DNA from: Zygnema cylindricum
Taxonomy: Eukaryota; Streptophyta; Zygnematophyceae; Zygnematales; Zygnemataceae
Length of the DNA: 64,000 bases
Reading direction: 5' to 3'
Assembly (NCBI GenBank): GCA_037447655.1
Contig: JBBHKE010000928.1
Coordinates: 221,907-285,906, forward strand
The translations under genes and the position numbers were made by a program. How positions within the stretch are numbered: position 1 is the stretch's first letter; each line of letters starts with the position of its first letter. The notes under the pieces are model-generated. The model was given only the letters and a program-made list of their open reading frames with translations. It did not search any database and was not told the DNA's origin. This document shows positions 1 through 64,000 of the stretch, piece by piece.

Positions 1-22
1 GAGGGGAGAGAGGGGGAGAGAG

Positions 23-67
<45 letters not shown>

Positions 68-75
68 CAGAGAAA
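1..75. repeat. (GA)n simple repeat
   Basis: Almost pure GA dinucleotide run with GGGGA variants at the window edge. It lies downstream, on the minus strand, of the last visible exon of the amidase gene, so it is probably inside that gene's next intron. Confidence 0.9.
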
Positions 76-159
76 AACAGAGAAAAACAGAGAAAAAGAA
101 TGGGCTCCCTAGCATATGAAATAAAGGTAAAAAAAGGTACAAAAGGAGTTAAAATTCAC

Positions 160-1955
160 CTTCTTTAGGAAAGCGTTGTATCTTGTCACGTCGACGTCAA
201 AGCTCCACTCGGTGCCGAAATTGGTCGGCTGGGCCGTTCTGAGGGAGGGAGGGAAGGAAGGACGGGGGGAGAGAGGGAAGGAGGGAGGGTGGGAGGGAAG
301 GAGGGAGGGCGGGAACCACTGAGAACCAGCTTGAGTTTAAATTTAAATCGCGCGGTCGTTGTTGAATTTTTCAAAGACATCAATTTTTTTTGGTTCAAGG
401 AATTTTTTGAGGTTGTTTTTTTGGGAGGATTTTTGGGAAGATTTTTAATGGGGATTTTTTCACGAATTGTTCGAGGATTTTACGAGGAGTCTTTTTAGGA
501 TACTTTCCAAGGTTTTTATGATGATTGTAGATGGTTTTTTGTTTTTTGTTTTTTTGGCACGAACTTATCAGTTAGTTTTTTATTTCCAGTTGAATGGAAT
601 ACTTGCATTTACTTCATTTTGTTTTTCATTATTTCAACATTTTTTGTTTTGTTTTACTTTCCAACTTCTTTTATTTTGTCGTGATCTATATATATCTTAC
701 TGTCCTATTTCTATTTACTCTTTCTAATGTTTCTTTATTTCAGTTGTCTCATTTTATTTCATTTCCAGTTAATCTAATTTAGTCGCAACAAAACTGTTAA
801 AAAAAAAAAATAGATGAAAAGAAAAAGAAAATACTTCTAGCGTCAAAGCAAAAAAGCGTAAAAAATAACATTTACAACATTAAAAATTATAACAATCATA
901 CAAATAACAACCTCAGCCTTGAATACAATAACAATAATAATAACCGCGAGAATATTGTAATCATAATTTATAATAATCATCATATTCATTATTATAATCA
1001 TACTTATGTTCATGATTATGATTATAATTATGAACATAATTATAACCACAATCACAATCATAATTACAATCATAATCATATTTATAATCATAATCATAAT
1101 CATGACCACGATCACAATAATAATACGAATGATAATTAACAATAACAACAATAATAATAACAACAATGTCAAAAACGATAAGGGGAAATAAAAATAATAA
1201 AAGGGGAAGACATCATTTTTCCAGTAGACGCCTTCCTCCTCACTTCCAAAGGAGGATCCCATTCACATGCCCTCCCTCGAGACTTCTCCCAACAATAGCA
1301 CTAACAATAATAATAATAATAACAACAATGACAACAACAACAATACCAACAATTTATAAATAGCAATAACCATGCCCAGTTCTCTCCCTCCCCCCCTAGT
1401 TGCCACCCACGAGGTCCTGAGGAGGTGCAGGTCGTCGAGGTAGACGTCACCCACGCGGTCGAACTGCCGCCCCCTCACATTCGCCTGCCACGTCAGCACC
1501 ACCAGGCTCCAGCTCTGCGCCCATAGAAACAAAACAAAAAAATCAATTTAAACAAAGTAAACGGCAAAAAAAAATAATAAATAAATAAATTTAAAAAAAA
1601 AAAATCTCACCTTCCCACATCCCGCCGGCGGCGTGTAGTTCCCCTGAAAAGGCGGTGGCAAGTTTCCGTACAGGTGTGACGTCATCAATGCCACGTGGCA
1701 AGCCTTGGCGCAAGCTGGCGGCGTGATCGGCCGCAAGACTTCGAACGCTTTCGTGAAGGAATTTTGACGCTGTTCAACGGAGCGGAACGGAATTTCAGTT
1801 TCCGTTACAGTGTCCTTTCTAGCCAATTTTTTTAAGCGCCCGGGAATCCGGGCACGTGCGAACGTAGCCGAGGTTCCATGTGAAATCAGCAAAACGGAGA
1901 AACTGAAAAGGAGAGGAAGAAGGAGGAAAGCGTGTTTTCTATGGTGAAATGTCAT
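160..1955 (-). CDS. PNGase-A-like peptide amidase, 5' part (three exons, runs off window)
   Basis: Plant family of peptide-N4-(N-acetyl-beta-glucosaminyl)asparagine amidase A, a secreted or vacuolar enzyme that removes N-glycans from glycopeptides. Three exons join in frame on the minus strand: 1955-1611, 1514-1411 and 238-160. Donors GTGAGA, GTGGGT and GTGAAT and two AG acceptors fit the joins; the second acceptor follows a long CT tract. The ATG at 1955 is followed by a hydrophobic stretch (LLLPLLFSFSVLLIS), a clear signal peptide. An upstream in-frame ATG at 2096 leads only into low-complexity sequence. Family hallmarks are NYTPP then GC near residues 108-113, GRQFDR at about 130-135, LLRTSTAQPT at about 147-155, and a DVTRY motif near 167-171. 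About 176 of roughly 600 expected residues are visible. The family call is firm; activity is inferred. Confidence 0.85.
241..1410 (-). repeat. Repeat-filled second intron of the amidase gene
   Basis: The 1.17-kb intron between exons 2 and 3 contains a GGGA-rich tract (241-310; CT-rich on the gene strand, directly before the acceptor), a long degenerate ATAATC/AATCAT microsatellite (about 862-1180), and an AACAAT-type repeat (about 1290-1360). No coding sequence of the gene was found inside it. Confidence 0.7.
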
Positions 1956-3895
1956 GGTTTCGAGGGTGAGGAAGAGGGGGGTAGAGAGAGAGAGAGAGCG
2001 AGAGAGAGGGAAGGGAGAGGGGAGGGGAAAGGGAGAGAGAGGGAGGAAGAGTGAGGGGAGAAAGGTGAAGAGGAAGATTTTCGACTTGGTGTACAAATAC
2101 TGGAACGGCCGCTGGATGTTTACAACAACACGACAAAAACATTTACGACAAAAACATTTACGAAAAAATCACCCGACAAATTCGTAGCTAGATACGTACA
2201 GCTGTGTACGGATGTGTGACAGCTGGAAGGGTTCGACACCATAGGACAACATTACAGTACAGCGCTGTACTTCACGAACTCCTTTCATGACGCGTACTCC
2301 AGATACGAGCACAATATGTACGACGTACGGCATGACACATAGGAAGAGTGGCTGGCTTGGTTCGGGGATGACAGCTGCCGGAGAATCTCTGCAAGACTGT
2401 CGTTTAGCCTGCTATCCAAAATCCGAACAGCGGCAAATTTTGTTCGACGGATTTGGGCTACAGTTGGAATGATTGTAAATTACAGACACGTGCAGTTGCC
2501 GTACTGTACTTCATCCATTCCCGACAAAAGAAATAATCATCCTCCAAATCCGGACAAGATTTTTCCGATATCAAGCAAGTGGAACTCTTTGAAGTTTCGC
2601 CAGCCAGTATATCGTCATGACGTAGACTATCGGTTTATAAAGATTATCTGAAACAAAATATCGCAATATCGGTGATGAAGAACTTTGAAACGTGGCTTTA
2701 GAATCGCCCGTAGGAAAACCTGTTAGGTTTTACATTGTGGGATTTGTCTTTGCGTCGATTGACAGCTTAGCAATCTTTGTACGTTTTGTTAACTGTTGAT
2801 TTTGTTCGTCGGAGTTATTTGTGTCCTGTCCTATTTAAGTGCATGTACGGATAGTCCCGGTCACTGTACGGTTTTGTGTCGTAGTGATCGTAGTGGTCTT
2901 TGTTATGAGGTAGTATTTGTCGTGTACGTTGCCGGCGCGCGTTTCACGCGCCGCGTCTGATTGGTTAGTTTGTACTTGGTACTTGTGGTTCATTTGAGGT
3001 CATGCGTCTTATTGGTTGAATTGTACTTTGGTACTTGCGGTTCGTTTGAGGTCGCGGTACTGTGACTTCTCATTTGGAGATTCGGGCGTCCGTGAGAATT
3101 GACGAAGTTTCGCGTCGCGACGCACGATTCTACTTCGGTTCAATGTGGAGATTTGTCCTTTCGGTTGCGGCGTACATTTTTACGGCCGAGATCGTTTAAC
3201 TTTGTCGTGGAGTTTTGGTTGACGCTCGCGTACGTACCTTTTGATCGTGTACGGCGAGGAATGATGTTTGGTGAAGCATTGTAATCGGCCGTCGCGGTCT
3301 GTCGCGCGGCCAGCTAGTTTGTCTTTTCCTTTAAGTGTGTGGTCTTGGTTTGTTTGGAATCATTATGTCTTGTTGTACGTTTCGTAGATTCTTGGTCTCG
3401 CGTAGATTCGGTTTCGCGACGACCAGGTTCAGTTGTTGTTTGAAGTGTAATTTTGTGTACCCTGTTGTGTCACGTTATGGTGTGGTTTGATTGGGTAGCG
3501 CTTAGTGCGTATTATATGTACGGTTCGGTTGGTATTGTTACGTGACATTTTCAAGGGGTATATTGAGGCGTAGGGAGGAAGAGGTTTTTATCAATTATCA
3601 ATTATCAGTTATCAATGTATCGATCTATCTAGTGAGTTGGTATTGATCCTCCTTGTAGTTTTATCAAGGAGTTAGAGGAATGGAAGAAGCTTGATAGCTT
3701 AGTAGAGTTTGAGGAGTTAGAAGTGAGAGTGGTATTTTGAGGGTGTGAGGAAATTATGTAAGAAAAGTTCTCCGTGGAATATATTGGCTTCCGTGGGGTT
3801 ATCTTTCTCTTGTGTTGTGTTTTATCTTTTATGCTTCCGCTTGCATTTGCAATCAGTTTTATTTTATTTTTTAAAGATCCTTTCAAAACCAAGTA
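1956..3895. other. Intergenic, no gene seen
   Basis: A purine-rich GAGAGA tract (1985-2070) precedes the amidase start. The rest has no convincing coding sequence. It is rich in GTAC and TACGG words, as are many TE fragments in this window. A two-copy 51-bp tandem duplication lies at 2956-3057. Confidence 0.6.
2956..3057. repeat. Two-copy 51-bp tandem duplication
   Basis: The block from TCTGATTGGTTAG to TTTGAGGTC (2956-3001) is followed by a diverged second copy from TCTTATTGGTTGAA to TTTGAGGTC (3007-3052). The copies differ by a handful of substitutions and one indel. Confidence 0.7.
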
Positions 3896-4130
3896 CGCCG
3901 TGAATTGTTATTAGACTTTTAATCGCTATTAGCGTCAATGTTTTTTTCGCCACTTAAAACATCTTTTCTCCGTAAACACTTGTTGGATTTTCAATTTGAG
4001 TCCACCAATCGGAAGCTGAAAACCTTACCTTTCAATCCCAACCGTCAGATCCACAATCCGACATGTGTGTACGGAGAAAAGATGTTTTCAGTGGCGAAAA
4101 AAACATTGACGCTAATAGCGATCCACGGTG
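3896..4130. mobile_element. Short TIR element, TA-flanked (family T1)
   Basis: MITE-like element of about 235 bp. The right end CACGGTG is followed by TA; the left end CGCCGTG is preceded by TA. The arms are long: GCTATTAGCGTCAATG, then TTTTTTTCGCCACT, then ACATCTTTTCTCCGTA, recur inverted on the right with one or two changes. The left end carries an extra partial copy of the tip. TA flanks are typical of Tc1/mariner-type (Stowaway-like) elements. No transposase is present. Confidence 0.65.
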
Positions 4131-4223
4131 TAGTGTTCAGAACATTAATTTAGCGCCCTTAAATTACCACCCTTCAACCTAAATATTATTTATTCCCTTA
4201 CTCTAATACATGATATTAACCTA

Positions 4224-4422
4224 CACCGTGAATCGTTTTTAGACTAAAGAAATTATTAGTGTCAGGTATTAATTAGTGTCATTCATTCTAATTTAGTGCC
4301 AGGAGACGTGGCAGATTATGGTCCACGTCCTAAAATGGTGTAATTTATTATATTTAAGGCATCAATGTCAAAATTTTGGGTTGTTGATATAGAGTACATA
4401 AGGCTAATAACGATTCAAGGTG
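4224..4422. mobile_element. Short TIR element, TA-flanked (family T1 variant)
   Basis: The left end TA-CACCGTGAATCGTTTTTAG matches the inverse of the right end, which reads CACCTTGAATCGTTATTAG on the minus strand and is also followed by TA. The 199-bp interior differs from the neighbour at 3896, so only the tips are shared. Confidence 0.6.
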
Positions 4423-4605
4423 TACTGTATAATACATCTATAATATATATTGATATAATATTTCACCTATATTAATATTTAGATATTTCATATTTTATGG
4501 ATTGGTTGTCTCGTGTCGATTCGAATTGAATACGCCAGCTTTTAGTTTTGGCGTTTTGCCTATGCATAAAGGTACAAATTTGTTACAATACAATGAAATA
4601 TATAC

Positions 4606-4743
4606 TGTATCGGTAATATATCGGTCGGCACTCAAATAAATATAAATATAGAACATGTTTGGTGTAACCCTTGTTGTATCGGTAATATATCGGTCGGCAC
4701 TCAAATAAATATAAATATGGAACATGTTTGGTGTAACCCTTGT
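4606..4743. repeat. Two-copy 69-bp tandem duplication
   Basis: TGTATCGGTAATATATCGG to GGTGTAACCCTTGT is repeated head to tail (4606-4674 and 4675-4743) with about one substitution, so the duplication is recent. Confidence 0.85.
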
Positions 4744-5082
4744 TTTGCTGTCACGGTGTACACCACCTATAGTTATTACTAGTGTAGACAATTTATTGAA
4801 ATTAACTACGCACCACGTGGCTCATTATGATAGGGTAATTAGCACTCGATTTATGGTTCTTAACTCTACTAGCAATGGGCATATTATTACTTAAAAGCAC
4901 ACACTACATAACGTTATTGTTGTTTACAAATGTGCTATTGCTATAAAAATCATCATCACATCAATATGATGTGCCGATTCGACAATATGCCATACATTCA
5001 TTATAGTTTTTTTTTTTATGTTTCTATTTACTTAGATGGTCTACAAACACCCTTTTCAACTAGAGATTGGTTGTGATAAAAC

Positions 5083-6560
5083 GTGATGTGATGTGATGTG
5101 ATGTGATGTGACAACACGAACTGATGAAACCAATTGGACACAATCCATTGGGTAAAAATATAAATACTGTGAAACCAATTGAATAATACGAATGCGATGA
5201 AACCAATCGGATACAATTCTATGGGTGCAAATATGAATATAATGAAACCAATCGGAAACAATCCAAATCCATGAGCAAAAATATGGATATTGTGAAACGA
5301 ATTGGATACAACTCACGTGTAAACATATGAATATGATGAAACCAATTGGATACAATCCATGGGTAAATATATTAATACGATAAAACCAATTGGATGCAAA
5401 CCATGGGTAAAAATATGAATACGATGAAACGAATCAAATACTATCCATGGGTAAAAAGATGAACACGATGAAACCAATCGGATACAATCCATAGGTAAAT
5501 TCATGAATACGATGAAACCAATCGGATACAATCCATGGGTAAAAATGGGAATATGGATGAAACCAATAAGATACAATCCATGGGTAAATTCATGAATACG
5601 ATGAAACCAATTGGATACAATCCATGGGTAAATATATGAATGCGATGGTACTAATCGGATATCCATGGGTAAACATATGAATACAATGAAACTAACCATA
5701 TACAATTCCTGGGCAAATATATGAATAATGTGAAACCAATTGGATACAATCTATAGGTAGAAATATGAATAGTGTGAAACCAATTGGATAATATCAATGC
5801 GATGAAACCAATCGGATACAATCCATGGGTATAAATGTGAATAAGATGAAACCGATCGAATACAATCCATGGGTATAAATATGAATATGATTAAACCCAT
5901 CAAGTACAATCCATAGTAAATATATGAACACGATGAAACCGATCGGATACAATCCATGGGTATATTGATGAATATAACGAAACCAATCGGATAGAATCCA
6001 TGGGTAAATATATGAAAGCGATGAAACGAATCTGAAACAATCCCAATCCATGAGCAAAAACATGATTACTGTGAAACCAATCGGATACAATCCATGGGTA
6101 AAAAGATGAATACAATGAAACCAATCTGATAGAATCCATGGGTAAAAATATGAATTGGATGGTACTAATCGGATACAATCCATAGGTAAACATACGAATA
6201 TAATGAAACCAACCGGATACAATCCATTTGTTTCCTTTTAGGTGTGTTCCCGTCTCTCTCTTTGTTTTTTATTGTAGTTTTTCAATTTTGGCCATGCCAC
6301 CCCTTTTGTACCCCCAGACTCAAATGGTTTACCATCGTGCTTTTTAATTTATCCTGCTTAGTAATAAAAAAATAAAATAAATAAAATATGAATGTGATGA
6401 AATCAATCGAATACAATTCAAGGGTAAAAATATGAATACGATTAAACCAATCGGATACAATCCATGGGTAAAAAATTGAATACGATGAAATCAACCGGAT
6501 ACGATCCATGGGTAAAAATATGAATCTGATGAAACCAATTGGATACAAACCATAGGTAAA
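5083..6560. repeat. 44-45-bp minisatellite, about 30 units
   Basis: After a short TGATG microsatellite (5083-5112), units of the form GATGAAACCAATCGGATACA-ATCCATGGGTAAA-tATGAATAC repeat to 6560. Units vary by substitutions and small indels, including shortened units. The array is broken at about 6227-6382 by an unrelated insertion. Long open frames across it are simply the repeat translated and are not genes. Confidence 0.9.
6227..6382 (+). mobile_element. Dispersed repeat with A-rich tail (LINE/SINE 3'-end-like) inside the minisatellite
   Basis: This block interrupts the 44-bp array. It contains GGCCATGCCACCCC, then GGTTTACCATCGTGCTTTTT, and ends in TAATAAAAAAATAAAATAAA before array units resume. 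The same core occurs at 45178-45262. A terminal A-rich tail and dispersed copies suggest the 3' end of a non-LTR retroelement or a SINE. I could not define a target duplication. Confidence 0.45.
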
Positions 6561-6835
6561 TATATCACTATTTTTGCCGATGTTGCCTTGATTGGTAGAA
6601 GATGATTTCTAGACCTCTCAAACGGAGAACAACATAGAAGGTTTCTGGATGTGAGCTCCCTTACTAATAGTACTAGTCTGAGACCAGAGGTTGGAGACTC
6701 TGGTAACCTTTCCATTTCATATTTTGTCTTTTGACAGATTTTACATGCTATATATTTATCTTTTCCCTCATCAATTACAGCTCATAATGTTCTCAGCACT
6801 GTGTAACCTTTATTTCACCCACATAGTGTTTTCAC

Positions 6836-7697
6836 TTGTGTTGTGTACCGATAGTTATCGGTTATCGAACGGTCAGAGGTTCCGATATATCGGTCTGGGA
6901 CCAGCAAATTCCATATCGGCGATAACTTAAAAATATATATAGTATGCATACAATAGTACTTTAGAACATACTGTATTATTTTATTGACTTTATATAGCGT
7001 GGCATGCCACGTATAAAAATCTGTTCCGTTACCGTTTAACTGCTATTTATTACGGAAAGCGCAGCACATAAACGTTGGCCGGTTAACTGAACAAAAATTT
7101 TACGGCGACGTACGGAATTTAACTAAAAAACTGGTGAACATGGAACTGGAAAAGGACGGCAGACACAAAAGTACAACGGACGCAAAATAACATTCTTCGC
7201 GCCGCCGGAATCGAACGGACGACTTGGAATTGAGTAAACACGAGCGGACGGGCCAGCGTGAGCGTCGACATCCCGGAATGGCTCTTTTGGCAACTTTTGC
7301 CAAAAAAGCCGACAGATTGACACGTGGCAGGTCCCCAGTGGATCTCAAGGAATAAAGGGACAAAGCCATGGCGTCGGAAGTGAAAGAAACATCGTTTTTA
7401 CTGGATCCGTATCAAAACCGTACAGATCTCATGGCGGCTACTGTACTTTCTGTGCTTGTACACGTATGGGGAATAAGACGTACAGTTGAGTGTACAGGCC
7501 GTACAATCCGTACGGTCCGTACAGATATCGCCGATAGTTATCGTTATCGGCATTATCGCCGATAAGTACCCGATATTATCGGCTACTTATCGGCGATAAG
7601 ACCAATTTCAATATATCGTACCAATATATCGATTATCCGATACCCGAAAAAAGGCCCATATATGTTATCGGCAAATCCTTACCGATACACAACACTA
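6836..7697. mobile_element. hAT-like non-autonomous element, family A, copy 1
   Basis: 862-bp element. The left end TTGTGTTGTGTACCGATA and right end TACCGATACACAACACTA... (cut here) form a terminal inverted repeat. The flanks GTTTTCAC (6828-6835) and GATTTCAC (7698-7705) are an 8-bp target duplication with one mismatch, the hAT hallmark. Both subterminal regions are crowded with TATCGG/CCGATA words, as expected for transposase binding sites. There is no transposase. An internal segment (CGTGGCATGCCACG and neighbours) is shared, inverted, with the copy at 36684. Confidence 0.8.
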
Positions 7698-8139
7698 GAT
7701 TTCACCATTTTCCTATTTTTTTATTATTGAAATTGACTTCGTTAGTTTTGATTGCTTTACACATTTTTTCTCGACTGATTTGTTCAACTCTTGGGTTTTA
7801 GTTACTCATTCTGATTGCCAATTCAATTATCATTTGACCTTTCCACTGTACTCATTTCTCCTGTTAGTTTGACCTCGAAGTTCAATTCCCCGCCTTCATT
7901 TGCCTCGTGACCCACTCCTACTTTAGGTGTCTATCGTCTCCTTTTTTAAAATAAAGTTTTTTTTTTTTTTGCATTTATTTGCTGACTGCCGTCATTCCGC
8001 GTCTCTTTATCTACATTTTTCAAACGCGACAAAGTAATAAATCCATTACTGTTTAGAAAACTCTTGTTTGTTGCGTTGGAAACCCAAAAAAATGTTGCAC
8101 AATCTCGCAAAAGAGACACATTAACAAAAGCACCCCTTA

Positions 8140-8352
8140 AGTACACCAGTTTAAATACACCTGCTCAAATTCAGTCGTTTATATACATCCGTTTAAATAC
8201 CGCGTTTAGATACACACGTTTAAATGTACACGATATACACCCGTTTAAATATACCCGTTTGAATGTACCCGTTACATATACCCATTTAAGTATACCCGTT
8301 TAAATATACCTGTTTCTATGCACCCGTTTAAACATACCCATTTAAACATACA
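8140..8352. repeat. Degenerate minisatellite, CCCGTTTAAATATA units
   Basis: About fourteen imperfect units of roughly 13-17 bp built on ACCCGTTTAAATATAC. No gene is associated with it. Confidence 0.8.
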
Positions 8353-8544
8353 CCGGTTGACGTCCCAATCCTATCCTTTTATGCAGTGAATGTCACAAAA
8401 AAACTTATTACAAGAAGTGAGCGTTAAAAAACATGCAGTTTTACATAGAAAAGATACCACTAATGGTCACTTTTTTACATCCATAAACCAAGATTAACCA
8501 TGATTTATTCACTCAATGAACCAAAAACAACTATTGAATGTGAA

Positions 8545-8997
8545 GTCATAAAAAAGGCCGAAAAAGCTAATAGACAAAATTAGTAAAGAGAGGCCAAAAG
8601 AAAAAGTCCAAGATGAATAAAGACAAGAGATAAAAACGACAAACAAGAGAACAAGTGAAAGGTTTGTCGTTTTGAGTGTCTTTGATTTTTGATTGATTTT
8701 TACATAGACACAAGGGAGTCTTTATAGTAAGACAAAACAAGGGGTAGTCGAAAAAGCACTAAGGGGTAGCCGAAAGGGCTCTAAGAAGGTACAAACTAAT
8801 CTAGGCGTAACTTAGGAAGGTACATCTAGGTATGCTAAAAGGAATCTAGTGAAAATGAAGATTCATACGTAAGAATCATCAACTCTAACAAAGGTATGTA
8901 CAATTCACTAAAATAAAGTACAACACACTAAACCGTAGTACAAGCCAAAATAGCAATATGAGTAAACGACAAAGAATGCTTTAATGGAAATTCAACA
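8545..8997 (-). mobile_element. 3' LTR of Ty1/copia element 1 (inner edge firm, outer edge approximate)
   Basis: On the minus strand the polypurine tract AATCGAGGGGGGG (9010-8998) is followed at once by TGTTGAATTTCC, the canonical TG start of an LTR. A TATA-like CTATAAAG lies at about 8720-8727. The outer boundary cannot be fixed because the partner LTR is not visible; a TTCACA near 8545 is only a candidate end. Confidence 0.5.
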
Positions 8998-9019
8998 CCC
9001 CCCCTCGATTAAAGCATGG

Positions 9020-11320
9020 TTAATCACGAAGACCGGCATGAAAAATGTGATGATGAAATAAGGGACGAGGGAGAGGTTTGGTGAGAAAATCAGCAAGTTG
9101 AGAACGGGTGGCAGAATGAGTGAAAGATACGGTGCCATCAAGAATTTTATCATGAGTGAAGTGAAATTGGATATCAATATGCTTAGTGCGTGTATGATGG
9201 ATAGGGTTTTTCATAAGAGCCAATGCTCCTTGAGAATCACAAAAAATAGAGGTGGGAGAAGAAGGAGGGAAGGAGAGATCGGAAAGAAGTCGGCGGAACC
9301 AAATAGCCGATTTTGTAGCTGTCGTGCCGGCCATATATTCCGCCTCCGTGGAGGAAAGAGCAACAATGACTTGCTTGCGTGACGACCAAGAGACAAGGCC
9401 ACCTCCTAAAGAAAAACACACATCGGAAATGGAGCGGCGATCGTCGGGTTGATTACCCCAGTCCGCATCGCAAAAACCAATAATAGAAGTGTCCGGAGAA
9501 AAAGAAGAGGAAGAGGGTGAGGGAGAAGAAGGATGGGAAAAAGTGAGATGAAGATGCTTTGTGCCTTGAAGGTAGCGAAGGACACGCTTTGCGGCTTGAA
9601 GATGGGTTTGAGTGGCACAATGCGAAAATTGAGATAAGAGACAAACTGCGATGCAAATATCCGGCCGTGTACCAAGCATGGCATACATCAATTTTCCTAT
9701 AATCGACCGATAAAGTGAGCTTATATCTCCTTGGGCATTCCCATCGGATGACATTTTGGTGAGAGTGGTGTTAGGATCAAGAGGAGTAGGCACGGAATTG
9801 CAATCGGACATGTCAAAATGCTCAAGGAGATCAAGAATATAATGCTCCTGACTCATTTGCAAAATGCGTGCAGACCTTTGACGTAGAATAGTGATGCCTA
9901 AGCAATAGTCAAGATCACCTAAATCTGTCATAGGCCAATAGGAAGAAAGAATGCCTTTGACCTGATGAATGGACGACTTACTAGGACCAGCGAGAATCAA
10001 GTCATCGACGTAAATAATGATAATGATTAATTGATCGCCTGTACCTTTAATATAGATGCCCGGATCAGCACTAATTTCTTTAAAACCTTCTTTTATTAAT
10101 GCTGCGACAAGAGTCTGATGCCATACTCTAGGTGCTTGTTTAAGACCATAAATAGACTTACGCAAATGACAAACAAGTGTGTCAGATCCAGGTACAGCAT
10201 AACCAGGTGGTTGGTCCATAAAAATATCTTCTGAAAGACTTCCATGAAGAAAAGCGGTTTTTACGCCGAGTTGTTGTAACTCCCAGTCATGAAGTGTAGC
10301 AAGAGACAAAATAGTACGGATAGAATCAAATTTTGCGACAGGAGCGAAAGTCTCGTTGTAGTCAACGCCTTCAGTTTGTAAATATCCCTTGGCGACTAGG
10401 CGTGCTTTGTAACGGTCGATCGATCCATCTGCCAGCCGTTTAATCTTAAAAACCCACTTGGATCCAATAGCACGCCGATTTGGTGGAAGGGTACAAAGCG
10501 TCCAAGTATTATTTGACATTAATGCATTGTACTCCTGAGTAGCAGCAAGCCGCCACTTGTCGGCATCCGGTCGTTTCAAAGCTGCATTCAATGTAGGTGG
10601 ATCTTTGATGTCTGCAATGTTGGCGTGAGCAAGATTCTCACGAATCTTCCAAGTCGGCTGAATAGTGCGCGTACTGTGACGTACGGCAATTTGTTCAACC
10701 GGTGATGTCAGCGGCGTAACAAGGTCCGTACGGCGAACTGAATTGGGCGACGACAAATGGTCCGGATCGGTCTGAATATTTGTCGTTTCTGGGACCAAAG
10801 AGGATTTTGTCGTTTCGTGGACCAAAGTGTTACTCGCCACGGTCTGTACCCCAGGTGGTGGACCGCCGGAAAGTGCAGACCGTACCTGTAGTGAAAAATC
10901 TCCGGAATTCCCGGGCGGTACAGAATCAAAAAGTGTCGCGGTCTGTACCGCGGGTGGAGGACCGCCGGAAATTGCGGATTGTACCTGGCGTGACAAGTCC
11001 CCGCAATTCCCGAACGAAACGGAATCTGAAAATTGAGATATACTAGAGGAAATTGGAGAAATTTGAGGGATTAAAGGGGGCGTAGAAGGGGAAGGTGTTA
11101 AAGGGGGCGTAGGCAAGGTAGTAACAGAATTAGTGGGGTCAATTTCATAAGGTGGGAATAAACTGGGTAAAGGGGTTAGTGGCAAATCAGGAACAAGCGT
11201 GCGTATGAGAGGAGTTTCATGAAATATAACGTCACGTGTGGTGATAATTCGGCGTGAAGTGGGACACCAAATGCGATAGGCTTTAGAATTAGGGGAATAT
11301 CCCACAAAAATTCCGCGCAT
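9020..11320 (-). pseudogene. Copia-1 pol, C-terminal part: reverse transcriptase and RNase H (decayed)
   Basis: 766-codon open stretch on the minus strand. It starts with the last part of the integrase region (GIFVGYSPNSKAYR), then a proline/serine-rich linker, then reverse transcriptase (KARLVAKGY, ETFAPVAKFDSI, SIYGLKQAPR, YVDDLILAG) and RNase H (DADWGNQPDDRRS, LSSTEAEYMA, HTRTKHIDI), ending in LADFLTKPLP. The order integrase before RT marks Ty1/copia. At 10265-10267 the first catalytic aspartate of the RT (usual DVKTAFL) is glycine, so this copy should be inactive. It is separated from the upstream part by a frameshift near 11380. Confidence 0.9.
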
Positions 11321-11331
11321 GGCTCGAGCAC

Positions 11332-13131
11332 CTAATTTGCCATTGGAAGGGGGAAGAATTTTATAGTATGCTTCGCACCCAAAAATGCAAGGTGAGAAAC
11401 ATCAGGTTTAGTACCATGCCATGCCTTAAAGGGGGTTTTGTTAGAAAGAGAAGAAGTAGGGGAGCGATTGCGAAGATAAGAGGATGTTAGTAATGCTTCA
11501 GCCCAAAAATGGAATGGTAAGGAAGCAAAATGGAGGAAAGAGCGAGACATATTAATGAGAGTGCGGTTGAGGCGCTCAGCATCACCATTTTGTTGGGGAG
11601 AATGAGGAGAAGTTTTGTGATGAAAAATGCCATGCGATAGTAAATACTCAGAAAAAACAGTAGAGACAAACTCCCCCCCATTATCCGTGCGCATGGTTTT
11701 GATGCGAGAGGATAAGTGATTTTCCACAAGGGCTTTGAAGTGTTGAAAATGAGTAAAAACTTCGGATTTATGACGCATAAAATAAATGTATGTAAAACGA
11801 GAAAAGTCATCAATAAAGGTGAGGAAATAAGAAGCACCACCAAGACTTTGTATGGGAATAGGGCCGCACACATCACTATGAATGAGATCAACAGGAGCCA
11901 AAGAGCGAGAAGAAGAAGAAGGAAAAGGAAAGCGAGGCATTTTTCCAAGAATACAACCATGACAAAAGTCAATTTTGTTCTCATTAAATGGAGTAATTCC
12001 AAGTACAAGCCCTTTGCTAAGAGAAGCTAGGCTAGCACCATTGAGGTGGCCAAAACGAAGATGCCATGTGAGAAAAGAGGAAGAAGAGGGAGAATGTGCT
12101 AATGAGGCATGAGCGACATCATTAAAGAAATCTAAAATATAAAGATTTCCTAACCGTGATCCACTTCCTATGAGAGTTTTAGGAGAAGAAAAGAATTGAA
12201 CATTGGATTCAGTGATAATGCCATAACTACCATGGCGTAAAGCCAAACTAGCTGAAAAAAGATTTTTTTTGAGGTCAGGGACAAAGTAAACTTTGTCCAA
12301 GATAATTGGACGTGAAGCGTGCGAACCTGAATTAGAATGCACCTGTCCAACGAGAGTGGAAGTCAGTTCCATGTTGTTCCCAAGAAAAATGCGTAAAGGG
12401 ACTTGAAGAGGAACAACATTAAACATAATATCACGTTTACAACACATATGATGAGATGCGTCGGAATCAATAAGCCAATCAGAAGTATTACCTGATTGTG
12501 AAAAGGCGTACCCATAGTCCAAGGGAGGAATAGAGGGAGGCGCATCTAGTACCGGTACAATAGCGGGGGATGCGGATCCTATGTTTGGGTTGGAGATTGG
12601 AGGATTTTGAGGAGGATAGTAGTAATGAGGAAAAGGGTACCACGGTGGTGGGGGAGGACCGTATGGAAGATTAAAGTCGACTGTCGCGTGCGCCGCATGA
12701 CCAGCTAGCGGCGTGGCGGCATTGGGGTACGCAAAAGACTTTGAAGTTGGAATTACGTGGGAAAGTCCTCGCGGTCCCCCAGCCGCACGTTCTTTTTCTC
12801 GCTTTCTGGCCAATGCGGGGCACGCGTCCACCACGTGATCGCGCTCTTTGCAATACTTGCAGAAGAGTGGAGATCCTGCAAGATTTGGAGGTTTCTTTGG
12901 AGAAGAGACAAACAAAGCTGACCCATCAATAGAAATGCCAGGTTTGTTAAGATTTAAACGGGTTTCTTCATGTAGAAGACGGTTAGTGAGATCTGAGAGC
13001 GTAACAGTGGAGGCATCTGTACTAACCGTACTTGAAAAAGAGTCAAAAGAGACAGGTATGTTGTTTTTTGAAAAGTTAGTTTCGTGCGAACACATCGTTT
13101 CGTGCGTACGTGATGTTTCGTGCGTACGCAT
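11332..13131 (-). pseudogene. Copia-1 gag C-terminus, protease and integrase (decayed)
   Basis: 599-codon open stretch on the minus strand, preceded directly by TAA, so most of gag is missing. The order is: gag zinc knuckle CKYCKERDHVVDAC, a proline/tyrosine-rich segment, a protease active site reading DSDASHH where the family has D-S/T-G-A, integrase zinc-binding WHLRFGH and CHGC, then the integrase core with HSDVCGP, RTDNGGEF and the NGDAERLNRT glutamate motif. The Gly-to-Asp change in the protease (12460-12462), the missing gag start and the 3' frameshift near 11380 mark a dead copy. The element's 5' end should lie at or beyond the 13241-14096 gap. Confidence 0.9.
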
Positions 13132-13240
13132 TTACGCGATATATTGTGGAGGTTCGAAAGGATTTATGGATTGGGGAATTAAATGTACACATAAAATTAA
13201 TGGAGTAATTGAGTGGCGCGAAATGTGAGAGGAAATGGAC

Positions 13241-14096
13241 NNNNNNNNNNNNNNNNNNNNNNNNNNNNNNNNNNNNNNNNNNNNNNNNNNNNNNNNNNNN
13301 NNNNNNNNNNNNNNNNNNNNNNNNNNNNNNNNNNNNNNNNNNNNNNNNNNNNNNNNNNNNNNNNNNNNNNNNNNNNNNNNNNNNNNNNNNNNNNNNNNNN
13401 NNNNNNNNNNNNNNNNNNNNNNNNNNNNNNNNNNNNNNNNNNNNNNNNNNNNNNNNNNNNNNNNNNNNNNNNNNNNNNNNNNNNNNNNNNNNNNNNNNNN
13501 NNNNNNNNNNNNNNNNNNNNNNNNNNNNNNNNNNNNNNNNNNNNNNNNNNNNNNNNNNNNNNNNNNNNNNNNNNNNNNNNNNNNNNNNNNNNNNNNNNNN
13601 NNNNNNNNNNNNNNNNNNNNNNNNNNNNNNNNNNNNNNNNNNNNNNNNNNNNNNNNNNNNNNNNNNNNNNNNNNNNNNNNNNNNNNNNNNNNNNNNNNNN
13701 NNNNNNNNNNNNNNNNNNNNNNNNNNNNNNNNNNNNNNNNNNNNNNNNNNNNNNNNNNNNNNNNNNNNNNNNNNNNNNNNNNNNNNNNNNNNNNNNNNNN
13801 NNNNNNNNNNNNNNNNNNNNNNNNNNNNNNNNNNNNNNNNNNNNNNNNNNNNNNNNNNNNNNNNNNNNNNNNNNNNNNNNNNNNNNNNNNNNNNNNNNNN
13901 NNNNNNNNNNNNNNNNNNNNNNNNNNNNNNNNNNNNNNNNNNNNNNNNNNNNNNNNNNNNNNNNNNNNNNNNNNNNNNNNNNNNNNNNNNNNNNNNNNNN
14001 NNNNNNNNNNNNNNNNNNNNNNNNNNNNNNNNNNNNNNNNNNNNNNNNNNNNNNNNNNNNNNNNNNNNNNNNNNNNNNNNNNNNNNNNNNNNNNNN
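13241..14096. other. Assembly gap, 856 N
   Basis: Run of N. It probably hides the start of copia-1 gag, its 5' LTR, and the left part of the TIR element that ends at 14454. Any reading frame through it is meaningless. Confidence 1.
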
Positions 14097-14454
14097 CTTT
14101 ATCACAACGCATGCCTGTCCCATAGAGGCATGCTTTACCATGAAAACATATGAGAACGTGATTTTTGTCGACGAGATTGCGTCTCTTTCTTCCAGTGCAC
14201 ATTCACATGTGCGCGCAATAATGTTAAGTGTCTTTTTATGCCTTTGTAATTCAAAAAGTACCATTTCGTACGGAGATACCCTGTCCGTACGCAACACTAT
14301 TTCCATCGCAGTGTACTTTCTTTATTAACGCTAATTGAAAAAAAGCCTAATTAGAATAATGGAAAAAATAGAATTATGGATTATGTTTCGGGTTTTTTTT
14401 TTTGAAAAAAGGGCACCGAATTGGCGTTATATACTCTAATAGCGATTGACGGTG
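14097..14454. mobile_element. Right part of a TA-flanked TIR element (family T2)
   Basis: The right end reads ACTCTAATAGCGATTGACGGTG followed by TA (last 18 bases most conserved). The interior has GAATTGGCGTTATA and AGAATAATGGAAAAAATAG, matching the element at 15343. A small hairpin, GCATGCCT with inverted AGGCATGC, lies just inside the gap edge (14110-14134). The left end is lost in the gap. Confidence 0.5.
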
Positions 14455-15342
14455 TACTGTACTTACCTGTACATATTGCGCGTTAAGCAGCCCGTATTTT
14501 ATCCCGCTATTTACAGAATCTTGCCATTTGGCACCAATTGTGATTTTGTTCACATAAGGGAAGGCTAATCGATCACACTCGCGTTGGTCCTAAATTTCAA
14601 ATTTGCCATGGCGAGGGTGACGTCGTCAAATTTCATGTGACGTCGAATGGTGTCTTTTCGTTTTGGAAGTTCTCCTGTGTGTGTGTACGTCATGTCACGT
14701 CTCCCCTGACGCTCCGCTACGCGCTTTGCGTTACGTGTCCCCTTGTGGTGGTCGTTTTCACTTTTGTCGTGTGTTCAGTTTCAGGGGTAGGTCGAGGGCA
14801 TCATAAGTCAGACTGAAAGTACTGTACGGTAGTGCGAGTCTTTTGACGCAGGTGAAGTCAAAATGATATCGTATTCGTATAAGATAAGACCAATGAAATC
14901 GGTCTTGCATATCTCTTTTGGCCGTCAGTTTTGAAATTGTTAAGCTACGGATATGTACAAACTGCCCTTGAATTTTGCGGAGGATAATGCGACCGTCCGG
15001 CAGTCGTGTCCGTTCGTCCCACCGTTTCTTGGCGTGCAGAAAAATCTCTACTTAGCCATGTACAGAGTGGAAAGTACGATTTCCGAGTGCTTCGCGAGTC
15101 AGCGGATTGGATACAGGGGTGCAATTGAAAATCACGGACCCGTGGACATCTTGCATCCAATTGGTTGAATGGCATAAATGACGATTGTAATTGGAAGGAC
15201 GATTTCTGCCAATAGTGGTGCTTGGGGAAATCGACAGGGTAGAGTGTCGGAAATGCACGCGTGTCCTGTTTGAACATTTAAGAACGACTACGTCATTATT
15301 TCAGCGGTACTATCATGTCGGCACAATTGCCGCGGTTAACTA
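14455..15342. other. Intergenic, nothing recognised
   Basis: No coding sequence with family features. The short open frames on both strands at 14945-15277 are out-of-frame overlaps of each other and match nothing I know. Confidence 0.5.
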
Positions 15343-15880
15343 CACCGCCAATCGTTATTAGCGTGTAAATTTTTTTAGCGTATAAAAATAATTACCGTGG
15401 TGTACGCTATTTAAGAATTTGAAATTTTTGGAAAATATCATACATTCTAATTGTTTGGTTATGGTAATTTGGATCTTTGAAAAAAAATGTCGGTCGCAAA
15501 CATGCTTACACTAATATAAATCTCCGTACAAAATCTGACAAATCGTACACAAATCGTACATTCACACGGTCGAAACGAGGCTATCGGACGAATATGTGCG
15601 AGTGGGATTTTTTACGACCTGGTTTTTTTTCCTTTTTAGAACGCACATTCTCATGCGTCCGCTGTTACTAAAACTAATTTATTGTACTTTTTAACTTAAA
15701 AAGGTACATTTATGTACGGTCTGACACTGACCGTACACCACTCTATTTAAGAGACAACGTACTGAAAATAACCCTAAATAGAATAAAGAAAAAAATAGAA
15801 TGAACTACACTAAGGGAGAATAAAAAAAATAAAAAGCGGGACGAAATTAGCGTACACAACGCTAATAACGATTGGCGGTG
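15343..15880. mobile_element. TA-flanked TIR element (family T2), complete
   Basis: 538 bp. The left end is TA followed by CACCGCCAATCGTTATTAG; the right end is its exact inverse followed by TA, extending to at least 22 matching bases. The interior has no transposase. The segment GTACACCACTCTATTTAAG with AAAATAACCCTAAAT recurs at 34134-34205. TA target and short length fit a Tc1/mariner-type MITE. Confidence 0.75.
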
Positions 15881-15882
15881 TA

Positions 15883-17324
15883 CTAGATTGTCGAGGGTCA
15901 GTTTTTTTAGTGTTTTTGTTGGCGAGCGTTAGAACGCTCCAAGTTCTGTGTGTTGGGAACATTGTGGAAAGGGAACATTGTGGAAATCGAGTTTGCTGGA
16001 ATCACATTTGGATCATGTTCGTGTCTAACTTTGTAGTTTTGGGTCGCATCAGACATTTGTTCGTTCGACAAAGTGAGGTTGTTAGGCGTTCGTTTTGCTA
16101 TTCATACCGGTGCGTGGACCTGCGCAGTTGGTCTATCATATTGTTTCGGTCTTGGTCAATTTTTAGTTGTTGTTTTTGGTAGCGGGTTAGTAAAGGATGT
16201 TCTCAGTGTACTCTTTGTTTTGAGTTGCGATCATATTGTGTTAAATTGAGTAAGAGACTGAGAGAAAGCTTTGTAACTTGTGGCTGCATATAATGTAACT
16301 GGATGATGTGGTGATGTATGTACAACGGGTTTTTGATGTTGTTATTAAATGATTGCGATGAGTTTATTTGTTTTTAATATATAGTTATGTACCAAGTACG
16401 TTGTGCTCTGGTTTTTTTAAATTGTTTGAGGTAGTGTAGGCGCGATGGGGGGCGAGAATAACAAAACCACTCCCTCTCCATTTTTCAGTCCACAACTCCG
16501 CCGTTTCTTGAGAAACCTCTTATAGAAGCTTACCACCAAGATTTAAAAATTATAACCACAAAAACACAGTTATGATACCAAATTCATATGACAATATTTA
16601 AAGACTGAAATCTCATGGCTTTATGTCACCAACGACTTTAACATGCCTCTCCGACACCTTAAAATTTTATAACAAACACAAAAAACTTGTGGGAAAAAAA
16701 TGTTCAAAAGAGTGGAATTCCTCCCCAAAAGAGTAAAAACAAATGAAGTACTTCGAGTTCTCCTAACCTCCGCAAAATTAGACCCACAGAATTGGGTTGT
16801 CCGGCCTTAGATACATTGGGTGTCCATGTTAAATCTCACAAAACGGACCTTGAGAAGTGTTAAAGGTTATTTCTAAACATAAGGTCACGACCGCATGAGA
16901 GATGGCCATCAACAAGACAATATATTGTTACCGTAAAGTATAGATAATATACCTTAGCTTCCCCTATGTACGACTTTTTAATGACGTAACTACGTGAATT
17001 TGTCGTTGGCAACCTTTCATGCCATCGAGTATTTCCGCCCGAATAGAAACCAATTATTCTGCCACATCAATATGAATACAAGGGCTCTTCCAAACCTTCT
17101 CACTACCATGTACCCTCAAACGGACAATGAAGGCACAATGACCTAAGGTGTACAAAAGTAATGTGGAGCTAAAAACTGTTAACCACGGGAATCGACCACT
17201 TTAACGTATGATTCAAGATTTGCGTATATCTTATAGAGGTATTATTAGAGTATCTGTGCATCTTCCACTACCATTATTGGTGGTGAAATTTGTGGTTTTG
17301 TTAGGCACACAAAATCTCCGTACA
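15883..17324. other. Intergenic, nothing recognised
   Basis: AT-rich sequence with no supported gene. A 90-codon frame at 15910-16182 has no recognisable domain and no supporting context. Confidence 0.5.
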
Positions 17325-17480
17325 CTACAAAGCGAATCGTAATTAGAGTAAACAATGCTAATTCGGTCGCCCTAAATTTCGACTCTATCATGTTAAATAG
17401 AGTAAATGATTCATTTTTTTTCATTATACTATTTACGGTAAAGTTTAATTAGCGTAAAAAATCGTAATATAGGTTCGTTT
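17325..17480. mobile_element. TIR element fragment (left end)
   Basis: TACACTACAAAGCGAATCG, then GAGTAAACAATGCTAATTCGG and CGACTCTATCATGTTAAATAG (each cut to its core), are the reverse complement of 35380-35486. This is one end of the same element type. The opposite end is not visible before 18262. Confidence 0.5.
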
Positions 17481-18261
17481 TAAATAGTGTGGAGGACGGA
17501 CAACGTCTGACTGTGCAAAATTGCAATTTTATAAGTAAAAAGGTACAAATAATAATTTAATAGAATCGCGCTCGCATGTGAAATTGCACTAATATCATTA
17601 TAAATGAAACTACGTTTAATGATCAACAAGTACGGATTAAAACAAGATGACAATGTCTACCCAAACCTCACAAAAGCGCGAAGCTAAAAATGTTATTGTA
17701 CATTTTTACTACGTGACATTTTTTTTTAGAGGAAAAGGCATCCATATGCAACAATAATTTACTTTTGCGCCCCCCTTAACATCTTTGAAGATGTCCTTTT
17801 ATTGTTTCTCGATCATAACCTTTTATTTTTTTTGTCACGATTTAGTATTCGCGACCCTAATTCATTAATCGCCAATGTCCACAATGTTGGTGAACATAAT
17901 TTTACCTTGTGACGATGGTTGAATAGTGATGGTAATTTCAACTTTTAAACCATTTATGTTCCTCGCCTTTTTCTTGTTGAGTACGATGAGATATGTTGTT
18001 AGAGTGAGTCATACGGGTTCGCACTAAAACAATTTTCAACGTATAAAGTTTGTTTCCCTTTAATATCGTGTGTTTAAAACGTATCGTGCAATTGACAACC
18101 CTTTCAAGATTTCATGGGAGTACACACGAGTCAATCATCGTTCTCTTGATTGTAAATTGGTAGAGAGCTAAAAAACGCGATTGGTTTTATTAAGTTCTCC
18201 TGGTTGGGCCATTAACCCATAAAACATAGCGATGTAGCTCACTAAGTTATAAGGTTTTTTC

Positions 18262-18266
18262 TTAAC
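18262..18266. other. Target site duplication TTAAC of copia-2 (left)
   Basis: TTAAC here and at 31758-31762 flank the two outer LTR ends exactly. This shows the two LTRs belong to one insertion although 13.5 kb apart. Confidence 0.8.
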
Positions 18267-19155
18267 TAAAATTCTGTGGTCTCCATTGACCCACAGAATG
18301 AGCAGCCTATGTAAAGCCTCTAGGATAATATTTGCCCCTTCTAATTTCCAGCTGAATAAGCGCCGCCCAGGCACACAAATATTCTGACCACTCTCACCCC
18401 TATGAGGACAAGACTCCCTTGAGTCAAACGCAAAAAGAATCACTGAATTTGCTCCCCTGAGCAGTAAGTTATGGCTGGTCAAAGATGACCTTTATAGTTA
18501 CAAACTATCTTAGAGAGAGAGGTACCTAAATATTACTAAGTCTCGGTCTGCCTACTCACGACTACCTACTACTAAACCCTAGTCCAATAGGAACACTATA
18601 TTGTACAAGAAGGTACAATGGGCGATGTACTTATTGTACGACCATTGTACGACAAGGTCTACAAGGTGACACCTGTCAAATCGGAAGTCATGGATCCTCC
18701 TCCCATCTTCTCCGGTATCAAATAATGTGGCGCCACGTGGCATCGCGTGACGCTATCTCGGTATGCCGCCAAAAGCTCACTTCGCGTGGCGGCTATAATG
18801 CCGGCCGTCTGATCAAAACATATTTTACACGGTTCAGATTCGCGTACATGCAGGAATTGCCCCTTTTGGTTAGTATGGTGTTAATTAGCTGTTGCATTAA
18901 TGTTTATATATTTATGAGACCCGTCACGTGTATCGTTTCGTAACGCCTTCATGGTTAAGGCGTTAGGCTATAGAGAATCTAGAGATCGCAGGTTCAAATC
19001 TAGACTTAGGCACCATTTTAGTAAAATACCCTTTACTTCAAAAACTGCCACTTTCTAAATATGGCGGCAGCCATGGCACGCCTTTGATCCTCACTCTCTT
19101 TATTTAAAGCAAAACTAAAATAGGGAAGTAAACTATTAATTACCTCTTTTCAACA
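18267..19155 (-). mobile_element. 3' LTR of Ty1/copia element 2
   Basis: 889 bp on the minus strand. It starts TGTTGAAAAGAGG right after the polypurine tract AATTAAGGGGAG and ends CAGAATTTTA, a mutated form of the partner LTR's CAGAATTTCA. A TATA-like CTATAAAG lies at 18497-18490 on the element strand, and the most conserved block of the LTR family (18290-18480) lies downstream of it, probably the transcription start and R region. A tRNA-like sequence sits inside near the TG end. Confidence 0.85.
18945..19015 (+). other. tRNA-like sequence (A and B boxes) inside the LTR
   Basis: 71-nt block on the plus strand, opposite to the element. It has an A-box match TGGTTAAGGCG, a B-box match GGTTCAAATCT, and ends GGCACCA. 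The 5' GCCT can pair with the 3' AGGC of an acceptor-like stem, but the T stem and anticodon arm are poor, so this is not a working tRNA gene. It is also present at 31547-31617 and, diverged, at 33703-33788. Confidence 0.6.
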
Positions 19156-19201
19156 CTCCCCTTAATTCCTAGTCACTTTTCAATTTTAATCCACAGTTTT
19201 C

Positions 19202-21178
19202 TCAGCAATAAATCAACTTAGGGGAATGCACTGCTATTGTCATCATGTCTGCATTCATTTCTCTATCAGTTTTATGATCCAGTTTAATGATTTTATTTTC
19301 AACCTTCTCTCTGACAAAGCTTAGCCTAATATCCATATGCTTAGCTTTGAAGTGATGTTTTGGATTAGCTGCAATAGAGATAGCAGTTTGATTATCACAA
19401 AAAACATTTTGAGTTCCAGACTTCATGAACCCAAGTTCTTCAAGAAGAGATTTAACTCACATTAATTCTTTGGTGGCAGCATAGGAAGCCATGTATTCAA
19501 CCTCCATAGTGGACTGAGCAACTACTTTTTGTTGCTTACTACTCCAACAACATGCACCGGATCCAATTTGCAAAACATATCCAGTCGTACACCTCCTTAA
19601 AGGAACATCGCCATAACTGGCATCACTCCAAGTGGTGATGTCAGTGTGCTCCCCTCCCAAATGCAACCATAATTCCCTTGTCCCCACGAGATACCTCATC
19701 ACTCTTTTGGCAGCCTCCCAGTCTCTCTTTCTTGGTTCATTTAGATTTCTACTAAGGACACCTACAGCTGCAGCTATATCCGGACGGGTACTATTCATAA
19801 AATAAATTAAACTGCCTACAATCTGCCGATAAGGGATATATTTCATAAATTTTCTTTCTATCTCATCCATCTCTTCATTAATGATCAATATTCCTCCCTC
19901 TTCACTCCTCTCACTCACTTTCTTCAAATCCATGGGAGTAGTACATCCGTTTGCTTTCTCCATTTGAATTTTTTCTAGCATATTACCGATTGCTTCTTTT
20001 TGAGTGAGTCTTATAATTCTATTCCCTCTCTCTCTCTCCATCTGAATTCCCAAAATGTACTTTGCTTCGCCAAGATCTTTCATATCAAAACTGCTTATAA
20101 GATCTCGTTTTAGTTTGTTAATTTTGTCTAAGGACTTGCTTAAGACCAACAAATCATCCACATAAACAGTAATAAATATCACTCCATTCTCATCCTCAAA
20201 TAAATATATAGAGTGATATGAACTAATTTTGATATACCCCAAACCGATCAAAAATTCGTCGAGCTCTATATTCCACTGTCGCGGGGCTTGCTTAAGCCCA
20301 TAGAGTGATTTTATCAATTTGCAAACTTTGTTTTCTTCCCCACTTTCCACGAATCCTTCCGGTTGCCTCATGTTTATTTCTTCTTCCAACTCTCCGTGCA
20401 AAAAGGCAGCTTTAATATCCATCTGGTGAATTTCCATATCCTCCGCTGCGGCTATACTAAAAAGGATTCTAACGGAAGAAAATCTGACTACAGGTGCAAA
20501 GGTTTCTTCGTAGTCTATCCCCTCTTTCTGAGTATAACCTTTTGCAACTAACCTAGCTTTGTACCTCTCAATGGTATTATCCGGGTTTGATTTAAGTTTA
20601 AACACCCACTTACATCCGATCGGTTTTCGGTCCGGTGGACAATCTACCAACTCCCATGTATTGGCTTCCATGATAGAGGCTATTTCTTCATTTATAGCTG
20701 TGATCCACCAGCTACTTTTTGGAGTGTTTATGGCCTCTAAGTATGTTTGAGGTTCATCTGGGTGAGACATCTTTGTGAGTCGATTATTTACTTGTCTTTC
20801 TTGAAGTCGTTTACTACTTCTTCTTCCCCCTTCAAAATCGGACGCCGGTGTGGAAGGCATCCTTGGGTTTCGTTTTGGGAGATTTTCAGCTCCCCTATCT
20901 TCCAATTCCGGTGTCTCATCAAGTTCCTCATCGGTTTCCACTTCGTATTGTGGCGTTGCCTCGGATGTTGTCCTTTCCTCCTCCTTTGGTAGATCATCAG
21001 ATTTTTCTTTTTCTCCCTCTTCCTTCTCTTCATTTTCAAAATCAATGTCAGAAAACTGATCCGTTTCAAATCTGATTTTGACTTCTTTATTATATTTGAA
21101 TGGATCAATGGACTTCTCTTCATTCCTCACCACTATGTGTTTCACTAAAATTATATCTCTCTTTTTCAAGTCATACAC
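19202..21178 (-). pseudogene. Copia-2 reverse transcriptase and RNase H (near-intact, broken)
   Basis: Main open stretch 21178-19457 plus a further RNase H piece at 19426-19202. It begins right after an in-frame stop that cuts it from the integrase. An acidic linker (SDIDFENEEKEEGEKEKSDD) is followed by RT with KARLVAKGYTQ, HQMDIKAAFLHGE, SLYGLKQAPRQW and VYVDDLLVLS, all catalytic aspartates present, then RNase H with WSDASYG and QSTMEVEYMAS and, in the second piece, FCDNQTAISIA. The break at about 19427-19456 and the stop at 21179 disrupt it. It belongs to a different copia lineage from element 1. Confidence 0.9.
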
Positions 21179-22240
21179 TCAGTATCCTTTTGTGCTCTCA
21201 TCATATCCTACAAGATATCCTGGCTTCCCTCTCCCTTCTAACTTCCATTTAGTCTTATTGGAATCCAGACTGTAGACTTGACTTCTGAACACTCTCAAAC
21301 TAGACAAATCAAGCTTTTTTCCTATCCACCTCTCATACGGAGTTTCCTTCTTATTTGCTGAAGTTAGGACTCTATTTTTGATGAAATTTGCATAGTTCAT
21401 AGACTCCGCCCAAAACTGCAACCCTATCCTCTTATCAGTTAACATACTTCTGGACATATCTCTTAAAGTTCTATTCACTCTTTCTGCTACTCCATTTTGT
21501 TCCGGATTATAGGGAACAGTTTTCTCATGATGAATTCCTTCTTCTTTAAGATATTCTTCAAATTCCCTTGAGGTGTATTCTTTCCCATTATCACTTCTTA
21601 TCTATTTTATTGAGGTCTCCTATAGTTTTTCACTCCATACTTTATACTCTTTGAAACATCTTAATACCTATGACTTATGTCTGAGAAAGTATACCTTCGT
21701 GTATCTAGACCAATCATCTGTGATGGTTAACATCCATCTCTTCCCCCCATGTGAAACATACCTAGCAGGTCCCCAAACATCAGTGTGAACTAGATCTAAT
21801 ACTTTCTCTCTCCTAAATGTGGTTGCCATTGGAAATGGAAGTCTATGAATCTTCCCTTAGGCACATCCACTACAATCATCAAAGGTCTCATCATCCTCAA
21901 AAGTAATTCCCTCCACTATTCCCTTTTTCTTCATATTCTTTAATCTATCTAGATGCACATGCCCCAACCTTTTATGCCAAAGCATCATCTCACTTGCACA
22001 CAAGTAGAGAAGACTCTTATCATTGCAAAGAACAATTCTGAAAATTCCTTGACTGCCCTTCTCAGCTATGAAATAAACCTCATTATCAAAGCTTGCTGTG
22101 AAGATTCCTTTCCTAGTTCCTATTTCAAACTCATTTTCATCTAGGACAGCTGTAGAGACTAGGTTCTTGCTAAGCTGTGGAATGTAAAGATCGTCTGAGA
22201 GTGTTACAATTGAGGACTTTCCATCAACTAGAACCTTCAA
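21179..22240 (-). pseudogene. Copia-2 integrase (degraded)
   Basis: Two open pieces on the minus strand. 22240-21857 carries the GAG-pre-integrase region (WHKRLGHVHLDRL, DDCSGCA). 21478-21179 carries MNRTLRDMSRSML, the tail of the integrase core, and the C-terminal KPGYLVGYDESTKGY. Between them (21856-21479) stops and shifts break the catalytic core; short remnants such as SDNGKE-type sequence are visible in other frames. The last piece ends in a stop at the RT boundary. Confidence 0.8.
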
Positions 22241-22342
22241 GTCAACAGTTCCAACAAGACTTGTGGTTTATACCCTACCATCTCCGTACTCAATCTCAAC
22301 TGTTGGGATTTTTCTCAGTTTAGTGAACCACCACTTATCTTT

Positions 22343-22683
22343 TCACATACGCATTGAAGCCCCTGAGTCTATGATCCACCCATCCTCGGGTGGATCCCTC
22401 TTACCTCCGAAAGCACACTTTTGTCTCCGTGGAATGTCGACATGCTTTTTAGTGTTTTTCGGATTAAGAAGAAGCTCCTCAAGCTCCTCTTCTGGTTCAG
22501 TTTTTCCTTCCACTTCCTCATCATGAACTTGAGTCAGGAAAGGCTTTTTCTTTCCTCCATCCCTTGAGGTTCTTTGACCATCTTTCAGTCGAAGATCTAC
22601 AAGTTTGACACAATCTGCCATATAGTGTCCCGGTTTCATGCAGAAGTGACATAATCCTCCTCGAGAAGTTCCTCTCCCCTGTC
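22343..22683 (-). pseudogene. Copia-2 gag zinc knuckle and protease
   Basis: On the minus strand a CCHC knuckle (CHFCMKPGHYMADC, about 22655-22614) is followed by a charged linker and the protease motif WIIDSGASMRM. The downstream end is frameshifted into the next piece. Together with the gag region upstream this gives the normal copia order gag, protease, integrase, RT. Confidence 0.8.
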
Positions 22684-22891
22684 TATCAAATCTGCCACCT
22701 CCTTGTCATCTTCCACCAAAGTTTCGATAGGGATCTTTCCTTCTCTCCTCATCACGCTTCCGCCAATCAGCTCCTGCAGACAATGCTTGAACACTTGGAC
22801 TCCCTCTCCTAATCTCAATGGTGCTTTCTTTCACTAAAATCGTTCCCACCGTGTTATCCCAATTCCAATTGCTATCTCCCATGTCCTGCAA

Positions 22892-23578
22892 TCAGTTAAT
22901 GATCTTCTCATACTCTTCAGGTAGTTTCATCATTAATGTGTTCACTCTTTGTCTTTCGGACCATGAGTTACCTGCACTCTCTAACTCTCCAAATAATGTT
23001 CCTAAATCATTGCAATAATTATTCAAACTTCCTCCTTTATAAGTATAAGCTGCAATCTTATTTTCGGCCAACTGTTGTTGCAACAATGATCCACTCTTAT
23101 ATTTGTTACCTAGTGATATCCAAATCTGAGATGAAGATTTGACATGCATAAAGGGAATGGCAATGCCCTTTGCTACACTTTTAAGAATTAAGAGCTTAGC
23201 AACCTTGTCTTTGTAGTTCAACTTTTCATACTCTAATCTTCTAATCTGAACCCTTGTCGTTGTTTTTGGTGGTGCTGCTGCCGGTATCGCCTTCGGCAAT
23301 GGTGTCACTTGAGTTGCAACTCCTCCCTTTTCTCCTTCCATGACAATCTCCTCTCCTTCCTCATCTTCATCCTCGGTGATGGTGGCAGCTGTTCTACTAA
23401 CTGTAGAGGCGGAGGTGCCAGAAAAACATGTCCCTCCAAACCCAGGTGGAGGTGGGCATCGAATTTGTCCAGACACTATGCCCCATAGATGCTTCTCAAA
23501 TAGTTCTCCCTCCATCATCATTTCCCAATAAAGAAAGTCTGATCCATCAAATATGGGCACCCTAGAGGGTGGGCCCAT
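22892..23578 (-). CDS. Copia-2 gag N-terminal region
   Basis: 228-codon open frame. It starts MGPPSRVPIFDGSDFLYWEM, which matches the conserved FDG...YW start of plant copia Gag, and continues through the UBN2-type Gag region (LLQQQLAENKIAAYTYKGGS, LNNYCNDLGTLF, LPEEYEKIIN). Gag assembles the retrotransposon particle in the cytoplasm. The ATG lies only four bases after the LTR end. A stop at 22892 separates it from a continuing gag region (22891-22684, broken) leading to the zinc knuckle. Confidence 0.8.
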   Translation of the reverse strand: MGPPSRVPIFDGSDFLYWEMMMEGELFEKHLWGIVSGQIRCPPPPGFGGTCFSGTSASTVSRTAATITEDEDEEGEEIVMEGEKGGVATQVTPLPKAIPAAAPPKTTTRVQIRRLEYEKLNYKDKVAKLLILKSVAKGIAIPFMHVKSSSQIWISLGNKYKSGSLLQQQLAENKIAAYTYKGGSLNNYCNDLGTLFGELESAGNSWSERQRVNTLMMKLPEEYEKIIN

Positions 23579-23582
23579 AACT

Positions 23583-23597
23583 TGAAATTCTGTGGTC
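23583..23597 (-). mobile_element. 15-bp inner stub of the copia-2 5' LTR
   Basis: TGAAATTCTGTGGTC is the reverse complement of the LTR's 3' end and matches 18267-18281. The rest of this LTR continues at 30881. The gag-protease element is inserted between them. Confidence 0.8.
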
Positions 23598-24888
23598 TGT
23601 CATGCCGCATCGAGTCGGTTGCCCGCGCGCACGATATAATCCACGCACGCGTAGTATTTTGCATGCATGCGCAGTATTTCTCACGCACGCGCAGTATTTC
23701 TCACGCACGCGCGGTATTTCTCACGCGCGCGCAGTATTTCTCACGCACGCGCGGTATTTTGCACGCAAGTGCGGTTTTTTTTGCATGCACACGCAGTATT
23801 CCGCCGCACGCACAGTTTTGGGAACGCGCGCGATATTTGATGCATGCACACATGATTTAATGCATGCACGCACGATTTAATGCATGCACGCACGATTTTC
23901 GCACGCATATATAATTTTCGTTCACACGTACAATTTAACGCCGATTCATTTATTTATGACGTGTACGCGATTCGCGTGCACGTTTCGTTGAATAATACTA
24001 ATTCCGTGCGATATGTTTTATTTCGTGCGCAGGTATGCTATTTTCGAAGTATGGACGCGAAGTATCGTTTTGGCGACGCATCGCGATTTCCACAAATATT
24101 TCGTGCGATGGTTTTCGTTTCGTGCGTATGCACGCAATTTCGGGAGTATCGACGCGAAGTATCGTTTGGCGCCGAATCGCGATTCCTGGTAGTATCGGCG
24201 TCGCTTCGATACCTTGTATTTTTTTAAGTCGCCAACCCATGTAGGTTCGCGCGCACATGTAGTTAGGGAGGGTTTTTACCCTCGGATTGTGGATTTTGTC
24301 AAGCGTACGGCAGACGATGTTGGCCGCCTATTGGCCAACATCTTTAGTAGTTTCATGCATGTAAAGTAGACTAGACGTAGGCTAATTTTGCTTAGGCCTA
24401 GTGTAGCTCTTACTTAGCCTAATTCTCAGACTTATAGAATTTAGCTTTTGGACAAGAATTTTCTCTTGGCAGCGGAGCTTTTCTCTTGCTCTCTCTCTCA
24501 CCGATTGCCCACGTGTCTTTCTTCTCCTTGCTAGCTAGCTGTAGAGGCTAGATAGAGTAAGATTATTCTCCTTGTTTTTCTGCCCTCGTTTTTAATCCAT
24601 ACGACCTAAGGCCACGTCCGGAAGGTTTCCCTCCAAACTTGGTCTTTTGGTGGATTTGTGGAATTGGAGATCGTGGGGGAGCACATTTGTACCTTGATGT
24701 GCCTTCCTCGGGCAGCTTGACGGTTTGGTTGTGTGTTTTTGTCTTGTTTGTATTTCGGTTGGCTTGAAAGGAGTATATTTTTGATCGGATTTGGATTTTC
24801 CCTTGTTCCGGTTGGAATATTTCTTGCTTTGATGTCATAACGGGATAACTCTTGTAGGGAATGTGATAAAGACCAGAGAGCCTAGTGG
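23598..24888 (+). mobile_element. LTR copy A of the gag-protease element (lacks the first ~188 bp)
   Basis: 1.29 kb, about 95% alike to 29439-30688. It begins TGTCATGCCGCATCG at the junction with copia-2 and ends AGAGAGCCTAGTGG. It contains a G+C-rich tandem repeat of a 20-bp unit (CACGCACGCGCAGTATTTCT) at about 23635-23900 and CTTGCTCTCTCTCTC further on. Compared with the copy after the polypurine tract it lacks the block beginning GGTTCACTTCACTCTAGGGG. Confidence 0.8.
23635..23900 (+). repeat. 20-bp tandem repeat within the LTR
   Basis: About twelve units of CACGCACGCGCAGTATTTCT with drift (GCATGCACGCACGATTTAAT at the right end). The same array occurs in the other LTR at 29485-29690. Open frames through it are repeat translations. 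Confidence 0.85.
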
Positions 24889-26518
24889 CTACCTCCTGGC
24901 TTAGCATTCTTGTCCATAAGCTCCACTTTTTAAAAATCACATTTTCTAAAAGTTTGTTTTTATAAAAATAATTCATAAAAAAAATATTACTTTTCAAATT
25001 CAGTTTTTATTCTTGTTTTTTTCTTCCCATTTTCCTGCCTATTTACCTTTAATTTTCAGTTTTACTTCTCAGTTTTGTGTGATAAAATAAAGCCAAAGGA
25101 AAAAAAAAATATAAAAATTACATTATTTTCAATATAAAATCTATTTTTTCATTTCTAGATTTTCTTCCACCTTTTATTTGAGTTGGTTTTTTTTCCTTTT
25201 GATCTAGCTTTATTTTACTACAAGTTTCGTTCTACTTTCTCTCTATTTTTGCTTTCGTTTTCAGTTTTGCATTGGGAAAATATACTATAAAAATAATTTA
25301 ATTTATAAATTTTATTTTATAAAAAAAAAAAACATTTTGTTTTGGTTTTTTGTTTTCTTCTTTCTTGCTTTCAATTATTGTCTTCTATCTTGCTTTCACT
25401 CTATTTCTGATCTGCAGATTTAGGTATGAATTTGTGTCAAATTTTTAGGGTTAATCTGCGAAATTAGGGTTTGGCCGCAGATTTAGGGTTTGGGCGTATT
25501 TAGGGTTTATTTTTTGAAATTCTTAACCCTAGGTCAGCATATTACCATTCATTGGTCGCAGATTTTTGATTTTTCCAGCGTGGAATTAGATTTGCCCAAT
25601 CTTACCGTATTTTGTGTTTTATTTTGATTTTTTCTCAATATTCCTCATATTTCTTTCTTTTAGTGCAACTTAATTTGTTAACTAGTGGATGTTTATTTTG
25701 TTCGGGATTTGATATTTTCTTCTTTTTCTCTTGTCAAATTTAATCATTCAGAAAACTTAACAAAATAAATATATATATTCTCTATATCAAGATTGCACGA
25801 TTTATCACCTATAATTATCACCGCTTTATAGTTGGGCATAGCGTGGCATAGTGCCGATACGCTTACCCTAGCAGGATACTAATTGTTTTGGTGTTTAGCG
25901 GTGGTTCTTGACACGTTCATTTGGAATCAGATCGGGTTCCATTCCAAGGAGCTTTGCAAAATCCGACTTGCCTCGACCAAGTCCGGTTCACTTTTAGTAC
26001 TCACCAAAGTATTAAAGGTGTTTGTAAGTATCACGATGCCTTGCGGGTGCAAGAGCGTTCTTTTGTAATTTGGACACTCGTGTAGGGGTTCGGTGTGGAT
26101 TGGTTATATTACGAACCTTTCTATTTGAGCATTTGCATTTTCCTTGCTTTCCTTGCACGTTATCTGGCCGTGAGTGGCCTTGAGTTTCCTTGTCACTGTC
26201 TGGATTGGATTTTATTTTATAGATCTTGTCGTTGGTGGCACTGTTTAGGCAATTTTCTGTCTGTGTCGCTGTAGATCTGCACCGAAAGGTGCCTGGATAG
26301 TTTCTCTGTTTGTTTTTATAGATCTGGCCCTTCGGCCTTGCCCCATTGTTTGCAGGGTAGAGGTTTTGGTATTCCGACTCTTTGCTAGATCCGACCACCG
26401 GGTCTTGGTAGAGCTTTCGTGTGTTCGTTTGTTTTGTGTGGATTGGCCTGTCATTTGACGCACCTCGGTTAGGTCGTTCCAAAATTCCCATTCATACTTG
26501 AGGGTTTTCTCTTCGTGT
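24889..26518 (+). other. Long AT-rich leader of the gag-protease element
   Basis: 1.6 kb between the LTR and gag with no coding sequence. It holds several TTTAGGG words (25440-25520), which resemble the plant telo-box. No standard initiator-tRNA primer-binding site (TGGTATCAGAGC) is visible after the LTR end. Confidence 0.55.
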
Positions 26519-27109
26519 ATGCCCACGGATTGGGATAACTTACGTTATCAATCCGGATCTACCCCCGGCGGGACAGTTTTCCCTCCACCGCAGTTAGATC
26601 TTTCTAGTTTCTCCGAGGCTACGGATGCACCAGTTTTGGTTGCCGCCCCTAGATCTCCGTCAGTTCGGTCAGTATTGACCACAGTCTCATCATTATCCTC
26701 AGTTTTCTCTAGGTCATCCCTAGATAGAACCGAAAGAGACTTTTCAGAGGAAATCTTTTCCCATCCTCTCACATTTCAATTTTCGGTCGGTCCAAATTTG
26801 GAACCACTAGTGCATTCTTCTTTTGACGACATGGCTTCCTATTTAGAGGGGGGCATGGGGAAAATGCAATTTTGCTTTTCAGGGATGAAAGATACCATGT
26901 CTTTATCCCATTTCCGTATGCTCTATAATATCGAAATGCGTGATTTGGCATTTCGCTATCAAGATCGATTTGATCTTCGTGTGGCATTTTCTCTTCTTGG
27001 TCGGTACCTCAGAGGTTCGGCCCTTACATTATATTCCCGCAAGTATGATGCTATACTCGCGATGACTGAATATTCCCCTCCTTTTCACCCGAGGTACCCG
27101 AGGTCATAG
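26519..27109 (+). pseudogene. Gag N-terminal region of the gag-protease element
   Basis: The ATG at 26519 starts MPTDWDNLRYQSGSTPGGTV. The frame is open to 27109, with a serine-rich N-terminus and then a helical region (FRMLYNIEMRDLAFRYQ, FSLLGRYLRGSALTLY) compatible with the N-terminal half of a retrotransposon capsid. It continues in another frame after about 27110, so the gag gene is broken by shifts and stops here. I assign it by position before the recognisable capsid and zinc-knuckle segment. Confidence 0.55.
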
Positions 27110-27258
27110 GTCAAGCGGATATTCCATTCCAGGCCGCTTTTCCCGAGGTCTTAGATGCCCAAAGTGTTGTCCTAATTCCCGCAGTCCCAGAAATTCCTCG
27201 CCAATATGCTGTGGCCGCTCGTGCTGCTGTCTCAGCACGACCATGAATAATTATTCCG

Positions 27259-28233
27259 TTGCGGGATCCACTATCTATTATGTTCGATTTCTTAGAAGCC
27301 GAGTATCGGATGCAAAACCCCGATCAGGTGAAAGAATTGATGAATTTCACGTGTAAACTAGGAGAAACCGCGCCTGCTTTACGTGCTCGCATGGAGACTC
27401 TGCGAGAAGCTTTACCGGACTTAATGTCCGATGCGGAAGCTGTTCAAAAATTTGTTGGACAGTTTCCAGATCAATCGAAATGTTTTATACAAAGTCATCT
27501 CACTCAGACTTACGGTCTGAAATTTACATTTGATCAAGCCGCTCAATATACGGTAGAATATGAGATGCAATCATGTTGGTGGGAAGCTCATGATCGTTCG
27601 GAAGTCGTTTCCCCACTTTCTCCACCTAGTAGCCCATGGCCCAACAATAGGCCTCCAAAGACGGCGGCCATGGGAAATCCGCCATTTATTTCCAGAGACC
27701 GATTGTGTTTCCGATGTGGAAACACGGGGCATGATGCCCGCATGTGCCCGGATAAGTCCGCCACATGCACCCATTGCAACCAAAAGGGACATTATGTCCA
27801 CCGTTGCCATGTCAAGGATCCTAATTATTCCTATCAGAATCACATTCAGAATGGTGGAATTCCCGCCCGTTCTGCCAAGTCGGTCACTCCTCCTACCGAG
27901 ACAGAGAAAGAGGCGACTCCGACTAGGATCTCTCGAAGAGAGAGAGAAAAGGCCGAGTTGGAAGTCATGATGGCCGCCATGATGAAGGAGCAATTTGCTG
28001 CCTTCATGGCCGAGATGAAACCCCTATTCACGGGGATGGCAAGGACAGTCGTCCACACGCCATCGTTGGTTGGTCGAATCCTCCGGGATTCCACTGTCCA
28101 ACAACGGACATCCACTTTTGATAAGGGATCCCCTGATCATAATCGAGACGGTAAATTACAGAATTCCGTATTCCATTTTCTTTCGAGAAAGAATCTCTCT
28201 CTCCTCTACCAGACACAGCTTCCTCCATTGTAG
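27259..28233 (+). pseudogene. Gag capsid and double zinc knuckle of the gag-protease element
   Basis: 325-codon open stretch. A Retrotrans_gag-like region (MFDFLEAEYRMQNPDQVKEL, LTQTYGLKFTFDQAAQYTV) is followed by two CCHC knuckles (CFRCGNTGHDARMC and CTHCNQKGHYVHRC) and a basic, coiled-coil-like segment (RREREKAELEVMMAAMM). The knuckles bind the element's RNA. The frame begins just after a TGA, without a good ATG, and shifts again before the protease, so this copy is not functional as it stands. Confidence 0.8.
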
Positions 28234-28310
28234 CTGAAGCTCTCACTATTCTGGATAGTACCATACATGATGCACATCGAGTCAAGGAACGACTAAGCAT
28301 CCTTTCTGCC

Positions 28311-29045
28311 ATGATTGATGAGGCCCCGAATGTCTCTCCCTTTCTTAATGAAGTTCCCAAAGCCTCTCCCCTTGTTGACGAGTTCGCTGCAGCCGCCGCT
28401 TTGAGGGAGTTGCAACTGAACCGTAGTCTTTCTGTTATTCAGCCGGTTACTGCAGATGAGCGCCGTGACCTTGATCCTCACATCAGTTTGTTGGACAATT
28501 CTCGAATGTCCTTCTCCGTTAATGGTGTTTCTCCTTCTCTTCCTCTCATGGACACCGGAGCCAAACCCGTGATCCTTGGATCCGGATTTGCGCTCAAGCT
28601 TGGTCTCACAGCAGACAAGCTCTAAGCCACGGCTACTCGGCTTCTTACTTCAGCCAATACCACAGAGTCGGTGCTTGGGATTACCAAAGACCCGCTTGTC
28701 TTTCGGTTTCACAACGGAACCGAGAGTGAGTCGGTAGAGGTTTCTGTCCGAGCATTGGTCACCAAATCCAACGACTACGAATGCTTAGTGGGACAAGATG
28801 TTATCTTCCGAATCGGTGAGGGAGTAGATATGCATGATCAGACCTTCTCCTACAGTCCCTCTAATTTTCCGGGACGCAAAATTTGCCTCCCTCTTGTCTC
28901 TGCTCGCAAGTCGTTGCCCACTCTGGCACATTTGGCTTCCGCTCTCCCTGCATTTTCCAGTAACGAACTTCGAAAGACAATGGCGACTCGTTTTTCACGG
29001 AACAGATCCATACCGTCGACACCGAAGTCTTTCCACACATTCTAA
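28311..29045 (+). pseudogene. Aspartic protease of the gag-protease element
   Basis: Two open stretches in the same frame, separated by one TAA at 28623-28625. The active site is LPLMDTGAKPVILG (DTGA intact), followed by LVGQDVIFRIGEGVDM, typical of retropepsins. Retropepsins cleave the Gag polyprotein. After 29045 there are about 200 bp of non-coding sequence and then the polypurine tract. No reverse transcriptase, RNase H or integrase motif occurs anywhere between the LTRs. Confidence 0.75.
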
Positions 29046-29230
29046 ATGTGGTGGATAGTGATACTAATGGGATGTTGAGTTTGCAGAGTGTTTATGCATG
29101 TACTGGTGGTGATTAAGGGTTCCACATGGAGTGCCTCTCTTCTCTATTATCTTTCAACCCGGTTGACCATTGCTACCTCCGTATCTGTTCCAGGCCCTCA
29201 GCTGTGTTGACCAGCTCCTCCACAGGCTAA

Positions 29231-29245
29231 GGAGCTGGGGGGGGG
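29231..29245 (+). other. Polypurine tract of the gag-protease element
   Basis: GGAGCTGGGGGGGGG followed by AATTA and then TTGGGTTCAC. This is the only good polypurine tract before the right-hand LTR and places the true LTR start near 29251, not at 29439. Confidence 0.65.
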
Positions 29246-29250
29246 AATTA

Positions 29251-30695
29251 TTGGGTTCACTTCACTCTAGGGGAGTATTCTTTCCCTTCTTTCTTGGGTC
29301 ATTTTCACCTTTGTTCCTTCTCATGGTGTATTTTATTTATTGACTTTTCATATTTATTTCCGTTGTTGTATATGTTTGTGAGCATGACTTTGCTTGTTGT
29401 GATGCATGTTTGCTTGCTTGCCTCTCATGCACGACAGGTGTCATGCCGCATCGTGTCGGTTGCCCGCGCGCACGATATAATCCACGCACGCGCAGTATTT
29501 CTCACGCACGCGCGGTATTTCTCACGCGCGCGCAGTATTTCTCACGCGCGCGCAGTATTTTGCACGCACGTGCGGTTTTCTTGCATGCACGCGCAGTATT
29601 CCGCGCGCACGCACGGATTTGGGCACGCGCGCGAGATTTGATGCATGCACGCACGATTTAATGCATGCACGCACGATTTTCACACGCATATATAATTTTC
29701 GTTCACACGTGCGATTTTACGCCAATTCATTTATTTATGACGTGTACGCGATTCGCGTGCACGTTTTGTTGAATAGTACTAATTCCGTGCGATATGTTTT
29801 ATTTCGTGCGCAGGTATGCTATTTTCGAAGTATGGACGCGAAGTATCGTTTTGGCGACGCATCGCGATTTCCATAAATATTTCGTGCGATGATTTTCGTT
29901 TCGTGCGATATGTTTCGTTTCGTGCGTATGCACGCAATTTTGGGAGTATCGACGCGAAGTATCGTTTGGCGCCGAATCGCGATTCGTGGTAGTATCGGCG
30001 TCGGTTCGATACCTTGTATTTATTTAAGTCGCGAACCCATGCAGGTTCGCGCGCACATGTAGTTAGGGAGGGTTTTTACCCTCGGATTGTGGATTTTGTT
30101 AGGCGTACGGCAGACGATGTTGGCCGCCTATTGGCCAACATCTTTAGTAATTTCATGCATGTAAAGTAGACTAGACGTAGGCTAATTTTGCTTAGGCCTA
30201 GTGTAGCTCTTACTTAGCCTAATTCTCAGACTTATAGAATTTAGCTTTTGGACAAGAATTTTCTCTTGGCAGCGGAGCTTTTCTCTTGCTCTCTCTCTCA
30301 CCGATTGCCCACGTGTCTTTCTTCTCCTTGCTAGCTAGCTGTAGAGGCTAGATAGAGTAAGATTATTCTCCTTGTTTTTCTGCCCTCGTTTTTAATCCAT
30401 ACGACCTAAGGCCACGTCCGGAAGGTTTCCCTCCAAACTTGGTCTTTTGGTGGATTTGTGGAATTGGAGATCGTGGGGGAGCACATTTGTACCTTGATGT
30501 GCCTTCCTCGGGCAGTTTGACGATTTGGTTGTGTGTTTTTGTCTTGTTTGTATTTCGATTGGCTTGAAAGGAGTATATTTTTGATCGGATTTGGATTTTC
30601 CCTTGTTCCGGTTGGAATATTTCTTGCTTTGCTGTCGTAATGGGATAACTCTCGTAGGGAATGTGATAAAGACCAGAGAGCCTAGTGGATCCTCC
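29251..30695 (+). mobile_element. Full-length LTR of the gag-protease element
   Basis: About 1.44 kb from TTGGGTTCACTTCAC after the polypurine tract to AGAGAGCCTAGTGG. The part from 29439 matches LTR copy A; the first 188 bp match the fragment at 30696-30880. Confidence 0.65.
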
Positions 30696-30880
30696 TTGGT
30701 TCACTTCACTCTAGGGGAGTATTCTTTCCCTTCTTTCTTGGGTCATTTTCACCTTTGTTCATTCTCATGGTGTATATATTTTATTGACTTTTCATATTTA
30801 TTTCCGTTGTTGTATATGTTTGTGAGCATGACTTTGCTGGTTGTGATGCATGTTTGCTTTCTTGCCTCTCATGCACGACA
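30696..30880 (+). mobile_element. LTR 5' fragment, second copy (right end of the insertion)
   Basis: TTGGTTCACTTCACTCTAGG to CATGCACGACA repeats 29251-29435 almost exactly and stops at the junction with the copia-2 LTR. With copy A it would rebuild one complete LTR if the two ends of the insertion were joined. Confidence 0.75.
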
Positions 30881-31757
30881 TGTCTCCATTGACCCACAAA
30901 ATGAGCAGCCTTTCTAAAGCCTCTAGGATAACATTTGCCCCTTCTACTTTCCCATTAAATAAGCGCCACCCAGGCACATAAATATTCTGACCACTCTCAC
31001 CCCTATGAGGACAAGACTCCCCTGAGTCAAACGCAAAAAGAATCACAGAATTTGCTCCCTGAGCAGTAAGTTATGGCTGGTCAAAGATGACCTTTATAAC
31101 TACAAGCTCTCTTAGAGAGAGATGTACCTAAATATTACTAAGTCTCGGTCTGCCTACTCACGACTACCTACTACTATACCCTAGTCCAATAGGAACACTA
31201 TATAGTACAAGAAGGTACAATGGGCGATGTACTTATTGTACGACCATTGTACGACAAGGTCTACAAGGTGACACCTGTCAAATTGGAAGCCATGGTTCCT
31301 CCTCCCATCTTCTCATGTATCAAATAATGTGGCGCCACGTGGCATCGCGTGACGCTATCTTGGTATGCCGCCAAAAGATCACTTCGCGTGGCGGCTATAA
31401 TGCCGGCCGTCCATTCAAAACATACTTTACACGGTTCAGATTCGCGTACATGTAGGAATTGCTCCTTTTGGTTAGTCTGCTGTTAATTAGTTGTTGCGTT
31501 AATATTTATATATTTATGAGACCCGTCACGTGTATCGTTTCGTAACGCCTCAATGGTTAAGGCGTTAGGCTATAGAGAATCTAGAAGTCGCAGGTTCAAA
31601 TCTATACTTAGGCATCATTTTAGTAAAATACCCTTTACTTCAAAAACTGCCACTTTCTAAATATGGCGGCAGCCATGGCACGCCTTTGATCCTCACTCTT
31701 TTTATTTAAAGAAAAACTAAAATAGGGAAGTAAACTATTAATTACCTCTTTTAAACA
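30881..31757 (-). mobile_element. 5' LTR of Ty1/copia element 2 (main part)
   Basis: Matches the 3' LTR (18282-19155) throughout, including the TATA-like CTATAAAG (31098-31091 region) and the tRNA-like block. On the minus strand it starts TGTTTAAAAGAGG at 31757, next to the TTAAC target copy at 31758-31762. Confidence 0.85.
31547..31617 (+). other. tRNA-like sequence inside the copia-2 5' LTR
   Basis: Second copy of the 71-nt block at 18945-19015, with intact A box (TGGTTAAGGCG) and B box (GGTTCAAATCT). The end is GGCATCA instead of GGCACCA. Confidence 0.6.
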
Positions 31758-31762
31758 TTAAC

Positions 31763-32947
31763 TTGACAAACATGTAATGTAATCACACTTGTAAAGTAAG
31801 CATTTGGCCCAAATTTGTTTCCCGATGACATGTTTTAAATATCCATTGCTCACTTAGCGACCACATCTCATGACGTGACCTCCACATTGTAACATAAACA
31901 CTCTATTTTGATTAAGTATGGTGCAATATAAGACACCTATTGTTTTTATATACTGACTTATGAAGAAAATTTGCATGTATTTGGCAAAACAACCCATTTC
32001 AAGTTTTTGCGGATCTTGTGGTGTCGATGTATTTGGGTGGAGATTTTATTTGAAAATGTGGGCGGGGTCGCGGTGGATGATTTCGCGACTGCATACTCTT
32101 GTACATGGTGAAAAAAACTAAACATTACTTGTTTTTTGTAACTCACTCATTTTCTTCATGACATCCTTTAATAACCTATTGTATTTTCATAATTCGGTTG
32201 CTTAGAAAAATGACTCTTGCAAATCTCGAGATCGTACACGTCGTTTTTTAACGACAACAAAAACTTTCAGTAGATCATTCAAAGTCCCTAACGTAATAGA
32301 GGCCATTATTAATGACACAAAACTTAATTAGTTGACAATATCACCACAACCACAATTTACATCCTTCGCCGTGTATCCTTAAAGCTTGATGATTTGGCAA
32401 TAGGGGCTATTTCATTAGCGGAACAACAATAAATTTCGAAACAATGATCTTATCTATTTCCTTGAGTATGAGTGAGTACAACATTGGCAAGACATACCTC
32501 AAAGATCCACCAGAATTGGCAACGACTAATCATGAAGATTTAACGGCTCAGATTGAAGTTGCTACATAACTTAAAAAAAACCCTAAACCCTTAATAATTC
32601 CAAATTAAATTAATCAGCAAACCTTAAAAAACCTACCATTAACTACTGTATGACTACTGCATTGTATTAAATTGTACTTTTGGACCTTGCGTTTTTTGGG
32701 CGTGTGAACCTGGGAGGTTGGTTTCGCAAATCCACTTCGCCCCCTCTTCGTTATTCGTTTTACGAAGCGTCGCGCCGCGCGGCTGTTGATACGTATATAT
32801 ATATGTTTAGGGTTTATTATTATTATGTTTTTGTTTATATATTATAAGTAGAACGCAAACCCTAACCAAATACCCGGTAGGTATAGTATCAGTGGTGAAC
32901 TTACGGTGCATTTCAAATGTTGAAATGAGGGTAACCATGGTACACCA
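31763..32947. other. Intergenic, nothing recognised
   Basis: AT-rich DNA flanking the copia-2 insertion. No coding sequence or repeat structure that I can support. Confidence 0.5.
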
Positions 32948-33863
32948 TGAAACTCTGAGACCTCCATAAGTCCTCAGAGTGGACAGCTTCCAAGAAGCCT
33001 CTAGGATAATCCTGACCCCTTTGTGTTTCAGCAAAAGTAACTGCCACCCTGGCAAACAAAAATCCTGACTACTTGCACCCCTGTGAAGGCAAGACTCCCC
33101 TGAGTTGATAGCAAAAAGAATCTTTGAATTTGCTCCCCTGAGCAGTAAGTTATGGAGGGTCAAAGTTGACCTTTTGTACAGAAGCTCTCTAGGAGAGAGG
33201 GTCCTATCTTCTAATTTTTTCTAAGTCCTATCTCTCTCACAGACTCTATCTACTGAAGTACGGACCAATCAGATTACAGTTCCGTACGCAAAAGTACAGG
33301 TGCCGGTGTACTTTATGTACGGACATTGTACGACATGGCCTAAATGTCCACACGTGGAATATCCGGATTTGCTCCTCTAATCCTCGGAGATGCCGCGCTC
33401 CAATGTTACATCGCCACGTGTCATACGATGTGGCGCTGCCCACAAACTGCCGAATTCTCCTTCCGCGATCTCGGCGCAATTTCCAGCCGTCCGATTAAAC
33501 TCGTATTTGATCGTAGCCGTAATAAATACATGCGCGGTATTCGTTTCGCCTACGAAATCAATGCGCGGTATTGATTTCGTATCCGTACCGCAATTCGTAC
33601 TTTTACAATACCATATCTATGTATCTCGTTAACAGTTATAGTTAAATGATTTATCCTACGTGTACATGTTTAAATAAATATCGTACTATATACTATGTAA
33701 CAGTACCTCTAGACTTAACGGCTAAGGCTACCGGCTATCTACCATCTGTCGGTCGGCAGGTACCAGGATCAAATCCTGCCGCCGGCACATACCTTTTAGT
33801 AATTAATCCCTAGACTAATATAAATTTCCCGTAAACCTGAGGATAGCCTAGGTAGCCATGGCT
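32948..33863 (-). mobile_element. Diverged LTR of the copia-2 family, cut by the second gap
   Basis: Begins (plus strand) TGAAACTCTGAGACCTCC, aligning with TGAAATTCTGTGGTCTCC of the copia-2 LTR, and stays alignable through GCCTCTAGGATAAT, GACAAGACTCCCCTGAG-like and GCTCCCCTGAGCAGTAAG. The tRNA-like block is in the same relative place. The other end is lost in the 10-N gap, so solo LTR or remnant of a whole element cannot be told apart. Confidence 0.75.
33703..33788 (+). other. tRNA-like sequence inside the diverged LTR
   Basis: An A-box-like TAACGGCTAAGG and a B-box-like GGATCAAATCC, the latter inside a good T-arm hairpin (CAGG-ATCAAAT-CCTG). It differs at many bases from the copies at 18945 and 31547 but keeps boxes and position. 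Confidence 0.5.
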
Positions 33864-33873
33864 NNNNNNNNNN
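33864..33873. other. Assembly gap, 10 N
   Basis: Ten N, probably a join of unknown length. One arm of the mirror repeat starts at the next base. Confidence 1.
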
Positions 33874-34130
33874 CATAAAAGACAGCCTAAAAGCTTACGC
33901 ATATAGCACACGTTATAAAAAAAACTAAAGGCAACCAACAGTAGAATTGTGCATACGAATAATAGGTTGCACAGCGCTGAGTTTTTTTATACATTAACCA
34001 CTACATGGAGCGCTCCATGTAGTAGTTAATGTCTTTGAAAGCTTCGGTTACGAAGCGCTTTTTTGTCGGTTGCCAGTAACAATTGAGGGTCTGAAAATCT
34101 CTTATAACCGTTCTAAGAGACATTACAACA
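33874..34130. repeat. Mirror repeat, arm 1
   Basis: This 257-bp stretch read right to left, without complementing, is identical to 34271-34527 read left to right. Position x pairs with 68401 minus x. The match starts exactly at the gap edge and stops exactly at 34130/34271. It contains a near-palindrome at 33992-34031. Confidence 0.97.
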
Positions 34131-34270
34131 TCTGACTGTACACCACACTATTTAAACGATGACGTATTTCCGTTTTGTACTGTACTAGGAAAATAACCCT
34201 AAATGGCGTACAGAAAAATTCAAACCTCTCCGTACTACGCCGTACTTCTTATTTTGTTTTTATACGGAAA
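34131..34270. mobile_element. TIR-element sequence between the mirror arms
   Basis: GTACACCACACTATTTAAAC and GAAAATAACCCTAAATGG match the inside of the T2 element at 15343-15880 (about 15720-15780), so this is family T2-like sequence and is not part of the mirror. Confidence 0.5.
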
Positions 34271-34527
34271 ACAACATTACAGAGAATCTTGCCAATATTC
34301 TCTAAAAGTCTGGGAGTTAACAATGACCGTTGGCTGTTTTTTCGCGAAGCATTGGCTTCGAAAGTTTCTGTAATTGATGATGTACCTCGCGAGGTACATC
34401 ACCAATTACATATTTTTTTGAGTCGCGACACGTTGGATAATAAGCATACGTGTTAAGATGACAACCAACGGAAATCAAAAAAAATATTGCACACGATATA
34501 CGCATTCGAAAATCCGACAGAAAATAC
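34271..34527. repeat. Mirror repeat, arm 2 (probably the genuine copy)
   Basis: Partner of 33874-34130. This orientation resembles the region 35170-35290 in its series of motifs: GCGAAGCA, then a long palindrome centred on CCTCGCGAGG, then an ACGTG-containing stretch and a TGCACACG-type end. That suggests this arm is real and arm 1 is the reversed one. Confidence 0.9.
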
Positions 34528-34977
34528 AAACAAAATCCGTAACATACTTTCGTAATGCTATTTGTGTTAGCACCCATTAGTCACACTATTTTTGGAAGCG
34601 CTCATTCGTCACACGAAAAACATAAACCCTAAAAAATGAGGTGGCATCTGACAAGGCGTCTACAAAGAGTACAGAAGTTGTGTTGCACGATGACCAGGTA
34701 CGCACGTACATGGTACGCAAATGAAAGTTTTTGGTCGGTGTGAAAATCATTGATTTCAATATCCGATCTGAACTCACGTGGTACCACTCAATTGTGAACA
34801 CGTAGATTACAGACTCTGCGCAATGGAACTTCGTTCAAATTGTAGCATCATGTAATGTTGGCTGTACAATTACAGAATGTCCTTATAGAACTTCACCCTA
34901 AGCTACGCTATTAGAGAATTAAAAAGAAAAAAGCGGGACGGAATTAGCGTACACTATGCTAATAGCGATTGGCGGTG
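34528..34977. mobile_element. TIR element, right part ending GGCGGTG-TA
   Basis: Ends GGAATTAGCGTACACTATGC then TAATAGCGATTGGCGGTG followed by TA, closely matching the right end at 15880. The left end is not found, probably lost in the gap and mirror region. Confidence 0.5.
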
Positions 34978-35195
34978 TAGTTACTCACTTTACGTGAGCT
35001 CCACTGTGAAAGCACACACCGACAATGTGAATCAATGTGAATTACTTATTCAATGTAAGAACATTGATTCGTAAATAGTGTGGCGGAATCAATGTGAAAT
35101 ACGTTTTCAATGTAAGAATGTTGATTCGTAAATAGTGTGGCTTCGTCCGATTACATTTTGGTCTTCATCTGCGAAGCAATCGCTCCATACGCCTC

Positions 35196-35238
35196 TGTAT
35201 TGGTGAACCCACCTCGCGGAGGTGGGTTCACCAATACA
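35196..35238. repeat. Perfect 20-bp-arm palindrome
   Basis: TGTATTGGTGAACCCACCTC, then GCG, then the exact inverse. A similar palindrome with one mismatch is at 34370-34409. Such sequences form strong hairpins and sit inside TIR-element DNA. Confidence 0.9.
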
Positions 35239-35379
35239 AAACCAGTTAATTCGACACACCTGGACGATACACACGTGCGTCGATGAAAAATGAAAATTTT
35301 CACACGCCCCCAAAGTCACGTGCCTTCGGACAAGGTGACCATAAAATCTTTGGCAAAAAAGAAATACGTTTTTTTCCTG

Positions 35380-35692
35380 AAAGAGTTAGTAAAAAAATAT
35401 TAATCATTTACTCTATTTAACGTGATAGAGTCAAAATTTAGGGCGACCGAATTAGCGTTATTTACTCTAGTTACGATTCGTGATGTACAGTACACCGCGA
35501 ATGGTTATTATGGTTAATCGCGCTAATTCGGCGCCCCTATATCTTTACCCAAATTCTTAAGTAAAGTGGTTAATTCTATTTAAAAAACCTATAAAATATA
35601 TTAGTGACTGATTTCCTTTAAATACAAATTACCAATTAGCGTTAATAATTAATTGTTATTTAACATGTTAACGCTAATAGCGAATCATTGGC
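35380..35692. mobile_element. Two abutting TIR element ends
   Basis: 35380-35486 is a right end (GGGCGACCGAATTAGCG to GATTCGTGATG followed by TA), the inverse of 17325-17480. At 35494 a new left end CACCGCGAATGGTTATTATG begins, and a matching right end GTTAACGCTAATAGCGAATC lies near 35692. Both carry TA next to the tips. Confidence 0.5.
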
Positions 35693-35705
35693 ATTTCATG
35701 TACAG

Positions 35706-36198
35706 TAGTGCTGTGTATGGAAAAACTATCTCAATAAAACTGATAATAATAATTATCGCCGTTGTGTATTGGAAAAAGACTATTCTCAATAAAACTGATA
35801 ACGATAATTATCGCTTATTGAACAGTGAGGGGTCACGGTATATCGCTCCGATAGCAACAATGTTTTATCGTCGATAAGTGTAAAGAATAGTATACAATAT
35901 TATAGTACTTTATCCTATACTGTATTCTATTTTACACATTATATATTATGGCATGTTGTAGTCATGGCATCCTTAAAAAAACAATAAAGGTGTAAGGTCT
36001 GAACTGTACAACTATTGCCAATAATTATAGGACCCTATATTTATCAAGCCTTATATTTATCGATAGTTTATCGCGGTATGTCGGTTTTTCCTCACAATAA
36101 TTGCATTACCGATATATTCGATGAATATATTGATTTTTAGTAGGTAAAAAAAAAATACATATCTTTTATCGACAAATGGTTACCGATGCACAACACAA
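35706..36198. mobile_element. hAT-like family A, diverged copy
   Basis: The left end TAGTGCTGTGTATGG and right end ACCGATGCACAACACA are worn versions of the family A tips, and TATCG/CGATA words occur inside. I see no target duplication, so the ends or flanks are altered. Confidence 0.5.
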
Positions 36199-36265
36199 AT
36201 AATTTAATAGCGTTATAACTTTATTTTAGAACATTACTCTACATAGGGTAACTAATACCACAGTA

Positions 36266-36340
36266 CACCGTGAATTGCTTATAGTCTTAATAACACTATA
36301 TCCGCGCCCCTGACTTTTGACCCTCGAACCTAACATATGA
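36266..36340. mobile_element. TIR element left end fragment
   Basis: TA then CACCGTGAATTGCTTATAG begins a T1-like element. No matching right end is evident before 36683. Confidence 0.35.
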
Positions 36341-36941
36341 TTAATTATAATACTAAAGTGTCCACTTTAAGTTAATATAGGTATGGATTAATAAGCGTCA
36401 ACTACACTAATTTGAACATTTTTTTAATATTATAGTTTATAAATGCCAATCCGTGTCCTAAGTGTTGGCATTATAGTAGTAGAGTACTATAAAAGTGTCA
36501 GAAAACATTGTCGGCACGAGAAAGCTCCCTCATATTTCATTTTGGGTAATAAGTACGGAGAGGAATCACGCGAACATGTTATTGCATATTCAAACGTCAA
36601 CTATGTTTTACTATTATCAATCGTGTAACTCGAGCCCACCAAATCACACTATTTATAAATGTTTTTTTATCAATGACATTTATTAGTGTTGTGTATCGGT
36701 AAGGATTTGCCGATAACTGATATGGGCCTTTTTTTTTCAGGTTGGTGATAATCAATATATTGGTGCGACATATCGTTATCGGTGTTATCGACGATAATTA
36801 ACCGATAATATCGGTTGTTTATTGGCGATAACACCGATATCGATAACTAGCGCGATAAATATACGGACCATTCAGATAAATGTACGGCCAATACACTCAA
36901 CTGTACGTGTTATTCTACGGACGCATTTTATTCCACGGACG

Positions 36942-37491
<550 letters not shown>

Positions 37492-38238
37492 CCCGGACGC
37501 GCCATGGACCCCCTTCCCCCCGATTTCGATAAAAAAATGCGATATTTCCTTGATTATTTATAATTTAAGGGGGTTTTACTTGGGTTCCACGCTCCCATAC
37601 CCGTCGAAAGTGTCATTTTGACTGTTATTTGTTTTTGCAAGGTTTAGTTACGCCGTCACATCACTTCCATAGTGGCAGTAAATGGCGGCAGTGTGACAAA
37701 TTCGTTCGTCTGCTTTGTTCGTTTGTACGTTTGTTTTTCGAAAAAGTATGATTTAAAAGTTTACAATGTAATTTATTTTTTTCGTTTCGGTACTATAAAT
37801 TTAGAAAGTATTGTTTTAAATTTGTGGACGTTTTTGTGCTGCGCTTTCTGTAACCAATTACAGTTAAATAGATACGAAACAGATTCATTATACGTGGCAT
37901 GCCACGCTATATAAAGTCAATAACATAATACAGTATGTTATATAATACTATTGTATGCATACTACATTTCTTAAAAATTATGGCCGATATGGAATTTGTT
38001 GGCTCTGGCCGATATATCGGGAATTCCGACCGCTCGATAACCGATAACTATCGGTATCGGTGTCATCGCGATAGTTTTTTACCGATACACAACACTAACA
38101 TTTATCGTAAAATATCAGACTTTTTTCTTTTGAACGATATTTTTGTTGACATTTAATAATAGCGCTAATATTGCAGATATCGACCAGGGGCCAACGAAAT
38201 GAATGTAATGTAGGTCTGTACTATATAGTACTATACAG

Positions 38239-38686
38239 CAGAGGTCGCAAACTGTTAATCAAACCGTAACCGACCGTTAACCTACCGCTAGCGTTGATCC
38301 GGAACGGATTCGGTTGCCAAATTTGGGGGGACGGGCGGATTCGGGCGGGTGATTCACGAAAAAAAAAAAAAAGGTTACGGTCGGGTAAGCAAAAAACGAA
38401 AAAAAAATAAGGTTTGTACTGTCCATACTATCTAACATTATTGTACTTTGTACTCTTGGTATCGTGGAAGTACGTGAAATCATTCTGTACTTTTTCCGTT
38501 ACGGGCGGGTACGGGTAGTCGCGAGAAATCGAGTTTCGGTTAACTTTTATTTTAGTAAACGCGTTGCGGGTAACGGTTAACAACTTAGGAGCATGACATA
38601 ACCCGGTCGGGTGTCGGGTACTCTGATTTTGGAAAAAAAAAACGGTGTGTTTCGGTTATCTAAATTTTTGACTTTTGCGACCTCTG
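38239..38686. mobile_element. hAT-like family B element, copy 2
   Basis: 448 bp, CAGAGGTCGCAAA to TTTTGCGACCTCTG, aligned along its length with 36942-37491 (GGTTGCCAAATTTGGGG, GTCGCGAGAAATCGAGTTTC). The flanks CTATACAG and CTGTACGG match at six of eight bases, an old target duplication. Confidence 0.75.
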
Positions 38687-38920
38687 CTGTACGGGTAAGG
38701 GGATCGAAACTGATGCACTCGCAAGGAAATATCAAATATCACATTGTGGTTCATTCGTTGTCACACTTTTGAATAGAATATTGACACGTGTTCATACATA
38801 TCCTCGTAACGCTGCTGTGATTCGCTACATCGTCGAAAACGGTCAGCTGATACATACAACCAAGTCAGGCAGGCGCCATTACTTCCTTCACATGTGGCCC
38901 TGTTCTTCTCAAGTGCAGCC

Positions 38921-41900
38921 ATGGCGGTCATGACAGGAAGTCTCACTTTGCGCCTACGTCTCGTACATTCATCGAACGTTAACTCTTTTTTTCCTGATGA
39001 CGTGCAGTGTGAAACGTCAAAGCGCGTTGTGAGGGTCTCGAGGACCGAGGTTTTTGCAGCTAATCCTCACCACCTTACTGTCCGCTCCACATTGTACGGT
39101 AAAATTAGCCAAATTGAAACTGAATTTAAAAGGCAGAGGCGGCTAAGAGCTATTCAAGAACCACATGCTGATTTGATGGAGGTCACTGAAGAAGATGCGA
39201 CATCAGATGGTCGGAGCGAGGAAGGTGCCACGTCAGCAAGAGTGGAGGAGCCTATAGGATTTATGCAGGGCAAAGAAGCTCATGCCAATGTTGTACAAGC
39301 TACCCGAGAGGAAGAGATTAGCTACTCGACACTTGTTTGGCGCGCAGTGAAGTTGCCGTTATACAGCGTGGCATTTATTCCACTGACAGTAAGATTTTGA
39401 TTCTGCCGTAACCTAAAATTTTGATGTAGGTTCGGCAGGTTGTTCAAATGGATGACAGGTATACACAATGTTTTACTTGTCAGCTACCTGAAAAGAACAT
39501 GTTTACTAGCAGAAGGCATAGGTAAAAGTGTTCTTTTTAGGCTCCCATTCTAGAATCGTTAACGAGGATTTTGAATTAGCTCATTTCGATTCTGGTAATG
39601 GAGCTCGCTCTCGAGGTTTTTGTACCAAAATTTCAGTTGAGTCGCAAAGACTAGTAGCTTTAGTTCTTTCAAATGTGAATAAAAACCAGAGCTGAAACCA
39701 AAATGCAGAAAGCAGTTCGATTGATTTGTGCCGAAGTTTTCCTGTTCTTTATTAGATATGAAAGTGTTCATTTTTGTCTAAATTTATTTCCGGAACTGTT
39801 CAGATTTTCTAATACTCTTCACATGAATGCACCAGAGCGGTCATAATTTGAAATCGACGGATCCCACAATAGTACCAAACGAGTTCTACAAAACTGATTA
39901 TCAAATTGAGACAAATTGAGGCGACATGGTTTTTTGACACAAATACAAACACTTGAAGCAATTAAGTCAGACTATCTAGCCAGAGAGGTAATTTGGTGTC
40001 CAGACCTAAAAAATGAGATTATTAGTGGGGTTCAATAGCGGATGTATTCTTCTCAAACAAGCTTCAGGTAGAAACATCATGTACTTAACAACATCTTTAC
40101 GTTTTTTTGGTTGTTCAAGTGAGGTGAGGCCCAGAACCGTTTTGTTTCCTAAAATTCTCATACCTTCAGCAACAGTCAGTTACCTATATCAAATTATCTA
40201 TGTAGTTTAGAGGAAAATATGTAGTTCTGCGATATAAACAGCTCTTGAACTTTCTAGCATGTAATCATAGCAGTCGCAAAACACAAATTCCAGAATTAGT
40301 TTTAACTATTTTTCACAACTTGTACTGCTTTTTTTTTTCTTACATATTTGGACCTCAATTTTGCAGGTGGGAGCTGCTGCTGCATATTCGCAAACTGGCC
40401 GGTTCCATGCCAGTCGCTACTTCAGTTTTATGTTGTTCTCTGTTCTTGTAATTACCTGGCTTAACCTCAGGTGACAATGAACCTTTTTACATCTCTCCAA
40501 ACTTCCAGTAACTGTTGCACTTTTATGTATGTATTAATAACTAGACTCTAATAGTGATGGCTGTTGCATGACGGTGATGGATTTGTATTTGGATAAATAT
40601 TCCCACTCTTTATTCAAGTGGCCATTCAGTGGGTCGATTTTCTTTCCATTCCTTTTTTTTTGCTTTTGATTTTATGATATGCTTTCATGTTTATTAAGGG
40701 CAATAAAGCAGAGAGTTTGATGTTTTTGTGCAGCAACGATGCCTTTGATGCTGACACCGGTGTGGATAAGGACAAAAAAGAGTCGGTGGTCAACATGACT
40801 GGCAGGTATTGTTTGTTTTTTTTTTTTTTTTCTGCAACCACCGTCTCGCTTTCAAAGTTACTATTCAGCAGTCGATATTAACAATTGAGTTGTGATCCAA
40901 TAGATTAACTGGATCGATTAAGCAAATTGTCAATTCAACAAGTAAACTGACATCAAGCCATCCGGTAACTATGAATCAACCAGGCAGCTGATTCAGAAAC
41001 CCTAGTGGCAACTGAATCTCACAGAGTTACCATCAGGACTCTGTTGGCCCTGACAACTAAATTACCGAATGAAAATGTGCCGCCAAATTAATAACAGCTT
41101 TTTTGAATTGCAGCCGAAATGGCGTCCTATTGGCTGCATTTGCATGCCTAATTATTGCTGGATGGGGAATTTTGTCCGGAGCTAAGGCAGTTAAGGACCC
41201 TCGAGTAGGTGCCATGCTGGCGGCTTCTATTGGCTGCGGTTATATCTACCAGGTACGCTTAGCTTGACATTTTTGACTATTTTGGTCTCTCACTTCAGCG
41301 ATTTTCTTTTTTTCGACTCTCATGCACCACATTGGACTTAGACCACAGCTAATTGTAACACATAATTCTCAACAGGCTCTTTTCTGTACACCTACAGAGA
41401 AACTAGCCCAGAGTGATGGAAGGCAAAATCATAAGGAACTCCCGTTTCTATGTACTTTGAGTAATGTGATGATCCCTATCATTTCCTTTTCACATCTAAT
41501 TTCAACCTAAACGCAAGTACAATGAACCACGGAATCACACTTTTGCCCATCAATGTTCTTCTTTCACTCTCCAGAAATTATTTTTTCTTACGTCTCTCTA
41601 ATATGGGAAGTCTTCATTGCAATCTTAATGCTCATGATGGAGATACACAGTGACATTAAGATCCTGGATGGGAAAACCTTATATCAGTTACCACCAAGCT
41701 CAGAAAATTATGTTGAGGAGTTTGTTTGCTTTCAATTGAGCCACAAATAAAACCAAATATGTAATGTGTCTCAATGTACATGGAACAGAGCCCACCTTTC
41801 CGTCTCAGTTACAAAGGGCTTGGAGAACCACTCTGTTTCTTTGCGTTTGGACCACTTGCAACCTCAGCCTTCTACCTATATCAAGCCAAGTGAGACTCAG

Positions 41901-44128
41901 TTGACCAGATTTGAACAGGGAACAGTTCCTCTCTGATTGTTGCATCGGCGTCTTCTTCATTGTTTTTCATTTTTTCATGATATATGGTTCCGCTTTCTTT
42001 GAATTTTCTTTTTTGTTGTTGTCAACCTGCGTTTCAAGATGAACGTCTACCCATGTTAAAATCCGTGTAAGACCATTTCGTACGTTTTTGTCAAGGAAAA
42101 TGATATTAAAACCTTGAAATCAGATGGCTACAAGAGCAAATCTTCATTATAAACCTTGGCATATGAAGTCAAATAGACGTTTTTAGTGGTGTTTTTTCGT
42201 CATTTGAAAAATGTGGGATTCGAGATTTGGGATTGCAGTACATTGGGCAGTTTGACTCCACCGGCTCTCAGTGCTACCGTGTTGACTGCGTCGGTTTTAG
42301 TCGGAATTACTACAACTCTTATTCTCTTCTGTAGTCATTTTCATCAGGTGTGTGATTGCCACTTGTCAGTTTATCATTCGCCCTCAGCCTTGCTTGCTTC
42401 AAAGGTGTCTCGTTGAAAGGAGTACCACTATTAGTGCGGGTCACACTTATTGAGATTTCTGAAGTTTGACTATCTCAGAATATAAAGTTTGGCCCACACT
42501 TTTTGCTGAACCCCAGCCTATTGTAGGTCCTAACAGCAAATTCACATCCTCAATTCCATTGATGTGGATCATACTTTTTCCTTCTTTTGCCCAAACTATT
42601 CTGGTAGGCAGTTACACGGTTCACCATTATTAGTGTGGTTTAATCTTTTAAGGTGAACTTACTCTCAATGGTAACACAATATAAACTTGTGAGCATAACT
42701 TTCGGAGTGAAACTGGGGAAGGTTTTATCAAAACCAATATGCTTGAAGTTTTGACAAAATTAATTATCAAATTCAACAAAGTTACAATGCAATGGCGATG
42801 ACCGCCCAATAATCTAATTAGTGCAGATGCCTACATAGACTGTAACGGGCCCTTACATTTTTTTACTAAAGGGAAATTTTCTCAGCAATTGTCCTCTGCC
42901 TGCAAGGGACATATATACGAGTATTGTTTTGCCTGTCATTAACATTTTTTGAAACATTACATAAGCCAAAATTATGAAGGAGCCGCCGGACTACCTCTTG
43001 ATTTGAGGGGAGGGTTTCAACCCGATATCAAATTCCAACAAATCACCAAAAGCATCTGTAAAGGAACTGTGGCCTGGAAGGAACATACTAGACATTTACG
43101 ACTTTTGAGTAACAACTAAATTGGAGGTTATTTTCCCTCTTTGGCAGAACATCTCGAAATGTTTTACTGAAGGAAAGTGGTTTCGCTATTGTGTTAGTTT
43201 GTTATTGGTTATTAGTTTTGTTTGATACATATTTTTTTCGAGCGTGCAGATTGAAGGAGATCTCGCTGTTGGGAAAATGTCGCCGTTGGTTCGGTTAGGA
43301 ACTGCTCGAGGATCGAAAGTGGTTCAGTTTTCAGTTTTGGCTTTATATGCTCTCACGGCGGTTTTTGTGGCAATGGGGTTTTTGCCATTCACATGCATGG
43401 TACACTTTTAAACTCCTCGAGGTTATAAGAACTTTTGAATTTTACTAAAAGAAAATGATGATGATGTTTGATGCCACGTTGTTCGAAGATGATGATTTTG
43501 CGGTTTTTGCATCTTATGTAGATGTCGTATCCATGTATTTTATGTTGATTTATGACTTGTTGACAGGTTGGTGCCCTTCTCACGATGCCTATTGGAAAAT
43601 TGGTGATAGAGTTTGTTCGCGACAACCACATGGTGAGAATATCAACTCAATAATTGTTTCTTCGGTGTTGTGATTATGGCGTCTCTTTTGACATTTTACT
43701 GGAGCATGGAAGTTATTTTTTGCAGTTTATGCCATAGGATATAAGAAGGAATGGTTTCTAAGTTTTAAATGATGTTCACACAGTCTTTATCAGCTGTGGC
43801 ATTTTTTTAGAAGTCAAAGCTGGCATATGGGACGAAAATATGTGAGAATCTCTCTCGTGAAAACACAAAAGCTCAGCAAAAACTCATGGACGGCTTCCTC
43901 AAAATGTAGTTTTTCTACTGCCAAATTTTGCTTTTACCTCAATTTTGCAAAGAAAGGCTTTTTTTCTTTAACTTCAACACGAGAAATGTACTGACTCCAA
44001 TTTTTGACTCCAATTTGCAGAATAAGACGAAGATTTTTATGGCGAAGTATTTTTGCGTCCGATTGCATGTAGCCTTTGGTCTCACTTTGACTATGGCACT
44101 TGTATTGGGCCGATGGAGACCTTTTTAA
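38921..44128 (+). CDS. ABC4: 1,4-dihydroxy-2-naphthoate phytyltransferase (MenA/ABC4), chloroplast
   Basis: UbiA-family membrane prenyltransferase that attaches the phytyl chain to 1,4-dihydroxy-2-naphthoate in phylloquinone (vitamin K1) synthesis, plastid envelope. Nine exons: 38921-39388, 40367-40470, 40734-40805, 41114-41252, 41789-41889, 42239-42347, 43260 region as 43250-43399, 43567-43632, 44021-44128. All junctions are GT-AG, phases fit and the sum is 438 codons plus TAA. The ATG at 38921 has strong context (GCAGCCATGGCG). Residues 1-150 are basic, serine-rich and poorly conserved, consistent with a transit peptide plus spacer; this is longer than in Arabidopsis. Motifs: FIPLTVGAAAAYSQTG across exons 1-2, the substrate/metal motif NDAFDADTGVDKDKKES (192-208), and the MenA-type LSYKGLGEP (267-275), followed by several membrane helices and FCSHFHQ (325-331). 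No break is seen. Confidence 0.93.
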
Positions 44129-45177
44129 AACAACGATTCATTGAAAATAACTGGAAACATCCTTTTTTGTTTTCTTTCTTTTCTTTTTCTTTTGGTAATT
44201 GTAGCGTTTTTCGCTAAGCGAGCTTGATGGCCTTTCAACGAAGTTTTTCCTTCTAAGGAAATGGCACGGTCAAGGCTTTTTTTTTTCTAGAGAATTAACC
44301 TATTCACCAATAAGTTATTTAGTCTTTAGTAATTTGTGGCCTGACGTCCTTTAGTCACCTTTTCCTTTAGTACACATTTTAGAGTCAGTAATGTTACGTC
44401 GATCATTTTCTTGTTTGTATTAAACAAGTTGTTAATCTTTATGTTATTTTGGAATAAAACCTATTTTTTTGTGGGTGTATCTTGTATATACTTTTTTTTT
44501 GTGTGTTCGTTTATGATTCTATTTGCTAAATACTCTGGACGTTTTCACATGCTATTCTCATTCCTACAATACCTACAAAACTGTAAAGAAGAAAAAGACG
44601 AGGACGGAAACAAGGGAAGGTCACGTCACATACATTCTTTTGTGTACTTTTGTCTCGAGGGACTAATAGTTGCAACGAGAAAGAAAAAGAATATTTACAC
44701 TAAGATAAGTTTCATGAATCTTGAAACTCTCGAAATCTCTTTTGTTGTAACTGAATTCACATGTTAACAGTTGCAGTTGGACCTCACATAGAGTCCCATC
44801 CTAAGATTTGCTCATTTGCTCTTTTAAGGAAGATAGTTAACCAGAAATGGAAAATAAACAATCGGTTGTAATTCTGTATGCATTGACCTTAAAGAAAATA
44901 GTACATACACTTCATCTTGCTTACGATAGACTAAACAAAGAACGAAATTAAGGTGAATGCAAAAAACAATAATTGACACTAAACAAAGGAGGCAGTCTGG
45001 GAAAACAAAACAAAATGTTTTGGCCTCGTCTAAGGCACTAAATCTGTCATACGAGCAATTTAACTACCAAAATTTCTGAATTAGTTTATTTACACTGTTT
45101 GGCATGGAATACTCAACGTGGTCTTGACCAAGGAAGGCGGAGTTTACGTTTCTTTGATACACTTGTTTACAAATTGT
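44129..45177. other. Intergenic downstream of ABC4
   Basis: Probable 3' UTR, with AATAAA at about 44453. No other gene is supported. The 118-codon frame at 44411-44767 has no recognisable features. Confidence 0.45.
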
Positions 45178-45262
45178 TTTTCAGTTTTGGCCATGCCACC
45201 CCTTTTGCACCTTTGGACTCAAGATGGTTTACCATCGCGCTTTTTAATTCAATTTGCTGATC
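45178..45262 (+). mobile_element. Second copy of the dispersed GGCCATGCCACCCC repeat
   Basis: TTTTGGCCATGCCACCCC, ACTCAAGATGGTTTACCATC and GCGCTTTTTAATT match the insertion at 6227-6382, about 85% over 80 bp. Here the A-rich tail is not obvious. Confidence 0.55.
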
Positions 45263-45380
45263 CTAAGGCAATTATGTTTGTGAATGGCCATTTACTGTTC
45301 TATACAAGTAAAAGAAAGGAAGTGAACAGAGTGATTGTTAGCTAAACCATGGACTGTCGTGAGCCTCGCTGTTACACATG

Positions 45381-45800
45381 CTTAATGTTTAATGATGTTA
45401 GTTGTTTAATGGTTAATGTTTAACGTTTGATTTATTAACATTTAATGTTTAATAATCAATGTTGAATATTTAATGTTTAATGTTTGATGTTTAATGTTTA
45501 ATGTTTAATGTTTAGGGTTTAATGTTCAATTTTTAATGTTTAATAGTCAATGTTTAGTGTCCAATGTGTAATGTCTAGTGTCTAATGTAATGTCTAATGT
45601 CCAATGTCTAATTTTTAATATCTACTGCCTAATGCTTAATGTTTAATGTTCAATGGCCAATGTCCAATGCCAATTTCCCATTGTCGAAGTACCCAAAATA
45701 TTTTTTTCTGGTCACCGTCGAATTTTTTCGTTCAGTGTCTAGTTTCCAATATTCAATTTCTCCAATGTCAATGTTCACTCTTCAACTTTCGATGTTCATG
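45381..45800. repeat. Degenerate 7-bp (AATGTTT)n-type repeat
   Basis: Around fifty decayed units such as TTTAATG, GTCTAATG and GTCCAATG, drifting from left to right. Confidence 0.85.
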
Positions 45801-46327
45801 TCTGATGGCAAATGTCCGATGACACATGCCTTGCTTTCATCAAGAATCGAAATTGCAATATAGGTACATTGAATTGTACTATCGTTTTCATGCTTTGTTG
45901 TTATAACAAACTAGGTATGTGCTTCTTATAGATGATTTCTGTACCGTTTGGAAAGATCTATTCGTCAACATATTCTTTGGTATGTTTTAGTCCGATAAAT
46001 ATAAATAAAAAAATAATAATAAAGGCTCCCCTGTGGAAACTAAGCTAGCTCCAGCTGTGTTTCTGTTGAAATTCTTTTGACCACAAAACAATCGACTTTA
46101 TGTTTCTCGGCCCATAATCGAAAATGCAGTCTCCCTATTGGTGTAACCTCGTCCCGTGAAGTTCCGCTGATCTGTTCTACTTGTTGAATGATCACTTGGG
46201 AATTTGTGGCGGCAAAAGGCCATGGAGTTTTTCACATTGGTTTTATAAAACACGAGGACTACCTCAAAACAAACACCCAAACAAAGAAACGAAAATAGAA
46301 AGCGGAATTTCGCATTCGAGAGCTATA

Positions 46328-46542
46328 CCGTGTATCGCTATTAGTGTTAATGTTTTTTTTGATACTGAAACCATCTTTTCTCCGTATACACGTGTCGGAT
46401 TGTGGACCTGACGGTTGCGTTTGAAACGTAAGATTCTCAGCTTCTTTTTGGAGGTTTCGAATTGAAAATCGGACAAGTGTGTACGGAGAAAAGACGTTTT
46501 AAGTGGCGTATAAATTATTAACACTAATAGCGATACACGGTG
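46328..46542. mobile_element. Short TIR element, TA-flanked (family T1)
   Basis: CCGTGTATCGCTATTAGTG at the left and the inverse of CACCGTGTATCGCTATTAG at the right, with TA on both sides, plus the T1 inner arms (ACCATCTTTTCTCCGTATAC against GTGTACGGAGAAAAGACG). Same family as 3896-4130. Confidence 0.65.
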
Positions 46543-48160
46543 TAGCTTCGTTTTAGTAAAACAAAACATGACACTAATGTCCAAAACCACGTGTTCCTCT
46601 ACATTCCTTACACTTCACCACTTCTAGTGTGGATAAGTAAAACGTTCTTATTGACTACAATTCCACCAGAGTTACATGAATTTCACAAAAATAATAATAT
46701 TTGCATAAACAGACTCATTAACACTCCCCTCAAAAAGAAGACCTCATAAGCAGTGCAGTCGATTGTTTGAAAGACGGGTTCTGTGTGAAAGTAAAATGTT
46801 CCTGTTCAGTTTTCCTTTTCTGTGGAAATGTCATAAGAAAAACGCTTTGTATAAATTAATAGAACGGATGGAAAAATAGTTGGTCCATCTTCCAAAAACA
46901 TGAATTCTCGACCTACGTGGATGATTCTGTAAGATATACCACAGAGGTGGTATGCAGCGGAAGCACAAAATAAATCAAACAAAATGGCCACAAAAGATAT
47001 ATATTTATAACAAAATGGCCGAAGCCTTTTTACAAGGCTTTTTCCCTTTCCCTCACTCTTCCCTCTGCCTATAATATATTAAACTGAAGTTGATCCAAAG
47101 CTAAGTCCAGGATATAATATGCAGCTAATCAATCTAACTTAAATAGCTGCCACAATGACGTGCCGTGCACGATAGGAAATACATAGGTGGCGCCTTTCGG
47201 AGGAAGGCGCACGGGAAGAAGAACGCACGCAGAAAGTTGCAGACGCGCTTTTCTCCTTCGAGAAGAGAAGAGAAGAAACATTTCGTTTCGTGCGCAGTGT
47301 GCTACGAAACTTCGTATAATTCTTTTCGTGCGCTGTACGCCACGAAACTTCAAACAATAACTTTCGTGCGCCGTGCGCGCACGAAACGCCAAACGTACAT
47401 ACTACAAATGTATGGTACGACACATACTTTAAATCATATGGTACAGTACCGTTGACATCCGTACTTAGACCGAATCGTCAACGCAAACCGAAAAGTACCA
47501 AAGTATCACAAAGTATTGCGACGTCAACATACATCGCGTAATCATACTTGCGCTACGCGAATCACCATATCGCGCGCTTTCGATTCTCCACATTGAATCG
47601 TAACAGATTCTTGACCGCACAATTTGAAACCGTAGCTCTTCTTCTCCGTACGAATAATGACAAGGATCGGAAAGAAAATCGCTACAAAAATTGGTGTAGT
47701 GCAGGCTATACTTACGATATACAGTACATGGAGACACAATACATGTCCTACAATATAGCCACTCCAAGTGCGGGAAAAAAAATAAAAAAAAATTTGGTAG
47801 AAATTCCATAAGTACGGAAACAAACTGTGGTAATCTCCAGGACCCCTATCATCAAATGTCAAAATCTACATTAGAAAAACAAGAACGAAATTTCGTGTCC
47901 AATTTACGAAGCACTGTTGCATCTGGCCTTAATGCGAGATTGCTTTTTTCTCTATAGTCGAGTTTATATATAACATTCTCTAGCCTCTGTCCAACATTGA
48001 CCTTGGTACTCATTTCATTAAACCTATGTTCCATCGTTTGGCCTTGATCCATATCGGCATTGACATCGATATCCATATCGACATGAGTACGAAGAACGAC
48101 ATCGTGACGGATGCGAACATGGACATACACATGGACTACAGCTTCAAAACAAGGTCATTA
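46543..48160. other. Intergenic, nothing recognised
   Basis: Several short overlapping frames on both strands, none with family motifs. At 47280-47390, TTTCGTGCGC and ACGAAACTTC words recur three times, a small diverged repeat. Confidence 0.45.
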
Positions 48161-48162
48161 TC

Positions 48163-48308
48163 TGTCCGAAAACTCCACAGTTCTGGCGCGACTGGGCAAT
48201 GCTGCCGAGTACATCGCGTGCTGCGGAAAGCCACTGAAGCTGCAGCCATGGCTGAAGCTGCCTCGGCAGTCAAGAGCATAAGCATCTTGGCTATGGGTAA
48301 GCCACGTG
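48163..48308 (-). pseudogene. GH9 endoglucanase fragment, intron-less
   Basis: The minus strand reads THSQDAYAL, then in another frame TAEAASAMAAASVAF, then after a shift MYSAALPSRARTVEFSD. These follow the GH9 gene at 57471, which has SRDAYAV, TAEAAAAMAAASMVY, TYSATLLSHSRS and LFNFAD. In the gene the last two are split by a 667-bp intron (58575-59241); here they are joined. Two indels break the frame and part of the segment is deleted. A retro-copied or exon-derived remnant is likely. I could not extend it further in either direction. Confidence 0.5.
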
Positions 48309-48555
48309 GCAGATTGGATGGATGGTGGCTGCATTCCACGTGGCAGAAGCGGCCAGAATCCGGGACAATGTCTCTCCTGGTCCGCTTCGGGGAAAAGAAG
48401 AGGAAGGGAATTCATGGGATTTGCTCGTTTATCCATGAGTTTCCCCGTCGTTGGTTTCCCTTTGACTCTAAATTGAGGAAGTGGTTCGAATTTTCATTGA
48501 GGAGAAAAAAAGGAGACACCGGGAAAGGTGGGAGAGTACAGTACGGTACAGTACA

Positions 48556-48743
48556 CCGTGTATCGCTATTACTCTATTAGGGTTAATAATTTTTTCGCCG
48601 CTTAAAACATCTTTTATCCGTACACACATGTACGATTTTAAAATTAAGACCACCGATCAAAAGATGAGAATCTTAGCTCCGACAATCATGTACGGAGATA
48701 ATATGTTTTGACTTTTGAGTGACAAAAAAGACATTAAGAGCGT
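48556..48743. mobile_element. Short TIR element (family T1), right end worn
   Basis: TA then CACCGTGTATCGCTATTAC, TTTTTTCGCCGCTTAAAAC and ATCTTTTATCCGTACACAC at the left. The right arm has TGTACGGAGATAATATG and GACATTAAGAGCG but lacks a clean tip. Confidence 0.5.
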
Positions 48744-49279
48744 TGTTCTATTAGGCGGTCTCTGTAAACGTCAAAAATTCGTTTACTGAAGCGACCGTTC
48801 CATTGTGTCGGGTCAGTAACCGACATTTATTTTGCGTGGCGCATGTTGATTGGTTACACGTAAGCAGCTATTCCGATCGTGCTAATCTATATAGAATCTT
48901 TGGCAGCAAGTTGATAACGCAAAATTTGTAGTACTAGGTGTAAAAAGGACGTCGTACGTAATGTACGATGATGTACGAAATGTACGGTCATGTAACAGGG
49001 AACACAGCTTCTCTAAAATATTCCCATGGCTCTCTCCTAAACGCCTCTCTTTGACCTAAAACCTCCGCAGCAGCGGTGCTAGACTTCATTCTCCTTCGAT
49101 TTTTTCAAAATGGAACAGTTGCTGGCCATACTTATCCTCCTTAATGAACATGAAGGTAACCAATCCGAGGAAGAAATTATCATTCTAACCATCATGACAT
49201 TCCTTGTTCAAAGGAACATCATGGCAAGTTCCCAAACCTTCATAAATTTGGTTGAGGGTCTAGTCTTCCTCTGTCAATC

Positions 49280-49998
49280 TTTCAATTTTTGGCTCCGTTT
49301 TTTCCTCAGTTTTTTCTTCAGTTTTTTGCTCAGTTTATTGCTCTTTTTATTGCTCAGTTTTTTGTTCGGTTTTTTGCTTAGTTTTTCGCTCAGTTTATTT
49401 CTCAGTTTATTTGTCAGTTTTTTGTTCATTTTTTTGCTCAGTTTTTTGTTCATTTTTTGGCTCATTTTTTGTCTCAGTTTTTTTAAAACTTTTTTGTTCA
49501 GTTTTGGCTCAGTTTTTTGCTCAGTTTATTGCTCAATTTATTGCTCAGTTTATTTGTCAGTTTTATGTTCAGTTTTATGCTCAATTTTTTTTTGTTCAGT
49601 TTTTTGCTCAGTTTTTTGTTTATTTTTTGGCTCATTTTTTGTCTCAGTTTTTTTATAACTTTTTTGTTCAGTTTTTTCTTCAGTTTTGGCTCAGTTTTTT
49701 GCTCAGTTTATTGCTCAATTTATTGCTCAGTTTATTTGTCAGTTTTATGTTCAGTTTTAAGCTCAATTTTTGTCTCAGTTATTGGCTCAATTTTCGGCTC
49801 AGTTTTTTTATCAATTTTTTGTTCAGTTTTTGTCTCAGTTTTTGGCTCAGTTTTTTGCTCAGCTTTTTGCTCAGTTTTTGGCTCAGTATTTTGGCTTAGT
49901 ATTTTGGCTCAGTTATTTGGTCACGCTTTGGCACCGTATTCTTCTCAGTTTTTGTCTCAGTTTTTGGCTCAGTTTATTGTTTAGTTTTTTGCTCAGTT
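49280..49998. repeat. 12-bp minisatellite (TTTTTTGCTCAG)n with higher-order copies
   Basis: Around sixty units of about 11-13 bp. A block of about 90 bp at 49500-49588 is repeated at 49683-49771, so there is a second level of duplication (183-bp spacing). It gives long Phe/Leu/Ser frames in all three plus frames; these are artefacts of the repeat. Confidence 0.9.
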
Positions 49999-49999
49999 T

Positions 50000-50330
50000 T
50001 ATACAATATGTAATATGTACAATGTAATACTATGTAATATACAAAACATTTTAATGTCATTGTATTATATACTGTAATACAATATAACATTCTAATGTTA
50101 TATTATATATAATATATATCATTTAATGTATTGTGACATAACAAAATACAATATAAAGATGTGTCACAATAACCTAATGTAGTATAATGTATATTTTATA
50201 ATATACATTAATTTTGTTATACAATGCATTAATACTTAATAATATAACAAAATATAATCATGTACTATTATAGAAAGAGAATATAATATAGTATTATATC
50301 AATGCCATATTAATGTAGTTTGTTATGTTT
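50000..50330. other. Very AT-rich stretch
   Basis: TAATATA- and ACAATATA-type sequence following the minisatellite. No gene. Confidence 0.6.
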
Positions 50331-51219
50331 GTTCCCTTTTCAATAGACTTAAATTGTGACTGAAATACCGTGGTTTTTTATAGTTTTCGTGTTTGGTTGA
50401 ACTTTGAGCCGTACAATGTTTTACTTCCAAAGGGGAATTCTGACCACGTTTCATTTCTGATTGTTGCTCTATATTTTCTGTCCCTCCACTGACGAGGAGG
50501 TATATGTTGCACTGTTATTTGTCTCTCCATTACTGTATGGGTGTATCGGTGGTCCGATAATCGGTGGAGCTTCACTTCTTTGAAGCACTTTGATATGGGC
50601 TTAATTTGTAGGCGTGATTTGTGTTAGGATTGGGTTTTTCTCTTGTTGCTTTGGGTTATATTTGTAGTGTTCAATATGATAGGGAACAACCAGTTTTACA
50701 TGCATTTCTTGAATTAATAATATTTCCAAGAATAAAGTAGTTTGCGATTTTTTAGCATAGGGATATATTTGTTGCAATGTTAGGAATGCTTTCCGGTCTG
50801 ACAATAAATGTTTAATACATAGCAAGTAAGATTGTTTTTCTTTTTCCAATACTATCAATGTAGGGCTTTCCTTTTTGTATACATGTACTCGCACTGCGAG
50901 TTTGAAATAAAATCAGGATAATCAAATTATGCCAAAAAAACGTACCCTCTCTCACGCTCTCTCTTTCTCTCTTCTAATGTCTTGAATTGAATTTTCTGGG
51001 TCAAATAAAAAATTATTTTGGTTAATTTCCAATGTGAATGTTTACTTTTCGAGTGGAAATATTTGCATCATCATCTAATTTTTTATTTATAATGTTTGAA
51101 GTCAAAGTTCTATAGTTCATAATCTAAATTGGACATCTTTTCATAAATCAAAAAGCATAACGTCAATTTGTTTTATAAATATTTATTTTATTTTTTATTT
51201 CTTTCGAAAGACCTCAACA

Positions 51220-51400
51220 CCAATAGCACCACCAGCCGCACAGCAGCACCAACCGCACAGCAGCAGTTGACTTGCAACTGCACCAGTAGCACTAGCTGCA
51301 GCACCAGCAACAACAACAGCAGCTGTCTGCCCAACAACTGCACCAGTAGCACTAGCTGCAGCACCAGCAACAGCAACAACAGCAGCTGTTTGAACAGTTG
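51220..51400. repeat. CAG/CAA-rich tandem repeat, ~60-bp unit
   Basis: CTGCACCAGTAGCACTAGC then TGCAGCACCAGCAACA occur twice (about 51278 and 51341), preceded by shorter CAGCAGCACCAAC units. Frames on both strands are low-complexity (Ala/Val/Gly, Ser/Thr/Cys or Leu-rich). There is no evidence it is translated. Confidence 0.7.
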
Positions 51401-52214
51401 AACAGTAGTAGCATTTGTCAAGTGCTGTCTGAAAATGAAAATCTAAATTAAATCTACAATGAAAATACATATGTGGTTTGGTTGAATGATGGATTCCATA
51501 TTCACCTACTTATATAGGCAAATAACCTATTTAAAAAAAAACTAATAAATCGGTGGGAAGTGCTACACTGCTGTTCAAACCCTAAAAAGTGCTCTAAAAT
51601 TATGGTTCGAATTTGAACCAATGGGTAAAATTTATAAAACGGATTATCAAAAAGGAATGGCAAAATTGTGAACTTTAAAAAAAAATAAAAACAGGTTAGC
51701 AAAAAAGCGCGCAAAGTACGGAAGTAATTGGATCTTGATTATAAACGAGAGAGAAACGCGGCAATTTAAAAAAATGTTAAAAATTTGAATGGCAGCACGG
51801 CAAACAGCGAAACCCTAAAAAAAATTCAAACCAAACATTTTTGAAGGGGGAAGCGTCACAGGAGGATGATGTCGGTGGGTGACATCGCATCCTCCAAGGC
51901 ATAATATGCGACGTGTACCCACGAGGTCGCGCGTTCGTCGTGGAAATTGGTTCACTTTTCCACGAGGCACGATGCTATTCGTTCAGGCGCTGAAAATTGA
52001 CCTACTCCGGGTCACTTGTTCCGAACTGGAAGTGTCAGACGATGGCGTATCCGATTCGGCATCCGACGGTTCACGTTTACGCCCATAAACGTGGAGAATA
52101 AAATCCGTCATTCAGTAGGCTTGTTTTTCTGACAATTTTTTTTTGGTACGGCAATGTACGAAACAGTACGACTTTCAGTAAAAATTGGCATTTTTTCCCT
52201 AATGGAACCTCGCC

Positions 52215-52247
52215 CTAACACTAATAGCGATAAAAGGTGTACTGTAC
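52215..52247. mobile_element. TIR element right end only
   Basis: AACACTAATAGCGATAAAAG then GTG and TA match T1 right tips. No left partner was found, so the element is truncated. Confidence 0.35.
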
Positions 52248-52976
52248 TGTAGCACTGCAAAAAGTACAGTAATTTCATCTGCACGTGGGACCAGTTGCCG
52301 TATCGGGAGTCTCGTACGGAACGAGGGACTGCAATCCTGCATAAAGGTAGTCGCTGAGTGGATTCTGATTGGTGCGCGTCAGAGAAGCTAATGTGCGTAA
52401 TTGTACGGTTTTGTCGAGCAGCCTTTCAGTGTCCGTGATGCGACTGACTTTGGCGGCCTTTGGTGAAAGGTGATTGGCAGAGAGGTGGACATGGGAGGTG
52501 GGAAACGGTTGGCCGCAAAGATTCTACAATTTTGCATGTCGGCTCCGGAGGATTGGGATGGATCTTGGGGAGGAAAAAAGTACATTTTAAAATATTTTTG
52601 GCGGGCATTTGTTTTCTTTTCATCATCATCGTCATTGACCACTGTTGTTACCTTGACGTACGGTACATTTTTGCGCCGCTCATTGTATTTGTTATATACA
52701 ATAATACAATGTACTGAAACATAACGATCGACGAGTCCACTGGCCAATTTGCGGGTCAAAAAAAAGTTTGTTTTTAAAAAACATGTGACCCCGCAAAATA
52801 GAGCTGCAAAAGCTCAATGATTGGGATAGCCGCGGGAAATCAGGACCTGTTGGTGTAATGTAGGGAAAACAACAAAAAAACAAAATTGCCCGAAAAAAAT
52901 TGCGAAGTTTTTGTCTCGATAAAAAGGCAGCTTAGGGTACGGCCCCATGAAATTGTGGCTTAGCGAACTTAATTTG

Positions 52977-53252
52977 CTAGTGTTGGGTATCGAGGACCAC
53001 TTGCCGATATTCGATATATACCGAATTTTAGGTACCCGATAATCGATATATCGCTTCGATATATCGATTATCAAAATATTTTTTCGTACAGTTTTCCGTA
53101 CTCTCACTGTACGGACAAGCAATTTTTGCGATATATATCGCGATAATTTATGTTGGTCCCGGTACGATATATCGAGGAATCTGTTCGATCGATATTCGAT
53201 ATATCGAATATCGAAATTATCGCGATATGAAACTACCCGATACCCAACACTA
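52977..53252. mobile_element. hAT-like family A, short copy
   Basis: 275-bp element: TAGTGTTGGGTATCGAGG at the left and its near-inverse (TACCCGATACCCAACACTA, cut) at the right. The flanks TTAATTTG (52969-52976) and TTAATTTG (53253-53260) are an exact 8-bp target duplication, with one extra C before the left tip. The interior is almost entirely ATATCGA/TCGATAT words. Confidence 0.85.
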
Positions 53253-53260
53253 TTAATTTG

Positions 53261-56200
53261 TATTGTAGCGAAGATTATCCTTACACGGTTTCCAAAGTGT
53301 CCCAATGCGTAACAACGAAAATGTTACACTTTGGGAATTGATCCGTCAAATAAAAAAATAAACGCACAAAGTAGGCATAAAAAAGTAGTTTACACACCCA
53401 AAGTTTTTTTTGTTTTTTCTCTTTAGTGACATCTTGCGAATTATGGATGGCCAAAATGGTGAGACATTTCATGCAATGTGTCTGTCAATCGGGTCATTTT
53501 CCAAAACGAGCGTAAATGGCCCAATGGAGCCCAAGCCTAATATAACAATAAAAAAATATACATATGCCTTAGTAGGCATGTACAAAAACATAATGGCTTT
53601 TGCTGACGTGAATGCGTTGTTAGCAAACGCTCCCACTCTCCAGACGAGACCATTTGTGTGTAGCAAGACAAAAAAGTGCACAACAACTTCATCATTGTCG
53701 GTTCTTTACTTTCAAGCGCATCCCACATGCATTGTTTTGCTTTTCCAGTTCCGACTTTTAGGCACTCAAAATGGTGACGATGATTTCACTGGCTTATAAT
53801 ACGTAATGGATCCTCCCAACCATTTTCAATAAATTGGTTTCAACACGGGCTTTTATTTTTAACTGCATATTAACACCATGCAATATGTTATTGATTGTAC
53901 GTTGCCGTAATACCTTGACTGGAAGTGCCATTTTGTTAAAATGCACTAACAAATCTATATCCCCGTGTAGTATATTCAACCAGTATAGCCACCAAATTTA
54001 TTGTAATTTATTAAATTAGGGACCTGAAGTAAATAGTGGTGTAAAACTTTAATTTCTTATGCCCACACGCTTTGTGTGAACAAATAAATAAGGGACGACT
54101 AGCATCTAAACGTTGTTAAACACTTATCTTCTTATGATTGGTATTACTATTTCTCATACGCTGATTAGGGAGAGATTATACCATATTCCACTATTGATTT
54201 ACGGTATAAAACCAAACACCTAGGAAATCATAGTCATGTTTTTTAAAACCAAATGAAGTCAAATAGAGGTTAATGTATTAAGAGGTAAGCTTTGGGATTC
54301 AATTTGGTGCTTTTACTAAGAGGGAAATTTTGTACTCATGATGTTTTTGAAGTTCCTCGCTTTTCTATTAGACGCAGTTGTTGAGATAGTGTGAGTTAAG
54401 GTACGATAAAGCATTGTGAGTATTCTCGGCACACTGAAATGTATGTCGAGTATATGTCGTACAAATCACCTGTATACTACATAAGAAGGTACTTCGACAA
54501 TATTAACAAAAAATATGACGCTCGACGTTATTTCTCGAATTCGCGGAAGAGACGATTACCACATATACTATTACGTAAAAAACACGTCGCATTATAGCTT
54601 GAGTGTTTCGTGGATTGCCTACGTGCTATTCCAAATAGTGCATCTATACTATTTCGAGTGATTTAGTTAACAAACTTGGTTTTGGTCATGTGTTGAACAT
54701 TGCAACTTGTATTGCAAGGCTCTCGATTGGTCGATAGGGCAACACAAAGGCTTATGACTATAAAGATCACCTTAAGACCAGGCAAAACACACACATTGTC
54801 TATTTTTGTTAAGATACGTAAAGTGGTTTTTTTTCATCTGTATAATTTTACCCCTTTCTGTAATTGCTTTGAAAATTGCATAGGTAATAGTTGTGAGAGG
54901 AGACTTTGAAAATGCCAAGTTTGAGTTGTTGTAAGCAAGTCGTAAATAAGTGGTGATAACTTCTACGAACTTGTTAGATTAGATATTTGAGTGTATATAT
55001 CCGGGATACAAATTAGAAGGTTTGAGGTCCACTACCTAAGTCGGAGATGTTGAATGGAACCAAACACCTTTCGTAAAAGTCGATGATTATCTGTTATTTG
55101 GTGGAGAAGGAACTTTAGAATATTGTAGGTATATCGTAGATTGCCCTAAGCTACAAACCATACACTAAAGCAATAAAGAGAGTCAAAAAGACGTTTGGAA
55201 AATGGAGACATCGTTATTGTGATTTTCGTCAACTAACTCGATGTTATAGAGTGTTAAAGTAAGAATGGTTTCTCTTAAGGCTATTCGTCACCAAATCTTA
55301 GTAACACAAGAGGTTTTTGACTTTAAGTACACTCGAGGCAGAATGACAAAGTATTTTGACAATATGTAAAAGTTGTTTGATACAGTTGACAATATGCAAC
55401 AGTTGTTTGCTAACGTTGACAGTACAAGAAAATTATATCCACAACCAAAACATGTGTTTAAGTTGTGGAGAGAATTGAAACCCGACTAAAGGTGTATGAT
55501 GTAAAAAATGAGGCCAATGATCAAATTCAGTGTAAGTGATCATATACAATCAGTCTAATCATGGTAGAACAATTCAATGGAAGTGGTCATATACAATCAG
55601 TCTAATCATGGTAAAAGAGTCAATTGTAAGTAGCATGTGAAATAAATAGACAAATCCTAAAAACAAAGAAATAAAGGCCTTCACTTTCACTCATGGGTCC
55701 TTTGCGAAAGTTTACGTCGTCGTCGCCTCTCCCCCTCCCTCCCCCGTTATCTCTCCCCTCTCCCTTTTCTCAAGAATGAAACACTTCAATTTTGATATGA
55801 AATAAAAGAATGAAACGAATGAAATTAAAGTTATGAAAAATAATGTTTTTGACTATCGTTGCTCTTAATTTGGTGAAAGATTGACAAAGAATAAAAAAAA
55901 ATGAAATAATTAGTGGCGTCTATGTTGCCACAAGAAAGCATGGCGTCACAATGTCACAAAAACTTAGACACCTATAATGTCACAAAAAATAGACGTTTAA
56001 CAACGTCACAAAAAAACAAACGTCCCTGAAATTAAATCGTTACAAAAATATGTAGCATCTACAAATGTCACTAATTGACGTCCACTTTTGGGACGTTGGA
56101 ACCCTTTGAATAGACGATATTCGTAGTTCTGATCTTTAGTTGGGCGTAGTATGAGGCTTTAGTGTCTAGGGTAGTTTGTAGTGTTTCAACATTTTAATTT

Positions 56201-56773
56201 TGTTTTACTTGTTTTATTTCTTTTCTTTTAGGCTTTTACACCACTTTTGTTGTGTTTTTAGTCCTTTAGGATTTTGGTCTATTACCTTTGTTGGTCATCA
56301 ATTCTTTTTAGTGGTAATCATGTTTTGTACTTTGATGGTATTACCATCGCGTTCTTGGAAATAAAATCTATTTTCTTTGAAAATTACAGTAGTACGTCGA
56401 TTTTTCACTAAAATGACAAAGTTTCATTCCTAAGTTAAGGCTACATGAGTAGATATGCTAAGAGCCTAAGATTGGGCACGCTAAAGGGCGACAGAGATGG
56501 GTCGGCGGTCGAAAGCCGACATGTGAGGTGGGGTAAGGGCTGGTAAGTCGTGTTAGCTTCGAACGATCGTCTAGCGCAATCACATTAAGTTATCTGAAAA
56601 CGAGTCGAGTAAGCACGATAGACGAAAATGAAATGTAGGACTGTACGTCTATAAATTCAGTTCAGCCAATAAAACGTGTTCAATAGGATTTTTTGAAAAC
56701 TCCAGTTTCATTATCGTTGGGCGGTATGAGGTACTAGTCGTACGGTCAATGCAAGCCAGTTTAGTCGATAGCA
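53261..56773. other. Intergenic, no gene supported
   Basis: A 129-codon frame at 53410-53799 and shorter frames lack motifs and good starts. A 30-bp word (GATCATATACAATCAGTC then TAATCATGGTA) is repeated at about 55540 and 55585. At 55910-56060, CGTCACAA and AATGTCACAAAAA words recur. Confidence 0.45.
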
Positions 56774-56838
56774 CACCGTGTATCGTTCTTAGTGTTAATG
56801 AATCTTCTGCCACTTAACACTAATAGCGATACACGCTG
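56774..56838. mobile_element. Minimal T1 TIR hairpin, 65 bp
   Basis: CACCGTGTATCGTTCTTAGTG and the inverse of CAGCGTGTATCGCTATTAGTG (last base trimmed in each) are almost back to back with about 20 bp between, followed by TA. It looks like a T1 element reduced to its two tips. Confidence 0.55.
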
Positions 56839-57293
56839 TAGCCTCTTACAAACCCACACATTCATGACGCAAAGCAAATATGCGGGATGAATGGTGAGCG
56901 TCATTCGCCTACCTAAAGTCAACATCCGAATCGATGGAATTTGAAAGACGTACCTCTCAAAATCTGTATCGTGACGCTACTTTTTGTCGGTGTGTCCACA
57001 ATTGTCGAGCTGGCAGATTCGGCCCGTTCAATTGCCCAATCGCTTTTCACCAAAAAGCACCAGAGTCAGTCGCCACAGCAGAAGTTCATTAAATGCTTTT
57101 TCACTCCTCTCGTCACGGAGCATTATCATTTGGGGATTAGTACCAGCATCACGGTTAGTACGTTTTATATTGACCGTACTTTTGAAAAACAGTACGACTT
57201 TCCCAGCTCTCGCCACGTGGCTCTTGCCGTAGCCAGCTTGTACTTTTTCGAATCGCTTCGATTCCCCCGCTTTTCCTCTTTTCTGCTTCCTCT

Positions 57294-57302
57294 CCTTTAT
57301 AA
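57294..57302 (+). promoter_or_regulatory. TATA box of the GH9 gene
   Basis: CTTTATAAAG lies about 170 bp before the start codon and is followed by CA/CT-rich sequence suited to a transcription start about 30 bp on. Confidence 0.5.
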
Positions 57303-63570
<6,268 letters not shown>

Positions 63571-64000
63571 ACCCGTACAAAATTTAGGGGACATAGAAGA
63601 ATCAAAAACTTGAACATCCAATAATGTGGATCTTCAATTAGCGGATGTAATATTTTAGGACTTAGGAAATTCATTTTTCGAGCTGTGCGAACTATCTTGG
63701 TTTGTAGACTACTTCAGTAAAACTTTGGTAAACTTTTTGTAAACCTTTCGTAAACTTCGGTTTAAGAAATTGGTTTTCCTTGTAAAGTCTGTTGACATAG
63801 TTAATTCATGATTACCTTTCATGTATAGTGAAGTTTCGCGGTATGATTTTGTATCAAAAGAGAGGGAACGAAGGATCGAATAGGAACCTAGGGTATATAG
63901 AATGTAGAAAAACAAAAACACATCTGGTGTTCTTTACAATTATTTAATGTAAAAATCATAGGCTTAGAAGGTCAATTGAGTATATTTTCAAATTTAGTTT
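63571..64000. other. 3' flank of the GH9 gene
   Basis: Probable 3' UTR and downstream DNA. A small triple repeat AAACTT(C/T)GG-TAAAC lies at 63719-63760. No other gene is seen before the window ends. Confidence 0.4.

Follow-up and report, generated by a model that had tools for sequence, protein, structure and literature searches.

Exact mirror repeats at two assembly gaps of a Zygnema cylindricum contig are probably an error in the sequence record

In a 64,000-nucleotide window of the Zygnema cylindricum assembly (the whole stretch of DNA that was analysed), the right edge of each of the two assembly gaps carries a string of letters that exactly reverses, without complementing, a piece of sequence lying further into the same flank, and we attribute these mirrors, with a probability of about 0.96, to an artefact of assembly or gap filling of one kind or another; the mirror arms are probably an error in the record, real DNA being improbable. 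At the first site (locus A), positions 33874-34130, reversed and uncomplemented, equal 34271-34527 at 257 of 257 positions by direct string comparison, the match extending inward by 0 bp and being limited outward by a run of 10 N (33864-33873). The first-pass annotation of this DNA had described this 257-bp pair and had placed the start of its left arm at the first base past the 10-N gap, and both statements were reproduced on recomputation; its account of the mirrors was nonetheless incomplete, as it missed a second pair (locus B), at which 14097-14146 reversed equals 14254-14303 at 50 of 50 positions in a mirror scan of the whole window. The window contains two N runs, namely that at locus A and a run of 856 N (13241-14096) at locus B, and in both cases (2/2) the mirror arm begins at the first base after the Ns, an adjacency of the kind that a gap-filling or assembly artefact is expected to leave. 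The anatomy at both sites, read along the plus strand, is an N run, then a reversed piece of the flank (the gap-side arms, A1 and B1), then the remainder of the flank (140 bp at 34131-34270 and 107 bp at 14147-14253, hereafter the spacers), and then the flank piece itself (the far arms, A2 and B2).

These two pairs stand apart from everything else recovered when the window was compared with its own reversal. The scan collected exact matches of at least 16 bp and dropped as low-complexity those rows with fewer than 8 different 3-mers; it returned 199 matches, 188 of which were removed by this filter, leaving 11 rows that comprise the 257-bp pair (two rows), the 50-bp pair (two rows), one match of 20 bp and six of 16 or 17 bp. 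By comparison, the longest mirror in each of 40 dinucleotide-preserving shuffles of the window without its Ns measured 15 to 27 bp. Neither gap in the window has, at its left edge, a complex mirror or complement-only match of at least 16 bp. Allowing for gaps yielded 8 rows, among which were three further matches, weak and self-overlapping, that lie in tandem arrays at 61.8-62.0 kb and 29.5 kb, together with a pair of complement-only matches at palindromes inside A1 and A2. The arms at both loci match as reversed strings and not as reverse complements, and the complementary matches found within the arms are short palindromes.

Uncomplemented mirror symmetry is also the hallmark of the natural mirror repeats that can form triplex DNA (H-DNA), and the symmetry of the present arms would fit such a feature. 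H-DNA repeats, however, are purine/pyrimidine tracts, whereas the arms here are of mixed sequence (purine fractions of 0.53 and 0.46, with longest purine or pyrimidine runs of 8 and 5), are long, lie 140 and 107 bp apart, and adjoin gaps. The base content of the arms excludes a natural H-DNA repeat, which we hold to be vanishingly improbable.

The question of which arm is native could be approached through repeats, since diverged relatives of the flanking sequence exist elsewhere in the window. An inverted-repeat search and alignments delimit a MITE-like element at 15341-15884 (plus strand; copy 15) that carries an exact 24-bp inverted repeat close to either end (15341-15364 and 15859-15882), and diverged relatives of it were found at 14145-14462, at 17320-17590 on the minus strand (copy 17), and at 34131-34218; copies 15 and 17 served as yardsticks. 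On these alignments, the native sequence at both gaps belongs to this MITE-like repeat family. The left flank of the 856-N gap (12901-13240) is similar to sequence lying upstream of the 17.5-kb copy (score 22, reached by 0 of 400 shuffles), as if the gap lay inside a copy of the element.

At locus A, the best alignment of A2 joins 34283-34475 to 35115-35297 in the written direction with a score of 37. The first-pass annotation had noted a likeness of this arm, in its natural direction, to 35170-35290, and that observation is borne out: against 35140-35310, A2 scores 35 (0 of 300 single-base shuffles as good) and A1 scores 8 (300 of 300). A2 contains an imperfect palindrome, centred at 34389.5, and hairpin centres at 34358-34421 and 35196-35238 have the same layout with different stem letters while their elements align with each other; by eye, it is as if the stem had been preserved while the sequence changed. 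The spacer adds a second line of evidence, as its first part is a diverged copy of the repeat found near 14281, 15724 and 17514 (minus strand). Its alignments begin at 34128 (against 15724-15793), 34120 (against 17514-17417, minus strand) and 34132 (against 14281 onward), alignment ends in such diverged repeats being fuzzy here as they are at 14145 for locus B against copy 15. The 100 bp from 34131 score 29, 30 and 23 against the three repeat copies (0 of 500 shuffles each, these and all other nulls for arms and spacers against repeat copies being single-base and not dinucleotide shuffles), and, once reversed, the spacer matches the repeat copies no better than shuffles. Furthermore, over the 100 bp that precede the counterpart of 34131 in the other copies, the locus B copy and copies 15 and 17 match one another with scores of 24, 27 and 30 (0 of 500 each), whereas A1, at the equivalent place, scores 7, 7 and 8 against them (497, 494 and 398 of 500 shuffles as good). 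A1 is thus foreign to its place in a flank that is native; the mutual match of the copies upstream, the null result for A1 and the homologies of A2 and of the spacer together argue that A2 and the spacer are native as written and that A1 is out of place where it is written.

Locus B gives a comparable, if less firm, picture. The segment 14145-14458 aligns to 15591-15884, and 14194-14462 aligns to 17590-17320 (minus strand); both alignments cross the boundary between the spacer and B2, which are thus homologous in a single alignment to the 15.6-kb and 17.5-kb copies. B2 scores 22 and 21 against copies 15 and 17 (0 of 500 shuffles each), and B1 scores 6 and 6 (453 and 459 of 500 as good). The homology break at the junction of B1 and the spacer is less clear than its counterpart at locus A: for the first 47 bp of the spacer there is no match in copy 17 and a weak one in copy 15 (equalled by 21 of 1000 shuffles), and copies 15 and 17 lack a mutual match over the 60 bp immediately before the junction point (937 of 1000 shuffles score as well), although they show one when 150 bp are taken (score 21, 0 of 1000). 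From these alignments, B2 and its spacer are native as written, and B1 matches no copy tested. The notion that the spacers are themselves the reversed extensions was also considered and is ruled out, as both match repeat copies in the written direction and the reversed spacers are null in five tests. The earlier contention that the gap-side arm at locus A is the false one is therefore strengthened, in that A2, B2 and both spacers match relatives as written, and A1 and B1 match none of those tested.

These same observations bear upon whether the mirrors could be real duplications, made by copying a strand in the same polarity but in reversed order. The matches are exact and far beyond chance, which such an event would explain; yet both begin exactly at N runs, and at locus A the gap-side arm lacks repeat-family homology where the other copies retain it. 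No polymerase, ligase or recombination pathway is known to reverse the order of letters without complementing them, and since such an event would additionally have to coincide with both gap edges, we regard it as extremely improbable. We give just as little credence to the related idea that, at two repeat-rich sites, plant DNA was genuinely copied backwards without a change of polarity and that the assembly broke there as a consequence. The first-pass annotation had left open a new kind of rearrangement, and this alternative has gained no support.

Other attempts to orient the arms were less informative. Base composition favours A2 in the forward direction by +3.1 to +9.1 for k=2 to 6, values within the spread of 311 ordinary segments, and for the spacer at locus A the sign changes with k, being negative for k=2 and 3 and positive from k=4 to k=6; the test points the same way as the repeat comparisons for A2 and is given little weight, because it falls inside the null spread and is mixed for the spacer. 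Strict Smith-Waterman alignment over 2-kb tiles failed to separate A1 from A2 (best scores 30 and 33) and gave 22 and 29 for B1 and B2; a forward string beat its own reversal in 22 of 30 random 257-bp segments. Permissive scoring against the named diverged copies did separate the gap-side arms from the far arms. In the permissive scan of the window, locus B was left unmasked, so that the top rows for B1, B2 and strings containing them are self-matches and were ignored. Last, 30-base pieces of A1 and of A2 had no match (0 each) in viral contigs, a result that is expected for plant-like DNA and is uninformative.

How an assembly pipeline might generate such strings is a matter on which we lean, with some confidence, toward a specific proposal: a leftward walk that was written backwards at the gap edge. 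After scaffolding, a gap filler or polisher would try, by local assembly, to carry the right contig leftward into each gap, walking from an anchor within the right flank; the right ends of the arms (34527 and 14303) would mark where each walk began, and the walks would have halted at 34271 and 14254, with 140 bp and 107 bp still to go before the edge of the contig. A leftward extension that stops before reaching the gap ought to add nothing. We propose that the consensus of the failed walk was instead kept in right-to-left order, its turn-back into reading order missing, and inserted immediately to the right of the N run; as a reversed string no longer matches the flank, it would not have been recognised as sequence already present and would have been counted as new bases. 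Such a walk would account for the anatomy seen at both sites, and we infer it, its anchor, the missing turn-back and the type of tool from the exactness of the mirrors, their position at gap edges, the relatives of the far arms and spacers, and the unmatched gap-side arms. The first-pass annotation had likewise preferred an uncomplemented string reversal during gap filling, and the second mirror, which shares this layout and sits at the one remaining gap of the window, lends support to that preference; the evidence base for an artefact is two gaps in one 64-kb window.

Local reassembly of the type carried out by Pilon fits as a candidate source, the tool being our inference and unproven. The gap at locus A is exactly 10 N, which may correspond to Pilon's default minimum of 10 N for unclosed gaps. 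The arm lengths of 50 and 257 bp both exceed the Pilon default K of 47, although with two cases only this is weak. According to the accessible text of its description, Pilon performs K=47 walks from flank k-mers, and the resulting consensus extensions reduce gaps that are not closed (Walker et al. 2014, PMC4237348); a minimum-gap option is mentioned in the available parts of two further papers (PMC7202002, PMC5897528). In these respects the wrong partial fills reported there for Pilon, GapFiller and IMAGE resemble the present case, where unclosed gaps would likewise have been shrunk by consensus extensions of the flank, and the one wrong Pilon partial fill reported lay in a repeat, just as the mirrors here adjoin repeats (PMC4237348, as far as the accessible text goes). 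Against Pilon as the source, the two assemblies on which it was tested had 14 partial fills, of which 13 are stated to be free of error (PMC4237348, same portion), and the wrong fill, unlike those here, was an extension into a different repeat copy, the accessible portion of that report describing no reversed, uncomplemented strings (PMC4237348). More generally, no description of reversed, uncomplemented gap fills was found in the literature searched, a search whose coverage excludes most subscription journals.

An artefact could also have arisen by a route that leaves a trace of genuine structure. A true inverted repeat (the reverse complement of the far arm, the spacer, and the far arm) may exist at each gap, with an extension from the opposite strand entered reversed and uncomplemented, in which case the gap-side arm would be the complement of real DNA. 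This route yields letters identical to those of the backward walk, and the surroundings of the mirrors are rich in short inverted repeats, as it would favour. The native flanks belong to a MITE-like family, and one copy of it carries exact 24-bp inverted repeats near its ends, as noted above; in fold-back elements and MITEs, however, the arms are reverse complements of each other, which the mirror arms here are not. The reverse complement of B2 agrees at 14 of 15 letters with a more upstream part of the 15-kb copy. Of four forms of B1 compared with the two copies it scores highest on each (equalled by 8 and 38 of 400 shuffles), and in four windows, 60 to 250 bp long, that lie directly upstream of copy 15 it is equalled by 11, 0, 2 and 3 of 1000 shuffles, all of these counts coming from many tests and being uncorrected. 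The 14-of-15 match, though, stops some 56 bp before the junction point of copy 15, where a fold-back would require 9 bp, and is thus about 47 bp out of register; against copy 17 the reverse complement of B2 scores weakly (equalled by 292, 379, 33 and 78 of 1000 shuffles), and the complement of A1 matches none of the three copies better than shuffles do (398, 488 and 373 of 500 equal it). Such a route further demands perfect fold-backs of 257 bp and 50 bp at two of two gaps. We consider it unlikely, its odds being already contained in the overall probability given above for an artefact of any kind.

A decoding error, in colour space or a similar scheme, would produce mirrors in yet another manner. 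In two-base encoding, reversal and reverse complementation give the same string, so that decoding an inverted copy with a wrong starting base would produce a mirror; reversal without complementing then follows from the encoding itself and is explained without any copying mechanism. True inverted copies would be needed at both gaps, however, and the restriction to right gap edges is not explained by decoding itself, and we judge this to be very unlikely. The backward walk at the gap edge remains our preferred reading.

Apart from the mirrors, the window has the look of land-plant genomic DNA, and we record its content here as observed. Copia-type reverse transcriptase and integrase domains are present. 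Two pairs of direct repeats are nested, 18279-19155 with 30882-31757 (94.5% identical) and 23682-24897 with 29483-30696 (93.6%), the outer pair enclosing a copia-type reverse transcriptase ORF on the minus strand and the inner pair a zinc-knuckle ORF; the arrangement suggests two LTR retrotransposons, one lying within the other, whose LTRs these repeats would be. Tandem arrays of a 44-bp unit occupy 5185-6227 and 6383-6565. A piece of a GH9 domain is followed by an ORF with a CBM49 domain within 60689-62684, with a proline/serine-rich ORF between them (61616-62050), and a second ORF at 62914-63450 resembles the CBM49 ORF by eye; the pairing of GH9 with CBM49 is typical of plants. A tRNA scan of the window returned 0 genes.

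With both gaps in a 64-kb window carrying a mirror, the error may be systematic. If this holds across the assembly, tens to hundreds of false bases could stand at the right edges of partly filled gaps, and k-mer statistics, repeat annotation, primer design and searches for unusual DNA would be misled by them. An error of this form is cheap to detect, as a reversed-string match adjoining an N run, and equally cheap to mask. The mirrors themselves are almost certainly not a real feature of this genome and would then hold no biological significance.
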